From NCBI GenBank assembly GCA_029259915.1, contig JAJDED010000028.1:1-64000 (forward strand): 64,000 bases of DNA, read 5' to 3'. Under the pieces are notes generated by a model that did not search any database, was not told where the DNA came from, and saw nothing but the letters and a program-made list of their open reading frames with translations. Positions 1-64,000 of this stretch are shown here, in pieces; position 1 is the first letter of the stretch; every line of letters begins with the position of its first letter. The translations under genes and the position numbers were made by a program. This stretch comes from Planctomycetota bacterium. GTDB lineage: Bacteria; Planctomycetota; Planctomycetia; Pirellulales; Lacipirellulaceae.

Positions 1-270
1 ACGAAACTTGAGGAGGTTCTTCTTTAGTACGAGAGGATTTAGAAGGACGACCCTCTGGTGTTCCTGTTGTCGCGCTAGCGGCACGGCAGGGTAGCTAAGG
101 TCGGAAAGGATAAACGCTGAAGGCATATAAGCGTGAAGCCCGCTCCGAGATTAGGTTTCGTAGGCTAATAGCCGAAAGTCCCCTGGAAGACTACCAGGTT
201 GATAGGCCGGATGTGTAAGTACAGTAATGTATTCAGCTAACCGGTACTAATGGACGAACGCTTGGCCACA
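1..270 (+). rRNA. rrl: 23S ribosomal RNA, 3' end (partial)
   Basis: The sequence matches the conserved 3' part of bacterial 23S rRNA. The sarcin-ricin loop core AGTACGAGAGGA lies near 28-39, followed by the domain VI helices ('AAGGTCGGAAAGGATAAACGCT' region near 99-120) and the closing 'CCGGTACTAATGGACGA' near 241-257. The gene starts before the window, so only the last part is seen. The 3' boundary is set approximately from the end of the conserved terminal segment. A 5S gene follows about 190 nt downstream on the same strand, so the 23S-5S order is intact here; whether 16S is linked cannot be seen. Confidence 0.95.
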
Positions 271-457
271 TTTATCCAATGCTTTTATTTGGATAAAAAC
301 GCTTTTGATCCTATCAAAGGACAAAGGAAGATGTGGGAAGGTTGAAGGCAGATGTCAGAGATTCGTCTGACGTTGTCAATCAGCCAACTCCATCGCAGCC
401 ACTTTTGCTTACACCAGATTATCAAGTGCAGCCGCGTCTACCGGCGCGCTGCACTTC

Positions 458-567
458 TTCTGGCGACCATACCGTGGTGGAAACACCTGTTCTCATTCCG
501 AACACAGTAGTTAAGCACCCCGGGCCGATGATAGTGAGAGCACTCGCGAAAGTAGGTATCGCCAGTT
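458..567 (+). rRNA. rrf: 5S ribosomal RNA
   Basis: The 5S core is recognisable: a terminal stem CTGGCGA (460-466) pairs with TCGCCAG (559-565). Between them are the conserved ACACCTGTTCTCATTCCGAAC loop-B/C region, 'GTTAAGCACCCCGGGCCGATGATAGT' and 'GTAGGTATCGCCAG'. The length of about 110 nt is normal. It lies downstream of the 23S gene and is followed within 10 nt by an intrinsic terminator, so it is the last gene of the rRNA operon. Ends are accurate to a few bases. Confidence 0.93.
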
Positions 568-575
568 TTTTTGAC

Positions 576-609
576 CCCCGCTTGGGAGAAATTCCAAGCG
601 GGGTTTTTT
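576..609 (+). terminator. Rho-independent terminator of the rRNA operon
   Basis: A perfect 10-bp GC-rich stem, CCCCGCTTGG (576-585) with CCAAGCGGGG (594-603), closes an 8-nt loop and is followed at once by six T residues. It sits just after 5S and before the divergent-function ECF sigma gene. Confidence 0.93.
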
Positions 610-781
610 GCGTTTATGGCTGAAGAATTTACATGAAATCGATTGATTCTGAGGCGTTTGCACGAACTGCTCTATGGCCAGCGATCATTTTTTCCTGATC
701 ATCAAGAGTTTCTGTGGGAAAATCGCTCTCGGGAAGCGTCTCTACTTTGAAACTAGGCAATAGTCCAGCACTGGCTGTCGG

Positions 782-1288
782 ATGTTCATGAACGCAATTG
801 GATCCTCTCGCCTGTCGCAATTGCTTGCTGAACATGGCGATGCGCTGGTGCTGTATGCCCAACAGTGGTGCATCGCGCCTGAGGACGTGGTTCAAGAAGC
901 GTTTATTAGGCTGATGCGTCAACGGCCCGCTCCTGAGAACATCGTTGGATGGCTTTATCGCGTGGTTCGTAACGAGGCGATCAGTCAGTCGCGTGCGGAA
1001 GCCTGCAGAGTGCGACATGAAACGGAGGCACCCCGAGAGCCCTGGTTTCTAGCTGTTGATGGTGACCGATTGGATGCGGATGCTGCTACCACGGCGCTGG
1101 CCTCGTTGCCAATCGAACAACGCGAGACGATTGTGCTTCGGCTCTGGAGTGGCCTGACATTTGAACAAATAGCCGAACTAACCGACGTATCAACCAGCAC
1201 ATCACACCGTCGCTATGAGGCAGGGATGACGGCCCTCAGAACAAAATGGAGCATTCCATGTTTGAATCGAGGAAATCAAAAGCAATGA
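782..1288 (+). CDS. ECF-type RNA polymerase sigma factor
   Basis: This 168-aa protein has the two-domain layout of extracytoplasmic-function sigma factors. A sigma region 2 (about residues 15-75) contains 'PEDVVQEAFIRLMR' and 'GWLYRVVRNEAI'; a region 4 HTH (about 105-155) contains 'LPIEQRETIVLRLWSGLTF' and a recognition helix near 'VSTSTSHRRYEAGM'. It would direct core RNA polymerase to a small regulon. The stop overlaps the start of the next gene by ATGA, so it is translationally coupled to a putative membrane anti-sigma protein. The start is uncertain: ATG at 782 or 788, neither with a good ribosome-binding site. Family assignment is firm; regulon and signal are unknown. Confidence 0.9.
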   Translation: MFMNAIGSSRLSQLLAEHGDALVLYAQQWCIAPEDVVQEAFIRLMRQRPAPENIVGWLYRVVRNEAISQSRAEACRVRHETEAPREPWFLAVDGDRLDADAATTALASLPIEQRETIVLRLWSGLTFEQIAELTDVSTSTSHRRYEAGMTALRTKWSIPCLNRGNQKQ

Positions 1289-1917
1289 ATAACGAAAAAA
1301 AAGACGACAGGAAACCTTTTAACGGCGATATTGACAGGGGTTTGTCCGAGGAACTCCAACTACTAGAAGCCCAATTGAAATTGCTCAAACCGCTTCCTGA
1401 CCGGCTGGATCGTGAGAAGCTCATTTTTTTAGCCGGTCAGGCGTCTGTCTCAGATGCTAGTGCAACACTATCGACTCATACAAGTCGTTGGCAGAGTTCT
1501 ACGGCGTTATGGCCTGGTTCTTTTGCCGCCATGACGGTTGTAGCAGCGACGCTTCTACTAATGCTGCTCACACAGACTCCTAACAGTCCATCGCCAAAGA
1601 TACCTGAAAATAACCTGACTATTATCGAATCGCCCCACCAATCGCTTGACGTCAAACAACATTCACGAGCGCCGAGGCGGAACATATTATCTTTGTCTCC
1701 CTACCAACTCAACAACCTTGACCGTCTACTTGGGCACAATTCACTCGATTCATTGCCATCAAATTTATCAACCAATTCGAATTCTCCACACGATTTGATA
1801 AACCGAAAAATCTTGACCCCAACCTCGATAAACATGCTACTTGATGAATCCGCTGAGTTTGAGCGTTCTCCGCTGGACTCCGTTGTGCCCTCTCAAAATA
1901 CAGGATCGAACTCATGA
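1285..1917 (+). CDS. Putative membrane-anchored anti-sigma factor
   Basis: A 210-aa protein with a cytoplasmic charged N terminus (1-75), one predicted membrane helix (about 77-97, 'FAAMTVVAATLLLMLL') and a low-complexity Ser/Asn/Pro outer part. The N-terminal pattern 'LKLLKPLPDRLDREKLIFLAGQ' (about 32-51) resembles a planctomycete family that commonly follows ECF sigma genes. That family memory and the position suggest an anti-sigma role, but no ZAS or RskA zinc motif is visible, so function is inferred. I chose the ATG at 1285 because it forms an ATGA overlap with the sigma stop and has GAGG about 14 nt upstream; an upstream in-frame ATG at 1246 would lie deep inside the sigma gene. Confidence 0.72.
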   Translation: MNNEKKDDRKPFNGDIDRGLSEELQLLEAQLKLLKPLPDRLDREKLIFLAGQASVSDASATLSTHTSRWQSSTALWPGSFAAMTVVAATLLLMLLTQTPNSPSPKIPENNLTIIESPHQSLDVKQHSRAPRRNILSLSPYQLNNLDRLLGHNSLDSLPSNLSTNSNSPHDLINRKILTPTSINMLLDESAEFERSPLDSVVPSQNTGSNS

Positions 1918-3389
1918 ATCGCATTTTCACACTAACGATATCAGGATTGTTTCTGCTGGGAATCGTCTGCTATCCAACACAGATTGTTGCCGAAGACAGC
2001 AAAGCTCCAACCAAGATCTCCCTTCATCCAAGTAAAGAACCTAAACCAGCACTCAAATACAAGTTATTGCCAAGTCGAGTCGAACAGATTGCCGGAAATG
2101 CCGCAGTCTACTATGGGAAGGTAACGGCAAAGCAAAGTGGTTTTTTCAGCAACAGAGAACATTCGGAAAATATCGAACGATGGCAAGAAGCGCCGTTGGA
2201 ACAGCTCATCGCCGAAGACGCTCAAGTGCGGAGCGAGGGTGGCATCGATTTCTACCTAGATCGCGGCGCAAGATGCCGGTACTGCGATTGGCAAATGCCG
2301 ATTGGCGACGGGCAATTCTATGCCACGCTGCTTCCGGAAGTCCAGGGAAGCCGCGAGTTCAGCCGTATACTAGCGGCCAGCGCTCGAATTGATATCGCCC
2401 ACAATCGATATAAAAAAGCTCTTCGTCGATTCCAAACAAATTGCGCTCTCGGTCGGCATGTCGCCGAAAGTGAGTTCATTGTTAGCGGGCTCGTAGGCGT
2501 GGCGATCTGTGAAAACATGAACAAACAGATCACGGAGTTTATCCAACAGCCCGGCACGCCCAATCTCTACTGGGCGCTAACGACGCTACCAAGTCCGCTC
2601 ATCGATATGCGCAGGGCCATTGAATTGGAGGCTTATGGTCTGGCCCTGTCGTATCCAGAACTTGCAAACTACGAGGGCATAGGTCTGCGTGCGTTTAGTT
2701 CGAGAGATCAAATCCATCCCGAGTTGTGGAAGAGTCCTCCGGCACGTCGAACCCCAGAGCAGTGGAAAAGGTTGTATCATGCCATCATCACTGACTTGCA
2801 TACAGCGATTTCGGGTGCTGATTCCGAGGCATTGGACTCCGTGGAAATCTTGGATCGGAACTGTCAAAAAGCGTACCCGTTGGTGAAACGATTTCTGAGT
2901 GAAAGTGGAATCGATGCGAAGAAAATTGAATCAATGTCCATTCACCAAGCGGCATTGGTCTATATTTTGAAGTCGTTTCACGATCAGGTCGACAATATGT
3001 CCAAATACTACGGCTTACCATACCCTGTAGCGATCAAAGGACTCAACAACGTCGCCAAGCACTATCAGGAGGTAACGAAAAACGTCCCCATTGAATTCAA
3101 AATTGCTGATCACTTAGTTCATGCCATCAAAGTTGCCAAAGAGGCCGAAACGCGATTGGATCGCGAGATTGCCGTGTTGAGAATATTCGAAGCGTTGCGG
3201 ATATACGGAGCGAGCCACGAGGGAAAACTGCCCCAACAATTGAGCGACATTGCCGAAGTGCCTATTCCGAACGACCCAGTCACTGGAAAACCGTTTGTTT
3301 ACTCTCTCGAAGGCGACGCCGCTGCGCTACAGGGGCCAAAGTTACGAGACAAAATACTGCATTATGAAATCACAATGACACAACCTTGA
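1914..3389 (+). CDS. Exported protein of unknown function, third gene of ECF operon
   Basis: A 491-aa protein with an N-terminal signal peptide (about 1-26, hydrophobic 'FTLTISGLFLLGIV', cleavage after 'VAEDS' or just before). The body is helical with no recognised catalytic motif. Its C terminus has the pattern 'LRIFEALRIYGASHEGKLP' followed by 'NDPVTGKPFVYSLEGD' (about 430-470), seen in many planctomycete exported proteins of unknown function. The start overlaps the preceding stop by ATGA, so the three genes 782-3389 form one tightly coupled transcription and translation unit. It may be the envelope component sensed by, or regulated by, the sigma/anti-sigma pair; this is inference from position only. 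Confidence 0.75.
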   Translation: MNRIFTLTISGLFLLGIVCYPTQIVAEDSKAPTKISLHPSKEPKPALKYKLLPSRVEQIAGNAAVYYGKVTAKQSGFFSNREHSENIERWQEAPLEQLIAEDAQVRSEGGIDFYLDRGARCRYCDWQMPIGDGQFYATLLPEVQGSREFSRILAASARIDIAHNRYKKALRRFQTNCALGRHVAESEFIVSGLVGVAICENMNKQITEFIQQPGTPNLYWALTTLPSPLIDMRRAIELEAYGLALSYPELANYEGIGLRAFSSRDQIHPELWKSPPARRTPEQWKRLYHAIITDLHTAISGADSEALDSVEILDRNCQKAYPLVKRFLSESGIDAKKIESMSIHQAALVYILKSFHDQVDNMSKYYGLPYPVAIKGLNNVAKHYQEVTKNVPIEFKIADHLVHAIKVAKEAETRLDREIAVLRIFEALRIYGASHEGKLPQQLSDIAEVPIPNDPVTGKPFVYSLEGDAAALQGPKLRDKILHYEITMTQP

Positions 3390-3420
3390 GATATCACTTC
3401 TTCAGGTTAACCAGAGGTTT

Positions 3421-3494
3421 CTGTAGGAAGCGTCTCCGATGACGATCTGCGAACCTTGAAGGAAAATCGCTATCAGGAGATATGCCTCCTACAG
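3421..3494. repeat. Long imperfect palindrome (REP-like, CTGTAGGA...TCCTACAG)
   Basis: The ends CTGTAGGA and TCCTACAG are perfectly complementary, and the arms 3421-3446 and 3467-3494 stay mostly complementary inward with a few mismatches, around a spacer containing 'GCGAACCTTGAAGG'. It lies between genes, 30 nt after the exported protein. It resembles intergenic palindromes containing 'GTAGGAGGCGTCTCCGACG' found in planctomycete genomes (recollection, not searched). Confidence 0.6.
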
Positions 3495-3566
3495 TGTTTG
3501 CCCTGCATTGGAAAATGATCGGGCCTGCATCCTCCCGCTAAAATTGCTTGCCAGGGCCCTCTTCAT

Positions 3567-3591
3567 GCCCCATAATCTGGGGGCTTTTTTT
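3567..3591 (+). terminator. Intrinsic terminator-like hairpin
   Basis: GCCCC (3567-3571) pairs with GGGGC (3580-3584) across an 8-nt loop, followed by seven T residues. It lies after the ECF operon and the palindrome and before the gene at 3683. Confidence 0.6.
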
Positions 3592-3682
3592 CGCCTGTTT
3601 GCGACAGACGGCAATACTTTTCTGCTCGGTCAACGATTTCGTTCTGATAGATTGCACCAGTCGACGAAGGGGGGGAACGCAA

Positions 3683-4513
3683 ATGTTGGCATCCGGTCGG
3701 CGAGGTGGGGTCAATCAGGTACTCATTGCCATTGTGCCGCCGATAATTTTCCTAGCGGGGTTGTTGGTTTACAACGCGTACAAGTGGGTGGTGCCGTCCG
3801 CGTTTACCGTTGATCGGACAACGACCGTGGAAGCGCTGGAAGTGCTTGACGGGATCAATCCGCTAGGGAAGGCCGGGCTGTTTATCCCGCAACCGCAGTC
3901 GCTTCGCTCTGGGGGCAGTTCGCGACTGGTCGTCAGCCGGGCGGCTGATGACGGCGCATTTATTCTGGTCACCGGTCAGATTTCGGCTAGTTTTTTGCAG
4001 GAAAAGATTCCGCTGGATAGAATGCTGCATTTGCAATTCCTGCGCAACAGTATTCGCGTGGAGTCGGCTGGCGAATCGGTGGAAGCCGTTGTGCTAATTC
4101 TCCGGACGGAGACCAACCCCTTGGTGGTCGAAGCCCCGTCAGTCGATTCGCCTGTGTCGTCATCAGCATTGTTTGCCGATCAATCCTTGCTCCCTGTACC
4201 TGCTGGGACGACTTTTCCCACCATGTTTGTCAGCAACAACGGGATGTCGGTCGCGTGTTCTCTGGGGGAGGGAAGCGGCACGATAGGTCCGGTGGATCTT
4301 TCTAGTCTGGTCGTTAGTTCCCAGTTGGAGTTCACACTCGACCCTGAGTCGAGCGCCTGGATCGAGATGCCAAAGACTCTTCGGTTCCAACACACCGCAA
4401 TCGGCATGGAGAATCCAGAAATCGGCCTGCTGATTCCCCGAGACGCAGCGGGCTCGGATCCCTTTGAGATTGTTTTGCTCGGAGAACCAGTGGCGACCAT
4501 CCAGCGCAGGTAA
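3683..4513 (+). CDS. Membrane-anchored protein of unknown function
   Basis: A 276-aa protein with one N-terminal membrane helix (about 11-32, 'VLIAIVPPIIFLAGLLVYNA') followed by an extracytoplasmic domain of mostly beta character. I do not recognise the domain. The start is the ATG at 3683, preceded by a strong purine tract AAGGGGGGG at 3667-3675. The open frame continues upstream to 3548, but that part crosses the terminator-like hairpin and lacks protein-like composition. It stands alone between a terminator and a 440-nt gap, so it is probably transcribed on its own. Confidence 0.7.
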   Translation: MLASGRRGGVNQVLIAIVPPIIFLAGLLVYNAYKWVVPSAFTVDRTTTVEALEVLDGINPLGKAGLFIPQPQSLRSGGSSRLVVSRAADDGAFILVTGQISASFLQEKIPLDRMLHLQFLRNSIRVESAGESVEAVVLILRTETNPLVVEAPSVDSPVSSSALFADQSLLPVPAGTTFPTMFVSNNGMSVACSLGEGSGTIGPVDLSSLVVSSQLEFTLDPESSAWIEMPKTLRFQHTAIGMENPEIGLLIPRDAAGSDPFEIVLLGEPVATIQRR

Positions 4514-4953
4514 ACGGGCGACGCGTAAGTTGAGATTTATCAACGACTTTGGGCACACTGTCGATCGACGGCGGGATGCACAGGGGTAACAGCGATATCA
4601 AATTCCCAGGGAAATAGTTGACTTTCCTTGCCAGATGATTAATCTAATGCAAATAGACAATTCCTCCGCGAGAACAACGTTTTCCACGAGTCGATCTAAT
4701 CAACTAGTAAACTTACTCAAAAATTAAACACTCTAGCAAATTCCAAGTGCGTCGAGCGGGCGAATTGCGGTCGGCGCCGGCGTCCGTCTTGGGAAATGCT
4801 TTGGGAGTAACGCTAATTATCTAAACGACCACTCGATTGTTTCTGCCATTGTCGGCGTAAGCTGGCAGGATGTGGGAAGAATTGAGTGGCCGTTTTTTTT
4901 GGCTGCATCTCGACAAGCATTTTGACTTTTTTCGAATTTCGTGAGGTGATTTA
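4514..4953. other. 440-nt intergenic region with a structured leader
   Basis: The first 300 nt are AT-rich without recognisable genes. The 3' part holds a large hairpin followed by a T-run (separate entry, 4824-4900) and a ribosome-binding site GTGAGGTGA just before the ATG at 4954. No RNA gene of a known class was recognised. Confidence 0.6.
4824..4900 (+). promoter_or_regulatory. Structured RNA leader or attenuator ending in a T-run
   Basis: AACGACCACTCGATT (4824-4838) pairs with AATTGAGTGGCCGTT (4880-4894) over 15 positions with one mismatch and one G-U. An inner stem CTGCCA (4843-4848) pairs with TGGCAG (4863-4868). The outer stem runs directly into eight T residues (4893-4900). This has the form of an intrinsic terminator with a branched loop, 54 nt upstream of a PEP-CTERM gene start. 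It could be an attenuator in the 5' leader or the 3' end of a small RNA. No known riboswitch class was recognised. Confidence 0.55.
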
Positions 4954-5778
4954 ATGATCCTTATAAGTTCTTGGCGTTTTGTGTTGCTTGCTCTTGCAAC
5001 AGTGTTTCCTATTTTAATGCCAACCGCCCCTTTAAGCGGGGCACCGATGACCACCCAGTCGTTCGAGCTGAAATTCACCTTGGCCGACATCACAGAAGTC
5101 GCGACCGGCCAAACCATCGATCCTTTTCTTCTTCAAGATCTGCAGATCTTCGGCTCTGCCGCGCCGGGTTTCATCAGCATTAACAACAATGGAAATGGCA
5201 CAGCATCCAGTAACCGCGCGGAATTCTTTAACGGGGCGCCCTTAGGTCCGCTAGATGAATTCGAGCCAGCTATTGGCGACATGTTCAGCACGATTCAAAC
5301 CAACAACACCGGCGTCCCGGTGGGAGCAGGCCAAGGGCAGTTGTTTGAAACTTTTGCCTGGGATATCTCCGTAGAAAATTCTACCTTCGAGGACTTGCAG
5401 TTCATTTTCGACTGGGAATATACCCGCACCTTTGACCTGGTACGGATGGACGTTAGCGAATCGGCCACCGTATTTCTTGATCAGGGAAATGTATCTATTG
5501 ACGATTTTGAGGGGTTCCAAGACTCTTTCGAAATTTTCCCGGATCAACTGCTGCCGGGCAACAACCCGCTGAACATAGGCACTGGTCCACCCGGCTTTAT
5601 GACTACACTCACAGATAACGGCACATTTACGCTGGATGTTAACGGCGTCGACAGTCAGTCTTCAGCGATCAGTATCGAGTGGCAAATCGGTGCACGCTCT
5701 CAGGCGATTCCTGAACCTTCGGCCGTGGTTCTGATTTCGCTGGCGCTCGGGATGCTTGTCACACTGCGACGGCAATAA
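4954..5778 (+). CDS. PEP-CTERM sorting domain protein
   Basis: A 274-aa exported protein. It has an N-terminal signal peptide (about 1-30, 'FVLLALATVFPILMPTAPL'), a beta-rich body with many Asn, Gly, Asp and Phe, and a C-terminal PEP-CTERM signal: 'IPEPSAVVLISLALGMLV' (PEP at about 253-255, membrane helix, then basic 'TLRRQ'). In this family an exosortase recognises the PEP motif and removes the tail during export. There is no dockerin repeat, unlike most PEP-CTERM proteins downstream. The ATG is preceded by GTGAGGTGA. A terminator-like structured leader lies upstream, and the gene converges with the DUF1559 gene, with only 4 nt between stops. Confidence 0.88.
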   Translation: MILISSWRFVLLALATVFPILMPTAPLSGAPMTTQSFELKFTLADITEVATGQTIDPFLLQDLQIFGSAAPGFISINNNGNGTASSNRAEFFNGAPLGPLDEFEPAIGDMFSTIQTNNTGVPVGAGQGQLFETFAWDISVENSTFEDLQFIFDWEYTRTFDLVRMDVSESATVFLDQGNVSIDDFEGFQDSFEIFPDQLLPGNNPLNIGTGPPGFMTTLTDNGTFTLDVNGVDSQSSAISIEWQIGARSQAIPEPSAVVLISLALGMLVTLRRQ

Positions 5779-5782
5779 GAGC

Positions 5783-6952
5783 CTATTCATTTGAGAATGA
5801 ATGGCCGTCGTTGATGCTTACCATGTAGGCCATGGCGAATTCGTCGACGTCATTGGTCAGGAAAATGACGTGGCCATCGAGAAATCCGGCGTTCACGCCG
5901 CCAGGGTGCAGACTCCGCGGCGAGGCCGACATGTGGCCTTTGACGCCTATAGTGCTCACTTGCTCCATGCAAGGCATGTGCTGTTCTGCCGCCAAGCTCC
6001 TGAATGAATCGGGAGCATCTGTGCAATCATCAAGTGTATCAAGATTGGGGCCCTGGTTATTTGGCGGCTGGGTTTCTCCCAGACTATCGGGATTGGCCAC
6101 GAAAGGTGCGCGATTTTGTATGGTAAAATCATCTCCAACACCAGTGCCATCGTGGTCGTGCTTCCAGTTTTCTGGGTGCATGTCGAATGCCAACAAGCTA
6201 GCGCCGTTCCACGCTAACGCCCAGGCGCCGCGTTCGTCGGAAGTGTGGTCGAGCGTGCGCACTTCGCTCAGAAGCATGGAAGAGGAAGCACCGTCTTCAA
6301 TACTGGCAAGCGACTGAGGAGTGCCGATCAGCGCGCCTGGATACAGATACTGCAAGTCAACATGAAACGGACTCACGTAGGCTGCATAGTTTCCCTTAGC
6401 AACGTCAACAAAGGTACTAAATATTGTGTTTTCCAGTTTGTAAATCCTTCCTGCCGCAATGTCGCTCGGGCATTGCAGGGTAGGAAAAATTCTTGCTTGT
6501 GGGTTGTTTGGTTGAAAGAAGAGATAGGTATCGAAATTAAATTCAGCGTACAATGCAGATTGTTCCAGATAGGGGAGTACGATCACGATCCAACTGATCT
6601 GCTTTCCACTTCTTGGACTGTAGATATCGACGGGGTGGTCTGTGTCTTGGACAGGTCTCATGATTCCACAGGGGGGGAGTGCGTCGTGCGCGCTTTCATA
6701 TTCCAAAACGGCCAACGCCAATTGTTTCATGTGGTTGACGCATTGGACCCGGCGGGCGGACTCTCGTGCCGATTGGACTGCGGGGAGTAGCAACGAGACG
6801 AGTACGCCGATGATGGCAATCACCACCAAAAGTTCGACGAGTGTGAATCCGCTAGCAGTTCGACGGGCCGCGCAATTCCACCCTCCCCTAACCCCTCCCT
6901 GCAAGGGAGGGGGACTAATGAGACAAAGCCTCGTACCGTTAGCAGCGTGCAT
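5783..6952 (-). CDS. DUF1559 type IV prepilin-like (pseudopilin) protein
   Basis: A 389-aa member of the abundant planctomycete DUF1559 family. It has a prepilin cleavage and methylation motif '[15 protein letters not shown]' (about 35-50) leading into a membrane helix and '[14 protein letters not shown]', and the C-terminal H-x-DG signature '[14 protein letters not shown]' (about 350-364). Prepilin peptidase should cut between Gly35 and Phe36; the function of the family is not established. The leader is unusually long (35 aa) and contains '[13 protein letters not shown]', encoded by an intergenic-type GC-rich repeat (6879-6914). I chose the ATG at 6952; the open frame reaches 7060 but would then overlap the end of the upstream gene. 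Confidence 0.85.
6879..6914. repeat. GC-rich inverted repeat inside the prepilin leader
   Basis: CCCCTCCCT (6892-6900) pairs with AGGGAGGGG (6904-6912) across a 3-nt loop, within CCACCCTCCCCTAA-type sequence. Read on the minus strand it encodes the '[12 protein letters not shown]' segment of the DUF1559 leader. Elements of this form are usually intergenic in other bacteria (from memory). Confidence 0.65.
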
Positions 6953-6968
6953 AGTAAAAAGACAATCG

Positions 6969-9900
6969 TTAGCGGAAGCTAAATCGCGGCCTCTGGTCGA
7001 ACTGTTCCGAAAGCTCTTCCAAGGCGAGGTCGATCGAATTTTCATTCGATGAACCGACATTGTAAGACGACGTTTCGTCTCTGTCGAAGTTGCCGTGAGA
7101 ATTTTTGCTTTCTAGCGAGATATCCGCCCCATTTGCAGACGATTCCAGCGAGAGTTGGAAAACCCCATTCGCAGGATCATCCGTTGCGGAACGAACTGGC
7201 GATTGATTGGTCCCTTGAGGCGTAGCCGGTCGGGGAGAAGTGGTCTGGTTTTGCGACAAACTCAATTGACTTGTCGCGAAAAGAGGCGCGCCTGAGTTTG
7301 CCGTGTTGCTGCTGCTTGATGCTGGAACTGCTACCTGTCCGCCAAGGATTTGGCTTCTGCTAGTTTCGGCTGAAGTTGGTGCTGCAATGTTGGCGCTAGT
7401 CGAAGCTGCTTGAAAAGATTGGGATAGCGCTAATGCTGCACTGGCTGCGGTGCCGTAGTTGGTTTGCCAGATCCCCAAGTCTACGGCATCAACGGCCCCG
7501 TCGGCATTGGCGTCGCCGTCGGCCGCGGTTGCTCCAGTAGTAATTCCGAAACCGCGCTGCCAGGCCAAGAAATCGGTACCATCGACGTCGCCATCGGCAT
7601 CGGCGTCGCCGTTGCTTGGAGTTGGCGCTAGCGCGCCACTATATTGCGATTGCCAAACAGCTAGATCGAGCGGTCCGACCACGCCGTCCAGATCGCTATC
7701 TCCGTCGGTAAGCGTAGCGGGAGAGGTGCCGACTCCCCGTTGCCAAGTAAGAAAATCGAACCCATCGACACTTCCGCTAGCATTGAAGTCTCCGGAAATG
7801 CCGACAACGATTTTCACAGTGCCGATGTTCGATTCCAGATTGAAGTCGTAAGCGGTATAGGTGAATTCGTCGATTCCTGTGAAACCAACATTGGGAGTGT
7901 AATCAAAACCTCCATCAACAGCCAAAGTAAGCGTGCCGTTTGATACGCCTGTTTTGAGAATGGTGACCAACTCGCCGTTTTCCGGGTCGACGTCGTTATT
8001 CAATATGCCGCCTGTTCCGGGAATGACCAGAGCGCTCAAGTTTCCAGAACCTGCAGCGCCACTGCCAGCGGGCACGCTCAGCGCGGCTCCCTCGTTGGTG
8101 TGATACGTGTCGTCTTGCGCAAAGGCGGGACCGTTGACTCCAAATTCGCTCCAGACCCAGGACCACCAGTCGCCGAAGAGGATGGTCACCAAGGTCTCGG
8201 TAGGAAGAGTAGGCGGAGGGGTGGTGAGCGAATCGATAAAACTATCCCAAAGGAACGGATCGGGCGATACAATTCCGCCCGGATAGCAGAAGAACCCTTC
8301 CATTCCCGGTTCAGTACACGCAAATGGATTGGACGTGGGATCGTTGGGGTCGCCAACGAAAAGATCTGAAATAGCCACTCCTTCCAGTGAATACGAAAAC
8401 TCGGGAGCAACGCTGCCGTCCAAGGTCCACACCACCACTTCCACGGTATAGCTACCGGGAGCCAACAGAACCGCCTCGCGCGAGCGGGTTTCGCCAGGCT
8501 GGGCAGCCAATTGATATACGGGAGTACCCTGATCGTTGACAATTGTGGCTAACACGGCAGTCGGGGCCGTCGTTGCCACGGCATCGGCTTGCAATGCAAA
8601 ATGAAAGAGTTGCGGCTTGCCAATATGCAACGTGTGGATTCTCTGGGTCACTCCGTTGCCGATGGTTGCCGATGCCAAGGGGGTAAGTACCGTCGGCTGA
8701 TCGGTGAAGGTAGCAACCAGGGTATAGTTGCCCGTGTCGAACAAGGACCCAGGCGTGGCTGCTTCGACTTTTAAGATGTAGTCACTATCGGGAAGAACGC
8801 CATCGACTTGAATGATATATTCACCACCGCCATTGGAAAGGATCTTTGAGGCGACAAGGGCACCAACGTCGTCGAGAATCGAAATCTGTGGGATCAAACC
8901 GCCTAGGTCAATTGATCGAACCTGCACGGTCAATACGTCGTTCGGTACCGCAGACGTAACGGGTGACTTGACCGCGTAGAAATCGATATCTGTAGCATCG
9001 GTAATACTTCCGATCGTTTCGTAACGTGTACCATCAACGAAACCTATAACTGTTGGCAACACCGTGGCATTGAGAATGACATCGTCAGTGTGTTGATCGT
9101 CATTGAAGAAATCGTCTTCGTCGGCATCAAAAAACTTGGAGATATCTTCTTGCTCCAGAAAGCGAAAATCTCCGCCGGCGATCGCGTTGATAGTTGCCTG
9201 GCCAACTGCGTTGATACCATCGAACTTGACAACAAGCGAGTAGCCGCCGATTCCCATCACTCCCGGATCTGCTCCGCTGATTTCAAAAAAGTAGTTGTCA
9301 TTGGGATCGATCGTAGGAATTTGGACCGTGACCGTTGCCCCAACGGTATTAAACGAACTTGCTTCCCCCAAAAGCTGTTCGTTGCCGTTGTAGACTCGCA
9401 AACGCTGAGAAAGGAGGCTGATCCCGTTCGAGCGGACATCGACCGTCATCGAACCAAAGTAGCCGCCAGGAGCATCGAGCTTGAAGAAATCGAGGTCGGT
9501 ATTGCTGGAGATATCGCCATAGACAATCGAGGGTGCGGTGCCGCTGCTAGCGCCAGCAAGCTCTCCCTTTTTCAACTCTGTGGCATTGATGAACGAATCG
9601 TTGTCCGTAGGCGCATTAGGTCCACCGTCGTCGTCGCCCTCGTTATAATCTGGAGTTCTTGCACCGTGGAGACTTTGGAGAGCGGCAATATCGTTAGCCG
9701 TCGGCAGCCGGACGACTGGTGGGTCGCTGGGAAACAGTGGCGAGTTGGGATCGGTATTGTCCTCTAAACCGAAGACGTTGCCCGCTTCGTGAATCGCAAC
9801 GGCAAAGATATCGTCAAGCGTTTGATAATTGAAATTGGTGTTGAACACCACATCGGCAAACCAAGTGCCCGACACCAAACCATCGATCGGGACCGATACC

Positions 9901-10298
9901 GCTCCCGCACTGGGCGCCATGGCAACCGCACCGACGCGAATTTCTCCAAAGCGTGGATCCTTTTGACTTGAGCCGGGCGTGCCAAAGGGCTGACCTCCAT
10001 CTGACACGACGCCAACATCGGCATTGGTGTTGACCGCCCAAGTTTGAAAGGCCTCAAGAATTTTTGCTTGCCATTGTGCCCTGGGAGCAATGACGTCGAA
10101 CGTGGCGGCCAAGGCATTCGACTGACCAGCGATTTGTGCTCCATCCCCAGCAAAGCTCAAAGTCAGGTGGGCATCGGTGCCGTTGAGAAACCCTGCACCG
10201 TCAAGCAGCATGCGAGGCTCCAGCGACTCGAAAGCGAGACGCGACCGGGCCGTTTTGCAGCGTGTTCGAGTTTTTTGTTTTCTTAAAAATTTACGCAT
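6969..10298 (-). CDS. LEPR-XLL exported protein with degenerate matrixin-like domain, PPC repeats and dockerin repeats
   Basis: A 1109-aa exported multidomain protein. The basic N terminus carries the planctomycete motif 'LEPRMLL' (26-32), which takes the place of a classical signal. A matrixin-like region follows with '[11 protein letters not shown]' (170-180): the first His and the catalytic Glu are present, but the second zinc His is Asn174. Next come pre-peptidase C-terminal (PPC)-type beta domains (about 235-360, 410-540, 555-665), a cadherin/VCBS-type domain (about 730-830, '[15 protein letters not shown]'), and two dockerin-like modules (about 836-955, '[19 protein letters not shown]' and '[17 protein letters not shown]'). 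It ends in a Ser/Asn-rich tail. It probably acts at the cell surface. The ATG at 10298 is preferred over an in-frame TTG at 10307. The peptidase is probably inactive. Confidence 0.85.
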
Positions 10299-10622
10299 GA
10301 TGAACAATCACGGGATCGAATTGATCTGTGAAATCGAGGCACGAATTCGACGATCCTGATAATTGCCAGGGAAGAAACTCTGAAAGCATCTTCATCGAGC
10401 AGAATCCGCGCATGCGTACCCTGCCTGGAAGGAGTAGCCGAAAAAGTCTGTTCCGAGCGCCAATAATTCCTTGAGAATGGGTCCGCCATATTCCCCTGCG
10501 CTAGATGGTCCCATTATAGCGCTTCATCATTCAGGTCTCAATCGAATGGCTAAATTCCTGTGAAAAGGCTTCGTAATAGCCGGTATGTAACGGTTTCCCG
10601 GGCTAATGATACTGCGAATCAA
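10299..10622. other. Intergenic region upstream of the LEPR gene
   Basis: About 324 nt between two minus-strand genes. It should hold the promoter of the LEPR protein gene and the 3' end of the kinase transcript. I see no convincing terminator, RNA gene or repeat. Confidence 0.5.
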
Positions 10623-13600
10623 CTAGTTCGGTAGAGCTGCATTGATCAACGCCTCGAACTTAGGCATTTTTCGTAATTCTGCCAAATCTGGATCAGTTTT
10701 TGCTCGCCTTAGCAACTGGGGATCTTGAAGAACCGCCTTGCTCAACATCAACATTCCCCGGTGTGCATCGAAGTTTGTCTCACTCGAAGTGAGCGATAGC
10801 GCACAAGCCGCCTGGAACATGTGGGTGGGTGACTTCGAGTTGCGGAGCAATTGCTTGACATCGTTCAGCGCGTCTAACCGTTTTCCTTGCCGAGCAAACA
10901 AAACTGCTCTGCCTGCCAGACCAAAGAGATTGTCTTCGTCAATGTCTAGTATCCGGTTTAGGGCCGTCAAGGCATCTTCTGGTCTATCCAGCTTGTCAGC
11001 GGTGACATGAACAATGTTTTGGAGCGCCTCGAGGCTGTTGGGATTGTGATTCAAAGCGTGTTGAAAATCGTTAAGAGCTGCCTCGGGGTCATCTGATAAA
11101 AGGGCGATACCGCGCGCGATCCAACTCAATTCGTCGCTTGGCGTAAGTTCAAAACCTTTTGCACGGTCACGTGCCGCGCCCTCGAAATCTCCAAGCTTCG
11201 CCAGCGATTGTGCTCGGAGGAAATAAATTCGGGTTTGTGTGGCACCCGATTCCAGAGCCGTGGTGAAATCCGCAACGGCCTGCTCATGATTCCCTAAGGC
11301 GGCATACGCCAAAGCGCGATTCTGCAAACAGAACGGCAGATCAGGCCGCATTTTCACGACCTCTTCAAAGTCCTGCAGCGCCAGATCGAATTGTCTTAAA
11401 CTCATCCTGCCTAATCCGCGACGATACAGCGTCACATGCGACTGAGGCAACAGCGCCGCCGAGGTCGTGAAGCAAATGTCGGCATTATGGTAGTTCTCCA
11501 AAGCTGCATGAGCATCACCTAGCAATAGCCAAGTAATCGGATCGGTAGGTCTTTCACTTTGCAATTTTTCTAGGATTGGCAGGGCTTCTTGAAAGTTCCA
11601 AGCTGAAAGCAAGAACTGCGCTTGCATCGTTTCGTCCAAAAATCCCAGGAGAGGCTGTTGCTCCGCCTGGAGACGCAACTGTTTCGCTTCGTCGGGCTTG
11701 TCAAGAGAATCCAAAAACGTTGCTCGCTGCAGCGTAATAGCACGAGGCTGGCGACCAGAATCGAACATGCTCGCCGCCTGGGCGTTCCACTGCAATGCTT
11801 GTTCAAGTGCCTGTGCAACCTGGTCGACTGGTGCGGATCGAACTGTCGCATCAGAGAGAAGGAAGAGCAATTCACCAGCGCTTTCCCTAATAGTTCGGCG
11901 CTTATCAGAATCGAGCCCAATTACTTTCAGTTGATTTTGCCATCGGTCGTCGAGGACATCGTATTGGTCTAGCGATTTGCGGATCGTAGCAATCCCGTCT
12001 TGCAGTAGTTCGCGGTCGTTTTCCGGAATGCTCACCGCCGTGCGAGCCACGGGAAGCGCGCTGGCAAATTGCTGATACTCTCCATTCGCCCACAAGCGAA
12101 TCCCCACCAATGAGGCCAACATCAAAATGGTAGCTGAAATGGCTGCAACGCTTCCTCCTGACGAAAGCCGCGGGTGACGCTGAACCCATTTTTTTGTTCG
12201 TTCCTTCAGCGAGCGGTTTGGTGCATATCGCAAAGGCCGATGTTCGGCATGGCGGCGCAGATCTTCGCGTAGCTGTTCGACCGATGAATAACGCCGGTTA
12301 GCATCTGGATCGAGGCAGCGCAAAACGATGCTGTCGATCGACACAGGCACATTGGGATTGATCCGCTTTGCTGAAGGTGCCTGGCTGGTGCGATCCGCGA
12401 TCATTTTCTGAACCACATCCTCAAACGCTCCGCGGTGCGTTACAAAAGGTCGCTGTCCCGTGAGCATTTCAAAAAACACAACGCCCAGCGAATAAAGGTC
12501 GCTTCGCACATCGACCGATCCCCCTGAGGCAACCGCTTTTAGATGTTCGGGGGCCATGTAGGGTAGGGTGCCGCCGACCATCAAGGAACTCCTGCCGTTG
12601 ACGACCACGTCTTCCGACAGGTTGAAGTCGAGAATCATCGGTCGACCATCGTCGGTAAGCAAAATGTTGGCCGGCTTGAGGTCGCGGTGGACAATTCCCC
12701 GATCGTGCGCGTGGCCCAGTCCGGCGGCAATCTGCGAAACAACCCAAACCACCGCGTCGACGTAATTGGCATGAAGAGGTTGGTGGACCGTTGTCGAAGG
12801 AAGTTGTTTTGACTTGGCTGTAGATTTCGTCGAACCAGATTTTAGCCTGCTCTTACCTGCAATTTGCGTAGCGTCGTCGCGGGCTACGACGGTGCTCAAC
12901 AGTGCCTGTCCCGATAGTGGCAAGCTTTCGCTGTCGCTGAGTTCCCGCGTTACGTCTGCGAGAGTTCGATGCCCGAAGTAGGGCATGCAGACTGCGGTGA
13001 GACTCTCGGTGTGATGGACAGAATAGACTGGCACAATGTTCGTATGCTGCAACCGAGCCAGGTGTTGCGGTTCTAAAGATCGGCCCGCTGCGATTTTCAA
13101 CACGACGGGGCGATCCGCCAATTCTTGCTGTCGGGCCAAGAACACATGGGCAAAGGTTCCTTGCCCGAGCTTATTTTCTAACTGGAAGCCTAAAAACTCT
13201 TCGCCGACTGCCGGGAACTCCGCAACAGAATCTGCCAACCGACCGGCATCTTTCCAGGCAACTCCCAGCGAGGTATTGATCAAACTGTTGTTCGATGAAC
13301 CGGTCTCCTGGAATTGCTCGGGAGTATAACGGCCCCAAGTATCGATCGACACCGCGTAACGGCGTTGGTAATCCTCAGGCGAGACCGATTCTCCCGCTTG
13401 AACGCGTAATCGGTATTCCTCGTAGGCCACGATTTGCAGCGCTTCCGAGTCGGTGAAGAGGTCCGGCAGTAGTTTCGAATAGTCGTCGATCCCACTGTTC
13501 TTGCCGCTTTCCCAGGCATATTCCATGTCGACCCGAACAAGCTCCGTCGCCACGGCACGAAAAGAGGGGTGGTCTGCGGCGGGAAGAAATTCTACGAGAT

Positions 13601-13688
13601 TTGCATTCCCGTTCTTCTGTCGAGAGCTTTCATAAGCCTCGACGAAGTCTTCCAAGTTCCTGGCTGGTGTGTAGGCAGATGGGACCAC
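10623..13688 (-). CDS. Membrane Ser/Thr protein kinase with TPR repeats
   Basis: About 1021 aa. A short N-terminal region is followed by a Hanks-type kinase domain: Gly-rich loop 'LGQGTFAHVFLA' (about 175), a lysine in 'VVLKIA', catalytic loop 'HRDLKPANILL' (about 335), 'DFN' in place of DFG, and 'YMAPEH' for APE. A membrane helix lies near 520 ('GGSVAAISATILMLASLVGI'). The C-terminal half is TPR repeats (about 640-960), probably extracytoplasmic and protein-binding. It follows an ECF sigma gene by a few nt on the same strand, a planctomycete arrangement in which kinase and sigma are thought to form one signalling unit. The start is uncertain: GTG at 13688 with GAGGA upstream, or TTG at 13709 overlapping the sigma gene. 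Confidence 0.88.
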   Translation of the reverse strand: MVPSAYTPARNLEDFVEAYESSRQKNGNANLVEFLPAADHPSFRAVATELVRVDMEYAWESGKNSGIDDYSKLLPDLFTDSEALQIVAYEEYRLRVQAGESVSPEDYQRRYAVSIDTWGRYTPEQFQETGSSNNSLINTSLGVAWKDAGRLADSVAEFPAVGEEFLGFQLENKLGQGTFAHVFLARQQELADRPVVLKIAAGRSLEPQHLARLQHTNIVPVYSVHHTESLTAVCMPYFGHRTLADVTRELSDSESLPLSGQALLSTVVARDDATQIAGKSRLKSGSTKSTAKSKQLPSTTVHQPLHANYVDAVVWVVSQIAAGLGHAHDRGIVHRDLKPANILLTDDGRPMILDFNLSEDVVVNGRSSLMVGGTLPYMAPEHLKAVASGGSVDVRSDLYSLGVVFFEMLTGQRPFVTHRGAFEDVVQKMIADRTSQAPSAKRINPNVPVSIDSIVLRCLDPDANRRYSSVEQLREDLRRHAEHRPLRYAPNRSLKERTKKWVQRHPRLSSGGSVAAISATILMLASLVGIRLWANGEYQQFASALPVARTAVSIPENDRELLQDGIATIRKSLDQYDVLDDRWQNQLKVIGLDSDKRRTIRESAGELLFLLSDATVRSAPVDQVAQALEQALQWNAQAASMFDSGRQPRAITLQRATFLDSLDKPDEAKQLRLQAEQQPLLGFLDETMQAQFLLSAWNFQEALPILEKLQSERPTDPITWLLLGDAHAALENYHNADICFTTSAALLPQSHVTLYRRGLGRMSLRQFDLALQDFEEVVKMRPDLPFCLQNRALAYAALGNHEQAVADFTTALESGATQTRIYFLRAQSLAKLGDFEGAARDRAKGFELTPSDELSWIARGIALLSDDPEAALNDFQHALNHNPNSLEALQNIVHVTADKLDRPEDALTALNRILDIDEDNLFGLAGRAVLFARQGKRLDALNDVKQLLRNSKSPTHMFQAACALSLTSSETNFDAHRGMLMLSKAVLQDPQLLRRAKTDPDLAELRKMPKFEALINAALPN

Positions 13689-13692
13689 GGCT

Positions 13693-14319
13693 CTAACATT
13701 CCTCGTCAATAAGTTTCGTAAGCTGCTGGCGGAACTGTTGTAATGTACGTTCTACGGTTCGCTTGGATCTTTTAGTCATCATGGCGATTTCGCCGATTTC
13801 ATGTCCTTCGATTCTCAGCTGTATAATGCGATCTTGAGGTTCTGGCAATTTGGCTACTAATTCGTCGATGACCATCTTCATGGTTTCGTAGGCAACGGCA
13901 TCTTCTCCAGAAGTTTCGGAAGCAATTTCTCCTACGGCCTCGGTTCCAACGGTCCGGCCCGCATCGCGTTTTTGCGCACGATGGTAAACGGCAAGCGTGC
14001 GAATTTTGTTTAGTGCCAATACAAGTAGCAATTGCCATAGTTCCTCACCAACCGGTACTTCGTAACATCCTTCCGAGGCTCTTCGGAAAAAGGTGCGAAA
14101 CACGGATTGAACGACATCCTCCGGATCGAATCGCTGCGATAACTGCTGGCCTGTTTGTTTTTTTGCCAAAGCTTGTAGTCGGCGGGCATAGCGCACATAC
14201 AACGCCGTGGCCGCGTCTTGCTGCCCTGTTTGAAATCGGCGCAAGAGCGAGCTATCGGACGTCGAATAGACGCTTTTTTCGTTAATCAGGTTTTTGTCTT
14301 CGTCTGGATTCTCGACCAT
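13693..14319 (-). CDS. ECF sigma factor linked to Ser/Thr kinase
   Basis: About 208 aa with sigma region 2 (about 30-100, 'QRFDPEDVVQSVFRTFFRR') and region 4 (about 145-205, 'LPEPQDRIIQLRIEGHEI' then an HTH near 'MTKRSKRTVERTLQQFR'). It belongs to the group of planctomycete ECF sigma factors encoded just before a Hanks-type kinase. No anti-sigma gene is adjacent, so activity may be controlled by phosphorylation; this is known for related sigma-kinase pairs and only inferred here. I prefer the ATG at 14319, which has AGGG at good spacing, over the ATG at 14334. Confidence 0.85.
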   Translation of the reverse strand: MVENPDEDKNLINEKSVYSTSDSSLLRRFQTGQQDAATALYVRYARRLQALAKKQTGQQLSQRFDPEDVVQSVFRTFFRRASEGCYEVPVGEELWQLLLVLALNKIRTLAVYHRAQKRDAGRTVGTEAVGEIASETSGEDAVAYETMKMVIDELVAKLPEPQDRIIQLRIEGHEIGEIAMMTKRSKRTVERTLQQFRQQLTKLIDEEC

Positions 14320-14599
14320 TGGAGACCCTGCCATTGGGTGAAGTCGAATAGCTCTATCTTAACCGTCACGAAACCTGATCGAAAGTTGAACAATACATAT
14401 AAGACCCACAGGCTAGTCGGAGAGGCGTTTTACCCGCTATCCACGCAATTCCAGGGTTTCAGACCACGTTATCTCAAAAGGAACAATAGAAAAAAATAAG
14501 AAATTATGGCGGCCAGCTGCAATAAACAGGGCTACCCAGTACGGGCGCAAAGAGGCGTTGGGCAATAGTGTCGAGCAGGGGTTATGGGAAGTTTGACCA

Positions 14600-15064
14600 G
14601 TGTTTCATTTTCGAAATTTGAAGACACCCGTTGCTTGGCTTTTGATTCTATCTCTGGCTCGCATGCCCGTTCCTTGGGTACATCGCCATACCGACCTCAA
14701 ATTAGCTGAGATCGAATCCCACATAGCCGCGTATCACGAGATGATGCCTGAGTTAGAACTCTCGGGCGGCTGGCACATTCATTTCCTCTGCCGTTCCGGT
14801 TCGCCGACAAAGTCAGGGTTGACCACTCCGGAATCGCAAGACGATACCAACTTGGACAAAAGCAATCAGACTTATCTTGAGAACAACTCGAGAGTCCGTT
14901 GGCTAAGTCGCGTAGAATTAAGTGGGCAGCACGCGACAGCCAATCTGGCAAGCCTGATTGAGGTAGGAGACCCCGCTTCTCGAGGATTTCTCTCCCATGC
15001 TTATTGGCACGAGCAGCGCAGTGCCGTAGATACCTGCGCGCTATTCAGTGTGTTCTTAATCTAG
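14600..15064 (+). CDS. Small exported protein of unknown function (PVPWVHRH motif)
   Basis: A 154-aa protein with a hydrophobic N terminus (about 10-22, 'VAWLLILSLARMPV') and His-rich early motif 'PVPWVHRHTDL' (23-33), then a His/Trp-containing 'GWHIHFLC' (about 57-64). I recall small planctomycete proteins of this form but no function. The histidines could bind metal; this is speculation. The start is GTG at 14600 with GGGA about 11 nt upstream. It is divergent from the sigma-kinase pair (265-nt gap) and precedes the PEP-CTERM run. Confidence 0.5.
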   Translation: MFHFRNLKTPVAWLLILSLARMPVPWVHRHTDLKLAEIESHIAAYHEMMPELELSGGWHIHFLCRSGSPTKSGLTTPESQDDTNLDKSNQTYLENNSRVRWLSRVELSGQHATANLASLIEVGDPASRGFLSHAYWHEQRSAVDTCALFSVFLI

Positions 15065-15415
15065 AAGACACCCGTTCCCTAGGTCTGTCACTGCGCTGTG
15101 CGATTGACTGCCTACTCTCACTGGGAACATCTATCAAGTTGGAAGCCTGTGTTCGATAGGCTCTCGATTTTCGTGCTGACCAACGACGACACGAGTTGTG
15201 GCGACACAATCAACTCCGATGATTTGGTTATCTGGGTTATTCAAACTACGAATGATGCAAATCAACGGCCTTTCCGGTAATCCCCGAGCCGGCAAGTTTG
15301 TTGATGATGGTGGTCGGTTGTCTGGGTCTGTTCAATTCCCGACGAAGCTTGCACTGGGGGGTGTGATCTTTTGGGCAAAGAACATTCACAGTAACCGACC
15401 TGGGTACGATTTCCG

Positions 15416-15444
15416 CCAGCGGGTGACCAACTATCACCCGCTGG
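15416..15444. terminator. Strong hairpin, possible terminator
   Basis: CCAGCGGGTGA (15416... 15426) pairs perfectly with TCACCCGCTGG (15434-15444) over 11 bp with a 7-nt loop. No continuous T-run follows (GGGAAATCTTTATTTGG), so the terminator reading is tentative. Confidence 0.4.
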
Positions 15445-15490
15445 GGGAAATCTTTATTTGGAAAATCAGCAACTAATACAAACTAAGAGA

Positions 15491-15516
15491 TGAACCGCCA
15501 AGAACGCCAAGAAAAA
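15491..15516. repeat. GCCAAG-type intergenic repeat, copy 1
   Basis: TGAACCGCCAAGAACGCCAAG lies here; the reverse complement of the same phrase is found at 48517-48541 and 53171-53191. All three are between genes. Confidence 0.65.
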
Positions 15517-15569
15517 TGAGGGAAATTCATTGTCCAACCAGACCGACTGTGTTTGATTTTTCCATCCGG

Positions 15570-15629
15570 AAGTCGTCGCTCGGCGTTGGGCTCGGAGCAG
15601 ACGCCGGCGCCGACGGCGACTCCGATGGC
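15570..15629 (+). pseudogene. Relic of a dockerin module
   Basis: Read from 15570 the codons give K-S-S-L-G-V-G-L-G-A-D-A-G-A-D-G-D-S-D-G. This parallels 'QSSYGVDAGADADGDGDSDG' in the intact gene at 17457. There is no start codon, a stop follows nearby, and the first calcium loop is missing, so this is a fragment at most. Confidence 0.35.
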
Positions 15630-15697
15630 AAAGCATCTCTGACGAAAAATAGCCAAATTACTGAAACCTTAACTTGAACTAAAAGGGAGAGAGATAC

Positions 15698-16669
15698 ATG
15701 TTCGATACGATCGGTCCTCTTGCGAAGAAAGCGCTGCTTGTCGGCACGGTTTGTACCATCGCATTTGGCATGATGGATAGGCGGGCGGATGCGGTGACAT
15801 TGGCGTCCACCCAATTGGGTGCGGTGGGATTGAATGGCGGCAACGGGATCACCCCAGTCGTTCCTGTACTTGGTTGGAGATTCGAGATTGCTGATCCGTT
15901 CCAGGTCCAGCAGATCGGGGGGCATATGAAAGGTTCCGCCACACAGGGCCTCCCTCCGTATAAAGATATCTTCGGAGCGATTGTCCCACTAGCTTCGGTG
16001 ACTTCCTTGCCCACACCGGGACCTGGGGGAACGCCGTTCGACCCGGCGGCTGCGATCGCTTCCACGACCTTCACACCGCCGGGATCCAACACTGCACCGT
16101 TCGCAAGCCAAAGCGAAGACTTTCGTGTGCCTCTGGACGTCACCTTGGCACCGGGAGCTTACGCGCTGATGTTCGGCACGGGCATGTTTGGCACCACCGG
16201 GAATGCCGCAATGCCGGCCAACGCAGATCAGCCATTTATTGCTCCCACCACGGCGGACTCTTTCATCAAGTGGCAACAGCCATTTGGCAGCACAGAATTC
16301 CAGTGGCTGCCGCCTGCATCGATTCCATTTGCCCGGATGCGGTTTGTGATTGAAGGAATATCGCTTGGTCCTCCATCTCTCACTGCCGATTTTGATAGCG
16401 ACGGGGACGTTGACGACATTGACCTGCTCATTTGGGATGCGTTTTATGGTTTAGGAAACGGAGCAGATACCGACGGTGATGGCGACAGTGATGGCACGGA
16501 TTTTCTCACCTGGCAACGAGAGCATACGGGGCCCGGTGCTCCGGTCAGTGTTGCCGTGCCAGAACCGACATCGATACTTCTAGTCGGACTGGCAAGTCTC
16601 GGTGTTGCGTGGCCTTGCCGTCTAAGAAGGACACCTGAACTCGGAACTATGAATTGGAAAGGGATTTAA
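15698..16669 (+). CDS. PEP-CTERM protein with dockerin-type calcium repeats
   Basis: A 323-aa exported protein: signal peptide (about 1-32), beta-rich body, dockerin-like pair of calcium loops (about 228-275, 'ADFDSDGDVDDIDLLIWDA' and 'DTDGDGDSDGTDFLTWQR'), and a PEP-CTERM tail 'VPEPTSILLVGLASLGVA' with PEP near 288. The basic end is extended ('RLRRTPELGTMNWKGI'), longer than usual. An exosortase not present in this window would process it. The ribosome-binding site AGGGAGAG precedes the ATG. It heads a same-strand run of PEP-CTERM genes and ends 2 nt before the next start. The N-terminal domain is not recognised. Confidence 0.88.
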   Translation: MFDTIGPLAKKALLVGTVCTIAFGMMDRRADAVTLASTQLGAVGLNGGNGITPVVPVLGWRFEIADPFQVQQIGGHMKGSATQGLPPYKDIFGAIVPLASVTSLPTPGPGGTPFDPAAAIASTTFTPPGSNTAPFASQSEDFRVPLDVTLAPGAYALMFGTGMFGTTGNAAMPANADQPFIAPTTADSFIKWQQPFGSTEFQWLPPASIPFARMRFVIEGISLGPPSLTADFDSDGDVDDIDLLIWDAFYGLGNGADTDGDGDSDGTDFLTWQREHTGPGAPVSVAVPEPTSILLVGLASLGVAWPCRLRRTPELGTMNWKGI

Positions 16670-16671
16670 TC

Positions 16672-17460
16672 ATGAAACCAATGCTGATCAACTTGGTTGC
16701 GCTAGGGTCGTTAGTTATTTCCGGGACAGCCTTTGCAGGCAATCTCGGCGTGCGGGGATTGATTTTTGATAATGATGGCGTGACTCCGCTTCCAGGGACA
16801 GGGCTGACAGACGTCCTCACGGCCGATCCGGCATTACCCTTCGGTTATGTCCAGGCCGTCTACGCTGGTCTCGACGGGTTCATTGATCCTCCGAACCCCG
16901 ACGGCACAACCACTGGTGACGATTCGTTACTTGAGCGGACCGAAGCCGGCGTGCAATTCTTCACTGCCATTGGCGAAGGGTTTCCGTTTGGTCCTGCGGG
17001 AAATTTCTTTGAGGATTTTAATCACTCGCTCCCCGCGGGAAGCAACTTTTATGTGAGAGTGTGGAACAAGACTGCTCCCGCGACCTCCGACTTCTACGGA
17101 GATTCGACCACCTACACACTGGTGAGCGAGTTCTTCGACAGCAACAACTTTGGAACCTGGTCGACAAACATCCCGGTCGCCAGTGGACCAACCGCTGATT
17201 TTGACGGTGACGGCGACGTCGACAGCGCCGACGTGGTCGTTTGGCAATCGTCCTATGGCGCTGGCGCCGGGGCAGATGCCGATGGTGATGGTGACAGCGA
17301 CGGCGCCGATTTTCTTGCTTGGCAACAGCAATTCACTGGCCCCCCGTCGCTGGCCAGTGTTGCCGTGCCGGAGCCTGCTGGGGTGTGTCTGCTAATACTT
17401 GGCGCCGTTTTTCTGGCATGCAATCGACACTTAGCTAATGTAAGGAGCAACAAGTCGTGA
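16672..17460 (+). CDS. PEP-CTERM protein with dockerin-type calcium repeats
   Basis: A 262-aa exported protein: signal peptide (about 1-19, 'LINLVALGSLVISGTAFAG'), a body with 'GVRGLIFDNDGVTPLPGTG' and 'FYVRVWNKTAPATSDFYGD' of unknown fold, a dockerin-like pair (about 170-215, 'ADFDGDGDVDSADVVVWQ' and 'DADGDGDSDGADFLAWQQ') and a PEP-CTERM tail (PEP near 233). The ATG at 16672 has GGAAAGGGA upstream; an in-frame TTG at 16654 overlaps the previous gene and is less likely. The stop overlaps the next GTG start by GTGA, so these two genes are translationally coupled. Confidence 0.86.
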   Translation: MKPMLINLVALGSLVISGTAFAGNLGVRGLIFDNDGVTPLPGTGLTDVLTADPALPFGYVQAVYAGLDGFIDPPNPDGTTTGDDSLLERTEAGVQFFTAIGEGFPFGPAGNFFEDFNHSLPAGSNFYVRVWNKTAPATSDFYGDSTTYTLVSEFFDSNNFGTWSTNIPVASGPTADFDGDGDVDSADVVVWQSSYGAGAGADADGDGDSDGADFLAWQQQFTGPPSLASVAVPEPAGVCLLILGAVFLACNRHLANVRSNKS

Positions 17461-19130
17461 GTTATTTCAAACAGTTTTGTAAGCCACGGTTCAGACGATT
17501 CGGTTTCCAAGCGGCCACTATTTTAACGTGGATACTGGGCACCAACACCAAAGCTGCCGAATTGAATCCGTCGCCGACAAACTTCTTTACAATCACGATC
17601 AACAGCGGCGAACTCGGTGAAAACCACGCCGACCCTTATCAGAATCTTGGAACCATCGACGTCGCCGGCGGCACGCTTGAGAACCATGAAACTTTTGAAA
17701 TCCTCAACTTTGGCGTTCTTTCCAATCAGTTGGGAGGAACCATCAACAACTTCAAAACCATTCAATCCGAGGACTTGGGTACAACGATTTCCAATGCCGG
17801 CGTGTTCAATAATTTTGATTCTCTCGGGAATGGATACCGATTTACCAATCATCCTACTGGCGTCCTCAACAACAACACCGGAGCGACGACAATCACCAAG
17901 TTTATCTTTACCAACAACGGAACCGTCAACAATACAAATGTTTTTAGCAACGGCACCGCCTCTGACTTAGGCCTGTTTGACAACAATGCGGGAGCGACAG
18001 TCAACAGTTTTCCAGGGAGCGAGTTCAAAAATTTCGGCGATCTCAATAACCGAGGAACCTTCAATAACGAAGGGAGCTTTCGCAGTTTGCCTCCTTTCAC
18101 CGGTATCTCTGGAAGAGTGACTAACGACGGCGTTTTTAACAATCTGGCTGGGGCGTCGTTAATCAATGCAATCCGGTTCAATAGCGGCGGAATTCTGAAT
18201 AACGATGGCATGCTCTCGACCAGCCACTTCCTGGCAAACCTACCCACCGGCGTGATCAACAATAACGCCACTGGCTCGGTAACCATCAATTCTGTGCTGA
18301 GCAATTTTGGCGCAATTAACAATGCGGGAGAATTCATTTTTAGTTTTGGAGGTTCCATGCGCGACAACGGCACGTACACGCAAACAGCCGGTGTCACTCA
18401 GAACCGTAACAAATCGCTGTCCTCCTCGGTATTCGACTTTCAAGGGGGTAAGCTTTTCGGAAGCGGCCATTTGACCGGATCGGTTATGCTTGGGGGAAGC
18501 GCCATCATCGAACTCGATTCGACCTTTACCAGTCAGGTGGGATCCTTCTCATTCGACTCCTTTGCAATGACTGGCGGCACCGTGCAATTGGACCTTGGCG
18601 GTCTCGTAGCCGGAATCGATTTCGATCAGTTAAACGTCCTCGGCAACGCGAGCCTTGCGGGGACACTCGATGTCGCGCTCATCGACCCTGGTACGGGCCT
18701 GTTCGCGCCAGTAGCGGGCGACTCGTTCGACATTCTCACTGCGACCGGCGGAGTAACCGGCACGTTCACCACGGAGAATTTGCCAGTCCTTACAGGCGGA
18801 TTGAGTTGGGACGTGGTTTATGGCGCAAACGCTGTGACGCTTCAGGTGTTATCAACAACTTTGCCCGCCGATTTTGATGGCGATGGCGATGTTGATAGCG
18901 CCGACTTGGTTGTGTGGCAATCGTCCTATGGCGTCGATGCCGGGGCGGATGCCGATGGCGATGGCGACAGCGACGGCTTCGACTTTCTCGCCTGGCAACA
19001 ACAGTTCACCGGGCCCGCTGCGGTTCCGTCCGCAACTTCGGTACCGGAGCCTTCGGGAATCGTATTGCTCGTAGTGGGAAGTCTACTTTTCGTCTCGCGG
19101 GCTGGATACTCGTTTAATCATCATGTTTGA
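17457..19130 (+). CDS. PEP-CTERM/dockerin protein with Asn-rich beta-helix-like repeats
   Basis: A 557-aa exported protein. After a signal peptide (about 1-33) residues 45-300 form a repetitive Asn/Gly/Phe-rich stretch with a recurring pattern of about 20 residues ('GVFNNFDSLGNG', 'GTVNNTNVFSNGT', 'GTFNNEGSF', 'GVINNNATGSV'), suggestive of a parallel beta-helix or adhesin. The next module, 'LDVALIDPGTGLFAPVAGD' (about 405), is shared with the gene at 19171. A dockerin pair (about 468-515) and PEP-CTERM tail (PEP near 530) end the protein. The start is GTG at 17457 with TAAGGAG 10 nt upstream, overlapping the previous stop. It probably forms part of the cell surface or matrix. Confidence 0.85.
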   Translation: MSYFKQFCKPRFRRFGFQAATILTWILGTNTKAAELNPSPTNFFTITINSGELGENHADPYQNLGTIDVAGGTLENHETFEILNFGVLSNQLGGTINNFKTIQSEDLGTTISNAGVFNNFDSLGNGYRFTNHPTGVLNNNTGATTITKFIFTNNGTVNNTNVFSNGTASDLGLFDNNAGATVNSFPGSEFKNFGDLNNRGTFNNEGSFRSLPPFTGISGRVTNDGVFNNLAGASLINAIRFNSGGILNNDGMLSTSHFLANLPTGVINNNATGSVTINSVLSNFGAINNAGEFIFSFGGSMRDNGTYTQTAGVTQNRNKSLSSSVFDFQGGKLFGSGHLTGSVMLGGSAIIELDSTFTSQVGSFSFDSFAMTGGTVQLDLGGLVAGIDFDQLNVLGNASLAGTLDVALIDPGTGLFAPVAGDSFDILTATGGVTGTFTTENLPVLTGGLSWDVVYGANAVTLQVLSTTLPADFDGDGDVDSADLVVWQSSYGVDAGADADGDGDSDGFDFLAWQQQFTGPAAVPSATSVPEPSGIVLLVVGSLLFVSRAGYSFNHHV

Positions 19131-19170
19131 TTTCAATCACAAAACTAATTTTCGCAGGGAGAACAAACTT

Positions 19171-22170
19171 ATGTGTTCTTGTTATTGCAACCGTTTAGCA
19201 ACCGTTTTGATTTTGTTTGCAATGGCTTCGCCAGCTTTGGCCGTGCAGACCGTTTACACCGATGAAGCCACCTATTTGTCCGACCTCGCAACGCTAGGTT
19301 ATGTCTCAGCCACCGAAGACTTTGAGGATGACAACTTCTGGGGGTTGCTGGAACCTACCGCAACAACCACCGTGCCGGGCGTGACCAGTCAACGGATTGA
19401 GTGGATTGGGCTTGGCGGTGGAGTCAATCTTAAAAGCAGTGAGGCGCGGACTGGCGATTGGGGGTTGATAACTTCTCCAGTACACTCGCCGTTCGACGGG
19501 TTTCTTGCGACAGCGGAACAGCCACTATTTGGGGTTGGCGGTTGGCTTCGGTCGAGCAATGCGGGCGCCGGTGGGCAAAACGATATTTCGGCATTTCTCA
19601 ATGGATCGACTGTTGCGGCAGATATCTTCCAAGTGCCAACCACCCCGTACACGTTCTGGGGGGTGATCGACACGGCGGGGATCACCAGTCTTCAGTTTGA
19701 AACGGAACCTGTCGAGCCTCCCGAGCCCGGCTCGGGCGATCCGATCGATCCTTCCAAGACAATTTCTCTTGATGATTTTACGTTTGGATTTGCCACCGCT
19801 CCTACGTTACGCGAGCTGGGAACCGATTGGTCGAATGCAGCTGGCGGGACTTACACAACCGGCGACAACTGGAACGGCGGTGCAGTGCCCGCTGTGAGTG
19901 ATAATGCATTGTTCCATCTCGGCAGCGCTGCGTCATATACAGTCAACTTTTCGCAAAACGAAACGGCCAGCCAGGCGGTGATCGGCAACGACAAAGTAGC
20001 ATTCGACTTGGGTGGATTTCAATACAACCTCACCGAGCCAAACATCACACGCGAGTCGTTGATCGTCTCTGAGCGCCCCGGTGATGTCGGCGAGCTAACG
20101 ATTACCAATGGAACTATCGCCGGTGCAAACGTGGTCGTTGCGCACTCGACAACTTCCATGGGGCACATGACGGTTGGCACCGGAGCAGCGGTCAACTTGA
20201 CCGGCGCGATGCGTGTCGGCTCCGGCGGCAACGGCACGCTGGATATCCACAACGGCGGCACGCTCACCAGCGGGACCGGCAACTTCATCGGCCAACTCGG
20301 CGGCAACGGCATCGTGAATGTCGATGGCGCGAGCACGGCTTGGACCCTGTCCGGCTTTGGTGGGACGATCACAGTCGGTTCCGGCGGCGGGACGGGTACG
20401 CTGAACATCACCGCCGGCGCCACCGTGACGGCCGGATCGATCGTCGGCGGCAAACTTACGGACAATGGACTGAGCAGCAACACAACTGGCTCTGGAGCGA
20501 TCAACGTTTCTGGCACAGGCACCACGCTGAACGCTGGCTCGATCACCCTTGCCCAAGACGCCAACGGCGCGCCAAGCTCGATGAACATCAGCGGCGGCGC
20601 ATTGGTCGTGGGGGCAAGCGGCTTGATCGCGATCTCCTCTGATGCCGACGTCGTGCTCGACGGCCCTGGCTCAAGCTGGACTATGAACATCGGCGGCTCT
20701 TCGCGCGGCACGCTCCACGTAGGCCTGGGCGACCAGAACGGCACCTTTGCCAGCTTCCCACCGCCGCCCTTGCACACTGGTACACTCACCATCCAGAACG
20801 GCGCCTCCGTGCAAGCCGAACAAACCTTCATCGGACGCACTCGCACGGGTCGCGGTGTTCTTACCGTCACTGGAGTCGGTTCGTTGTGGTCGTCCGGTTC
20901 GCAGTTTTCGGGCAACACGTTTATTGGTCACGATGGTGACGGCGAACTCAACGTTCTCGCGGGCGGCTCCGTGCAAACCGGCCAAGCCTTCATCGGCCGC
21001 CTCGGCCTGCGCGACCAACTGCGCGGTGTCGCGAATGTCGACGGTGCCGGCTCAAATTGGACGACCCCCTCGACAATCTGGGTTGGTTTTAACAACGACC
21101 CGCTGGTCTACATCGGCGCGGGACTGTTCTTTGCCGAGGGTGTACTGAATGTCACCAACGCTGGTTCAGTCAACGCGGGGCAATTGTCGCTTGCGGGGCG
21201 TAAGGTTTCCAAGGGCGTTGTGAATATCACGGGAACCGGATCTGTGGTAGCGGCCAATTCGGTAACCTTCGGCAAGACCTTCACTTCCACATTCACTTTT
21301 GGTTCCAATGCCGAGATGAATATCTCGGCGGGTGGGTTGCTCGACGTGACAGGAAACATGGATATCCACCATGGCATCCTCACGCTCAATGGTGGCACGG
21401 TAAATGCTGCGAATCTTCAGCTTCACGGAGAGAATCTTATCGAACCAGGTTCCCCCAGCGAAACGGGAGACACACGAGTCACATTGACTGGCACGGGGCA
21501 AATCAATGCCAACGTGCTCAACTCCGGCGGATTCATTTCTCCGGGACTATCGGCCGGAGTTCTCGATATCAATGGCGACCTGACCCAGCTTTTTGATGGC
21601 ACGCTCGATATCGAGCTTGGGGGTTTACTACAAGGCACCGAACACGATTTGTTTAATGTTTCTGGCATTGCCAACTTGGGGGGAATGCTTGACGTATCGC
21701 TCATCGATCCAGGAACTGGTCTGTTTGCGCCCGCGTTGGGCGACTCGTTTGACATCCTCACTGCCGCAGGCGGAGTGAGCGGCAAATTTGCAGGGCTCAA
21801 CTTTCCCGCCTTGGGAGGAGGATTGGGTTGGGGCGTGACCTACGGACCCAACACGGTCTCGGTTCGAGTTCTCACGGTCGCTTTGTCGCCCGACTTTGAT
21901 TTTGATGGTGACGTAGACGGTGCCGACCTGGCCGTGTGGGAAGCGTCGTATGCCGCCGGCGCCGGAGCGGATGCCAACGGCGACTTCAACAGCGACGGTT
22001 TCGATTTTCTCGCCTGGCAACGACAGCTCACTGGCCCGGGACCGCCGGTCAGCGTTGCCGTGCCGGAGCCCAATTCTAAGTGGACATTCTTGTCCGGTTT
22101 AGTCATACTGCTTCTATTCAAGGGGGGTCGTCTCGAATCACCGGTAGCCCGTTTTTCCTGCTTTGTATGA
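19171..22170 (+). CDS. Large PEP-CTERM/dockerin protein with autotransporter-like repeats
   Basis: A 999-aa exported protein: signal peptide (about 1-25, 'LATVLILFAMASPALAVQ'), an N-terminal domain (30-220), then long Gly/Thr/Asn-rich repeats (about 220-800) with recurring 'GNGTLDIHNGG', 'GTGTLNITAGA' and 'LTIQNGASVQAEQTFIGR' units as in autotransporter-associated beta strands. A module 'LDVSLIDPGTGLFAPALGD' (about 845), a dockerin pair (about 905-950) and a PEP-CTERM tail (PEP near 965) follow. The tail after the helix lacks the usual Arg cluster ('FKGGRLESPVARFSCFV'). I use the ATG at 19171 with AGGGAGA upstream; an in-frame ATG at 19123 overlaps the previous gene. Confidence 0.85.
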   Translation: MCSCYCNRLATVLILFAMASPALAVQTVYTDEATYLSDLATLGYVSATEDFEDDNFWGLLEPTATTTVPGVTSQRIEWIGLGGGVNLKSSEARTGDWGLITSPVHSPFDGFLATAEQPLFGVGGWLRSSNAGAGGQNDISAFLNGSTVAADIFQVPTTPYTFWGVIDTAGITSLQFETEPVEPPEPGSGDPIDPSKTISLDDFTFGFATAPTLRELGTDWSNAAGGTYTTGDNWNGGAVPAVSDNALFHLGSAASYTVNFSQNETASQAVIGNDKVAFDLGGFQYNLTEPNITRESLIVSERPGDVGELTITNGTIAGANVVVAHSTTSMGHMTVGTGAAVNLTGAMRVGSGGNGTLDIHNGGTLTSGTGNFIGQLGGNGIVNVDGASTAWTLSGFGGTITVGSGGGTGTLNITAGATVTAGSIVGGKLTDNGLSSNTTGSGAINVSGTGTTLNAGSITLAQDANGAPSSMNISGGALVVGASGLIAISSDADVVLDGPGSSWTMNIGGSSRGTLHVGLGDQNGTFASFPPPPLHTGTLTIQNGASVQAEQTFIGRTRTGRGVLTVTGVGSLWSSGSQFSGNTFIGHDGDGELNVLAGGSVQTGQAFIGRLGLRDQLRGVANVDGAGSNWTTPSTIWVGFNNDPLVYIGAGLFFAEGVLNVTNAGSVNAGQLSLAGRKVSKGVVNITGTGSVVAANSVTFGKTFTSTFTFGSNAEMNISAGGLLDVTGNMDIHHGILTLNGGTVNAANLQLHGENLIEPGSPSETGDTRVTLTGTGQINANVLNSGGFISPGLSAGVLDINGDLTQLFDGTLDIELGGLLQGTEHDLFNVSGIANLGGMLDVSLIDPGTGLFAPALGDSFDILTAAGGVSGKFAGLNFPALGGGLGWGVTYGPNTVSVRVLTVALSPDFDFDGDVDGADLAVWEASYAAGAGADANGDFNSDGFDFLAWQRQLTGPGPPVSVAVPEPNSKWTFLSGLVILLLFKGGRLESPVARFSCFV

Positions 22171-22252
22171 AAAGTGGTTGCATGTGTTGGAACTGTGTTG
22201 AAACGAATGCAAGGGAGTGATCGTCACCTAGTTTTCTTAATGGGGGTGTGTC

Positions 22253-23122
22253 ATGAGCGTTCTAAGAAATTCTGTTTTGGTTTCATTGTGTGTCTTGTTT
22301 CTGGCAGATTTATCGTTTGCCACTTTGGTTGACAATGGTGATGGCACGATTACACAGATTCGAACCGACGGCTCGCAACTGATGTGGCTTCAAGATGCCA
22401 ACTATGCGGCCACGTCGGGCTATCCTGACTACGAAACGGTGACGGAGTACTGCTACACACCCAACCCGGCCACATGTTTTTCTATAGCGCCGCAGATTGG
22501 TTTGACCCATGCGGATGCCATTACCTGGGCAAGCACACTTGATTTTGCAGGCCATACCGACTGGCGCATGGCTTCTGGATTAAATCCGGACGGATCGGGT
22601 CCAGTAATTGGTTTCGCAGGGCTAGGGGCAATAGGCGAGATGATAAACCTCACTGTGACGGAGGGAATATGGCGCGATGCACCGGGCCCTTTTTCCAACG
22701 TACAACTTTCCTATTGGACAAGTTCGTCAGGTCCAGACTTTGACGATGGTATCTGGGACCATCTCGTGTTGAACAGTTCCCAAGCTGTCTTGCAGTCCAA
22801 GCAGGTAGTTGTGGGACCAGACATCTTCGTACTCAGAAGATTCGCAGGCTGGGCAGTGCGCGATGTCACCGTTGTGCTGGACACCGCGGATTTTGACGGC
22901 GATGGTGACGTAGACAGTGCCGACCTGATCGTGTGGCAATCGTCCTATGGCGTCAACGCCGGGGCCGATGCCGACGGCGACGGGGAAAGTGATGGCGATG
23001 ATTTCCTGATTTGGCAGCAGCAATTTACCGGATCCGTCCCCATTTTCGCTGTGCCGGAACCAAGCACACTTACCTATATTTCCCTGGTTTTTATGGGATT
23101 TTTAGGCGTTTTTCGGCGTTAA
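22253..23122 (+). CDS. Lcl/DUF1566-domain PEP-CTERM protein with dockerin repeats
   Basis: A 289-aa exported protein: signal peptide (about 1-23), a DUF1566 (Lcl C-terminal) type domain (about 25-205) seen from 'VDNGDGTITQIRTDGSQLMW', 'ADAITWASTLDFAGHTDWRM' and 'YWTSSSG', a dockerin pair (about 215-260, 'ADFDGDGDVDSADLIVWQ'), and a C-terminal 'VPEPSTLTYISLVFMGFLG' with PEP near 268 and terminal 'FRR'. DUF1566 domains occur in bacterial surface proteins and resemble a C-type lectin fold. The ATG is preceded by GGGGGTG. It is separated from neighbours by gaps of 80-130 nt. Confidence 0.87.
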   Translation: MSVLRNSVLVSLCVLFLADLSFATLVDNGDGTITQIRTDGSQLMWLQDANYAATSGYPDYETVTEYCYTPNPATCFSIAPQIGLTHADAITWASTLDFAGHTDWRMASGLNPDGSGPVIGFAGLGAIGEMINLTVTEGIWRDAPGPFSNVQLSYWTSSSGPDFDDGIWDHLVLNSSQAVLQSKQVVVGPDIFVLRRFAGWAVRDVTVVLDTADFDGDGDVDSADLIVWQSSYGVNAGADADGDGESDGDDFLIWQQQFTGSVPIFAVPEPSTLTYISLVFMGFLGVFRR

Positions 23123-23256
23123 TCGCCCTCTCTTGAGATTCTATGTCGGTTCACGGCCTCATTATCTGCTCTCCATGTTGGCAGGGCATTTTCTTCACAT
23201 TTGGGTGAAGAGTTCTCGTGCCTCAATTCGGATGAGTTAAACGGGGAAGTGATACG

Positions 23257-26200
23257 ATGAAGCGTTTGCAGGGAAATTTGGTGGCTTGGAAGAAAATTTT
23301 CTTCTTCGTGGTATTGGCTGAACTAGCTGCTCTAGCTGCCCCCACCATGGCCCAAATTCCGATTCAGTGGACGAACCCTGTAACGGGTCCCACGGCTGGG
23401 GATTGGTTCAACGCCGCGAATTGGAGCACGGTAGTTCCCACTGCGTTAGATTCCGCTCAGATCAACAATGGTGGCGAAGCCCGAATCACTGGCAGCGTGG
23501 GGGTCAACCGCATCGGGGTCGGCTTGAACGGTGGCACAGGATTTTTGGCAAGTACAACTCCAGCGATCTCCATTTCAACTATCGAAGATTTTGATACGGG
23601 AGAAACCACTGGAGCATTCGCGTTAGGTCCTCAAACGGTCACCAGTAACGGCACCACGACGATAACCGATGCCACTAGCATTATCATTGGCACGGGAGGA
23701 ACAGGCGATCTGGATGTCGGTCAGGCAGCCGCCACGCTGGGTGCCACGGGCAACGCAACCGGCGTACTTACTATTGAACGTGTTCCTTTTGTGCAGGTCG
23801 CCGACGACGCCGACGTTGGTCATTCAAGCGGTTCAGCAACTGCCAACTCAAACGGAACATTCAATGCGCATAATATCGGCACGCTCGACGTAGGGAAATT
23901 TATGAATGTTGGCGAGGCAGCTGATTCCTCAGATTTTAGAAGTGCCACGGGAGCGTTTAATTCAAGCTTCGTCAACCTGCTGATGGTGAAAGACGATTTT
24001 ATCGTTGGCCGAGCATTTAGCGGAGGTGGAACAGGCACCAGCAACGCGACGGCGAGCATTGTCGATGCCGGAACGATCGACGCCGGAGGAGATTTCGTGG
24101 TCGGACGCGCAACGGCCAAAGGTGGCGGCACTGCCCAAACAAGCGCGACGTTAGACATCCAAAGAACCACGACACTACTCGTGGCAAACAACTTCAGCGT
24201 AGGGCAAGTCACCAGCGCGCTCAAGCTACCAGGGGGGACGGTAGTAAGCGGCCAGGCCGATTCCTTGAATATAACCGCCACACTTACAAACGTTGCCAAC
24301 ATTACCACAGGCACGGGCATGTTCGTCGGGCGAGCCTTTACCAGAGATAACTCCAAGGGCAGTGCGACTGGAACTTTAACCATCGACACCGCCACCTCAG
24401 TAACCGTTGGCGCAGATCTGGACGTGGGACAAACTGGTAGTACCGGCATTGCTACCGACTTGGGTCTCAGTACAAGCGGTACAGGCAACTTAACGGTTCG
24501 CAATGTGACCGGGACATTTGGCATCGCCGGAGACATTGACCTCGGCAAAGCGGGCAGCGTTGCCAACACCACCACGCAAGGCAATGGAACGCTGTTGGTT
24601 GAAAATGTTGGCGCGCTGAATGTTGCTTTCGATTTGGACGTGGGGCAAGTTAGCGGTGCCGGGCAGTCGTCTGGCGTTGGCATGGCCACGATTCGCACAA
24701 CTCCCAGTATCATCGTTGGCAACGATCTCGACGTCGGCTTTACTTCGGGTTCTTCAACCAGCTCGAACAGCGGCAATGGAACTCTGGCGATCTCCGATGC
24801 GACAGTCTCGATCGGTTTTGCCAATCCGTTGCTTCCCGGCTCTCTCAGCTTGGGCAATGCAGGCGTAGCGCTCGGAACACGCGCACAAGGCCAGGGAATT
24901 GCAACTTTTGAACGATCGTCCATTACGGTTGCAAACCGCGTAGCCGTGGGTAGACTCTCCGGCGGAAGTTTAGAAGCTACGACAACTTCAAGTGGGACAC
25001 TCAATCTTATCGATAGCTCGGTCACGACTCCGACCTTCGAGGTCGCCAATGTCCTTTTAGGTACCGCAGGAACCGTCGACGGAACAGTTAATCTTGAGTC
25101 GTCACTTGTGAATGTCACCGGCGCAATGACACTGGAACCGGGGTCGCTATTCGACTTTGGTCTGTCGGGCGCGACGAAAGCTGATGGAACCGGCGCATTG
25201 GGACAATATAGCGCGATCAACTCTGGCAGTGCAAATCTTGCCGGTGATTTGAACGTGTCGCTACTGGATGGTTATGTTCCGGCAACGACCACTTCATTCG
25301 AAATCATTACGGGATTGCGAGCAGGTAATTTTGACAATGTCACTTTCCCGGTGGTACCAGGATTGATGTGGCGGATCAACTACAACCCCAATTCGGTAGT
25401 GATTCGAGCGCTGGTCGGACTCACAGCCGATTTCAACAACAGTGGAATCGTCGACGCGGCCGATCTGGCGATTTGGCAGTCGTCTTACGGCATCAATGCG
25501 TTGGCCGATGCCGACAACGATGGCGATTCGGATGGGGAAGACTTCATCGAATGGCAACGTCAGCTCGGACTCAGCCCGCCGATCAGCGCCTCGACTGTGG
25601 CAGTTCCCGAGCCTTCCACCTTTGTGTTGGCACTCATGTCGGCCATGGGAATATGGTCGCAGCGCAGATCCATTCACAACAAGAGCAACCCGCTTAAAAC
25701 CAAAACACACCACCAGCAGTCTCTTGAGAAAGCTGAATCGTTACCCTGCGGATTCACGCTCGTTGAGCTGCTGGTGGTGATTTCTATTATCGGCGTGTTG
25801 ATCGCGCTGTTGCTGCCCGCTGTGCAGGCCAGTCGAGAAGCGGCTCGAAAAACCCAGTGCGTCAACAATCTCAAGCAAATTGGCTTGGCGTTTCAAAATC
25901 ATGATGGTGCACACGGAGTGTTTCCAAGCGGGGGCTGGAACTGGAACCACCAACCTACATATGACAATGGTCGTCCCGTCTCAGGGGCGGACCAGCATGC
26001 CGGGTGGGGGTTCCAAATCCTCCCTTATATCGAAGCACAGAATGTTTGGAATGCAGGGCCTATCGAAGCGATTGGAGCGGAATTGAGCGTCTATTTTTGT
26101 CCTTCGCGTCGACCGCCACAATCGATTGTCCGCCCCGACAAATATATTCCCGCACTCACCGGGAGCACAATCCGCCATGCTTTGTGTGATTATGCCACCT

Positions 26201-26583
26201 CGAATCGTGAAATGACTGGCGTGCTGCGTCGCTTCGAACCCATCGGACTAAGGGAAGTCACCGACGGCACCACCCATACGCTGTTGGCCGCGGACAAACG
26301 ATTGAATCTTGCCCACTTGGGAGAAGATCAAGACGACGACAATGAAGGTTACACCGTCGGTTGGAACGAAGATACGATTCGTCGTACCGACGAATCGCCT
26401 GCCCCCGATCACTTTGGTGACGGCGATGGCGACAAACTCTTTGGATCTTCACACCCGGGAATAATTAATGCGGCGCTGGTCGACGGTTCGGTGCGCACTG
26501 TGTCTTTCAATATTGATAAAGACGTGTTTGAACTTTTGGGCAATATTTCCGACGGAGAGCAGGTGGACGATGAAACTCTCTAA
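23257..26583 (+). CDS. Fusion: PEP-CTERM/dockerin surface protein joined to DUF1559 prepilin-like protein
   Basis: One uninterrupted 1108-aa frame. Residues 1-35 are a signal peptide; 35-700 are repetitive beta-strand units ('LDVGQ', '[11 protein letters not shown]', '[13 protein letters not shown]') as in autotransporter-like proteins. A dockerin pair lies at about 724-770 and a PEP-CTERM signal at about 784-810 (PEP, helix '[13 protein letters not shown]', then 'SQRRS'). After a 22-residue basic linker a complete prepilin motif '[15 protein letters not shown]' (Gly near 832) begins a full DUF1559 domain with '[14 protein letters not shown]' and the C-terminal '[14 protein letters not shown]' (about 1065). 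Predicted topology is outside, helix, short cytoplasmic linker, helix, outside. No good internal start was found between the parts (only ATGs at 25636 and 25645 inside the first helix, without ribosome-binding sites). The end overlaps the next gene by 14 nt. Confidence 0.85.
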
Positions 26584-27136
26584 AAATACCTTCGTGGCTG
26601 GACTACTCGTTGGATGTCTGTGTCTATCTGGATGCAGTAAAACTCCGGTAGGCGAGCTTGCTTCTGCACTTTCAGACGAAGACAACGGCGTACGTTACGA
26701 AGCCGCAAAGCAACTGGCAAAGTATGGCCCCGAAGCGGTGGAAGCCGTGGATGAATTGGCTGTGACACTTGCCGACCCCGATCCCAGGGTTCGTTATCGG
26801 AGTGCCAAGGCGCTGAGCAAGATCGGCATCGGCGCCGCCCCTGCGGCCGATTCGTTGGTACTTGCGTTGAACAATGCCGACGACGAGATGCGTTACTACC
26901 TCGTCAAAACATTGGCAAACATCGAGGATGCCGCGGTTGGAGCCGTTGAAGAATTGAAACAAATTTTGCAGTCCGACACAGACGCTCGAAACCGTTATTA
27001 CGCCGCCAAGGCGTTAGGGAAGATCGGCAAGGAAGCCCGCGATGCAACTACTGCATTGGAAGCCGCGGGGAAAGACCCAGATAAAAAAGTTCGCAAAGCA
27101 GCAGGGGAAGCACTCGAAAAAGTGCGTGCGTCCTAA
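26570..27136 (+). CDS. HEAT-repeat lipoprotein
   Basis: A 188-aa protein. The lipoprotein signal '[15 protein letters not shown]' (7-21) ends in lipobox LSGC, so the mature protein should be lipid-anchored at Cys21. The rest is a run of HEAT/armadillo-type repeats ('[20 protein letters not shown]', '[13 protein letters not shown]', '[13 protein letters not shown]', '[12 protein letters not shown]'), a protein-binding scaffold. The ATG at 26570 lies inside the end of the fusion gene (14-nt overlap) with GGAGAGCAGG upstream, so translation is coupled to the DUF1559 part. The open frame upstream of 26570 is a shadow. Its partner is unknown; the coupling suggests work with the prepilin-like domain. 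Confidence 0.85.
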
Positions 27137-27149
27137 CAAGGATTTAGAG

Positions 27150-28580
27150 ATGTTAACAAGGCAACCCATCATGCGACGAGCTATCGGCCCAGCGAGCATT
27201 CCATTTCCGGAATTCGCTATGGCCAATTGGCGATCGAGCGGTTCGCGCAATTCGCGAGCCCGTAAAGGGGTAATAGTGCGCTCGGATTCAAATATTACTC
27301 AACACACACCCAGTTCTGACAATACCAAGCTGTCCCAAAGCCTGACACGCAATGATCAGCCAACCCGACAGCGAGTGCGCGTTGCACTCTATTCGCACGA
27401 TACGATGGGACTAGGTCATTTGCGACGCAACTTGGTAATCGCCCAATCGCTTGCGGAGTCGTCTCTCGAAGCGACAACACTTCTTATCAGCGGCGCGCAT
27501 TCCGCAAATTTCTTCAGCTTGCCCGAGCGGGCCGATCTGTTGACTTTGCCACGTTTGCAGAAAAACCCCGCGGGAGATTATTCCTCTGGCCACTTAGACA
27601 TCTCGGTCCACGACCTGATTAGCCTGCGTGCGGACTCGATTCGCTCGGCACTTGAGGCTTTTTTGCCCGACGTGTTGATCGTCGACAAAGTTCCAGCAGG
27701 CGCTTTCGGCGAAATGTTGCCCGCGCTGCGTTCGATGAAAATGCAGGGCAACGTGAAGTGTGTTCTTGGAATTCGCGATGTGCTCGACGATCCTGAAACG
27801 GTCCGTTTGGAAAACGACAAGCCTATCACAAGAGATACTATCGAGGAATTCTACGATGACATCTGGGTTTATGGCGACTCGCGTGTGTACAACCCTGTGA
27901 AAGAATATCAATGGTCCAAACAGATAGCCAACAAAGTGCGTTTTACTGGTTATCTCGACCAATCGCGAAGACTGCGTGCTGTCAACGGACACAGTCAACA
28001 AGAGGTTCCATCGCATTCCGCAAGTAAAGATCGGCTTGTGGTTTGTACGTTGGGCGGGGGGCAGGATGGCTTTGCTTTGGCAAAGGCGTTTATCGAAGGG
28101 CTCCCGAAAACAGGCGTTCAGGGAGTTTTGCTCGCGGGGCCGTTTATGCCTGAAGAGTCGATGCAATCTCTTCATCAAGCTGCTGAAAACCGTGACAACC
28201 TTGAAATTGTGAAGTTCATTCCCGAGGCCGACAAACTCGTGAGCCAGGCCGACTGTGTTATTGCCATGGGCGGCTACAACACGGTCTGTTCGATTTTGTC
28301 CTTTGCCAAGCGAGCCCTAATTGTCCCGCGGGTTGCACCCCGACTCGAGCAATGGATTCGTGCCGAACGACTACAACAACTGGGCCTCGTCGACGTAGTC
28401 CATCCTCGCGATTTATCTCCCGTAGGTCTTCACGATTGGATCGAAGAAGGTGCCGCACCAGTTCGACGAGCAGCGGAACTAGTCGATATGAACGGGCTCA
28501 CAAACGTAGAACAATACTGCAAAGAACTTATCGGCACTAAGACCATCCGACAACTACGACCATCAAGAGATTTGGTATGA
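27150..28580 (+). CDS. MurG-like GT-B glycosyltransferase
   Basis: A 476-aa protein. After a basic, probably disordered N terminus (1-70) there is a GT-B fold starting 'RVRVALYSHDTMGLGHLRRN' (about 75-94), where GLGH is the glycan-binding Gly loop typical of family 28-like enzymes. A C-terminal nucleotide-sugar half contains 'VVCTLGGGQDGF' (about 325), 'ADCVIAMGGYNTVCSILSFA' (about 400) and 'VPRVAPRLEQWIRAERL'. It would transfer a sugar from a nucleotide sugar to an unknown acceptor at the cytoplasmic face. The ATG at 27150 has AAGGA 7 nt upstream. The stop overlaps the next start by ATGA, making it the first gene of the glycan cluster. Confidence 0.83.
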   Translation: MLTRQPIMRRAIGPASIPFPEFAMANWRSSGSRNSRARKGVIVRSDSNITQHTPSSDNTKLSQSLTRNDQPTRQRVRVALYSHDTMGLGHLRRNLVIAQSLAESSLEATTLLISGAHSANFFSLPERADLLTLPRLQKNPAGDYSSGHLDISVHDLISLRADSIRSALEAFLPDVLIVDKVPAGAFGEMLPALRSMKMQGNVKCVLGIRDVLDDPETVRLENDKPITRDTIEEFYDDIWVYGDSRVYNPVKEYQWSKQIANKVRFTGYLDQSRRLRAVNGHSQQEVPSHSASKDRLVVCTLGGGQDGFALAKAFIEGLPKTGVQGVLLAGPFMPEESMQSLHQAAENRDNLEIVKFIPEADKLVSQADCVIAMGGYNTVCSILSFAKRALIVPRVAPRLEQWIRAERLQQLGLVDVVHPRDLSPVGLHDWIEEGAAPVRRAAELVDMNGLTNVEQYCKELIGTKTIRQLRPSRDLV

Positions 28581-29878
28581 CTATGACAAATTATATCCCC
28601 AACAATGGCCACTCGCGCACGTCGAGTGAAACTCGCCCTGTTCGCGTGGGATACGTGGTGAAACGCTATCCACGATTCTCCGAGACGTTTATTGTCAACG
28701 AGATTCTATCGCACGAGGCGGCTGGTTGGGAAATCGATATCTTCTCGTTACGTCCCTGTCTCGACACCCACTTCCAGCACGCAATTGCCGATGTACGTGC
28801 AACGGTCACTCAACTACGCCACGGGGGAATTCGCGTAGAAGCCTTGTGGAAAGAACTGGAATCTTATGGGAAGGACAACCCTCAGTTGTGGTCCGTATTG
28901 CCGCAGGCGACCGACTACTCGGCAGTGGAAGTCTTCCAAGCGATTTTACTTGCTCGGGAGATTCAGTCGCGAGGTATCGAGCACTTACACGCCCACTTCG
29001 CCACAACAGCGACTGCTGTAGCGCGATTGGCATCGCTACTGACGGGCATTTCCTACACACTCACGGCGCACGCGAAAGACATTTTTCACGAGTCGGTGGA
29101 CGAATCGTTGCTCGACCGCCGCCTCACGTCCGCCGCCAAAGTGATCACGGTGAGCGATTTCAATGTCCGCGATTTGTCCGGTCGCTTTCCTCACGCAGCG
29201 AAGAATATCCGCCGCATCTACAACGGCCTCGATCTCTCGTCCTACTGCTACTGCGACCCCAGAAAGCGGGCGCCGAAGATTGTCGCTGTCGGGCGGCTTG
29301 TAGAGAAAAAGGGATTTGGCGATTTGATCGAGGCGTGCGCAATCTTGGCGGAGTCGGACCTTGACTTTCAGTGTGAGATTATCGGCGGCGGCGATTATGA
29401 AAAGAAGTTGCAGACAAAAATTGAGGAATTGGGTTTGCAGGAGCGAGTCGCCTTGCTGGGACCACTTCCCCAGCGCGAAGCACACCGAGCAATCCAAGAT
29501 GCCACCGTTTGTGCCGCACCGTGCGTGACTGCGTCCACGGGCGACCGCGATGGTTTGCCTACCGTACTGATAGAAGCGATGGCACTAGGTACGCCTTGTG
29601 TATCGACCGACGTGACGGGCATTGCCGAGATTGTTCGTCATCGCGAAACGGGGCTCGTCGTATCGGAACAGCAACCGGTGCAACTTGCCGAGGCCATGCG
29701 TGCACTGCTGCAAGATGCTGATCTTCGCATCACGCTTTCTCGGGCAGCACGGCGGCTTGTTGAGCAACAATTCGATATCCATACAAACACGATGGAACAG
29801 CGAAAACTATTCTCGCAAAGCTGCCGTGTGCCGTCCTCAGAGAACATTCCCCAGCCCACGTTGGCGGAGGTTGGATGA
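28577..29878 (+). CDS. GT4-family glycosyltransferase
   Basis: A 433-aa GT-B enzyme. The N-terminal half has 'VGYVVKRYPRFSETFIVNE' (about 16-34), typical of exopolysaccharide (colanic acid type) transferases that act on a lipid-linked acceptor. The C-terminal half has 'IVAVGRLVEKKGFGDLIEAC' (about 235) and the E-x7-E region 'DGLPTVLIEAMALGTPCVST' (about 330). It uses a nucleotide sugar donor; sugar and linkage cannot be told. Start and stop overlap both neighbours by 4 nt (ATGA), so it is strictly coupled in an operon with two other transferases. Confidence 0.87.
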   Translation: MTMTNYIPNNGHSRTSSETRPVRVGYVVKRYPRFSETFIVNEILSHEAAGWEIDIFSLRPCLDTHFQHAIADVRATVTQLRHGGIRVEALWKELESYGKDNPQLWSVLPQATDYSAVEVFQAILLAREIQSRGIEHLHAHFATTATAVARLASLLTGISYTLTAHAKDIFHESVDESLLDRRLTSAAKVITVSDFNVRDLSGRFPHAAKNIRRIYNGLDLSSYCYCDPRKRAPKIVAVGRLVEKKGFGDLIEACAILAESDLDFQCEIIGGGDYEKKLQTKIEELGLQERVALLGPLPQREAHRAIQDATVCAAPCVTASTGDRDGLPTVLIEAMALGTPCVSTDVTGIAEIVRHRETGLVVSEQQPVQLAEAMRALLQDADLRITLSRAARRLVEQQFDIHTNTMEQRKLFSQSCRVPSSENIPQPTLAEVG

Positions 29879-31113
29879 TGAAAGTCGCCTATGTTTGTTG
29901 CGATCCCGGCGTGCCTGTGTTCGGCTGCAAAGGATGTTCGATTCATGTGCAAGAGGTTTTGCGCGAATTGAGCCGCCGCGGCGCCGAAATCGATCTGTTT
30001 GCCATGCGCATCGGAGGGGAATGCCCTCCAGATTTGAGCAATGTTCGGGTACATAAAATAGAGTGCGAAAAGGCTACAAACCAAGCCGATCGCGAGCAGT
30101 TCTTAAATCGTTCTAATGAAACCGTAGCGGATATGCTTACCCGTGCTGCTCCGTTCAATATCGTTTACGAACGCTACTCCCTGTACTCGTTTAGCGCGAT
30201 GGAATACGCACGCAATTGGCTCATACCCGGAATCTTAGAAGTCAATTCCCCGCTGGTCGAAGAGCAGGCTCAGTATCGCGAGTTGATCGATCGCGACCTT
30301 GCGGAACAAACGACGAGACGTGTGATGACGATGGCCGGAGCAGTCATTGCCGTATCACAAGAGGTGGCAGATTTTGTCGAACAACAACGGCTTTATCCCT
30401 CGGGGATTCACGTGTTGTCCAACGGTGTGGACGTTTCAAGATTTCAAATTGACGGGCCGGAACAATTTCCCAAGAAAGAGAATGAATTGGCAGTAGGCTT
30501 TGTCGGTACGCTTAAACCGTGGCATGGCGTGGCCGATTTAATCGAGGCGTTTCGCATCCTCTCCGTCGAAGAGCCGAGAGCCCGGCTTACCATCGTGGGA
30601 GCGGGGCCTGAGCGAGGACGCTTAGAACATCAAGTTGCGTGCTTGCCCGCTTCGGTGGCACAGGCTGTTCGGTTTACTGGCGCGGTAAGCCCTGACAGAA
30701 TTCCTGGTTTGCTTTCCCAAATGGACGTTGCCGTTGCTCCTTTCAAGGCGTCAGAAGGCTTTTACTTTTCGCCATTGAAAATTTTTGAGTACATGGCCGC
30801 CGGTTTACCGACCGTGGCGAGCGAACTTGGACAAATCCCAGACATCCTCGAAGACGGCGTGACGGGACTGCTCGCACCACCGGATGATCCACAGCAACTC
30901 GCGGAGACAATTCTTCTTCTCTTACGAGATCCTGAAAAGACCAAGTCCATGGGACGTGCAGCGCGTGCCATCGCCGAAAACCAATTCACTTGGGAAACGG
31001 TGGTCTCGCAAATTCTCAAAATTGCCAAGCGGTTAAAACGCAAAATGGCTCCCAGGCTGAGCACGCACACTTCGCGGTTCGTCAATAACTTTCCAAAACA
31101 TCCAGCTCATTAG
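29875..31113 (+). CDS. GT4-family glycosyltransferase
   Basis: A 412-aa GT-B enzyme. The N terminus 'MKVAYVCCDPGVPVFGCKGC' (2-21) ends a Gly-rich acceptor loop; the donor half has 'VGFVGTLKPWHGVADLIEAF' (about 203), 'GPERGRLEHQV', and the E-x7-E region 'SPLKIFEYMAAGLPTVAS' (about 301-318). The N-terminal 'CCDPGVPVFGCKGCSIH' is unusually rich in cysteine for a family 4 enzyme. The start overlaps the preceding stop by ATGA. It is third of three consecutive transferases and directly precedes an ABC exporter, consistent with building a short glycan before export. Confidence 0.86.
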   Translation: MMKVAYVCCDPGVPVFGCKGCSIHVQEVLRELSRRGAEIDLFAMRIGGECPPDLSNVRVHKIECEKATNQADREQFLNRSNETVADMLTRAAPFNIVYERYSLYSFSAMEYARNWLIPGILEVNSPLVEEQAQYRELIDRDLAEQTTRRVMTMAGAVIAVSQEVADFVEQQRLYPSGIHVLSNGVDVSRFQIDGPEQFPKKENELAVGFVGTLKPWHGVADLIEAFRILSVEEPRARLTIVGAGPERGRLEHQVACLPASVAQAVRFTGAVSPDRIPGLLSQMDVAVAPFKASEGFYFSPLKIFEYMAAGLPTVASELGQIPDILEDGVTGLLAPPDDPQQLAETILLLLRDPEKTKSMGRAARAIAENQFTWETVVSQILKIAKRLKRKMAPRLSTHTSRFVNNFPKHPAH

Positions 31114-31122
31114 CGATTGAAT

Positions 31123-32973
31123 ATGGCTCGGCCTAAAAACACTCACGATAGTTTCTCTCGCTTCGGTCAAGTGCTGCGCCATTTCCTTCCGGCTTTGTCG
31201 AAGGAAAAACCGCTGATCGCAGGGGCGATGGTGGCACTGTTTTCGAGTGTGACATTCCGATTGCTGGAACCTTGGCCGCTAAAATTTATTTTGGATTTAT
31301 TGATACCTAACAAGGCTCCCAGAACCAACGGATTATTCCCAGCTCTTAATAATCTGGAACCCAACGCAATCTTAATACTGGCGCCCTTGAGTCTGGTTGT
31401 TGTGGTTGCGCTTTGCGCCACAAGCGATTACTTCAAAACGGTCGGGTTTGCCTTGTTGGGCAATCGCGTGATGACGCGCATTCGAGGAAAGCTTTATCGC
31501 CATTTGCAGGCTCTTTCGCTTTCATTTCACGACAAAGCGCGCAGCGGAGATTTGTTGGTCCGAATCATTGGCGACATTAAGCTCATGCGCGACGTCGCAG
31601 TCACGGCACTCTTGCCCTTGATGGCAAGTGTCTTGATCCTAGTCGGCATGTTCACTGTGATGTTCATTTTGAACTGGCAACTAACACTGTTGTCGCTGGC
31701 GGTGATGCCTTTGTTCGGGTTATCCACAGTTCGGTTGGGCAAGCGCATTCATGCTGCTGCTCGTAAACAGCGACAGCGCGAAGGGGCAATGGCCGCGACG
31801 GCGAGTGAGGCAATCAACTCCGTAAAAGTTGTGCAGGCTTTATCCCTGGAAGACCATTTCGAAAGCAGTTTCTCTTCGCAAAACAAGCGGAGTCTGTCCG
31901 AAGGAGTGAAGACACGGAGACTTGCAGCAAGGTTGGAACGAACTGCCGATATATTGATCGCCATCGCAACCGCTGCCGTGATGGGGTACGGCGCAAAGCT
32001 GGTTCTGGACAATCAGTTGACCGCTGGCGATCTCGTGGTGTTTTTGACTTATATGAAGCGCGGTTTTCGTCCTCTGCAGGACTTCGCCAAATACGCGGGG
32101 CGTCTGGCCAAAGCTGCGGCAGCAGGGGAACGCATTGTTGAGTTGCTGGATCAAACCCCCGATATTCAGGACGCTCCCGACGCGATTGATGCTCCACCGC
32201 TAGAAGGCAAAGTAGAATTCGCGCACGTCGACTTTGAATACGAAGAAGATGTCCCAACTACCAGCGATCTTTCGTTAACCATCAAACCGGGACAATATGC
32301 CGTGATTGCGGGAGATTCAGGAGCGGGAAAATCAACGCTCCTGAGCCTCATGCTGCGGCTCTACGATCCGCAGCAAGGAGTCATTTCGATTGATGGAACA
32401 GACATTCGCGACTGGACCCTGCCTTCGCTTCGAGGACAAATCAGTGTCGTTCTGCAAGACACGATACTGTTTGCCGCAGACGTGTCGGAAAACATTGCCC
32501 TCGGTGCCAGCGATGTCGACCAGGAACAAATCGAAGCGGCTGCCCGGTTGGCGAACGCTCACGAATTCATAAAAAATCTGCCGCAAGGCTACGATACCGT
32601 GTTGGGCGAACGCGGTGTGAATCTTTCCCAGGGACAACGTCAGCGTATTGCCATTGCCCGCGCTGCTGTGCGTAACGCACCAATCCTATTGCTCGACGAA
32701 CCGACCGTGGGCCTTGACGAGAATAATGAGCGCTCGGTCCGCGACGCATTACGCCGTCTGGCTCGCGGAAGAACGACATTGCTCGTCACGCACGACTTGC
32801 GACAGACCATGGATGCCGACGTGATTTTCTTCATTGCGGACGGTTGCATATCGGAATCAGGCACGCATCAACAGCTTCTAAAAGAAAACGGCACGTTTGC
32901 CCAACTCTATCGCTCTCAAACTGGCGATCCCCAGGCAGCGCCGCAAGGAACCCCACATAGTGTCACAAGCTAA
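31123..32973 (+). CDS. ABC exporter, MsbA-type half transporter
   Basis: A 616-aa protein with an N-terminal six-helix exporter domain (about 30-330) and a C-terminal ATPase. Visible motifs are Walker A 'GDSGAGKSTLL' (about 396-406), Q-loop 'SVVLQDTILF', signature 'LSQGQRQRIAIA' (about 503), Walker B 'ILLLDEPTVGLDE' and H-loop 'LLVTHD'. It should work as a homodimer moving a lipid-linked or amphipathic substrate out of the inner membrane, like MsbA. Its place between three glycosyltransferases and a sulfotransferase suggests a glycolipid. The ATG at 31123 is preferred to an in-frame TTG at 31117; it starts 9 nt after the preceding stop. Confidence 0.9.
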   Translation: MARPKNTHDSFSRFGQVLRHFLPALSKEKPLIAGAMVALFSSVTFRLLEPWPLKFILDLLIPNKAPRTNGLFPALNNLEPNAILILAPLSLVVVVALCATSDYFKTVGFALLGNRVMTRIRGKLYRHLQALSLSFHDKARSGDLLVRIIGDIKLMRDVAVTALLPLMASVLILVGMFTVMFILNWQLTLLSLAVMPLFGLSTVRLGKRIHAAARKQRQREGAMAATASEAINSVKVVQALSLEDHFESSFSSQNKRSLSEGVKTRRLAARLERTADILIAIATAAVMGYGAKLVLDNQLTAGDLVVFLTYMKRGFRPLQDFAKYAGRLAKAAAAGERIVELLDQTPDIQDAPDAIDAPPLEGKVEFAHVDFEYEEDVPTTSDLSLTIKPGQYAVIAGDSGAGKSTLLSLMLRLYDPQQGVISIDGTDIRDWTLPSLRGQISVVLQDTILFAADVSENIALGASDVDQEQIEAAARLANAHEFIKNLPQGYDTVLGERGVNLSQGQRQRIAIARAAVRNAPILLLDEPTVGLDENNERSVRDALRRLARGRTTLLVTHDLRQTMDADVIFFIADGCISESGTHQQLLKENGTFAQLYRSQTGDPQAAPQGTPHSVTS

Positions 32974-33976
32974 TACGATCAATAGTAGCGCGCAGAGCGA
33001 CGAACCGGTTTCCAAGGCCGCTTCGCTCAATCCCTATGTGTTTCTAGTGGGATCCCCTCGTTCAGGAACAACGATGCTCAAGCGCATGGTGAGTGCGCAT
33101 CCCCAGGTGGCCATCACGCGAGAAACCCATTGGATTCCTAAGATCTTTGAAAAACGTCGCGGCGTGGACGACGCGGGGAAAGTCACTCCGCAGATCGTCG
33201 AAAAGTTGTTTGAGCATCATCGGTTCGATCAGATGAAATTCCGGGCTGAGAAGCTTCAACAACTTGTCGATGACAACCCAGGTATGCGTTACGCAGATCT
33301 GGTTTCTCGGATCTTCGATAATTACGGCCAAAGAAAAAACAAAACCCTCGTAGGTGATAAGACTCCAACCTATGTTCGCAAACTACCGACTTTGCTGCAA
33401 TTGTGGCCGGAGGCACGGTTTGTTCACCTTATCCGCGACGGGCGCGATGTGTGTCTTTCGATGCGCAAATGGCGGATGGCAACTAAAGCGGCAGGGCGAT
33501 TTTCCACTTTTCAAACCGATCCCGTCGTGACGACTGCACTTTGGTGGAAAGCGCTCGTCGGGCTGGGACGAGAAGACGGAATGCAAATCGGGCAAAAACA
33601 GTACCTCGAAATTTCGTACGAATCGCTGGTTGCGCAGCCAGGCTCCGAATGCCGACGACTCTCGCATTTTCTTGATTTGCCTTATTATCAAAGCATGGAA
33701 AGATATTACGAAGGTCGAACACAAACGGAGGAAGGACTTTCAACGAATGCCGCCTGGCTACCTCCCACACCAGGACGAAGGAACTGGCGTGATCAAATGG
33801 AAGCGGCAGACGTGGCCCGATTTGAAGCGGCGGCGGGGGATCTTCTGGAGCAACTCGGGTACGAGCTAGCCTGCTCCGAGATTTCTGCGCGCGATCAGCA
33901 AGTTGTTCTCAAAGTTCGGGAACAGTTCCAACAGGAAGCCGCGCAGCGTAATTGGCGTCTCCCGAAACTTTGGTGA
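32960..33976 (+). CDS. Sulfotransferase (PAPS-dependent)
   Basis: A 338-aa protein with the 5'-phosphosulfate loop 'VFLVGSPRSGTTMLKRM' (about 27-43) and a 3'-phosphate-binding region 'RFVHLIRDGRDVCLSMRKW' (about 153-171), the two PAPS contacts of sulfotransferase family proteins. It would sulfate a carbohydrate or other hydroxyl. The start is the GTG at 32960, with AAGGA upstream, overlapping the end of the ABC exporter gene by 14 nt; the longer frame from a TTG at 32897 is unlikely. Position in the cluster points to sulfation of the exported glycan. Confidence 0.87.
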   Translation: MSQANTINSSAQSDEPVSKAASLNPYVFLVGSPRSGTTMLKRMVSAHPQVAITRETHWIPKIFEKRRGVDDAGKVTPQIVEKLFEHHRFDQMKFRAEKLQQLVDDNPGMRYADLVSRIFDNYGQRKNKTLVGDKTPTYVRKLPTLLQLWPEARFVHLIRDGRDVCLSMRKWRMATKAAGRFSTFQTDPVVTTALWWKALVGLGREDGMQIGQKQYLEISYESLVAQPGSECRRLSHFLDLPYYQSMERYYEGRTQTEEGLSTNAAWLPPTPGRRNWRDQMEAADVARFEAAAGDLLEQLGYELACSEISARDQQVVLKVREQFQQEAAQRNWRLPKLW

Positions 33977-34018
33977 TCTCGTTAGATAACTCAGACTAAA
34001 AAGAGAAAGCTGAATCCT

Positions 34019-36343
34019 GTGCTTCATCCAGACGATGCACAACTTGTTGCACGCGACGACGCGCTTTCCGGATTGCGCATCGTGCTGGACGATGAGGCCG
34101 CCGGCGCACTGTTTCAGCAACATCTGCAGCATCTCCAGCCTACTAGTGCGCGATGTGTCTATTTGCGCTACAAGCCCGGCATTAGCTGCATAGCATGTTT
34201 TAATGTGAAATCTTCTTCCGATGATTGCCTCGTTCATGTCATCGCGTATCGAAGAGACGCACACGATAAGCTTTCCAAAGCAGTGAACGATCGCGATTCT
34301 CGCAATCGCATCGTTGATCTAGAACTGGCTTTGGTAATCTCGGTCTTTCCCGAAGATTCAGAGCTTAAGGCGTTATCGCGGTTGTTTGATTCGGATGACG
34401 ACCGTTCGATTCTTTCGAAACTTGTCCCCGACAGAAAGGATTTGCAAACGGGCACACTGGCCACACTCCGTTATAAGCCAGAGCGGCGATATGTCGCGCG
34501 GCTGGATGTCGACGGCAAACCGGCAGCAGTTCTCAAGTTGCACACGGAAGCCGACTACTCGCAAGCCAGACGGGCTACGAAATCTCTGAGTTCGATCGAC
34601 GTCATTCACGTTCCACAAGTCCTCGGCCACTCCGACCGGCATGCGGCGATTCTTCGAAGTTGGCAGCCTGGTGTCTCTGTCGATTGTCTGTTGTCGACAC
34701 CGGCAATAGCAAGACATGCGCTGAAGGAGGGTGGACGCCTACTCGCACAATTACACGGTCATACCACCTCAAAATTACCTCCACAAACACCCGCCTGGGA
34801 AGCAAAGACTTTGTGCGATACCGCCATGGACTTTCACGCTTTGTGTCCCAACCTCGCAACAGCCATGCAACGGGTCGCCATGCGGTGCGCCACATTGATT
34901 GGAAAGCTGCCCACTTTGTCAGTACCGATCCATGGTGATTTTCATCCACAACAAATTCTCGTCGACGACGGCAATCACACTTTAATTGATTTCGATAGCT
35001 CTGCACTGGGGCACCCTGCTTCTGACCTCGGAAATTTTCTTGCACACATGGAACGAAACTATCTTCATGGTTTGTTCACACCCTCCGAACATAACGAGCT
35101 GATCATCGCTTTTTTAGATGGTTATCTTGAGATCAGTCGAAGCTATGAGCAGCATGCAGTTGGAGTCTATACGGTGGCTGCGCTCTTGCGGTTGGTGCAC
35201 GAACCGTTCCGCACACGTCAGCCTGATTGGCGCGTGCGTGCAGAAGAACTGATTACTCGAGCGGAAAAGCTTCTTTTTCATGTCGAAGAGGACAATACAG
35301 CTACAGACCAATCAAGCCGTAATCTGACTCAAGAAGCAAAAAGCAACAACTCAACTCTGACCCACGATACTGCTTTATCCTTTGCTCAACATGCGACTGC
35401 AACTATTGAAGTACAAAAGCGTATTCTTCCAATTATTCAAGAACAACTCGGGGACCAAACACTCGAACTGCGCTCAGCAAGTGTCGTTCGGCACAAACCG
35501 GGGAGACGGTGTCTGATTGAGTATGTTTGTGACAGTCGACAGACTGGACACGAAACAATCGTGCTAGGAAAAATTCAAGCCAAGACTAGGCACGATGCCA
35601 GTTACCGATTGCAGCAGATGCTATGGATAAGTGGATTCGACTACGAAAGTGCGGATAGAATTTCTGTGCCGCGACCGCTGGGAGTTGTCTACACGTGGCA
35701 CATGTGGCTGCAAGAACGCGTGGCGGGACAAAGCTGTTGGGAAGCACTTGAGGGATCTCAAGCAGACCAAGTTGCCAACCGTGTAGCTGAAGCAGTTTAT
35801 AAATTACAGCATGCCGATATTGTTACTGTTCGTAGCCATGCACTGAGAGACGAACTAAGTATTCTAGAATCAAAGCTGTTTCAGGTAGCCAGACAAAAAC
35901 CTCGCTTAAAAAGCAGAATCGCAGACATTCTCAATGCATGCCGAGAACTGGCCCACCACATCCCTGAAACGTCGCCGGTAGGAATCCATCGCGATTTCTA
36001 TCCCGATCAGGTGGTCGTCGACGGCAGCCGGATTTTTGTGCTGGACCACGACCTCTATTGCCTGGGAGATCCCTGTTTGGATATCGGCAACTTTTGTGGC
36101 CACTTGATCGAATACAGCTTGCGAAAAAGTGGGGACATCGATTTTTTTGCGTCCGCGCAGCAGACGATCATCCATCGCTATTCGCAACTGCAAGGATTTG
36201 ATTGTCAGCAATCGGTTGACGCTTATACCACGCTAACATTGGCCCGCCATATTTATCTCAGCACGCTCTTCTCCAAGCGCCGGCCATTGACGACGACTCT
36301 CATCGAAATGTGTGAAGCTAGGCTTGCGGTCTGTAACCGCTAA
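34019..36343 (+). CDS. Tandem two-domain phosphotransferase (APH fold)
   Basis: A 774-aa protein made of two aminoglycoside-phosphotransferase/choline-kinase type domains. The first (about 110-420) has 'IHGDFHPQQILVDDGNHTL' (about 303) then 'IDFD'. The second (about 470-774) has 'GIHRDFYPDQVVVDGSRIF' (about 654) then 'LDHD'. The Brenner-type His, catalytic Asp and DxD Asp are visible in both; the usual Asn is Gln, as in other members of this subgroup. It should phosphorylate a small molecule or sugar. The start is GTG at 34019 with AAAGAGAAAG upstream. It lies 42 nt after the sulfotransferase. Two domains with diverged active sites may use two substrates. Confidence 0.8.
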   Translation: MLHPDDAQLVARDDALSGLRIVLDDEAAGALFQQHLQHLQPTSARCVYLRYKPGISCIACFNVKSSSDDCLVHVIAYRRDAHDKLSKAVNDRDSRNRIVDLELALVISVFPEDSELKALSRLFDSDDDRSILSKLVPDRKDLQTGTLATLRYKPERRYVARLDVDGKPAAVLKLHTEADYSQARRATKSLSSIDVIHVPQVLGHSDRHAAILRSWQPGVSVDCLLSTPAIARHALKEGGRLLAQLHGHTTSKLPPQTPAWEAKTLCDTAMDFHALCPNLATAMQRVAMRCATLIGKLPTLSVPIHGDFHPQQILVDDGNHTLIDFDSSALGHPASDLGNFLAHMERNYLHGLFTPSEHNELIIAFLDGYLEISRSYEQHAVGVYTVAALLRLVHEPFRTRQPDWRVRAEELITRAEKLLFHVEEDNTATDQSSRNLTQEAKSNNSTLTHDTALSFAQHATATIEVQKRILPIIQEQLGDQTLELRSASVVRHKPGRRCLIEYVCDSRQTGHETIVLGKIQAKTRHDASYRLQQMLWISGFDYESADRISVPRPLGVVYTWHMWLQERVAGQSCWEALEGSQADQVANRVAEAVYKLQHADIVTVRSHALRDELSILESKLFQVARQKPRLKSRIADILNACRELAHHIPETSPVGIHRDFYPDQVVVDGSRIFVLDHDLYCLGDPCLDIGNFCGHLIEYSLRKSGDIDFFASAQQTIIHRYSQLQGFDCQQSVDAYTTLTLARHIYLSTLFSKRRPLTTTLIEMCEARLAVCNR

Positions 36344-36418
36344 TCTTAGACTGACCAACTCTTTCGATTACTACGCGACTCCGAGGTAGTACATTGGGCC
36401 TGTCCCGATTGCTTCAGT

Positions 36419-37291
36419 ATGAAAGTTTCCAGCTTCAGCATCATTCGCGACGGCGTTCGATTTGGCTATCCCTTTGTGGAAAGCATTCGCTCCGTTTTGC
36501 CCTTGGTCGACGAATTTATTCTTGCGGTAGGGAAGGGGAGTGACGAAACGCTAGAACGTGCTCGCGCAATTGAATCGCCAAAACTGCGAATCATCGAAAC
36601 CGTTTGGGACGAAAATCTCCGCCAAGGCGGGCAAATTATGGCCCAGCAAACGAACCTGGCATTGGGCGAATGCACGGGGGACTGGTGCTTCTATATCCAA
36701 GGCGATGAAGTCATTCACGAAGAAGATAACACACGAATCCGTAACGCCATGGAGACCCACTTTTCAAATCCGCGCGTCGAAGGACTCAGCTTTCGTTACA
36801 AGCACTTTTACGGCAGCTATCGGTTGATCAATCCCTTGCCGTATCGCCGACAGATTCGCATTGTAAAAAACAACATCGGCGTCCGATCGGTGGGCGACGC
36901 ATGCGGGTTTGCGGTTGATGGACGGAAGTTGCAAGCAAAGCGGACTGGCGCGCACGTTTATCATTACGGGTGGGTTCGTCCTCCGGCCGTGATGACAAAA
37001 AAGATGGATACCTTTTTGAGTTTTTATCGCGAAATCTCAAACGGTAGCAAACAGCGTCAATCGGCTTCCGAAACCGAAGCAGTTAAAGATTACCAATACC
37101 AAACCGACGCCTGCCTGCCGTATCGAGGAACGCATCCCGAAGTGATGCGCGAGGTAATCGCCGCCCAAGACTGGCCTGAACCACCTTATCGTTACATCCC
37201 CCGCTGGCGCAATGCGACTTGGTGGACGGGATTCCTCCAGAAGAATTTCGCGACAATCTATCGTCGCTTGCCGAAGAAGAAGACCGATTAG
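36419..37291 (+). CDS. GT2-like glycosyltransferase
   Basis: A 290-aa GT-A type protein: 'FPFVES' style start ('YPFVESIRSVLPLVDEFIL', about 17-35), 'VGKGSDET' (nucleotide-sugar loop), and a metal-binding 'WCFYIQGDEVIHEED' (about 89-103) where QGDEV replaces the DxD motif. The C-terminal part has 'AHVYHYGWVRPP' and a Trp/Tyr-rich end. It has no membrane helix and would act in the cytoplasm on an unknown acceptor. It is the last plus-strand gene of the glycan cluster and converges with an FkbM methyltransferase gene. Confidence 0.82.
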   Translation: MKVSSFSIIRDGVRFGYPFVESIRSVLPLVDEFILAVGKGSDETLERARAIESPKLRIIETVWDENLRQGGQIMAQQTNLALGECTGDWCFYIQGDEVIHEEDNTRIRNAMETHFSNPRVEGLSFRYKHFYGSYRLINPLPYRRQIRIVKNNIGVRSVGDACGFAVDGRKLQAKRTGAHVYHYGWVRPPAVMTKKMDTFLSFYREISNGSKQRQSASETEAVKDYQYQTDACLPYRGTHPEVMREVIAAQDWPEPPYRYIPRWRNATWWTGFLQKNFATIYRRLPKKKTD

Positions 37292-37375
37292 ACTGAAATG
37301 CGTCGAACTGCATTTATTCTGCGTAGACAAAACTTTCGTCGACTACCGAGGGGGAATACCGAATAGGTTTTTGTC

Positions 37376-38194
37376 TTAAGCCGCACTGGAACTAACACTG
37401 CCAGTCATCACACCATCGTTGGCAGAGAGTTGCGATTTCTCGCATCGTATGCCGATCAGATCAAGCTGTTCCGTGAGAAATCGATATCCATGCGTTGCGA
37501 GCATCTTCAAACACTCGTCGATATCGTGTTGAGAAAAATGTCGGTACTCGAAGCGGAGGATGTGTGGGCGGATGCGCGTGAAATCGATTGATTTTAGAAT
37601 CTCGTAATCGTATCCCTCCGCATCGATTTGCAAGAAGTCGACCGAGTCGATATTTGACTGCCGTAGTACATCGTCAATCGTTAAACAATCAATTTCCTTG
37701 CTAACGATTTCGTGGTCGGCAAGTCCGTGTCGCAGCAAATGATTGCGATCGAACGATGCAAATTCAACATCGCCTTCCTTCGCCACATAGAAATTTCGCG
37801 TGCCACGAACACAATCGATTGCCGAGTTGACAAATAGCAGGTTGTCGCGATGTTGGTGCAATTGCTGGAGACGAGCGAAGGCGGTTGGTTGCGGTTCGAC
37901 CAAAACACCGCGCACCGGGTAGCGCTCGATTAGATTTAATACTTCATCACCAACCGATCCGTCGTAAGCGCCGATTTGCAAAAACGTCAACTCACCGTGC
38001 GCAAGCACATGCTTTGCAATTACAAGGGGCAACACACTGCCAAATCGCAACGCGGGGTCCTCGGTCAAAATCGCAGGCTCGTACGCGCGAGTAAGACCCA
38101 ACTTGCGCAGCAACCGATTGCGGGTCTGACGAATCTGATATCCGCTGGGCAGAAAAGGTAGAAATCGGTTCTTAAATCTTCGAAAACCTGCCAT
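37376..38194 (-). CDS. FkbM-family SAM-dependent methyltransferase
   Basis: A 272-aa protein with SAM-binding motif I 'FLQIGAYDGSVGDEVL' (about 74-89), an acidic ribose-binding residue in 'GVLVEPQP' (about 105), and the FkbM hallmark 'VDFLQIDAEGYDYEILKSI' (about 190-208). FkbM proteins commonly O-methylate sugars in surface glycans, so a role in capping or modifying the glycan of the adjacent cluster is plausible. It is encoded on the opposite strand, convergent with the GT2 gene, and divergent from the eboF-like gene. No good ribosome-binding site is seen before the ATG at 38194, but no alternative start is better. Confidence 0.85.
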   Translation of the reverse strand: MAGFRRFKNRFLPFLPSGYQIRQTRNRLLRKLGLTRAYEPAILTEDPALRFGSVLPLVIAKHVLAHGELTFLQIGAYDGSVGDEVLNLIERYPVRGVLVEPQPTAFARLQQLHQHRDNLLFVNSAIDCVRGTRNFYVAKEGDVEFASFDRNHLLRHGLADHEIVSKEIDCLTIDDVLRQSNIDSVDFLQIDAEGYDYEILKSIDFTRIRPHILRFEYRHFSQHDIDECLKMLATHGYRFLTEQLDLIGIRCEKSQLSANDGVMTGSVSSSAA

Positions 38195-38432
38195 AGGAAG
38201 TGGTCTTGATTAGTTGCGGAAAAACCCCTGCGCAAACTGGTCTAAGGATACCTCTATATAAGACGCTAGCCATAATCGAATTAGTAATCTCTTAGCGAGA
38301 TTAGCAAGGTTACAGACCCTTTACTAAAACTCGCTTCCAAACGGTTATCGGCTCATGGGACCTATTCCCTTGATTCCTGTTTGGCTAAATTAACTGGTTG
38401 AATCACCACACCACCTTTCAGAGACATTAACG

Positions 38433-39755
38433 ATGGAATATGTCGTTTTGCTATCCGTGCCGGGACTGAGGGAGTGCGATCTTGCGCGCATGCCACAGCT
38501 GAGCAAGCTTGTGAGTAACGGAGATCGCGCAGATCTTGTGCCGAGTTTCCCAGCAGTCACTTGTCCCGTGCAAGCAAACATGACAACCGGGGTGCTACCA
38601 AACGAGCATGGCGTGGTAGCCAACGGTTTTTTCTGGCGCGAGCGGGGCGAAGTCGAAATGTGGACTTCAGACAACGATTGTATACAGCAGCCTCAGCTGT
38701 GGGATATTCTACGTCAGCACAATCCGGCACTCACATCGGCAGTTTGGTTCCCGCTGCATAGCAAAAATTGTGGGGCAGACTATGTTTGCACACCTGCCCC
38801 CATTCATAATCCGGACGGCAGCGAATCGTTATGGTGCTACTCACGCCCTGAAACTTTCTATGAAGAACTAATGGAAGAGCTGGGGCACTTTCCACTGCAA
38901 CATTTCTGGGGGCCGATGGCCAACATAAAATCGACTGCGTGGATTGTCTCTTCGGCAGTGCGCGCGGCAGAGAAGTTTCGACCCAACCTGTTTTATATCT
39001 ATTTGCCGCACTTAGATTATGCAACTCAGAAGTTCGGCCCAGATTCTCCAGAAGCCATCCAAGCAACCATCGATTTAGACATCGAATTAGGACGGCTGAT
39101 CGAAGGTTTTTCGGCTGCATACGCTAACGAACATCCGCTCTGGCTCGTGGCCAGCGAGTACGCTATTTCGCCGATCAATCAGGTCTGTTATCCCAACCGC
39201 GCATTACGCGAAGCGGGGCTGCTCTCGGTAAACGAAACCGACGATGGCGAACAACTCGACATCGATTCCAGCGCTGCCTGGGCACTTGTGGACCATCAGT
39301 TTGCACACATCTTTGTTCGCGATTCGAATGAAGACAACATCAATCGCGCTCGCAAAGTGCTCTCTCGTATACCGGGAGTTGCCGGAGTGTTGACGCGCGA
39401 CGAACTTGCCAAGGTCGATTTAAGTCATTCCCGCTCGGGCGATTTGGTGGTGGTCTGTGAGCCGAATAGTTGGCTTGCCTACTACTGGTGGTTCGACGAT
39501 CGCAACGCGCCAAGTTTTGCGCGTACCGTCGACATCCATCGCAAGCCGGGATACGACCCGGTCGAATTGTTTTGGGACCCGGTCGCCAAAGGTGTTCCGT
39601 TGGATGCTTCGCTCGTAAAAGGCTCGCACGGTGCTCCAGCGATCGACCCGTCACAGCGTGGGGTATTGCTCTGCTCCGAACGAGGAGTCTATGTCGAACG
39701 CCCGCAGGCGGATACCGATGTCGCCGACATCACGTTACGCCAATTCGGCATCTAG
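38433..39755 (+). CDS. EboF-like protein of the alkaline phosphatase/nucleotide pyrophosphatase superfamily
   Basis: A 440-aa protein. It matches, from memory, the phosphodiesterase-like member of cyanobacterial ebo clusters: 'FPAVTCPVQANMTTGVLPNE' (about 48-67), 'YLPHLDYATQKFGP' (about 190-203), 'SEYAIS' (about 235), 'ARTVDIHRKPGYDPVELFW' (about 366) and 'DASLVKGSHG' (about 392). The nucleophilic Thr and last His are present, but several metal ligands of active phosphodiesterases differ: no Asp in 'SVPGLR', Gln for His in 'DYATQK', and Glu-Tyr for the Asp-His pair. Ebo proteins are linked to metabolite transport to the periplasm. A TatD-like EboB relative lies 1.4 kb downstream on the other strand. 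Activity is uncertain. Confidence 0.75.
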   Translation: MEYVVLLSVPGLRECDLARMPQLSKLVSNGDRADLVPSFPAVTCPVQANMTTGVLPNEHGVVANGFFWRERGEVEMWTSDNDCIQQPQLWDILRQHNPALTSAVWFPLHSKNCGADYVCTPAPIHNPDGSESLWCYSRPETFYEELMEELGHFPLQHFWGPMANIKSTAWIVSSAVRAAEKFRPNLFYIYLPHLDYATQKFGPDSPEAIQATIDLDIELGRLIEGFSAAYANEHPLWLVASEYAISPINQVCYPNRALREAGLLSVNETDDGEQLDIDSSAAWALVDHQFAHIFVRDSNEDNINRARKVLSRIPGVAGVLTRDELAKVDLSHSRSGDLVVVCEPNSWLAYYWWFDDRNAPSFARTVDIHRKPGYDPVELFWDPVAKGVPLDASLVKGSHGAPAIDPSQRGVLLCSERGVYVERPQADTDVADITLRQFGI

Positions 39756-39930
39756 TGCCACCCTCGGCATTCGGAAGATGCCTGCACACGCCTGAATTGG
39801 TACGGGTTGGGTAAACTTTTCTGTCAGTCGGGGTTGTGCAAGAACCCTCCAGCTACGCTGCCGATATCTCTACTGTGCGCCTGAAATCTTTGTCGCGCCA
39901 ATCCCACCTTTACCCGTTGAGATACCGGTT

Positions 39931-41001
39931 ATGAATCACAAACTATTCTGCATTGCTAGCTGTCTGTTTGCTGTCGCAATTGTTTCACCTTCGTCGGACT
40001 TTGCCCACGCGGCAAGGCCAATCGTTCCGGGGACAGGTACCGAGATCGAATATGTTGGCGACGACTTCGAAGACCCAAGTTGGGATTTTATTCATCAGTT
40101 TCCAAAAAGTTCGCGCGAGCAAGATAGCCAACTGCGTTCGCCGACGGGTCGTTCGACGAACGGGCGCTGGATCGAAGGTCCCGAGCGCGGTCAGCCCGAC
40201 CAGATGAAAGTCGTGCCGACTCCCGCGGGTGGCTTGGCGGGCAGCAAGTATTCGCTGATGCTGCGGACGTTGAACTCGGGAATTCCCGGACGTCATTTGT
40301 ACGACGTACAGCAAGACGATTTGATTGCTAATTGTATCTCACGATTGGGAACCACGATTGCCGTCGCGGAAACACCGAGCGTCGTCACCCGCGTTTATCT
40401 ACCCCCAGCCGATCAATGGGAAGACCGCAGCGGTCCGCACTTTGGCTTTCGCATCAGTGCGTCGACCATGGCCCCCGACCGCGAATCCACAGGTTTCTTT
40501 GGTTCCAGGGGTGGCATGAAAGCCGAACCTTATTGGCCCGGAATGTGGATCCACTTTCGTAGCAAAACCAACAAAAAAGTTGAGGAAGATTCCGCTTTCA
40601 TCACCGTACGTGGCGATCGCCGTGGACGCGACATCAAGATGAAAACCATTCCCCTAGAACAATTCGGTTGGTGGACGATGGGCATGTCGGTCACCGGCGA
40701 CGGCATGGTTCACTACTATGCCAAGCCAGGTGTGGAAGACCTGACTGCCGCCGACCATATCACCTCGCAATTTCCATACAGCTATAGCGCCCAACGGTTT
40801 CGCACCTTCTTTTTCGACTCCTGCAACAAAGACGACGGCAAAAGTTGGTCGACACCTTTTGTGATCGACGACCCGCAACTTTTTGTCGTCAACGCTTCGC
40901 GGATTATCGCTTCAGTAAACCGCAAGATCGAACGCGCGGCGAAAAGCAAAACAAAGAAAAACGCGAAAGTTGCCAACAAGCGTAAGCCAAGAAATAAATA
41001 A
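39931..41001 (+). CDS. Exported protein of unknown function
   Basis: A 356-aa protein with a clear signal peptide (about 1-28, 'FCIASCLFAVAIVSPSSDF', then 'AHAAR'). The body contains 'YVGDDFEDPSWDF' and 'SGPHFGFRIS', suggestive of a concanavalin-like beta sandwich ('distorted' laminin G type), but I cannot name the family. The C terminus is very basic (Lys/Arg/Asn, about 325-356), which may bind polyanions such as a sulfated or phosphorylated glycan; that is speculation. It stands alone between the eboF-like gene and a CACAGAG repeat. Confidence 0.7.
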   Translation: MNHKLFCIASCLFAVAIVSPSSDFAHAARPIVPGTGTEIEYVGDDFEDPSWDFIHQFPKSSREQDSQLRSPTGRSTNGRWIEGPERGQPDQMKVVPTPAGGLAGSKYSLMLRTLNSGIPGRHLYDVQQDDLIANCISRLGTTIAVAETPSVVTRVYLPPADQWEDRSGPHFGFRISASTMAPDRESTGFFGSRGGMKAEPYWPGMWIHFRSKTNKKVEEDSAFITVRGDRRGRDIKMKTIPLEQFGWWTMGMSVTGDGMVHYYAKPGVEDLTAADHITSQFPYSYSAQRFRTFFFDSCNKDDGKSWSTPFVIDDPQLFVVNASRIIASVNRKIERAAKSKTKKNAKVANKRKPRNK

Positions 41002-41031
41002 GCAGTTCGCTAATCCAAATCCATTAATTAT

Positions 41032-41105
41032 TTAGCCACAGAGATCACCGAGAGCGCAGAGATAATTTCTGTCATCAACTTTCTCTCTGTGTACTCTGTG
41101 GCTAA
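41032..41105. repeat. CACAGAG-type inverted repeat, copy 1
   Basis: TTAGCCACAGAG (41032-41043) is the exact reverse complement of CTCTGTGGCTAA (41094-41105), and the inner sequence continues the phrase (CACCGAGAGCGCAGAG; CTCTCTGTGTACTCTGTG). It lies between two convergent genes. A related copy is at 49783-49897. Confidence 0.75.
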
Positions 41106-41162
41106 CTTCTTTTAAGAAATGCTCTAATTTGAGCGGGAGCAACAGGGTCACTGGAGGCAACT

Positions 41163-42005
41163 CTAAATCGCCGTGGCGGCTGTTGCACCGGAGGCTTCGG
41201 GCGGTTCGAAATCGAAACCGCGGCTTTGCTGAAAGAACTGCAACGGGTTCTCGTAAACAACGCGGCGGATCAGCGATTCGGAATGCCCACGGCGACGCAT
41301 TTCTAGAATGAAATCGGGAACAGCCGTCGGCTTCGAAGGACCCCAATCGCCGGCGGAATTTACCAGCAACCGCTCGGGACCGCACATCTCGACAATATCC
41401 GCAGCGCGCGCCGGCGTACATTTGCTGACCGGATAAAGAGTCATACCCGCCCAAAACCCGCTGTCAAGAACATGACGGACTGTATGTTCTTCGACGTGAT
41501 CGACTAGCGTTCGCGTAGGATCGATGCGTCGGTCATCGTTGAGCATGTCGAGAATCATCCGTGTGCCTTGGTACTTATCTTCTAAGTGCGGAGTGTGAAT
41601 CAGAATCTGCTCGTCAGTTTTTGCCGCCAGATCAAGGTGTTCAAGAAACACAGTTGCTTCGTTTTTTGTATTCTTATTGAGACCAATCTCGCCGATGCCC
41701 AACACACCAGGGCGATCAAGAAATTCTGGAATCATCGCGATGACTTCGCGTGACAGTGAAACATTTTCCGCTTCCTTGGCATTGATGCAAAGCCAGGTGT
41801 AATGCCGGATGCCATAGCTTTGGGCCCGACGCGATTCAAACGTGGTGAGCTGCTCAAAGTAATCGCGAAACCCGTCGACACTGCCTCGATCGTAGCCCGC
41901 CCAAAACGCTGGCTCGCTGACCACAACGCAGCCCATCTTGGCCAACGTCTCGTAGTCGTCGGTGGTGCGCGAGACCATGTGAATGTGTGGATCGATGTAA
42001 TACAC
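41163..42005 (-). CDS. TatD-superfamily metal-dependent hydrolase, EboB-like
   Basis: A 280-aa TIM-barrel hydrolase. It has the metal motif 'YIDPHIHMVSRTTDDYE' (3-19), 'GIGEIGLNKNTKNE' (about 132-145, Glu ligand), 'ILIHTPHLEDK' (about 163, His ligands), 'VDHVEEHT' (about 188) and 'NSAGDWGPS' (Asp ligand, about 230). The combination 'MVSRTTDDYE', 'EPAFWAGYDRG' and 'IGLNKNTKNE' points to the EboB branch rather than TatD DNase. The substrate is not known. It starts 9 nt after the stop of a small protein gene on the same strand, so the two are probably co-transcribed. Confidence 0.8.
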   Translation of the reverse strand: MYYIDPHIHMVSRTTDDYETLAKMGCVVVSEPAFWAGYDRGSVDGFRDYFEQLTTFESRRAQSYGIRHYTWLCINAKEAENVSLSREVIAMIPEFLDRPGVLGIGEIGLNKNTKNEATVFLEHLDLAAKTDEQILIHTPHLEDKYQGTRMILDMLNDDRRIDPTRTLVDHVEEHTVRHVLDSGFWAGMTLYPVSKCTPARAADIVEMCGPERLLVNSAGDWGPSKPTAVPDFILEMRRRGHSESLIRRVVYENPLQFFQQSRGFDFEPPEASGATAATAI

Positions 42006-42014
42006 TGTCGTCGC

Positions 42015-42278
42015 CTAGGATGTTGAATGCTTGTGTGTCTCGCGCCACTGATCGTTGTAGGGACGGCTGAAAAGCATCTGCACACGCTCGGCACGACCTG
42101 CTTGGTCTTCGAGCAAGGTTTCCAAAGCCGACTGAATCTGCAACCAATTTGGATCGCGCGAACCTTCACCTTCGGCTCTCTGTATCCGATCGAGGGACGC
42201 AGCAATTTCAAGAATTTTTGCTCGGACAGGCAAAAACTCCTCCTCTAGTACCGCTAATCTTGTTCTTTCTGAAATCAT
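42015..42278 (-). CDS. Small helical protein upstream of the EboB-like gene
   Basis: An 87-aa acidic, mostly helical protein ('LAVLEEEFLPVRAKILEIAA', 'SALETLLEDQAGRAERVQML'), without signal peptide or membrane helix. It is probably co-transcribed with the TatD-like gene, 9 nt apart. It is too short to be EboA as I know it. The ATG at 42278 lacks a clear ribosome-binding site. I do not recognise the family. Confidence 0.55.
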   Translation of the reverse strand: MISERTRLAVLEEEFLPVRAKILEIAASLDRIQRAEGEGSRDPNWLQIQSALETLLEDQAGRAERVQMLFSRPYNDQWRETHKHSTS

Positions 42279-42492
42279 TGCAGCAACTCATAAATAAAGT
42301 GAACGAGGTGGGTATCCCCCTACCGACGGAAATAATAGTACGCCTATTCCGCTTGTATCAGTTTTGCGGCCAAGGGCTTCGCTGGCAAGCGACTGCAAAG
42401 CCCAGCAGCAGAAATCTAGCAGATAAAACGCTCAAATCACCGCAATCTAGCGAGTTTCAAACCTAGTGTTGTGAAGAGAAAAACCGAACGAT

Positions 42493-44190
42493 ATGGCAAT
42501 AACAACGTGTCGACGGTATAGCAAATGCAATCCTCTGTCGACCAAAGCAGGAATTATCAGGTCGTATACCGTGTCTAAATCACTAAACACCACCTTCGAA
42601 ATTCTTGGGAGCAGCCGCAACGAGGCTTCGTTGTCCGTGCTGCTGGCTGCCTTGGATAGTGCGCAAGTCGAGGTATTCGAGGGGGCCATCAAGACACTAG
42701 TTTCGCGTCGCAGTCGGGCAGGGCACTTTGCCGTTGTCAGCCGTTGGCATCAACTTTCCGAACCGCAGCGCGATTTGGTTCGCCAAGGGCGTGGAAAGAT
42801 GTCCGGTGGTTTGCGAAACGCATTGCTTGCCGAAGATACTCAATATTTTACCGATGCTTGCGAGATCATCGAAGAATTTGGCGAATTCGACCTTGTCGCG
42901 ACGTTAGTCACGCTGTCCGAGAACCGCAATAGCATGCACTCGCAGTCGGCTACCGAAATGGTATCTCGCCTGGTCAAGCAGCTCAGCGAGATGGTGCATG
43001 GCAAACGCGAGTCGCAAGATCGACGCGATCCAAACGCAATCCGCAAGTTTGTGATGGAGAGCCTGGAACACAGCGTCGAACGATTCCGAGAACACCAACG
43101 CGAAGAACTCATTGAAGCGTTTGTTGTCTTGGGCGGTCGATCCTGCGAATTGCTGCGTACAATCATCGAAGATCCTCATCACGCCTGTTACATGACCGTC
43201 GTCAATACACTCACGACGAGCGAAAGCAGCGGAGTGATCGATCTTCTGCTGAGCTTCCTCGATTCCGAACTTCCCTCATTGACTGCGATCAAAGTCATTA
43301 GTCGGCGTACGGACAAAGCATTCCTTTCTCGGCTTTTGGAACTCGCCGACGGAAAACTTTCTTCGCAAAAGAAAAGAAACCTCAGTCGGATTCGCAACTT
43401 TGCCTGGCTACAGACCGAAGGCTTACATATCGTCGAGCTCGAAGAGCAAGATCAGGCCAGGAGTGTTGCATTGTTGTCGGCATCGGGTATCGACCAGGAG
43501 CAAAAACTTGCCCTGTGGGAAATCTTGCTGCGAAGTGGCAAGCCCGCGGCCCGATTGGCAGTTTGCGAAAGTCTCGACGAAATGCAGGGCGACCATACCA
43601 ATCAGTTAATCCTTACCGCACTAGAAGACAAAACTCCTCAAGTCCAGGCCGCGGCAACTTTGCAGCTCCGCGATCGGAATCTGCCAGGGTCGATGAGCCT
43701 GTTGCTCAAACTTATCGACAGCCCACACGATGAGGTACGCGAAGCAGCCGGTCAGTCGCTCGGTGAGTTTACATTTGAAAATTTCTTGTCGCGGTTCGAT
43801 ACACTTCACGACGACACACGCCAATCGACAGGAACCTTGGTCTGTAAAGTCGACCATGAGGTCGTGGCCAAACTTCGAGCCGAGTTGGAATCCACTTCGC
43901 GAAAGAATCGCATGCGTGCCATCGAAATGGCAGAAGCGATGGCCATCGTGTCCGAGGTTTCCGATGAACTGGTGCAGCGACTCGAAGACGAAGATCACCT
44001 CGTTCGCGCCGCGGCTGCCGACGCTTTGCAGTTTTGTCCGACCGCTGAAGTTCAAGAAGCACTACGGTTTGCACTAAACGACCGCAGCAGTGCCGTTCAG
44101 AATGCCGCCCGAAACAGTCTGAATGCCATTGAAAAACTGAACTCATCGAATTTCCATGAACCCACACATCCAGTGGAGGGGCAGTCATGA
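42493..44190 (+). CDS. HEAT-repeat protein of unknown function
   Basis: A 565-aa soluble protein made of helical repeats. Early repeats are diverged ('ASLSVLLAALDSAQVEVFEGAIK'), later ones are clear HEAT/PBS-lyase type ('ALEDKTPQVQAAATLQL', 'SPHDEVREAAGQSLGEF', 'DHLVRAAAADALQF', 'SSAVQNAARNSLNAI'). It has no signal peptide, so it should be a cytoplasmic scaffold. The stop overlaps the next gene by ATGA, coupling it to a small membrane protein, which suggests the two work together. It is divergent from the small protein/EboB-like pair with a 214-nt gap. Confidence 0.75.
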   Translation: MAITTCRRYSKCNPLSTKAGIIRSYTVSKSLNTTFEILGSSRNEASLSVLLAALDSAQVEVFEGAIKTLVSRRSRAGHFAVVSRWHQLSEPQRDLVRQGRGKMSGGLRNALLAEDTQYFTDACEIIEEFGEFDLVATLVTLSENRNSMHSQSATEMVSRLVKQLSEMVHGKRESQDRRDPNAIRKFVMESLEHSVERFREHQREELIEAFVVLGGRSCELLRTIIEDPHHACYMTVVNTLTTSESSGVIDLLLSFLDSELPSLTAIKVISRRTDKAFLSRLLELADGKLSSQKKRNLSRIRNFAWLQTEGLHIVELEEQDQARSVALLSASGIDQEQKLALWEILLRSGKPAARLAVCESLDEMQGDHTNQLILTALEDKTPQVQAAATLQLRDRNLPGSMSLLLKLIDSPHDEVREAAGQSLGEFTFENFLSRFDTLHDDTRQSTGTLVCKVDHEVVAKLRAELESTSRKNRMRAIEMAEAMAIVSEVSDELVQRLEDEDHLVRAAAADALQFCPTAEVQEALRFALNDRSSAVQNAARNSLNAIEKLNSSNFHEPTHPVEGQS

Positions 44191-44600
44191 TTTCAAGTCT
44201 CTTTGAAAACTTGTGCCTCTTTGCTCAGGTCAACAGATGGCGAAGTATGGGAAGCCGATTTCGCGGCTCCAGAGGTCGGGGTGATATCAGCGATTTGCTG
44301 CCCTATTTAATTGGCATGGTTGTCATAGGCATCGGCGTAGCCATCGTCGTGGCCATTGCCAAACGCAAAGACTTTAGCAAGCCGTGCGACGATCCCAACA
44401 AGCTGTTTCGCCAATTATGCATTGCCCATCATTTGGATTTTGGCAGTCGACGACTTCTACTGAAATTGGCAACCGCCCTCGACTTGGCCCAGCCAGCATT
44501 GGTCTTCGTCACTCCCGAGGCGTTCGAGCCCAACCACCTCCCGCCGCAACTGTATGCCGAACAAGCACGCTTGGCAGAGCTAAGCCAACGGCTGTTTTAA
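44187..44600 (+). CDS. Small membrane protein coupled to the HEAT-repeat protein
   Basis: A 137-aa protein with one membrane helix (about 34-55, 'LLPYLIGMVVIGIGVAIVV'), a basic cytoplasmic follow-on 'AKRKDFSKPCDD', and a helical C-terminal domain ('LFRQLCIAHHLDFGSRRLLL', 'PALVFVTPEAF'). The start overlaps the preceding stop by ATGA. Function is unknown; the coupling suggests it recruits the HEAT-repeat protein to the membrane. Confidence 0.65.
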   Translation: MISSLFENLCLFAQVNRWRSMGSRFRGSRGRGDISDLLPYLIGMVVIGIGVAIVVAIAKRKDFSKPCDDPNKLFRQLCIAHHLDFGSRRLLLKLATALDLAQPALVFVTPEAFEPNHLPPQLYAEQARLAELSQRLF

Positions 44601-44971
44601 CGGCAAGGATCGAGGTTTTAGGATCTAGGAACTAGTTCCTTTCTTCCAACTTCTTCCTTCTCACATCAAACTTCTAACATTCAAAAAAAGGATGGGATCC
44701 CATCGCCAGCGTGAGGGTTTATTAGCTGCGGCATCCACGCGATCACCCGCCACCGAGCCAGATCGACCTCCAGAGAGAATTTCGCTCGCAACTCACGAGC
44801 GACCGTTGGCCAACATCGATCCGACAAGGCAACCTGGTCCGCCACTCAACAGCCCGTCTGCCCTCAGTCACGGCCCATTGTAGAGAACCGTGAAGCGCCG
44901 CGCAACAACTATTCTTGGCCACCCCCAGCGACTCGTAGAGTCGCGGCTACCTAATCCCTAGCGCCTAATCC
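44601..44971. other. Intergenic region between convergent genes
   Basis: 371 nt. It contains pyrimidine-rich phrase-like sequence (TTCTTCCAACTTCTTCC near 44642-44658), a possible 63-codon frame at 44692-44883 preceded by AAAAAAGG that I do not trust, a perfect 7-bp hairpin GCGACTC/GAGTCGC (44929-44945) and the start of a tandem 14-bp repeat (44950-44977). Confidence 0.5.
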
Positions 44972-44977
44972 CTAGCG
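44929..44977. repeat. Hairpin plus two tandem 14-bp units at the ccsBA 3' end
   Basis: GCGACTC (44929-44935) pairs with GAGTCGC (44939-44945). Next, CCTAATCCCTAGCG occurs twice back to back (44950-44963 and 44964-44977), with a third copy begun. The stop codon of the ResB-CcsA gene (44972-44974) lies inside the second unit. Confidence 0.7.
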
Positions 44978-47900
44978 CCTTTCCACTCGCCTCTCGTTCA
45001 ACATTCCGCCGGCTAGCATGATTGCTAATTGGCTCAGTACGAACACGGTCAGCCAGAAAACCATGCCGGAACGGAAACCGTAAGAGTGCAAGCCTACGCC
45101 CATTGCATTCACGCCAAACCAAGACCAGGCGGTCACTACGTTGCCAAACACGGCCAGCACGGCCAACCCGCGACGTTGGATCAGGCCTCCCCAGCGTGCG
45201 TGAAGCACCACCGCATTCCAAAGCACGATAATCAACGCGCCGTTCTCTTTAGGATCCCAGCCCCAAAAGCGGCCCCAGGAATCGTCGGCCCACAGCCCGC
45301 CAAGCACGGTGCCGATAAAGCTGAAAAACGTGGCAAAACAGATCGTGCCATAAATCATCCGTACTAAATGTTGTTGCTGCGAATCGTCAAGTCTTCCAGC
45401 CATTTGGCCCATAATCACGTAAGCCACGCCCAGTGCACCAGCGAGCAGCGTGGTCGAGTATCCAAGCGTAATACACACCACGTGCGTTGCCAGCCAGAAC
45501 TGGGTATCGAGCACTGCCTGTAAAACTTGAAACGTGTCGCCATCGCCGGCCAGATTGTGGGCGATAAACAGCGTAGGAAAACCGACCGCTGCCGCCAATA
45601 GATTGCCAATCCCGAAACGATAGATCCTCTCAAAGACCAAAGCAAACAGCACGGCCCCCCAGCCGATAAAGACCGCCGAAGAGTAAAGATTGGTAACCGG
45701 CGGTCGCCCAGAAATCACCACACGTGCCACCAGCGCCAACGTGTGCAAGAAAAAGGTAAACCACAAAAGCCAATTGGCCGATCGGCTCAAAATGGCAGTT
45801 GCCCAAAGCCACGATCCTGCGGCCAGCACAAACGCAATCACATACAGGGCCATCGAAAGTACAAACGGATTGAAATGGTTGAAAAACACTTCGAACCGCA
45901 ACCGACCCAAGTCGAGTTTTTCGGCCGCTTTGCGCTGCCCCGACTGACCACTCGCAGCCATTTGCAGGTCGTACTCGGCATCCGCTTCCGCACGGTCAGC
46001 GACAATCTGCTCGTATTTTGCCAGTTGTGCGTTGAACTTCTCGACGTCGCCAGACGCATAAGCATCCAAAACCGTACGTAACACAACGACTGCTTCGTCT
46101 GGCTTCGCTTGTTGCTTGTTGCCTAGAAGAGTTTGAAACATCGGCTCGGCTTCCGCTTCGATCAGCATCGACCATGCCCCATCCGCTGCGGAGGGAGGCA
46201 CCGGCCGCGGGGCATTTTGGCTCAGTGATTGCAACCGGCTGCGAAGCATTTGCAAACTCTGCATCGCCATTTCCTGCGAGTCGGTACGAATCTCGTTTGC
46301 GGGCGAAGTGAAGCTGCCACGCAAAAAACTCAGCAAGGAAATCTTCTCGCCCAATTCAGCAAACTTGGCCTGCGTAAGCGACCGCTCGCCGGAGGGAACT
46401 TTGTGCGCCAACCCGATTTCACGACTATAAGCATCACGGTTTTTCAACAACTCGATCAGGCTATAGCGAAAACCGCTGCGTGGCTTCATTCCTAGTGCCT
46501 GTAAAACGTCGAGATTGTCGATCCGAAGCACGCGGTGTTTTTGTGCCGTCGGCGGATCGGTCAATACATCGAGCAACCAGCGCACCGCTGGCTCTTTTCT
46601 GCCCAGGGCCGTTTCATACGTTTGCTTGCCAGAAACGATCCGCAAAGCATTCCTGGCGAGCGTATCAAACGGTTTGACACGCCCCTGATAGGCGACCGGC
46701 AACTGCCCGAACCTTTGGATCTGCATCTGATTTTCCGGCGACGAAGGGAGTCGCATGCGGCCCGCCACCCAACCGGCAAGAACAAGCACCACCACCGCAG
46801 GAACCCAAACCGCAGCACTACGCCAATCGGCAAGGAGCCCCAAGGTGGAAAGCTTTTTCGCCCCTTCTTCAGACGGTTTTTGCCGACTGGCAAATCGAAA
46901 AAATATCGAACCCATATGAGCCAACATACCTGCACCCACCAACATGCAGGCCACATAGGGAATCATCCAGCCTGTGTTGGTCATTACTTGCAGGGTTGTC
47001 ACACGGGGATTCTCTCTGTCGAAGCTTGCCTGATAGAGCGTGTCACCGCCGTAACGCAATGGATTATTCATCCAGATGGAAACCGTGCGATCAACATTTT
47101 TCTCGGCATCACGCAACCGTACTTCCGATGAGAAATTCTTCGGCGTGTCGGTCCCCACGTAGCGGTCGTGCTTGAAGTCAATCAGCTCGATCGAGTACGG
47201 CTTGGGCAATTGCTTAAACCGCAGGGCGATTTCGTAGTCCGCGCCATTCAACTGAAAAGGTTCCACCACAAAGCTGGGAGCAGGCACCGCCCACAAAAGC
47301 ACCGTGCCGAGCGACTGCTTGGTTTCTGTATTCAGTAGTTCGACATACGCGGCAGGCAAATCGATGGTCTGTTCGCTGGATGCACCTGTACTGGAAGGGC
47401 GCGGTTGAGCAATTCGCATGAGCCCTTCGCCACGCGTGGCCCGTTGGCGCTCGCTGGGCTGAATCAGTCGAGTCATCGCGTTGGGCAGATAGTCGACCAC
47501 GCGAACGGCAAGCGATGTTTCGGGGATTTCGATTTCATGCCCTGCATCGAATGCATCGCGAACCAGTTTTTCGGGAACCACCGTCACCTGATCTACTTGT
47601 GCATCCGAGTTATCAATGATCGCCAATTCCGCGACTCGATAATCCTCGGCAAAATTAAGCGTTTGTCCCTCGGTAATCCGCATGTTGGCTTCCACGGCCT
47701 GCAAACCGGTCAGCAATTCGCTAAACATCAGCAGAGCGATTCCGCCGTGCAACAGGACAATTCCCGCCCGGCGACCAAACACAAAATAGCAGCCCGCCAA
47801 AAGCACCAAGCCTGCCGCGCCACCCTTGAACAATTGCCAAAGAATTCGCAACCCAGAGGGATCGAGCTGCGCTTCGGGATGAGTAAATAGCCAAAAGGAA

Positions 47901-48502
47901 AGCACAGCCAACAGCGCACAAGTCACCGCCCCCAGCGTCCACAACCAGAATGCGCCGGATTGACGTTGGGTTTGATAATTCAGCGCCAAGACATAAGCCA
48001 ACAGCAGGGTGCCGCTCCCCAGCGCTGCCCTCAAAGCATGCCACAAGCCGCGGCAAAATTCGGGCGACAACTCGCTCTCCACGGTGTCGTCCAACCCGCT
48101 TTGGATTACCAAATAGGTAATCGCAACTCCTGCGGCAATCAGCAAACTTCCTAGCCATAACGAACGTCCTTTGCCCGTGACTTTGAATCGCATAGCATGT
48201 GCCGCCAGCAAATTCGCGCCCAAGGCGGCACCAATGAACCAACCGCCGGGGAAGGGCACAATGCCGGGCACGTCCCATGCGCGCGGAAAGAACACCTTCA
48301 GCTCAATCCAGGCAACCAGGCAACGAAAGTAGTTGTGGACCACGTACCAGATGTCGTAATCCACCTGTGCCAGCGTTCCGGCAAGCACCAGAATGATCGA
48401 CAGAACAAACAGCACCACCGTCAACTGCAGCGAAGCCAACGGCTTCAGAAAAGCACTCACAGATTGCCACGGGCTAGTCAGCGATTGTTGTGCATGGGAC
48501 AT
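44972..48502 (-). CDS. Fused cytochrome c maturation protein ResB-CcsA (CcsBA)
   Basis: An 1176-aa integral membrane protein joining the two System II components. The N-terminal part (1-560) is ResB/Ccs1-like, with four membrane helices and a large periplasmic loop between 'LLTGLQAVEANMRITEGQTL' and 'NTGWMIPYVACMLVGAGML'. The C-terminal part (about 840-1176) is CcsA-like, with many helices and the haem-handling WWD region 'LWADDSWGRFWGWDPKENGA' (about 1068-1087) with flanking His residues. A linker with coiled-coil character separates them. It exports haem and attaches it to c-type apocytochromes. Fused CcsBA proteins are known in several phyla. A GCCAAG repeat lies just upstream of the start and a tandem repeat overlaps the stop. 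Confidence 0.92.
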   Translation of the reverse strand: MSHAQQSLTSPWQSVSAFLKPLASLQLTVVLFVLSIILVLAGTLAQVDYDIWYVVHNYFRCLVAWIELKVFFPRAWDVPGIVPFPGGWFIGAALGANLLAAHAMRFKVTGKGRSLWLGSLLIAAGVAITYLVIQSGLDDTVESELSPEFCRGLWHALRAALGSGTLLLAYVLALNYQTQRQSGAFWLWTLGAVTCALLAVLSFWLFTHPEAQLDPSGLRILWQLFKGGAAGLVLLAGCYFVFGRRAGIVLLHGGIALLMFSELLTGLQAVEANMRITEGQTLNFAEDYRVAELAIIDNSDAQVDQVTVVPEKLVRDAFDAGHEIEIPETSLAVRVVDYLPNAMTRLIQPSERQRATRGEGLMRIAQPRPSSTGASSEQTIDLPAAYVELLNTETKQSLGTVLLWAVPAPSFVVEPFQLNGADYEIALRFKQLPKPYSIELIDFKHDRYVGTDTPKNFSSEVRLRDAEKNVDRTVSIWMNNPLRYGGDTLYQASFDRENPRVTTLQVMTNTGWMIPYVACMLVGAGMLAHMGSIFFRFASRQKPSEEGAKKLSTLGLLADWRSAAVWVPAVVVLVLAGWVAGRMRLPSSPENQMQIQRFGQLPVAYQGRVKPFDTLARNALRIVSGKQTYETALGRKEPAVRWLLDVLTDPPTAQKHRVLRIDNLDVLQALGMKPRSGFRYSLIELLKNRDAYSREIGLAHKVPSGERSLTQAKFAELGEKISLLSFLRGSFTSPANEIRTDSQEMAMQSLQMLRSRLQSLSQNAPRPVPPSAADGAWSMLIEAEAEPMFQTLLGNKQQAKPDEAVVVLRTVLDAYASGDVEKFNAQLAKYEQIVADRAEADAEYDLQMAASGQSGQRKAAEKLDLGRLRFEVFFNHFNPFVLSMALYVIAFVLAAGSWLWATAILSRSANWLLWFTFFLHTLALVARVVISGRPPVTNLYSSAVFIGWGAVLFALVFERIYRFGIGNLLAAAVGFPTLFIAHNLAGDGDTFQVLQAVLDTQFWLATHVVCITLGYSTTLLAGALGVAYVIMGQMAGRLDDSQQQHLVRMIYGTICFATFFSFIGTVLGGLWADDSWGRFWGWDPKENGALIIVLWNAVVLHARWGGLIQRRGLAVLAVFGNVVTAWSWFGVNAMGVGLHSYGFRSGMVFWLTVFVLSQLAIMLAGGMLNERRVERR

Positions 48503-48516
48503 GGTTTTGTCTCGTA

Positions 48517-48541
48517 TTCTCTTGGCGATCTTGGCGGTTCA
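48517..48541. repeat. GCCAAG-type intergenic repeat, copy 2 (reverse orientation)
   Basis: TCTCTTGGCGATCTTGGCGGTTCA, the reverse complement of the phrase at 15491-15516 with few changes. It lies 15 nt upstream of the ResB-CcsA start, between two minus-strand genes. Confidence 0.65.
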
Positions 48542-48569
48542 CTCTTTAATATGATTTCGTTTGGACTCA

Positions 48570-49670
48570 TCACTGAAACTGAACCGATTCCAAAAATTGC
48601 TGGAAAGCATCCTGCTGACTCTCCACCAATGCACGATCGCCGAACATTTTGAAAAACCACACTTTGCCGTCATGGACAACCATCGCAGCGAGCATGCCCG
48701 TGGGACTCTCTTCTTGTTTGGGACCAAGCAGGGCCACAAAACTTCCCGACACACCGCTGATCGTTATTTCCTTAACGAGTTTCCCAAGGGCTGCATCGTC
48801 TAAATCGGTCAAACCAACTTGCCCCGCCCAACGCAACACGTTCGCCTGCACGTCGGAAATCTGGGCACCGCCAGCGGTAGGCAAATCGATCACCGTGAAT
48901 TCGGCCTTGCGCTCGCCTTCAACAATATTAAAAGCGGCTTTACGCATTGCCGAAAGTCGCCCAGGCTGCCAACCGTCAGGCGTATCGTACGCGAGTGGCT
49001 TGGAAGTCGGCTGTTGCGAAGCACCAGGGGTGACCGGCGGCATCGACAACCCCGCATGGGGATCGCCTGGTGGTTGCTGCCTCTTGAATCCAACCAATTC
49101 GATCAGAGTTGCCGCACCGGCCGATGTAGAAATTTTTTCGGTCAGTTTATTGATGGTTGCCCCGTCAAGCGGCGATTGATTCAATTGGCCCAGCCAGCGA
49201 TTCACATTGCGGGTAAGAAAATCTTGCCAATCCTCAGTCAGCGGCAACGAAGAGACGGCGATTTCCAACACTCCCTGTTCGTCGGGCACCACGAGGGTTG
49301 CGACTCTCATTTCCGACGCCTCCTCTTCCTTCCAACCGGTCGGCAATTGCCAGGATGGAATGGCATTGGCAGACGAGCCTGCTTTGAGTGTCGCAAGAAA
49401 CTTACTGAATTCGCCACGTTGACGATTCAACGCCGGCGCCTTGCCCGTCATTTTGAAAAACCAAGCCTGATCGCCCGCCGGCAGAATCGCGACCAAAATA
49501 TGGTCCATCTGATTGGCCAATTCAGCCTGGCTAACCGGAGGCCGCAACGACCTTTCTCGTGGAACTGTGTACGAGGTGATTTCCTCTCGAGGCTGACAAC
49601 CGATCATCGGCCCAAGCGCGCAGACGATCAAGAAGAAAACTATTGGGGCCGAGAATGCCTTGTGCGACAT
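48570..49670 (-). CDS. Lipoprotein of unknown function
   Basis: A 366-aa protein with a lipoprotein signal: basic start, 'APIVFFLIVCALGPMIGC' (about 7-24), lipobox MIGC. The body has two similar halves: each contains a 'DQAWFFKMTG' or 'GKVWFFKMFG' segment followed by a '..R.EF..FL.TLK' or '..DAFQQFLESVQ' helix, suggesting an internal duplication. The ATG at 49670 gives a perfect lipoprotein signal; the frame extends to 49826 but that part is encoded by a CACGGAG-type repeat. It lies upstream of ccsBA on the same strand, 67 nt apart, so it may belong with cytochrome maturation, but this is not certain. Confidence 0.75.
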   Translation of the reverse strand: MSHKAFSAPIVFFLIVCALGPMIGCQPREEITSYTVPRERSLRPPVSQAELANQMDHILVAILPAGDQAWFFKMTGKAPALNRQRGEFSKFLATLKAGSSANAIPSWQLPTGWKEEEASEMRVATLVVPDEQGVLEIAVSSLPLTEDWQDFLTRNVNRWLGQLNQSPLDGATINKLTEKISTSAGAATLIELVGFKRQQPPGDPHAGLSMPPVTPGASQQPTSKPLAYDTPDGWQPGRLSAMRKAAFNIVEGERKAEFTVIDLPTAGGAQISDVQANVLRWAGQVGLTDLDDAALGKLVKEITISGVSGSFVALLGPKQEESPTGMLAAMVVHDGKVWFFKMFGDRALVESQQDAFQQFLESVQFQ

Positions 49671-49782
49671 GACAGATTTTCGTGGAAAGGGCCAGGCGGG
49701 AAAACTGTAGCCTGACCGATTTCCCGCGATTCTGCAATCCACATTTCGCTTTGGAACCTCTGCATTTCTCTCAAGACTTACT

Positions 49783-49897
49783 ACGGAGTCACGGAGAACA
49801 CTGAGAGAAGAAATTGGATCTATCAAATCCAGCGAAGCTTGAGAGCCACCGCCGCGATCGACAACAAATCGTTTCTCTGTGTCCTCTGTGACTCTGT
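49783..49897. repeat. CACAGAG-type inverted repeat, copy 2
   Basis: ACGGAGTCACGGAGAACACT (49783-49802) and, 70 nt on, TGTCCTCTGTGACTCTGT (49880-49897) are near-complementary arms, both built from the CACAGAG phrase that also makes the repeat at 41032-41105. Confidence 0.65.
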
Positions 49898-49921
49898 GAT
49901 GAGAGATCCCGGGGCAGGTCC

Positions 49922-51562
49922 TTATTTCAACCCAAAGAGCCCTAGCAAGCCATCAAGAAGTGCGCTGCTCACCGAGTAGCTTTCTCCCCAACTCCAGATG
50001 TTGCGGACCATGTCGAGCATCATAATGCCGCACAGCATCAGTAGCAGAGTCACTCCTCCCAATGCGAGGATATTCCACAGCGAATAGGGAGCTTCGAGAG
50101 CGGCAGTGGCGCTTACGCCTGCGGGGGCAAAGCCCATGTCCATTTCCCCAGCCGGTCCTGTCCCAAAATCATCAGAGAGAACCACTGCATCGTCGACTTC
50201 TTCGGTCAGGTCAACATCGTCGAATTCGCCGATGGCGGCTTCGCCCAGTTCTTCGATATCGGCGTCCAACGCAATCACCTGCGAGCTGCTATCGCCTTCG
50301 CCTTCTTGGCCCGATTCCGAGAGCGGAGTCAATTGGAAGTCGTCGTCCGCTTGCAACTCATCGGGTTCTTGCGACTTGTCCGAATCGCCACCAATCAACG
50401 AAATCTCCGGGTCCGAGTCGCCTCCCAACGACAACGAACTAAGAATCGCCGACCCGCCGATGTCCAACGGGATGTCGTCCAGCGCCAAACCGCTATCGGA
50501 AGGCGAAATCAGATTGATGCCACTATCACCGCTGTCGAGTGTTATATCGCTGCCGCTGCCGTCCGAAGAAAGCAAGTCCGCATCCGAAGCCAATTCGATT
50601 TCCGAACCGGAACCTTCGTCTTTGACCTCTTCGCCTTCCGCTTCGAGCATTGGCACGTCTGTCGAACCCATGTTGCTACCGTCGTCGGCAAGCTCCAATT
50701 CGTCCAACGCAAGATCGCTATCCCCCTCCGGCGCAGCTTCTTTACCAGCAGCGGCCTGTGCTTTTCCAACATCATCCGGAGACAACACGCGGCTCGATTC
50801 GGCAGCCAGATCGATTTCCAGTTCTTCCAGGTCCTCGAATGCTCCAAGATCGCCAGAGCCACTGTCGTCGGAACCCTTGCCATGCTGGCCTTCCAACACC
50901 CCAGAACCTGCAATCTGCGAGGAAAGCACGTCCGACGCCCCAGGCGAGGCCAGCTTCACGTCGCTACCTTCGGCATGAAGATCGTCGTCCGAAGCCAATT
51001 CCAAATCACCTTCGCCCGATTCCAGTTCGCTCTTGCCGATAATGGTGCTGGCATGCGGCCCGACCGATTCGCCCAATTCTTCTTCGCTGAGCAATATCGA
51101 ATCGGAAGGATCGCTCGAGGGTTCCAGACTATCCAGCGCAAGATCGCTGGTACCTGCGGTAACGGTGTCTTCTAGCTCTTCCAATTCCAGCTCGCTGCCG
51201 ACAGAGAGGGTATCGGTATCGCCCAATTCGGCTTCAAGCTCCGAATCGTCATGAGGCTTCGCAACCGGTGACCCACTAGAAATCTGAGTTTCGTCCGCCA
51301 ACTCCATTTCGTCTTCTTCGTCGGCTTCCAAAGGCTCGGCAGCAACAAGCTCCTCGGGATCGATCAAACCAATGTCGCTGGGCGGAGGAGGTTCGGGAAT
51401 TCCCTCGGTAGCCATCCGCTCAATTTCGTCTCCGCGAAACTTCCAACTGGAACCATCGCGGTAAGCGCGCAATCCCCCCCGCTCGCGCAGTTCGTTCAAC
51501 TGATCTGCGGAAATGCCCAGCTTCTCCAATGCCTCTTCAAACGTGAAGAACTTCTGTTCCAT
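49922..51562 (-). CDS. Acidic protein with HTH-like N terminus and C-terminal membrane anchor
   Basis: A 546-aa protein of three parts. Residues 1-55 ('FFTFEEALEKLGISADQLNE', then 'RGGLRAYRDGSSWKFRGDEI') look like an excisionase/MerR-type winged helix. Residues 60-480 are an extremely acidic Ser/Asp/Glu/Leu low-complexity stretch with recurring 'SDSGLALDD', 'GSDITLDSGDSG' and 'DLALDSLE' units. Residues 490-546 hold one or two membrane helices ('LGGVTLLLMLCGIMMLDMV') near the C terminus. The ATG at 51562 has GAGG upstream; the longer frame to 51667 is not supported. DNA binding is inferred from the pattern only. I know similar planctomycete proteins but no function. Confidence 0.7.
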   Translation of the reverse strand: MEQKFFTFEEALEKLGISADQLNELRERGGLRAYRDGSSWKFRGDEIERMATEGIPEPPPPSDIGLIDPEELVAAEPLEADEEDEMELADETQISSGSPVAKPHDDSELEAELGDTDTLSVGSELELEELEDTVTAGTSDLALDSLEPSSDPSDSILLSEEELGESVGPHASTIIGKSELESGEGDLELASDDDLHAEGSDVKLASPGASDVLSSQIAGSGVLEGQHGKGSDDSGSGDLGAFEDLEELEIDLAAESSRVLSPDDVGKAQAAAGKEAAPEGDSDLALDELELADDGSNMGSTDVPMLEAEGEEVKDEGSGSEIELASDADLLSSDGSGSDITLDSGDSGINLISPSDSGLALDDIPLDIGGSAILSSLSLGGDSDPEISLIGGDSDKSQEPDELQADDDFQLTPLSESGQEGEGDSSSQVIALDADIEELGEAAIGEFDDVDLTEEVDDAVVLSDDFGTGPAGEMDMGFAPAGVSATAALEAPYSLWNILALGGVTLLLMLCGIMMLDMVRNIWSWGESYSVSSALLDGLLGLFGLK

Positions 51563-51674
51563 CGAAACCTCGTGCGTTGCCAAAACATTCCGTTTGTTTC
51601 CTGCTCGTGATGTGCCTCCGTGAGTTCCGCGAGCTTGAACCTCTGTCCAACTCCAATTTCTGTCCAATCTTTAT

Positions 51675-52043
51675 TTATTGCAAACGATCCAGTGTTTTCT
51701 TGATTTCCTCCGGCGAAGGGTCTTCGCTGTTGAAACTCAACATTTGCAGATCGTAACTCAGATTGCGACTGCTCTTCAACGTAATTCCACCACTCGTCGG
51801 GTTGATTTCGTAAACTCCCATCACTTTGGCCCGCGGATCGATAATTATCACCCGTGCGGGCCGTCCTTCGGTTTGCTGAAAATGGGAAATCCAACCCGAT
51901 GTCCCAAACCCTGGGGCAACCGACTGGTTGGCCCACGCCAACTCGGCGTCAGCATCCCAACAGCACCATCCTGCAAACAACATGGCTCCGGCTACCACCG
52001 CGAAAAAGGCGTGTCGCTTCCGTCCCGGTTGATTCACTCGCAT
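51675..52043 (-). CDS. Small exported protein of unknown function
   Basis: A 122-aa protein with an N-terminal signal or anchor (about 11-28, 'FFAVVAGAMLFAGWCCWDA') and a short domain 'PARVIIIDPRAKVMGVYEI' (about 62-80) ending in a charged helix. The ribosome-binding site GGGAGGA is well placed before the ATG at 52043. It lies 112 nt upstream of the HTH/anchor protein on the same strand and is divergent from the HisN-type gene. The family is recognisable as planctomycete but unassigned. Confidence 0.68.
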   Translation of the reverse strand: MRVNQPGRKRHAFFAVVAGAMLFAGWCCWDADAELAWANQSVAPGFGTSGWISHFQQTEGRPARVIIIDPRAKVMGVYEINPTSGGITLKSSRNLSYDLQMLSFNSEDPSPEEIKKTLDRLQ

Positions 52044-52338
52044 CGCATCCTCCCAAATTTGCCTTTGAAGGCGGTTTTGGGAGCAGTGGCTCTGTCACTT
52101 ACTATTCTAAGAGCACCACTCCCGGGTTCAAGGAAAAATCGGCCCATCCTATTACGCCACCTTGGGTTACTCAAACGCTATAACCAACATAAAGCTTACG
52201 CCAGCCGAATGGCTTCGGGGGCCAAAAGTGTACCTGCTGCGGGGCTTTTCTTCCAACCGCTGTACCCCGATACCCCGTGAAACTGCAGGACAGGACCCGA
52301 CTTGCAGGCAAATTCGACTCTGCTAGTTTGATAGAAGC

Positions 52339-53157
52339 ATGAAACACCCCGACAGCCCCCAACCCGACGATCGGCTCGCATTTGCCGCAGATATCGCCCG
52401 TCAGGCCGGCGATCTGACCCTCAAATTTTTTCGCAACCGTGGCCTGGCCGTCGAGCGGAAATCGGACGGTTCGCCCGTCACCCAGGCAGATCGCGAGGCC
52501 GAACAGCTGCTCCGCCAGCTCATCGGCAAGCAATATCCCGACGATGGCATCGTAGGCGAAGAATTCGGCGAAACCCCCGGCACCAGCGGCTTTTGCTGGG
52601 TGCTTGATCCGATCGACGGCACAAAATCGTTCGTCAGCGGCGTGCCGCTCTATACCACGTTGGTGGCGGTACTAGAAAATAATCAACCGCGGACTGGAGT
52701 CATTTACGCCCCGGCTGCCGACGAGATGGTTTTTGCCGAGCAGGGCAAAGGATGCTGGCACAGCCTAAACAATGGTTCGCCAATGCCGGCACAAGTCTCG
52801 GAAGTTGCCACCTTGGACGATGCCGTTTTCGTCACGACCTCTGCCAGGGCATTCTCCACAGGCCGCAGTCCCGACGGCAGTCCGGTTTACCAAGCACTCC
52901 AATCCACTTGCCAAATAACGCGCACCTGGGGCGATGCGTTTGGATACCTGCTTGTCGCAACCGGTCGCGCAGAAGTGATGATCGATCCCGTGGTGAACCT
53001 TTGGGACATCGCCGCACTGCAACCGATCATCGAAGAAGCGGGCGGAAAGTTCTTCGACTGGCAGGGCAGGGCAACCGTCCACTCCGGCGACGCAGTCGCC
53101 ACCAACGCCCTCTTAGCCGAGCAAATAAAAAAAATCCTGGCAGAGAACTCAAAATAA
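52339..53157 (+). CDS. hisN: Inositol monophosphatase-family phosphatase, HisN type
   Basis: A 272-aa member of the Mg-dependent inositol monophosphatase family. Metal ligands are visible: Glu in 'GIVGEEFGE' (Glu74/75), 'LDPIDGTKSF' (Asp90, Asp93), and 'NLWDIAAL' (Asp near 224). Features such as 'SGVPLYTTLVAV' and 'RTWGDAFGYLLVATGRAEVM' match the histidinol-phosphatase HisN subgroup, so the likely job is dephosphorylation of histidinol phosphate; inositol phosphatase activity is an alternative. No his genes are adjacent. It converges with gatB, with a GCCAAG repeat between. Confidence 0.82.
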   Translation: MKHPDSPQPDDRLAFAADIARQAGDLTLKFFRNRGLAVERKSDGSPVTQADREAEQLLRQLIGKQYPDDGIVGEEFGETPGTSGFCWVLDPIDGTKSFVSGVPLYTTLVAVLENNQPRTGVIYAPAADEMVFAEQGKGCWHSLNNGSPMPAQVSEVATLDDAVFVTTSARAFSTGRSPDGSPVYQALQSTCQITRTWGDAFGYLLVATGRAEVMIDPVVNLWDIAALQPIIEEAGGKFFDWQGRATVHSGDAVATNALLAEQIKKILAENSK

Positions 53158-53158
53158 A

Positions 53159-53200
53159 AACCGCCGTAAACTTGGCGTCCTTGGCGGTTCATCTTTTCTG
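53159..53200. repeat. GCCAAG-type repeat, copy 3, forming a hairpin between convergent genes
   Basis: AACCGCC (53159-53165) pairs with GGCGGTT (53183-53189), and CTTGGCGTCCTTGGCGGTTCA (53171-53191) repeats the phrase found at 15491 and 48517. A-rich sequence precedes and TCTTTTCT follows, so it may also act as a two-way terminator for hisN and gatB. Confidence 0.6.
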
Positions 53201-53202
53201 AT

Positions 53203-54717
53203 TCACTCCGCCGAACCAAACCCTTGCTCGATCAACTCCAGACAAAGTTTACGAATCTGGCCAGGATCGACATTGGGATTGCGCTGTTTGGCTTGCCCGA
53301 TTAACGCCCCGACGGCTTGCTGTTTCCCGTTCTGAACATCGGCAACAATTCTCGGATTCGCCCCCAGCAATTCTTTGCACAAATCGATTAGCTCCGACTC
53401 ATCCACTTGCTCGATTCCAAGCGACTTTACCACTTCTTCGAAAGATAGTTTGTCTTCAAAACTTACATATATTTCTCGGGCCATTACGTCAAAAAGTTCG
53501 CGAGCCCGTGCGCTGGGCACTTCGCCCGATTTAACTTTACATATTAGCTCTGCTAGATCATTACTTGAAACACTTTGTTCTTGGAATTGCTCTATCGATC
53601 TTCCCTGCTCTTTGAGAACTCGCAACACCTCCTGCGTCACCCAATTGCACGCGGATTTGGCATCTCCCGAAAGATCGGCAACTCGCAACGTGTAATCGAC
53701 CAACGCACGCCCCTGGTTGACCAACACTTCCGCGTCATACTCTGAGAGACCGAAATCGGTGGTCAGACGTTGCCGCAGCGCTGCGGGCAGTTCCCCGAGC
53801 GAGGCTTTTACCTGCGCGACCTGTTCCGGCAAAGTAATCACCGGAACCAGATCAGGATCAGGAAAATAGCGGTAATCGCTTGATTCTTCCTTGCTCCGTT
53901 GTCCGCGGGTAACGCCTGCCGCATCGTCCCAACCGCGGGTTTGCTTGGGGGCTTCGCCCAATTTCTGCCCCGTCTCTTGCCAAACACGATATTGCCGTCC
54001 GGCTTCATACTCGATCGCCCGCTCCACCGCGCGGAAACTATTGAGATTTTTGATCTCGACGATCGGCGTGGCGGCAGATCCCGAGTCGGTTTCCAAATGG
54101 AGATTCACATTGGCATCCACCCGCAAACTTCCCTCTTGCATGTTGCAGTCCGAAACGCCCAGGTACGTCAGCAGCAGTTTTAATTCCTGTAAATACGCCT
54201 TGGCCTCGGCCGGACTCCGCAAGTCGGGTTCGGAAACGATTTCCAACAGCGGCGTGCCCGTGCGGTTCAAATCGATTTCGCTATCCGCTTTCCCGTTCGC
54301 TTCGTCGTGAATACTTTTGCCGGCGTCTTCTTCAAGATGGGCACGTGTAATGCGAATCTGCTTGGGTTCAAATTGATCTTGGCTATCAGAAATCGCCAGT
54401 GTGCCACCCGACGACATCGGCAAGTCGTACTGGCTAATTTGATAGCCCTTCGGCAAGTCGGGATAATAGTATTGTTTGCGGTCCCACTTCGTGAACTCGG
54501 GAATCTCGCAATCGAGCGCCACGGCTGTTTTCAAAGCCAGGTCATACGCCTCGCGATTCATCACCGGCAGCGTCCCCGGCATGCCGATGCAGAGCGGGCA
54601 CGTCTGCGTGTTGGGCTCCGCACCAAACTGCGTACTACACCGGCAGAACAGTTTGCTCTGGGTCGCCAACTGCACGTGGACTTCCAAGCCAATGACGGTG
54701 GTGAAATCTTCTGCCAT
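53203..54717 (-). CDS. gatB: Asp-tRNA(Asn)/Glu-tRNA(Gln) amidotransferase subunit B
   Basis: A 504-aa GatB: N-terminal 'TTVIGLEVHVQLATQSKLFC' (5-24), zinc site 'CRCSTQFGAEPNTQTCPLC' (about 24-42), 'GMPGTLPVMN', the kinase-like cradle domain and a C-terminal YqeY-like helical domain. It phosphorylates misacylated Glu-tRNA(Gln) or Asp-tRNA(Asn) and passes it to GatA-delivered ammonia. The ATG at 54717 begins the conserved sequence; the frame upstream to 54786 is non-conserved. It lies on the same strand as rpmB, gatC and gatA but separated from gatA by a 237-nt repeat-containing gap. Confidence 0.96.
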   Translation of the reverse strand: MAEDFTTVIGLEVHVQLATQSKLFCRCSTQFGAEPNTQTCPLCIGMPGTLPVMNREAYDLALKTAVALDCEIPEFTKWDRKQYYYPDLPKGYQISQYDLPMSSGGTLAISDSQDQFEPKQIRITRAHLEEDAGKSIHDEANGKADSEIDLNRTGTPLLEIVSEPDLRSPAEAKAYLQELKLLLTYLGVSDCNMQEGSLRVDANVNLHLETDSGSAATPIVEIKNLNSFRAVERAIEYEAGRQYRVWQETGQKLGEAPKQTRGWDDAAGVTRGQRSKEESSDYRYFPDPDLVPVITLPEQVAQVKASLGELPAALRQRLTTDFGLSEYDAEVLVNQGRALVDYTLRVADLSGDAKSACNWVTQEVLRVLKEQGRSIEQFQEQSVSSNDLAELICKVKSGEVPSARARELFDVMAREIYVSFEDKLSFEEVVKSLGIEQVDESELIDLCKELLGANPRIVADVQNGKQQAVGALIGQAKQRNPNVDPGQIRKLCLELIEQGFGSAE

Positions 54718-54790
54718 GCTTTTATGCCATTTTCTTACTTCAACTTTTGCACTTTGAGAGTTCAGGAACCACACAATTTCGATCAAAAAA

Positions 54791-54927
54791 AGAATAGACC
54801 TCGGATATACACGGATGAAACTGATTGGCGCTGATTATGAAATAGTTAGGGAAGTTCGTTTTCATGGATGTAGTTACCAGCACTCTGAAAAAATCTGCAT
54901 AATCCGTGTGCATCTGCGTTCTATTCT
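54791..54927. repeat. ACACGGAT-type inverted repeat between gatA and gatB
   Basis: AGAATAG (54791-54797) pairs with CTATTCT (54921-54927), and ACACGGAT (54809-54816) with ATCCGTGT (54902-54909). The phrases 'ACGGATGAAACTGATTGG' and 'ATAATCCGTGTGCATCTGCG' are a stock pair seen between genes of many bacteria (from memory). Confidence 0.6.
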
Positions 54928-54954
54928 GCTTGATAAAAAGTGCAAAAGTCGAAC

Positions 54955-56502
54955 TTACGATTGTTTCTTCTCGGGGCGACGTTGGTGCCAATCGGTGGCT
55001 TGCTCGAACATGCGGGCTCCGCGAATGAGCGTTTCCTCGGCCAATGGTGCCGCTTGCAATTGCAAACCAATCGGCAAACCGCTTGTGGTGAAGCCGCAGG
55101 GCAAACTGATTCCCGGCAGACCAGCCAAATTGGCGCTGACCGTATACAGGTCGACCAAATACATCGCCAAAGGATCGCCCGACATTTGGCCCAACTTAAA
55201 AGCGGGTTCCGCCGTCACCGGCCCGGCAATCAGGTCAACTTCTTCAAACGCGGCATCAAAATCTTGACGAATCAGCCGCCGTACTTTTAACGCTTTTAAG
55301 TAATAGGCATCGTAATACCCAGCGCTCAAAGCGTAGGTGCCAAGCATGATCCGGCGTTTCACTTCCGAGCCAAATCCTTCAGCCCTCGTCCGGCGATACA
55401 TTCGCACCAACGGAGAATCCATGTTGTCGACTGCGATTTGATCGCCCGCCGCTAAAAAAGCCTTTTGCTCTGTGGCCAACTCGGCCTGCATCGCCGAAAT
55501 GTCGGTGCGATGGCCGTAGTGGATGCCATCGTATCGGGCCAAATTGCTGGAGGCCTCGCTGGGAGCGATCACGTAGTAGGTGGCCACGGCGTACTTGCTA
55601 TGCGGCAGCGAAATTTCCTTGACCGTGGCCCCCAACGATTCGTAAACCGCCACCGCCGCACGGACCGCCTCTTCCACTTCCGGATTCAAACCTTCGGCAA
55701 AATGCTCGCGGACAATCCCCAAACGCAAACCCTCCAGCGGCCGCTCCACAAGCGTGGAGTAGGCGGGCAAAGGCTCGTCGAGCGACGTCGAATCGAGCGG
55801 GTCGTGCCCGGCAATTGTTTCCAACAGCAACGCGGCATCCGCGACGTTCAGTGCCAAGGGCCCCACTTGGTCCAAACTGCTGGCAAACGCCACCAGCCCA
55901 TAGCGGCTCACGCGACCGTAGGTTGGTTTCAGTCCCACCACGCCACACAACCCGGCCGGCTGACGGATGGAACCCCCTGTGTCGGTGCCAATGGAAAGCG
56001 GAGCCATCCGCGCCGCCACACAGGCTGCCGCGCCGCCGCTAGAACCACCAGGAGCGCGTTCGAGGTCCCAGGGATTGCGCGTCAACTGATAGGCCGAGTT
56101 CTCGGTCGACCCGCCCATGGCAAATTCGTCCATGTTCGTGCGACCAATCAGCACCGCGTCGGCCTCTTTCAGCTTAGCCACGACAGTCGAATCGTAAGGC
56201 GGGCGAAAATTCTCCAGCATTCGCGAAGCACAAGTCGCTGGCATTTGCGTATCGCAAAGCACATCTTTTACCGCAACAGGCAAACCGGCCAAACGACCAA
56301 GCGGCTCGTTCGCCTGCCGACGCCTGTCGACCTCGGCAGCTTTGCTCAACGCAAGATCAACGTCCGCATGCAGAAACGCCCCCACGGCACCATCTTCTGC
56401 CGATATCTGGTCAAGATATCCTTGGGTCACTTCGACCGACGTGATTTCGCCTGCCGAAAGCAAACTCAGCAATTCCATGGCTGAACGCTCGACAAGTGAC
56501 AT
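54955..56502 (-). CDS. gatA: Asp-tRNA(Asn)/Glu-tRNA(Gln) amidotransferase subunit A
   Basis: A 515-aa amidase-signature enzyme that frees ammonia from glutamine for tRNA-dependent amidation. The Ser-cisSer-Lys triad is visible: Lys79 in 'GLPVAVKDVLC', Ser154 in 'APGGSSGGAAA' and Ser178 in 'GTDTGGSIRQPAG'. The full length fits the family. It lies 47 nt after gatC on the same strand. With GatB and GatC it forms the heterotrimer, which implies the organism makes Asn-tRNA and/or Gln-tRNA by the indirect route. Confidence 0.97.
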   Translation of the reverse strand: MSLVERSAMELLSLLSAGEITSVEVTQGYLDQISAEDGAVGAFLHADVDLALSKAAEVDRRRQANEPLGRLAGLPVAVKDVLCDTQMPATCASRMLENFRPPYDSTVVAKLKEADAVLIGRTNMDEFAMGGSTENSAYQLTRNPWDLERAPGGSSGGAAACVAARMAPLSIGTDTGGSIRQPAGLCGVVGLKPTYGRVSRYGLVAFASSLDQVGPLALNVADAALLLETIAGHDPLDSTSLDEPLPAYSTLVERPLEGLRLGIVREHFAEGLNPEVEEAVRAAVAVYESLGATVKEISLPHSKYAVATYYVIAPSEASSNLARYDGIHYGHRTDISAMQAELATEQKAFLAAGDQIAVDNMDSPLVRMYRRTRAEGFGSEVKRRIMLGTYALSAGYYDAYYLKALKVRRLIRQDFDAAFEEVDLIAGPVTAEPAFKLGQMSGDPLAMYLVDLYTVSANLAGLPGISLPCGFTTSGLPIGLQLQAAPLAEETLIRGARMFEQATDWHQRRPEKKQS

Positions 56503-56549
56503 AGACTTTACACCAAAGAGATAAGATTCCTGGGCAAATAAAACGAACG

Positions 56550-56840
56550 TCAGTCACCAAGAACTGCCGGCACAAGATACCCGCGCTCGTTATGAGCAGG
56601 GGCATTCGCCAAAGCTTGTTCTCGCGGAAGGCTTGGTCGGACTCCATCCGCAGCGAACACGTTGCTCAGCTCGACCGCATGAGCCATCGGCTCGACGTCC
56701 CCAGTATCGACTTCTGCCAGTTGATCGACATAAGTGACAATCTGAGCCAATTCGTCGGTGAGTGTATCGAGTTCGGCTTCGCTCAACTGCAGTCGGGCCA
56801 GCAGAGCGACTTTTTCCACGTCGTCGCGAGAAAGTGCCAT
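56550..56840 (-). CDS. gatC: Asp-tRNA(Asn)/Glu-tRNA(Gln) amidotransferase subunit C
   Basis: A 96-aa GatC: 'DVEKVALLARLQLSEAELDT' (7-26), 'VTYVDQLAEVDTGDVEPMAH' (35-54) and C-terminal 'RGYLVPAVLG'. It clamps GatA to GatB. It lies 33 nt after rpmB and 47 nt before gatA, in the order rpmB-gatC-gatA-gatB. Confidence 0.95.
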   Translation of the reverse strand: MALSRDDVEKVALLARLQLSEAELDTLTDELAQIVTYVDQLAEVDTGDVEPMAHAVELSNVFAADGVRPSLPREQALANAPAHNERGYLVPAVLGD

Positions 56841-56873
56841 GAGAGTGACTCGGGAAAACGGACCAAACGCCGG

Positions 56874-57149
56874 CTACTTTGCGGCGGTTTGCACGGGCAC
56901 CTTGAACGGGGCATGGCGAACGATCTTGGTAACCGCTCCACTGCGGATACATTGGGTACAAGCGTGAACCGTTTTGTGCGTACCGTTCGGGGTCGTCACA
57001 TGCAACCGCTGCAAATTTGGCTTAAACTTCCGACGCGTGATACCGGTGATCTTGGTACCGACGCCGCCCAAGTATTTTTTCTTTCCGCGTGTCGTGACTT
57101 GATTGCCCACCTGGGGGCCTTTGCCGCAGATGTCGCATTGCCGAGCCAT
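56874..57149 (-). CDS. rpmB: 50S ribosomal protein L28
   Basis: A 91-aa L28: the start 'MARQCDICGKGPQVGNQVT' with the zinc-type CxxC and a second Cys pair in 'HACTQCIRSGAV' (about 68-79), and the basic core 'GITRRKFKPNLQRL'. It binds 23S rRNA in the large subunit. The four Cys make it the zinc-binding (C+) form. It is the first gene of the operon with gatC and gatA. Confidence 0.96.
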   Translation of the reverse strand: MARQCDICGKGPQVGNQVTTRGKKKYLGGVGTKITGITRRKFKPNLQRLHVTTPNGTHKTVHACTQCIRSGAVTKIVRHAPFKVPVQTAAK

Positions 57150-57240
57150 GGGCTAGTTCCTTACCTATTGTGACAGAGGTCTCGTATTCTTAAGAAACGT
57201 CTCAGTATACTGGTTGGTGTATCGCACGCAACTGCTATTA

Positions 57241-57333
57241 AGAGTCGAGAGACAAGAGTCTAGAGTCCAGAGCCAGAGGGGATTGCCTAGAAATCTAGTT
57301 CTTTCTGGCTCTAGACTCTTGTCTCTCGACTCT
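57241..57333. repeat. Long perfect-armed inverted repeat (AGAGTC type)
   Basis: The 25-nt arm at 57241-57265 (AGAGTCGAGAGACAAGAGTC then TAGAG) is the exact reverse complement of 57309-57333, with a 43-nt spacer whose ends also pair in part. It lies in the divergent gap between rpmB and the SAM hydrolase gene, 14 nt upstream of the latter's ATG, so it could form a very strong hairpin in the leader. Confidence 0.85.
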
Positions 57334-57347
57334 CAGCTATCCCCCCC

Positions 57348-58127
57348 ATGATCATCACCCTCACCACCGACTTCGGCCCCAGCAGCCCCTATGTGGCTGC
57401 CATGAAAGGAGTGATCCTTTCGATCAACCCACAGGTGCGCCTGGTGGATCTCAGCCACAGCGTGCCGCCCCAACAGGTTTTGGCGGGTGCTCAAGTCCTC
57501 GACGAAATCTCCCCGCTCTTCCCCCCGGGGACAATCCACGTGGCCGTGGTCGATCCGGGAGTGGGCACTTCGCGGGCCATCGTTTACGCAGAAATCGGCG
57601 ACGGCCGCTACATTTGCCCCGACAACGGCCTGCTGGGCCGGTTGGCGGAGCGCGAGGCTCCCTCTAAGATAGTTCGCATAACATCGGAATGTTTTTTTCG
57701 CTTGCCAGTGTCGTCCACGTTTCATGGACGCGACATTATGGCGCCGGTTGCCGCACATTTGAGTTTGGGCATCGATCCCGATCAGCTCGGGCCCCCACTC
57801 TCGCAATTGCAGCAACTCGATTGGCCCGGAGCAGTCAAAGTGGCAAATCGTATTGAGGGTGAGGTCGTAGCCGTCGATTCCTTCGGGAATTTGGTGACCA
57901 ATATCACGCGCGAAATGCTCGCCGACGTGCCAACCGACGAACGCGTGGCGATCCGCTGCGACGAACACGAAACGCGCAGTTTTTTCTCCGCCTATGCCGA
58001 TCAACCCCCCATGACATTGGTCGCGGTCATCGGTTCCAACGATCAACTCGAATTGGCCATCGTCGACGACAGCGCAACAATCATGCTCGGCGTCGGCGTG
58101 GGTGCCAAGGTTGAAGTCTGCTGGTAG
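57348..58127 (+). CDS. SAM hydroxide adenosyltransferase (SAM hydrolase, DUF62 family)
   Basis: A 259-aa DUF62 protein: 'ITLTTDFGPSSPYVAAMKG' (3-21, with conserved Asp8), 'VVDPGVGTSRA' (about 65-75), 'TFHGRDIMAPVAAHL' (about 123-137; His and Arg of the water-activating Asp-Arg-His set) and 'GNLVTNIT' (about 181). It should hydrolyse S-adenosylmethionine to adenosine and methionine. It is related to fluorinases and chlorinases, but I see no halogenase-type insertion. It precedes bioA, which also consumes SAM. The ATG at 57348 follows a long inverted repeat closely and lacks a good ribosome-binding site. Confidence 0.88.
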   Translation: MIITLTTDFGPSSPYVAAMKGVILSINPQVRLVDLSHSVPPQQVLAGAQVLDEISPLFPPGTIHVAVVDPGVGTSRAIVYAEIGDGRYICPDNGLLGRLAEREAPSKIVRITSECFFRLPVSSTFHGRDIMAPVAAHLSLGIDPDQLGPPLSQLQQLDWPGAVKVANRIEGEVVAVDSFGNLVTNITREMLADVPTDERVAIRCDEHETRSFFSAYADQPPMTLVAVIGSNDQLELAIVDDSATIMLGVGVGAKVEVCW

Positions 58128-58137
58128 GCAACATAAA

Positions 58138-59550
58138 ATGACGAATGAACGAATCCATAATGACGAAATGAAAGTGAATCCCAGCCAGCTCGACGCCTGG
58201 GATGGCCACTATCATTGGCATGCTTTTACGCAAATGGCCGAGTACGAACCGCTGGTGATCGAACGGGCCGAGGGCGTTTGGCTCTTCGACGTCCACGGAA
58301 ACCGCTATCTCGACGGCGTGAGCAGCCTGTGGTGCAATCTGCATGGACATCAGCATCCGAAGATCAAAGCCGCGATTCGCGACCAGCTCGATCGGGTGGC
58401 CCACAACACATCGCTGGGGATGGGAAACAGCACGACCACACTCCTTGCCAAAAGGCTTGCAGAAATCACGCCGGGTAATCTCGAACACGTGTTTTTCGCC
58501 AGCGACGGCTCGTCGGCGGTGGAAAGCGCGCTGAAAATGGCGTTTCAATACTGGCGGCAGTGCGACACGCCGCGCCCCGAGAAAACCAAGTATCTCGCCC
58601 TGGGCAATGCCTATCACGGCGACACGCTGGGCAGCGCAAGCGTGGGCGGCATCGCGCGGTTTCATGCCATGTTTTCGCCCCTGCTGTTCGAAGTCATCCG
58701 TCTGCCCTCGCCCGACCCGCGTCGGCTGCCCGCCGATCAACCCACAGAAAATGCCGCCGAGTATTATCTTTCGCAGCTCGAACAGGTACTCGCCGATCGC
58801 CACGAAGAGATCGCCGCCATGGTGCTGGAGCCACTTGTGCAAGGCGCCGCAGGAATGATTTTTCATCCCCCCGGATACCTCGCTGGCGTGCGGGAGCTGA
58901 CCCGCAAGTACGACGTGCTGCTGATCACCGACGAAATTGTCACCGGCTTTGGCCGACTAGGAACCATGTTCGCCTGCGACCAAGAACAGGTCGTGCCCGA
59001 TTTTCTCTGTCTGGGCAAAAGCATCACCGGGGGCTACTTACCGCTGTCGGCTGCAATTACCAACGCCGATATCTACGCGGCGTTCCTCGGCACGTCGGCA
59101 AGTGGCCGATCGTTTATGCACGGCCATACCTACGCCGGCAACCCGCTCGCCGCCGCGGCCGCGCTGGCAACGCTCGAAATTCTTGAAGAGGAAAAAACCC
59201 TCGAACGACTGGCCCCGCAATGCGAACAACTGGCACAGATTCTGGCTACGCTTTCCGCACATCCGCACGTGGCCGAAACGCGCCAAAAAGGGATGCTCGC
59301 CGCCGTGGAACTCACCCCCGGAGAACCGCAGTCGCGGTTTCCTGAAGATCAGCGCATCGGCTATCAAGTTTGTCGCGAGGCGCTGCGCCACGAAGTTTGG
59401 CTCCGACCTTTGGGCGATGTTCTTGTGATCATGCCCCCGCTCTCGACCTCGACGGAAGAGCTGAAATTCCTGGGAGACGCGTTGCTGCAAAGCATCGATG
59501 TCGTCACTCGCGAATTTGCCAAAGATCAAGCTGCTGTTCATTCTCAATAA
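58138..59550 (+). CDS. bioA: Adenosylmethionine-8-amino-7-oxononanoate aminotransferase
   Basis: A 470-aa fold-type I aminotransferase of the biotin pathway, using SAM to aminate KAPA to DAPA. Motifs: 'WHAFTQMAEYEPLVIERAEG' (about 26), 'GVSSLWCNLHGHQHP' (about 57), 'SDGSSAVESALKMA' (about 123), 'YHGDTLGSASVGG', and the PLP lysine in 'LGKSITGGYLPLSA' (near 294). The ATG at 58138 begins a phrase-like stretch (ATGACGAATGAACG...), so the ATG at 58168 ('MKVNPSQLDAWD') is an equally likely start. It lies 10 nt after the SAM hydrolase gene. The other biotin genes are not in the window. Confidence 0.9.
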   Translation: MTNERIHNDEMKVNPSQLDAWDGHYHWHAFTQMAEYEPLVIERAEGVWLFDVHGNRYLDGVSSLWCNLHGHQHPKIKAAIRDQLDRVAHNTSLGMGNSTTTLLAKRLAEITPGNLEHVFFASDGSSAVESALKMAFQYWRQCDTPRPEKTKYLALGNAYHGDTLGSASVGGIARFHAMFSPLLFEVIRLPSPDPRRLPADQPTENAAEYYLSQLEQVLADRHEEIAAMVLEPLVQGAAGMIFHPPGYLAGVRELTRKYDVLLITDEIVTGFGRLGTMFACDQEQVVPDFLCLGKSITGGYLPLSAAITNADIYAAFLGTSASGRSFMHGHTYAGNPLAAAAALATLEILEEEKTLERLAPQCEQLAQILATLSAHPHVAETRQKGMLAAVELTPGEPQSRFPEDQRIGYQVCREALRHEVWLRPLGDVLVIMPPLSTSTEELKFLGDALLQSIDVVTREFAKDQAAVHSQ

Positions 59551-59568
59551 TTTCCGGGGTTGCCGCGA

Positions 59569-60297
59569 ATGCCGAATCTTCGCTTCTTGTTATTGCAAAT
59601 TCGCAATTCGGACGACCCGATACGCGAGCAGGAAGTCGGCTGCTTCGCCCGCGCGATTGGCTGCGAAACTTCGGACATTACCGTTTTCGATCTGCTCGCT
59701 GGCGTGCCCCGCGATCGTGAATTAAGCGAAACCGATGCCATCCTGATCGGCGGCAGCGGTGACTATTCCGCAGCGGGAGAAAGCCAGTGGCTCGACCGCA
59801 CTTTGGCCGGACTGCGTCACATCTACCAAGTGGGAAAACCAACGTTTGCATCCTGTTGGGGGTTCCAAGCGTTCGCACGTGCATGCGGCGGCCGCTGTGT
59901 CCACGACCCGGCACATGCCGAGCTCGGTTCCATCCAGCTAACGCTTACCGATGCCGGACGCGAAGACCCGCTTTTCGGCGAGCTTAAAAATCCCTTTATC
60001 GGTCAGGCAGGCCACGAAGATTGCGTCGTCGAATTGCCCGACAGCGCCGTCTTACTGGCCTCTTCACCGCTGGTTGCCAACCAGGCGTTCAAGTTCGCCG
60101 ATGCCCCGATCTATTGCACACAGTTCCACCCCGAACTCGATCGGCAATCGCTCCTGCAACGCCTAAAGGCCTACCCTCGATACGTCGAACGGATTGCCGA
60201 AACATCCTACGAAAAATTCGCCCAGCGATGCCAAGAGGCAAAAGAAACCAGCCGGCTACTACAAAGATTCGCTGAAATGGTCGCGCGTCAAAAGTAG
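59569..60297 (+). CDS. Class I glutamine amidotransferase-like protein
   Basis: A 242-aa stand-alone GATase1 domain: nucleophile Cys96 in 'FASCWGFQAFAR', and His187 and Glu189 in 'TQFHPELD'. 'ILIGGSGDYSA' (about 62-72) and 'GHEDCVVELP' are typical of GuaA-like stand-alone members. It would release ammonia from glutamine for, or cleave a gamma-glutamyl bond in, an unknown partner. It starts 18 nt after bioA, probably in the same transcript, and converges with the next gene with 2 nt between. The ATG at 59569 has GGGG upstream; a TTG at 59560 is in frame. Confidence 0.82.
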   Translation: MPNLRFLLLQIRNSDDPIREQEVGCFARAIGCETSDITVFDLLAGVPRDRELSETDAILIGGSGDYSAAGESQWLDRTLAGLRHIYQVGKPTFASCWGFQAFARACGGRCVHDPAHAELGSIQLTLTDAGREDPLFGELKNPFIGQAGHEDCVVELPDSAVLLASSPLVANQAFKFADAPIYCTQFHPELDRQSLLQRLKAYPRYVERIAETSYEKFAQRCQEAKETSRLLQRFAEMVARQK

Positions 60298-60299
60298 AA

Positions 60300-61700
60300 T
60301 TAGAAGCTCGGCTGCGGGTGTCGGGGGCGGAAACGATCGGCGGCTTCCGTTGCTTTCTGGTCCGTCGCTTGTTCCGAACTGTCCGAAAAATCTCCTGAAG
60401 GGGCGCTGGCGCCCAACTTCACCGAGCGACGTTCAGCCCGCCAACCCATCAGACGTAAGAAATCGGCAAGCGCAATCGGTTCGATACCCAACGTATCCGC
60501 TTCGTCGCTCATCTTGGACCATGCACGGCGCTGAGCATCTTGCCGGGGATTGTCCGGATGTTTGCCAAGGATCAGATAACGGGTGTCGACAGTCATCTGG
60601 CCGTCAATCGTGCCGTTTTCACCCGGCACGGCATCGACCCTTCCGCCGTTGATGGCAATGATGCTCTTGAGCTGATCGATATCGTCTCGCAGGTCGTCGT
60701 CCATGTCGATGATTCCTGTAATGGCAAAACCGACCTGACGACCACGATCCCACACTTGGCTATAAATTTTGTCGCCCTCCATCAGCGGATTGGTCGGCTC
60801 ATCATTAGAAATTCGCGCCTCAGCCAGATGATCGCTGAGGATCCGGGTCACTTCGATGCTGCCCTTTCGCGGGGCGTCTACCGCATCGTCTTCGCCACCG
60901 GCGTAAACGCTAAAAGTAACCTGGGGCCGTAAGTGGTCTGCCTCGCCAATGTTGATCCATATGGTGCCATTGCGCTGATTGACCCAACGCACCACGCCAT
61001 CCGCGGGCTGAGCAAATCGGTCGACTTCTTTGCGATCGCTTTTGAGCACTTCGTTGAATCGTTCGAGTTTGGCAATTTTGTCGTTCAACTCTTTCAAGGT
61101 CGCATCGTGCTGTGCAGCCAACTCGTCATATTTTTCGCGCTGCTGGTCAAGCTGAGCGGCGATCCCATTTTTATCGGAGTTGATTTGCCTGGAGAACTCT
61201 TCGAACCTGCTCTGTTCTGCCGCCGCGTCTTCCCGCTCTTTTCGCTGGGTTTCGAGGATCTCTGCGATTTGTGCTTCCTTCTGTTCTTCGGTGGCTAGCA
61301 ATCGTTGTTTGAGATCCTTCACCTGCTCTTTGGCCGCCACTTCGCTCAGCGAGAGCTTACGGTTTTCCTCGAAAATGTTCTCTAGGAGTGAGCGATAAAA
61401 TCGGCTGTTTTCTTCAAACGTTTCGCCAAAACGCTGCATGTCTTCGTCAAACGATTTCTGGAGCGTTTCGTAAGCATCTGCTTCAGAAAATCCCATCCAG
61501 ATTTTGTATTTATTTGCTTCTTCCTGCAGTTGGCGTTGGGCGGTACGGGCGTCGTCTTCTTTCGACGCGGCAGCTTTGGCGCGTGCCTCGGCAGCCTTGC
61601 GGTTGCTGTTCACCCAAATCAAACCCGCTCCCAACAAGATCACCAAGATCGTCAGAGAAATGATAAATATCTGAAGTGTCTGATTATCTTTCGACGCCAT
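60300..61700 (-). CDS. Membrane-anchored coiled-coil protein of unknown function
   Basis: A 466-aa protein: one N-terminal membrane helix (about 10-29, 'IFIISLTILVILLGAGLIWV'), a long Glu/Lys/Arg/Ala-rich coiled coil (about 32-225), then a beta-rich globular domain (about 230-400, 'GVVRWVNQRNGTIWINIGEA', 'EGDKIYSQVWDRGRQVGFAI') and a disordered tail. It has the shape of a periplasmic or envelope structural protein. Such proteins recur in Planctomycetes without assigned function. The start at 61700 is conserved in form ('MASKDNQTLQI'). Confidence 0.78.
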   Translation of the reverse strand: MASKDNQTLQIFIISLTILVILLGAGLIWVNSNRKAAEARAKAAASKEDDARTAQRQLQEEANKYKIWMGFSEADAYETLQKSFDEDMQRFGETFEENSRFYRSLLENIFEENRKLSLSEVAAKEQVKDLKQRLLATEEQKEAQIAEILETQRKEREDAAAEQSRFEEFSRQINSDKNGIAAQLDQQREKYDELAAQHDATLKELNDKIAKLERFNEVLKSDRKEVDRFAQPADGVVRWVNQRNGTIWINIGEADHLRPQVTFSVYAGGEDDAVDAPRKGSIEVTRILSDHLAEARISNDEPTNPLMEGDKIYSQVWDRGRQVGFAITGIIDMDDDLRDDIDQLKSIIAINGGRVDAVPGENGTIDGQMTVDTRYLILGKHPDNPRQDAQRRAWSKMSDEADTLGIEPIALADFLRLMGWRAERRSVKLGASAPSGDFSDSSEQATDQKATEAADRFRPRHPQPSF

Positions 61701-62065
61701 TGCTTAACTCATCTTTGTGGAGTGTTCGACCAATGTGCCAGGCACGCAAACAACAAACCCTAGGGCGAGCAAAAGTTGATCTTCCAGAAAGGAGGGACAA
61801 GCTACACCGCCCCCTCGTGATTCTGTTCCGTGAAGTCAAGAATCGCCCTAAGTCGAGCATAATTGGGGGATTAGGGCGTGTCAAGAATTGCCGATTGGGA
61901 GGCCTAGCGAACCAATCTGTCATTCCGAGGTCCGCCGAGGAATGACAGGGCAGAGACTGGGATGACCGCGATAGTCGTTGCACCGCACCTTGATGCCAGA
62001 ACGCCAGCTCGGTCCAATGCAGTGATTCGCAGATTCCTTCCTAACTTCCTCGTCCAACTCCCGTT
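61701..62065. other. Intergenic region upstream of polA
   Basis: 365 nt between divergent genes. It holds direct repeats GTCAAGAATCGCC (near 61835) and GTCAAGAATTGCC (near 61880), and an inverted repeat CTGTCATTCC/GGAATGACAG (61917-61948). No RNA gene is apparent. Confidence 0.5.
61917..61948. repeat. CTGTCATTCC/GGAATGACAG inverted repeat
   Basis: A perfect 10-bp stem (61917-61926 with 61939-61948) around GAGGTCCGCCGA. The phrase TGTCATTCCGAGG is a widely seen intergenic repeat in other bacteria (from memory). Confidence 0.7.
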
Positions 62066-64000
62066 ATGCCCGCATCTTCCCGACAAACCTCATTACCCGG
62101 CATGGAGCCCGACATTGCCTCCAGCGCGGCAAACGAGAACACCCAAGCCCCCCCGCCGGAGCAGAAGCAGCCAGAGTCACACGAAGACCAACCAGAATCG
62201 CTCAAAGATTGGACCATCTATGCGGTCGACTCCCACTCGCTGATTTTTCAAGTTTTTCACGCCTTGCCCGAGATGACCAGCCCACAAGGCGAACCGGTGG
62301 GGGCCGTCTATGGTTTTGTCCGCGACTTGTTGCAACTCCTGGAAACCAAGCAACCCGATGCGCTAGTTTGTGCCTTCGACCTGCCGGGAGGAACTTTCCG
62401 ACACGAACTCTACTCCGGCTACAAAGCCGACCGCGGTTCGATGCCGGAGGATTTGGTGTCGCAAATCCCAAAAATTCGCGAAGTCCTCGCGGCGCTAGGA
62501 ATCCCCATTCTCGATAGCCCCGGCTATGAAGCCGACGACGTACTGGCAACCATCGCCCACGAGTGCAACGCGCTCCAGGGCAATTGTCTGATAGTAACCG
62601 GCGACAAAGATTGCCGGCAACTAATTACCGACCGCGTGGCGATTTACAACATCCGCAAAAACAGCGTGTACGATGCGTCCCACCTCGAAGCCGATTGGGG
62701 AATCCGGCCCGACCAAGTCGTCGATTTCCAATCGCTAGTCGGCGACAAAGTCGACAACGTACCCGGCGTGCCACTGATTGGGCCCAAGTTCGCCCAGGAG
62801 TTACTCGCCAAGTACGACAACCTCGAAGCGGTGCTCGACAACGCCGAGGAAGTCTCCGGCACGAAGCGGCGAGAAAATCTCACCAAGCATCGCGACGACG
62901 CGCTACTCTCGCAAAAACTGGTCCGACTAGATACGGCTGTGCCAGTTACTCCCGATTGGAACGCCACCCGCGTCGGAGGATTCGACCACGAACGCTTGGC
63001 AAAGTTGTTCCAAGATTTCGGCTTCCGCTCGTTTGCGGAAAGAGCCTTGGCCATCGATGGCAAGGAAACTTCCGTTGTTTCAAAAGAGTCTGTCTCTGGC
63101 GATTACCAAATCGTCGATACACACGAGGCCATGGAAAAACTGGTCGCCACGCTTCGCGAGCAAACACTCATTTCCATCGACACCGAAACCACCGCCATCA
63201 ATCCTCGCACCGCCGAGATTGTCGGCTACGCGATTGCTTATCAAGCCGGTGAAGGTTTTTACATACCTGTCCGCGGGCCCGCAGGCGAACAATTTCTCGA
63301 CCCTCAGCTCGTCGCGGACCAACTTCGACCAATTTTAGAAGACCCCACAATCGCCAAGTTGGGACAGAATTTGAAATACGACATGGTCGTCTTGCGCAGC
63401 GCCGGAATCCGTTTGGCCGGGGCGTCGTTCGACACGATGGTCGCCAGCTATCTGCTCGACGCCGGTCAGCGAAGCCATAGTCTCGATCAACTCGCGTCCC
63501 GATACCTGGGACATACCACCATCAAAATCGATTCGCTAATCGGCACCGGCAAAGACCAGAAACGGATGGACGAAGTCCCCATTGCCCAAGTCGGCCCCTA
63601 CGCCGCCGAAGACGCCGATATCCCCTTACAACTTGCGCCAATTTTGTCCAAGCAATTGGTCGACAATGGCCTCGAAGAGCTCAATCAAACCGTGGAAGTA
63701 CCGCTGATCGAAATCCTGGCGGAGATGGAATTCCAAGGAATCAGCGTCAACCCGAAACGACTCGGCGAACTCAGCAAACAATACGGGGCAACGCTGAATG
63801 AGTTGGAAAAAGAAATCGAAGAGATGGCCGGCCATCCTTTGAACATCGGCTCACCGAAGCAATTGCGGGAACTCCTGTTTTCAGAACTCGGACTGCCTGT
63901 CATGAAGAAAACCAAGACGGGCCCCAGCACCGATGCGAGCGTGTTGGAGCAATTGGCCGAGCACCATCCGCTGCCGGCAAAAATCGTCGAGTACCGCAAA
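62066..64000 (+). CDS. polA: DNA polymerase I (5' part; gene runs off the window)
   Basis: An open frame of 645 codons without a stop. After a Pro/Glu-rich extension (1-46) comes the 5'-nuclease domain (about 48-310): 'IYAVDSHSLIFQVFHAL', 'AFDLPGGTFRHELYSGYKAD', 'GYEADDVLATIA', 'VTGDKDCRQL' and helix-hairpin-helix 'DNVPGVPLIGPKFAQELL'. The 3'-5' proofreading domain follows, with DEDD residues in 'LISIDTETTAINPRTAEIVG' (Asp372, Glu374) and 'LGQNLKYDMVVLR'. The polymerase domain begins near residue 535 ('ILAEMEFQGISVN') and is cut by the window end. It repairs DNA and removes Okazaki primers. ATG at 62066 or 62102; the longer extension is unusual but open. Confidence 0.93.
   Translation, partial: MPASSRQTSLPGMEPDIASSAANENTQAPPPEQKQPESHEDQPESLKDWTIYAVDSHSLIFQVFHALPEMTSPQGEPVGAVYGFVRDLLQLLETKQPDALVCAFDLPGGTFRHELYSGYKADRGSMPEDLVSQIPKIREVLAALGIPILDSPGYEADDVLATIAHECNALQGNCLIVTGDKDCRQLITDRVAIYNIRKNSVYDASHLEADWGIRPDQVVDFQSLVGDKVDNVPGVPLIGPKFAQELLAKYDNLEAVLDNAEEVSGTKRRENLTKHRDDALLSQKLVRLDTAVPVTPDWNATRVGGFDHERLAKLFQDFGFRSFAERALAIDGKETSVVSKESVSGDYQIVDTHEAMEKLVATLREQTLISIDTETTAINPRTAEIVGYAIAYQAGEGFYIPVRGPAGEQFLDPQLVADQLRPILEDPTIAKLGQNLKYDMVVLRSAGIRLAGASFDTMVASYLLDAGQRSHSLDQLASRYLGHTTIKIDSLIGTGKDQKRMDEVPIAQVGPYAAEDADIPLQLAPILSKQLVDNGLEELNQTVEVPLIEILAEMEFQGISVNPKRLGELSKQYGATLNELEKEIEEMAGHPLNIGSPKQLRELLFSELGLPVMKKTKTGPSTDASVLEQLAEHHPLPAKIVEYRK

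Follow-up and report, generated by a model that had tools for sequence, protein, structure and literature searches.

In-frame fusions of PEP-CTERM surface proteins to prepilin-type DUF1559 proteins in one order of planctomycetes, possible precursors for two sorting proteases

In type IV prepilin and pseudopilin processing (TIGR02532, PF07963; Peptidase_A24), prepilin peptidase acts on the cytoplasmic face of the membrane. A bacterial precursor that yields two proteins is FbcH of Bradyrhizobium, a cytochrome b/c1 polyprotein that is exported and cut between two membrane parts by signal peptidase. For the PEP-CTERM/exosortase (EpsH) system (TIGR02595, PF07589, PF09721), excerpts of PMC1569441 place the signals near the extreme C-terminus, describe the few long tails as possibly non-functional and predict PEP to lie at the periplasm-membrane interface. 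DUF1559 (PF07596), with its H-X9-DG motif (TIGR04294), is a large family of planctomycete paralogues. A passage of PMC10632474 counts 68 of them, of unknown function, in Planctopirus limnophila, and a passage of PMC2754498 refers to 74 genes in Rhodopirellula baltica as solute binding proteins. We found no description of a PEP-CTERM-prepilin fusion in open PMC papers.

Such a fusion is present in the window, by which we mean the whole stretch of 64,000 nucleotides that was analysed. Positions 23257-26583 of the forward strand form one open frame of 1108 codons with no internal stop (ORF list and translation), in which a surface protein with a signal peptide and a PEP-CTERM tail runs on into a complete DUF1559 protein of prepilin type. 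The features of the locus are as follows.

23257..26583, + strand: fused ORF, 1108 aa, in the order signal peptide, repeat body, dockerin-like segment, PEP-CTERM tail, basic loop, prepilin motif, DUF1559
23257..23355, + strand: predicted signal peptide of 33 residues (by eye from the translation)
25423..25569, + strand: dockerin-type-I-like segment (by eye from the sequence)
25606..25614, + strand: PEP motif, residues 784-786, candidate exosortase site (translation and Pfam)
25615..25659, + strand: first membrane helix, that of the PEP-CTERM tail (15-residue Kyte-Doolittle maximum 1.47)
25636..25647, + strand: two in-frame ATG codons (25636 and 25645) within the first helix; no other ATG occurs between PEP and Gly-Phe
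25660..25749, + strand: predicted cytoplasmic basic loop or prepilin leader, 30 residues, charges +6/-2
25750..25755, + strand: Gly832-Phe833, candidate prepilin-peptidase site (GFTLVEL; PF07963 and TIGR02532 over cut-off)
25759..25914, + strand: long pilin-like helix at the N-terminus of the DUF1559 part (residues 4-55 of the 277 modelled with AlphaFold2)
25825..26520, + strand: DUF1559 domain (PF07596, E 2.9e-34)
26440..26505, + strand: H-X9-DG C-terminal motif (TIGR04294, NCBIfam)
26570..27136, + strand: gene for a HEAT-repeat protein whose start looks lipoprotein-like by eye; its first 14 nt overlap the fused ORF

The stop-free translation, together with the domain matches below, confirmed the single fused ORF of a preliminary description made from the sequence. 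That description had put about 22 residues between tail and prepilin motif; the two are indeed joined without a stop, over a length of 26 residues (from QRRS at 802-805 to Gly832). It had also placed a dockerin in the surface part. A segment of this kind can be recognized by eye, and Pfam listed no dockerin for the window protein; in a fused protein of genome G052 (set B below) the corresponding segment matched PF00404 with an E-value of 5.7e-4 and 20.5 bits, under the cut-off of 22.9.

The first half of the protein resembles the PEP-CTERM/exosortase system in its PEP box, hydrophobic helix and basic cluster (residues 784-805) and in the exosortase encoded in the same genome. It differs in that the signal is internal and not at the extreme C-terminus. 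Since 322 residues follow PEP, we describe the window protein as carrying a PEP-CTERM-like internal signal and do not file it as a standard PEP-CTERM protein. Its Pfam PEP-CTERM match at residues 782-804 reached 18.8 bits, under the cut-off of 20.7, and the NCBIfam model TIGR02595 was not listed for it at E<=1. A fused protein from genome G290 (L226) was over both PEP-CTERM cut-offs (21.8 bits in Pfam and 24.3 bits with TIGR02595), and one from G052 (L231) scored 16.0 bits in Pfam.

The second half shares with type IV prepilins a motif over cut-off (PF07963 at residues 832-853, 25.2 bits, cut-off 21.2; TIGR02532, 26.5 bits, cut-off 16.3), a long N-terminal helix in the structural model and an encoded peptidase. 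Unlike in prepilins, the 'leader' of the ORF as read is an exported protein of 831 residues and not a short cytoplasmic peptide; the motif starts at residue 832 and would stand behind a short leader only if an internal start were used. The DUF1559 domain is complete and over its cut-offs (PF07596 at residues 857-1088, 119.8 bits, cut-off 23.3; TIGR04294 at residues 1062-1083, 27.5 bits, cut-off 19), although DUF1559 proteins normally have their own gene. For this part, AlphaFold2 (59 sequences) gave a mean pLDDT of 88.7, with a 52-residue N-terminal helix and a globular domain. A Foldseek search of the model against the PDB returned nothing at E<=0.001; the best hit, with an E-value of 0.71, covered 59 columns of a gonococcal type IV pilus chain. 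A sequence search of the PDB gave matches to five pilin-type sequences, all confined to the region of the N-terminal helix.

Both candidate proteases that the preliminary description had called for are encoded in the window genome. There is one exosortase (G000:C38; PF09721, E 9.8e-57; TIGR02602, 127.2 bits, cut-off 105.55), and there are two Peptidase_A24 genes (G000:C45 and C47) with PF01478 over cut-off, neither of which NCBIfam named as prepilin peptidase over a cut-off. All 27 genomes with a checked fusion encode an exosortase and 26 of the 27 a Peptidase_A24 over cut-off; the exception, G055, is 68% complete. Counted within fused-gene genomes, the presence of these enzymes may discriminate little.

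To compare the orthologous locus, we searched 39 genomes with the window protein, with the HEAT-repeat gene and the glycosyltransferase-like ORF next to it as markers. The gene order DUF1559, HEAT, glycosyltransferase-like was common to the window and to seven relatives (G008, G002, G001, G005, G022, G015 and G052). The halves are fused at this locus in two of them. In G005, whose contig breaks off within the first half of the ORF, the PEP-CTERM part and DUF1559 lie in one frame, 62% identical to the window protein over residues 721-1105, and G052 is likewise fused; both have the same two neighbours. Three relatives are split: in G008 the PEP-CTERM gene ends in a TGA that overlaps the DUF1559 ATG, which lies in a different frame, in G002 a single TGA separates the two in the same frame, and in G015 they overlap as TAATG. 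The comparison for a stop between the halves, which had been proposed beforehand, thus revealed both states.

In G001, the open frame joins DUF1559 to a different PEP-CTERM gene, and the ATG and leader of the split relatives are still present within the fused frame; the best match to the first half of the window protein lies ~8.5 kb upstream and is not the joined protein. In G022, no adjacent PEP-CTERM tail was detected before the DUF1559-HEAT-glycosyltransferase trio, and the relative of the window's first half is on another contig. The change of partner in G001 and the lone DUF1559 in G022 argue against a functional pair made in a fixed ratio, and so weaken the earlier suggestion to that effect. 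Both are easier to square with two independent proteins whose joint production is incidental, and this in turn gives grounds for expecting cleavage between the two.

The fusion, treated at first as singular, proved to be a recurrent architecture within the order. By script and eye check we counted at least 31 fused ORFs in at least 27 genomes from six families (family codes f1, f4, f13, f14, f15 and f17) of one order. Those of G005 and G021 are cut by contig ends and are included; a 32nd, in G022, matches the fusion in G008 in both junction and length and was left out. Genomes of one contig (G023, G039, G290) or two (G052) are among those with fused ORFs. With a junction profile (A1) we scanned 43 genomes belonging to the family and 396 from the order; counting split pairs, 55 of the 396 matched at E<=1e-40. 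From the fused genes we also built a DUF1559 profile (A2), which matched 115 of the 396 order genomes at E<=1e-70. The counts of fusions are lower bounds, since only part of the candidates were scored per genome: up to 82 with A1 in the family, where the best rows were listed, 8 with A1 in the order and 6 with A2. In a search across the phylum (392 genomes, ~9 candidates scored per genome, E<=1e-38), the only match was in the window's genome; with so few candidates scored, this result does not show that the fusion is absent outside the order.

Open frames can also extend upstream of DUF1559 by chance. Several long ones without a PEP-CTERM part (L017, L037, L129, L228-L230) were judged to be such chance frames and not fusions, and a fusion was therefore counted only where the in-frame upstream part has PEP and a hydrophobic helix. 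L223 is a real fusion with a linker of 112 codons, and L224 is a fusion with an odd motif.

Grouped by their upstream and DUF1559 parts, the 31 fused ORFs form set A (4, the window's among them), set B (10), set C (9), set D (5) and three singles. Sequence parts placed 26 of them and the locus placed the other five (G017, G346, G376, G290 and contig 19 of G035). At the B/C locus, an ORF of one family lies downstream in 30 of 40 loci (L223-L262), with fused and split pairs alike in position; the G052 copy of this ORF has Kelch repeats by Pfam. We are nearly certain that the fusion is real, conserved, recurrent and translated through.

Fusion and separation have alternated many times in these genes. 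A tree of 106 DUF1559 sequences (31 fused, 75 beside a separate PEP-CTERM gene, the latter including a few doubtful distant pairs) required at least 19 label changes, 12 of them forced by starred branches. With 115 further sequences lacking a detected PEP-CTERM neighbour (221 in total), there were at least 20 label changes, 13 of them forced. These were quick or FastTree trees rather than careful ones, and the direction of change cannot be read from them. The fused label was clustered: none of 500 shuffles gave a value as low. The 115 of 221 rows without a detected PEP-CTERM neighbour come from a non-random sample, some near contig ends; with so many of them, nothing shows that the halves need each other.

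Where the genes are separate, they adjoin, and at some loci they mostly abut or overlap. Among split pairs of the B/C locus with a detected PEP tail, the DUF1559 start overlaps the PEP-CTERM stop or lies within 3 nt of it in 11 of 17; over all split pairs measured, overlaps or gaps of <=3 nt were seen in 20 of 72. The stop shared its frame with the prepilin site in 47 of 72 split pairs, but this bias was set aside as at least partly ascertainment, because profile searches read through stops in one frame. The best reading of the ORF, from these comparisons of sequence, is that it represents the single-gene form of a gene pair, PEP-CTERM plus prepilin-type DUF1559, that is common in this planctomycete order.

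Both predicted processing signals, which the preliminary description had noted for the window, are intact across the fused ORFs. PEP and [GA]FxxxE are found in 31/31, both having been used for selection, and so is a hydrophobic helix, with a 15-residue Kyte-Doolittle maximum of 1.43-2.61. Residue -1 of the prepilin site is Gly in 24 and Ala in 7. A fairer set is provided by the 22 open frames of >500 aa that were listed via the DUF1559 half alone: 19 are fused, with PEP in 19/19, and the other three are split pairs beside a chance open frame.

The topology proposed for the window also found support. The loop between the PEP-CTERM helix and the prepilin site is net-positive in 31/31 fused ORFs, and its charge is specific to the reading frame (0.34 per residue in frame versus 0.04 in each other frame; highest in frame in 27/31). 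This supports coding of both loop ends, although both ends would be coding in split genes too. An argument from the chance of finding no stop in the loops was dropped, because fused loops are selected for the absence of a stop.

We compared nine pairs of fused ORFs. The two closest pairs keep the flanking signals while the loop diverges. Identity between G376 and G290 is 95% in the body, 90% in PEP plus helix, 38% in the loop (26 aligned residues), 100% in the prepilin helix and 95% in DUF1559; between G036 and G071 the corresponding values are 83%, 86%, 33% (12 residues), 100% and 93%. In the remaining seven pairs, loop identity ranged from 17 to 71% and was above that of the body in two, but with only 3-20 aligned residues it is not a safe measure. 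PEP plus helix was 29-57% identical in these seven pairs and the prepilin helix 77-97%.

We propose that translation would yield a single precursor, with the surface part exported by way of its signal peptide. The PEP-CTERM helix would then cross the membrane from outside to inside, the basic loop would stay in the cytoplasm and the prepilin helix would cross back, leaving DUF1559 outside. This is the arrangement predicted by the positive-inside rule (outside, helix 1, basic loop, helix 2, outside). Prepilin peptidase could cut Gly832-Phe833 on the cytoplasmic side and exosortase could cut at PEP on the outer side, and the two cuts would give the same two mature proteins as the split genes. 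If the inner cut came first, the PEP-CTERM tail would again be near the C-terminus and exosortase could act second, which would reconcile the fusion with the rule that these signals are C-terminal. FbcH is similar in that one exported precursor yields two proteins by cutting between membrane parts; there a single cut is made by signal peptidase, whereas our proposal calls for two, made by different sorting proteases on opposite faces of the membrane. For the whole chain, from the single-gene form of a gene pair to a hairpin precursor cut by both prepilin peptidase and exosortase, we estimate a probability just under one half. The broader proposal, a recurrent class of surface polyproteins with a hairpin precursor, two cuts on opposite faces, a basic membrane fragment that is discarded and interchangeable split and fused genes, is tentative and a little further below an even chance.

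Other explanations bear on the fusion itself, on how the second half is made and on which cuts occur. The window comes from a draft assembly of 64 contigs, and the preliminary description had allowed for a sequencing error or a stop lost in this assembly alone. The fused orthologues in G005 and G052 rule out an assembly error or a stop lost in this genome alone, and fused ORFs also occur in the genomes of one or two contigs named above; against a decaying gene, all downstream motifs are intact. An artefact or decay unique to this genome is thus extremely improbable. The DUF1559 half might instead be made mainly from its own start inside the PEP-CTERM tail or loop, the fusion being a by-product. 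In-frame start codons do exist: after PEP the window has a GTG, a TTG and the two ATGs, all within the PEP-CTERM helix, G005 has an in-frame GTG, and at least one ATG, GTG or TTG follows the helix in 13 of 31 fused loops, some of them leader-like (G001, G035 contig 19, G186). The leader and ATG retained in G001, and the frequent meeting of start and stop in split relatives, also favour such a start. However, with no stop between the halves any ribosome that translates the first half is bound to produce the fusion, to which an internal start could at most contribute a further product. No ATG, GTG or TTG lies between the helix and the prepilin site in the window or in 18 of the 31 loops overall, and three fused ORFs (G019, G014 and G010 contig 75) have none between PEP and the site. 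Thus the ATGs at 25636 and 25645, which the preliminary description had singled out, are present, yet a separate start cannot explain the fusion away, because the upstream gene has no other stop and those three genes have no such codon. We consider it improbable that this is the main source of the DUF1559 half.

If prepilin peptidase alone cut the precursor, DUF1559 would mature and the PEP-CTERM half would remain anchored in the inner membrane, its cytoplasmic tail lengthened, or else the signal for exosortase would no longer work at a distance from the C-terminus. The position of known PEP-CTERM signals near the extreme C-terminus, as excerpted from PMC1569441, is in keeping with this, as is the lower conservation of PEP plus helix than of the prepilin helix in the nine fused pairs (29-90% versus 77-100%). 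On the other hand, PEP is intact in all 19 fused ORFs found through the DUF1559 half, and exosortase could act on the tail once the inner cut had exposed it. We regard a single cut by prepilin peptidase as unlikely, if the most serious of these alternatives. It is less likely still that nothing is cut and that the whole chain functions as a single protein, with two helices in the membrane and two domains outside it. The persistence of fused states in lineages, seen in their clustering on the trees, would suit such a protein, whose loop may do no more than link its parts. In the two closest pairs, however, the full prepilin consensus and the PEP box are retained while the loop is not; the same halves are also separate genes in sister genomes, and one half changes partner.

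PEP-CTERM tails have been described as C-terminal and prepilin signals as N-terminal; the in-frame fusions keep both, and do so repeatedly. The fused genes tie together two large planctomycete families of poorly known role, the PEP-CTERM proteins and DUF1559, and they are a warning that the other half of such a gene can be missed once one half is annotated. They also offer natural cases for asking whether exosortase and prepilin peptidase act at internal sites, and which of the two comes first. If the proposed double cleavage is true, PEP-CTERM signals would either be functional at internal positions or come to lie at a C-terminus only through the cut by prepilin peptidase, with the two enzymes acting in order.

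The fusion is the last in a run of six PEP-CTERM-tailed genes on the plus strand (15698-26583), preceded by:

15698-16669, plus strand, PEP-CTERM-tailed gene 1, one of the overlapping first four
16654-17460, plus strand, PEP-CTERM-tailed gene 2, one of the overlapping first four
17457-19130, plus strand, PEP-CTERM-tailed gene 3, one of the overlapping first four
19123-22170, plus strand, PEP-CTERM-tailed gene 4, one of the overlapping first four
22253-23122, plus strand, PEP-CTERM-tailed gene 5, outside the overlapping set

Gene 4 carries TIGR04393 T5SS/PEP-CTERM repeats (E 3.5e-25). Downstream of the run lie glycosyltransferase-like and ABC-exporter-like genes, which we named by reading. The window also holds another surface-protein/DUF1559 pair (5783-10307, minus strand):

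6969-10307, minus strand, surface-protein ORF of 1112 aa, LEPR-like start and dockerin-like repeats
5783-7060, minus strand, DUF1559 ORF, start overlapped 92 nt by the 1112-aa ORF

No PEP-CTERM tail was seen on the 1112-aa ORF. Three of the four DUF1559 tree rows nearest to ORF 5783-7060 (L068, L069 and L196) adjoin PEP-CTERM genes.

The B/C locus holds fused and split PEP-CTERM/DUF1559 pairs alike. Of the 40 loci fetched there (L223-L262), 30 have a Kelch-type ORF after the PEP-CTERM/DUF1559 unit, and its start reads 'AHFPWL'. A small ORF is present in 14 of these 40, and its copy in genome G052 is PEP-CTERM-tailed.

Fused genes with an identical junction and equal length (1046 aa frame) were found in G008 (L044, contig C79) and G022 (L060/L163, contig C19), genomes whose genus codes differ. 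This likeness may reflect recent transfer or cross-binning of contigs.

In L033 of genome G001 (4.5-15.5 kb), the trio of DUF1559, HEAT-repeat and glycosyltransferase-like genes that marks the orthologous locus is joined to a PEP-CTERM protein other than that of the window. This arrangement represents partner exchange near one locus.
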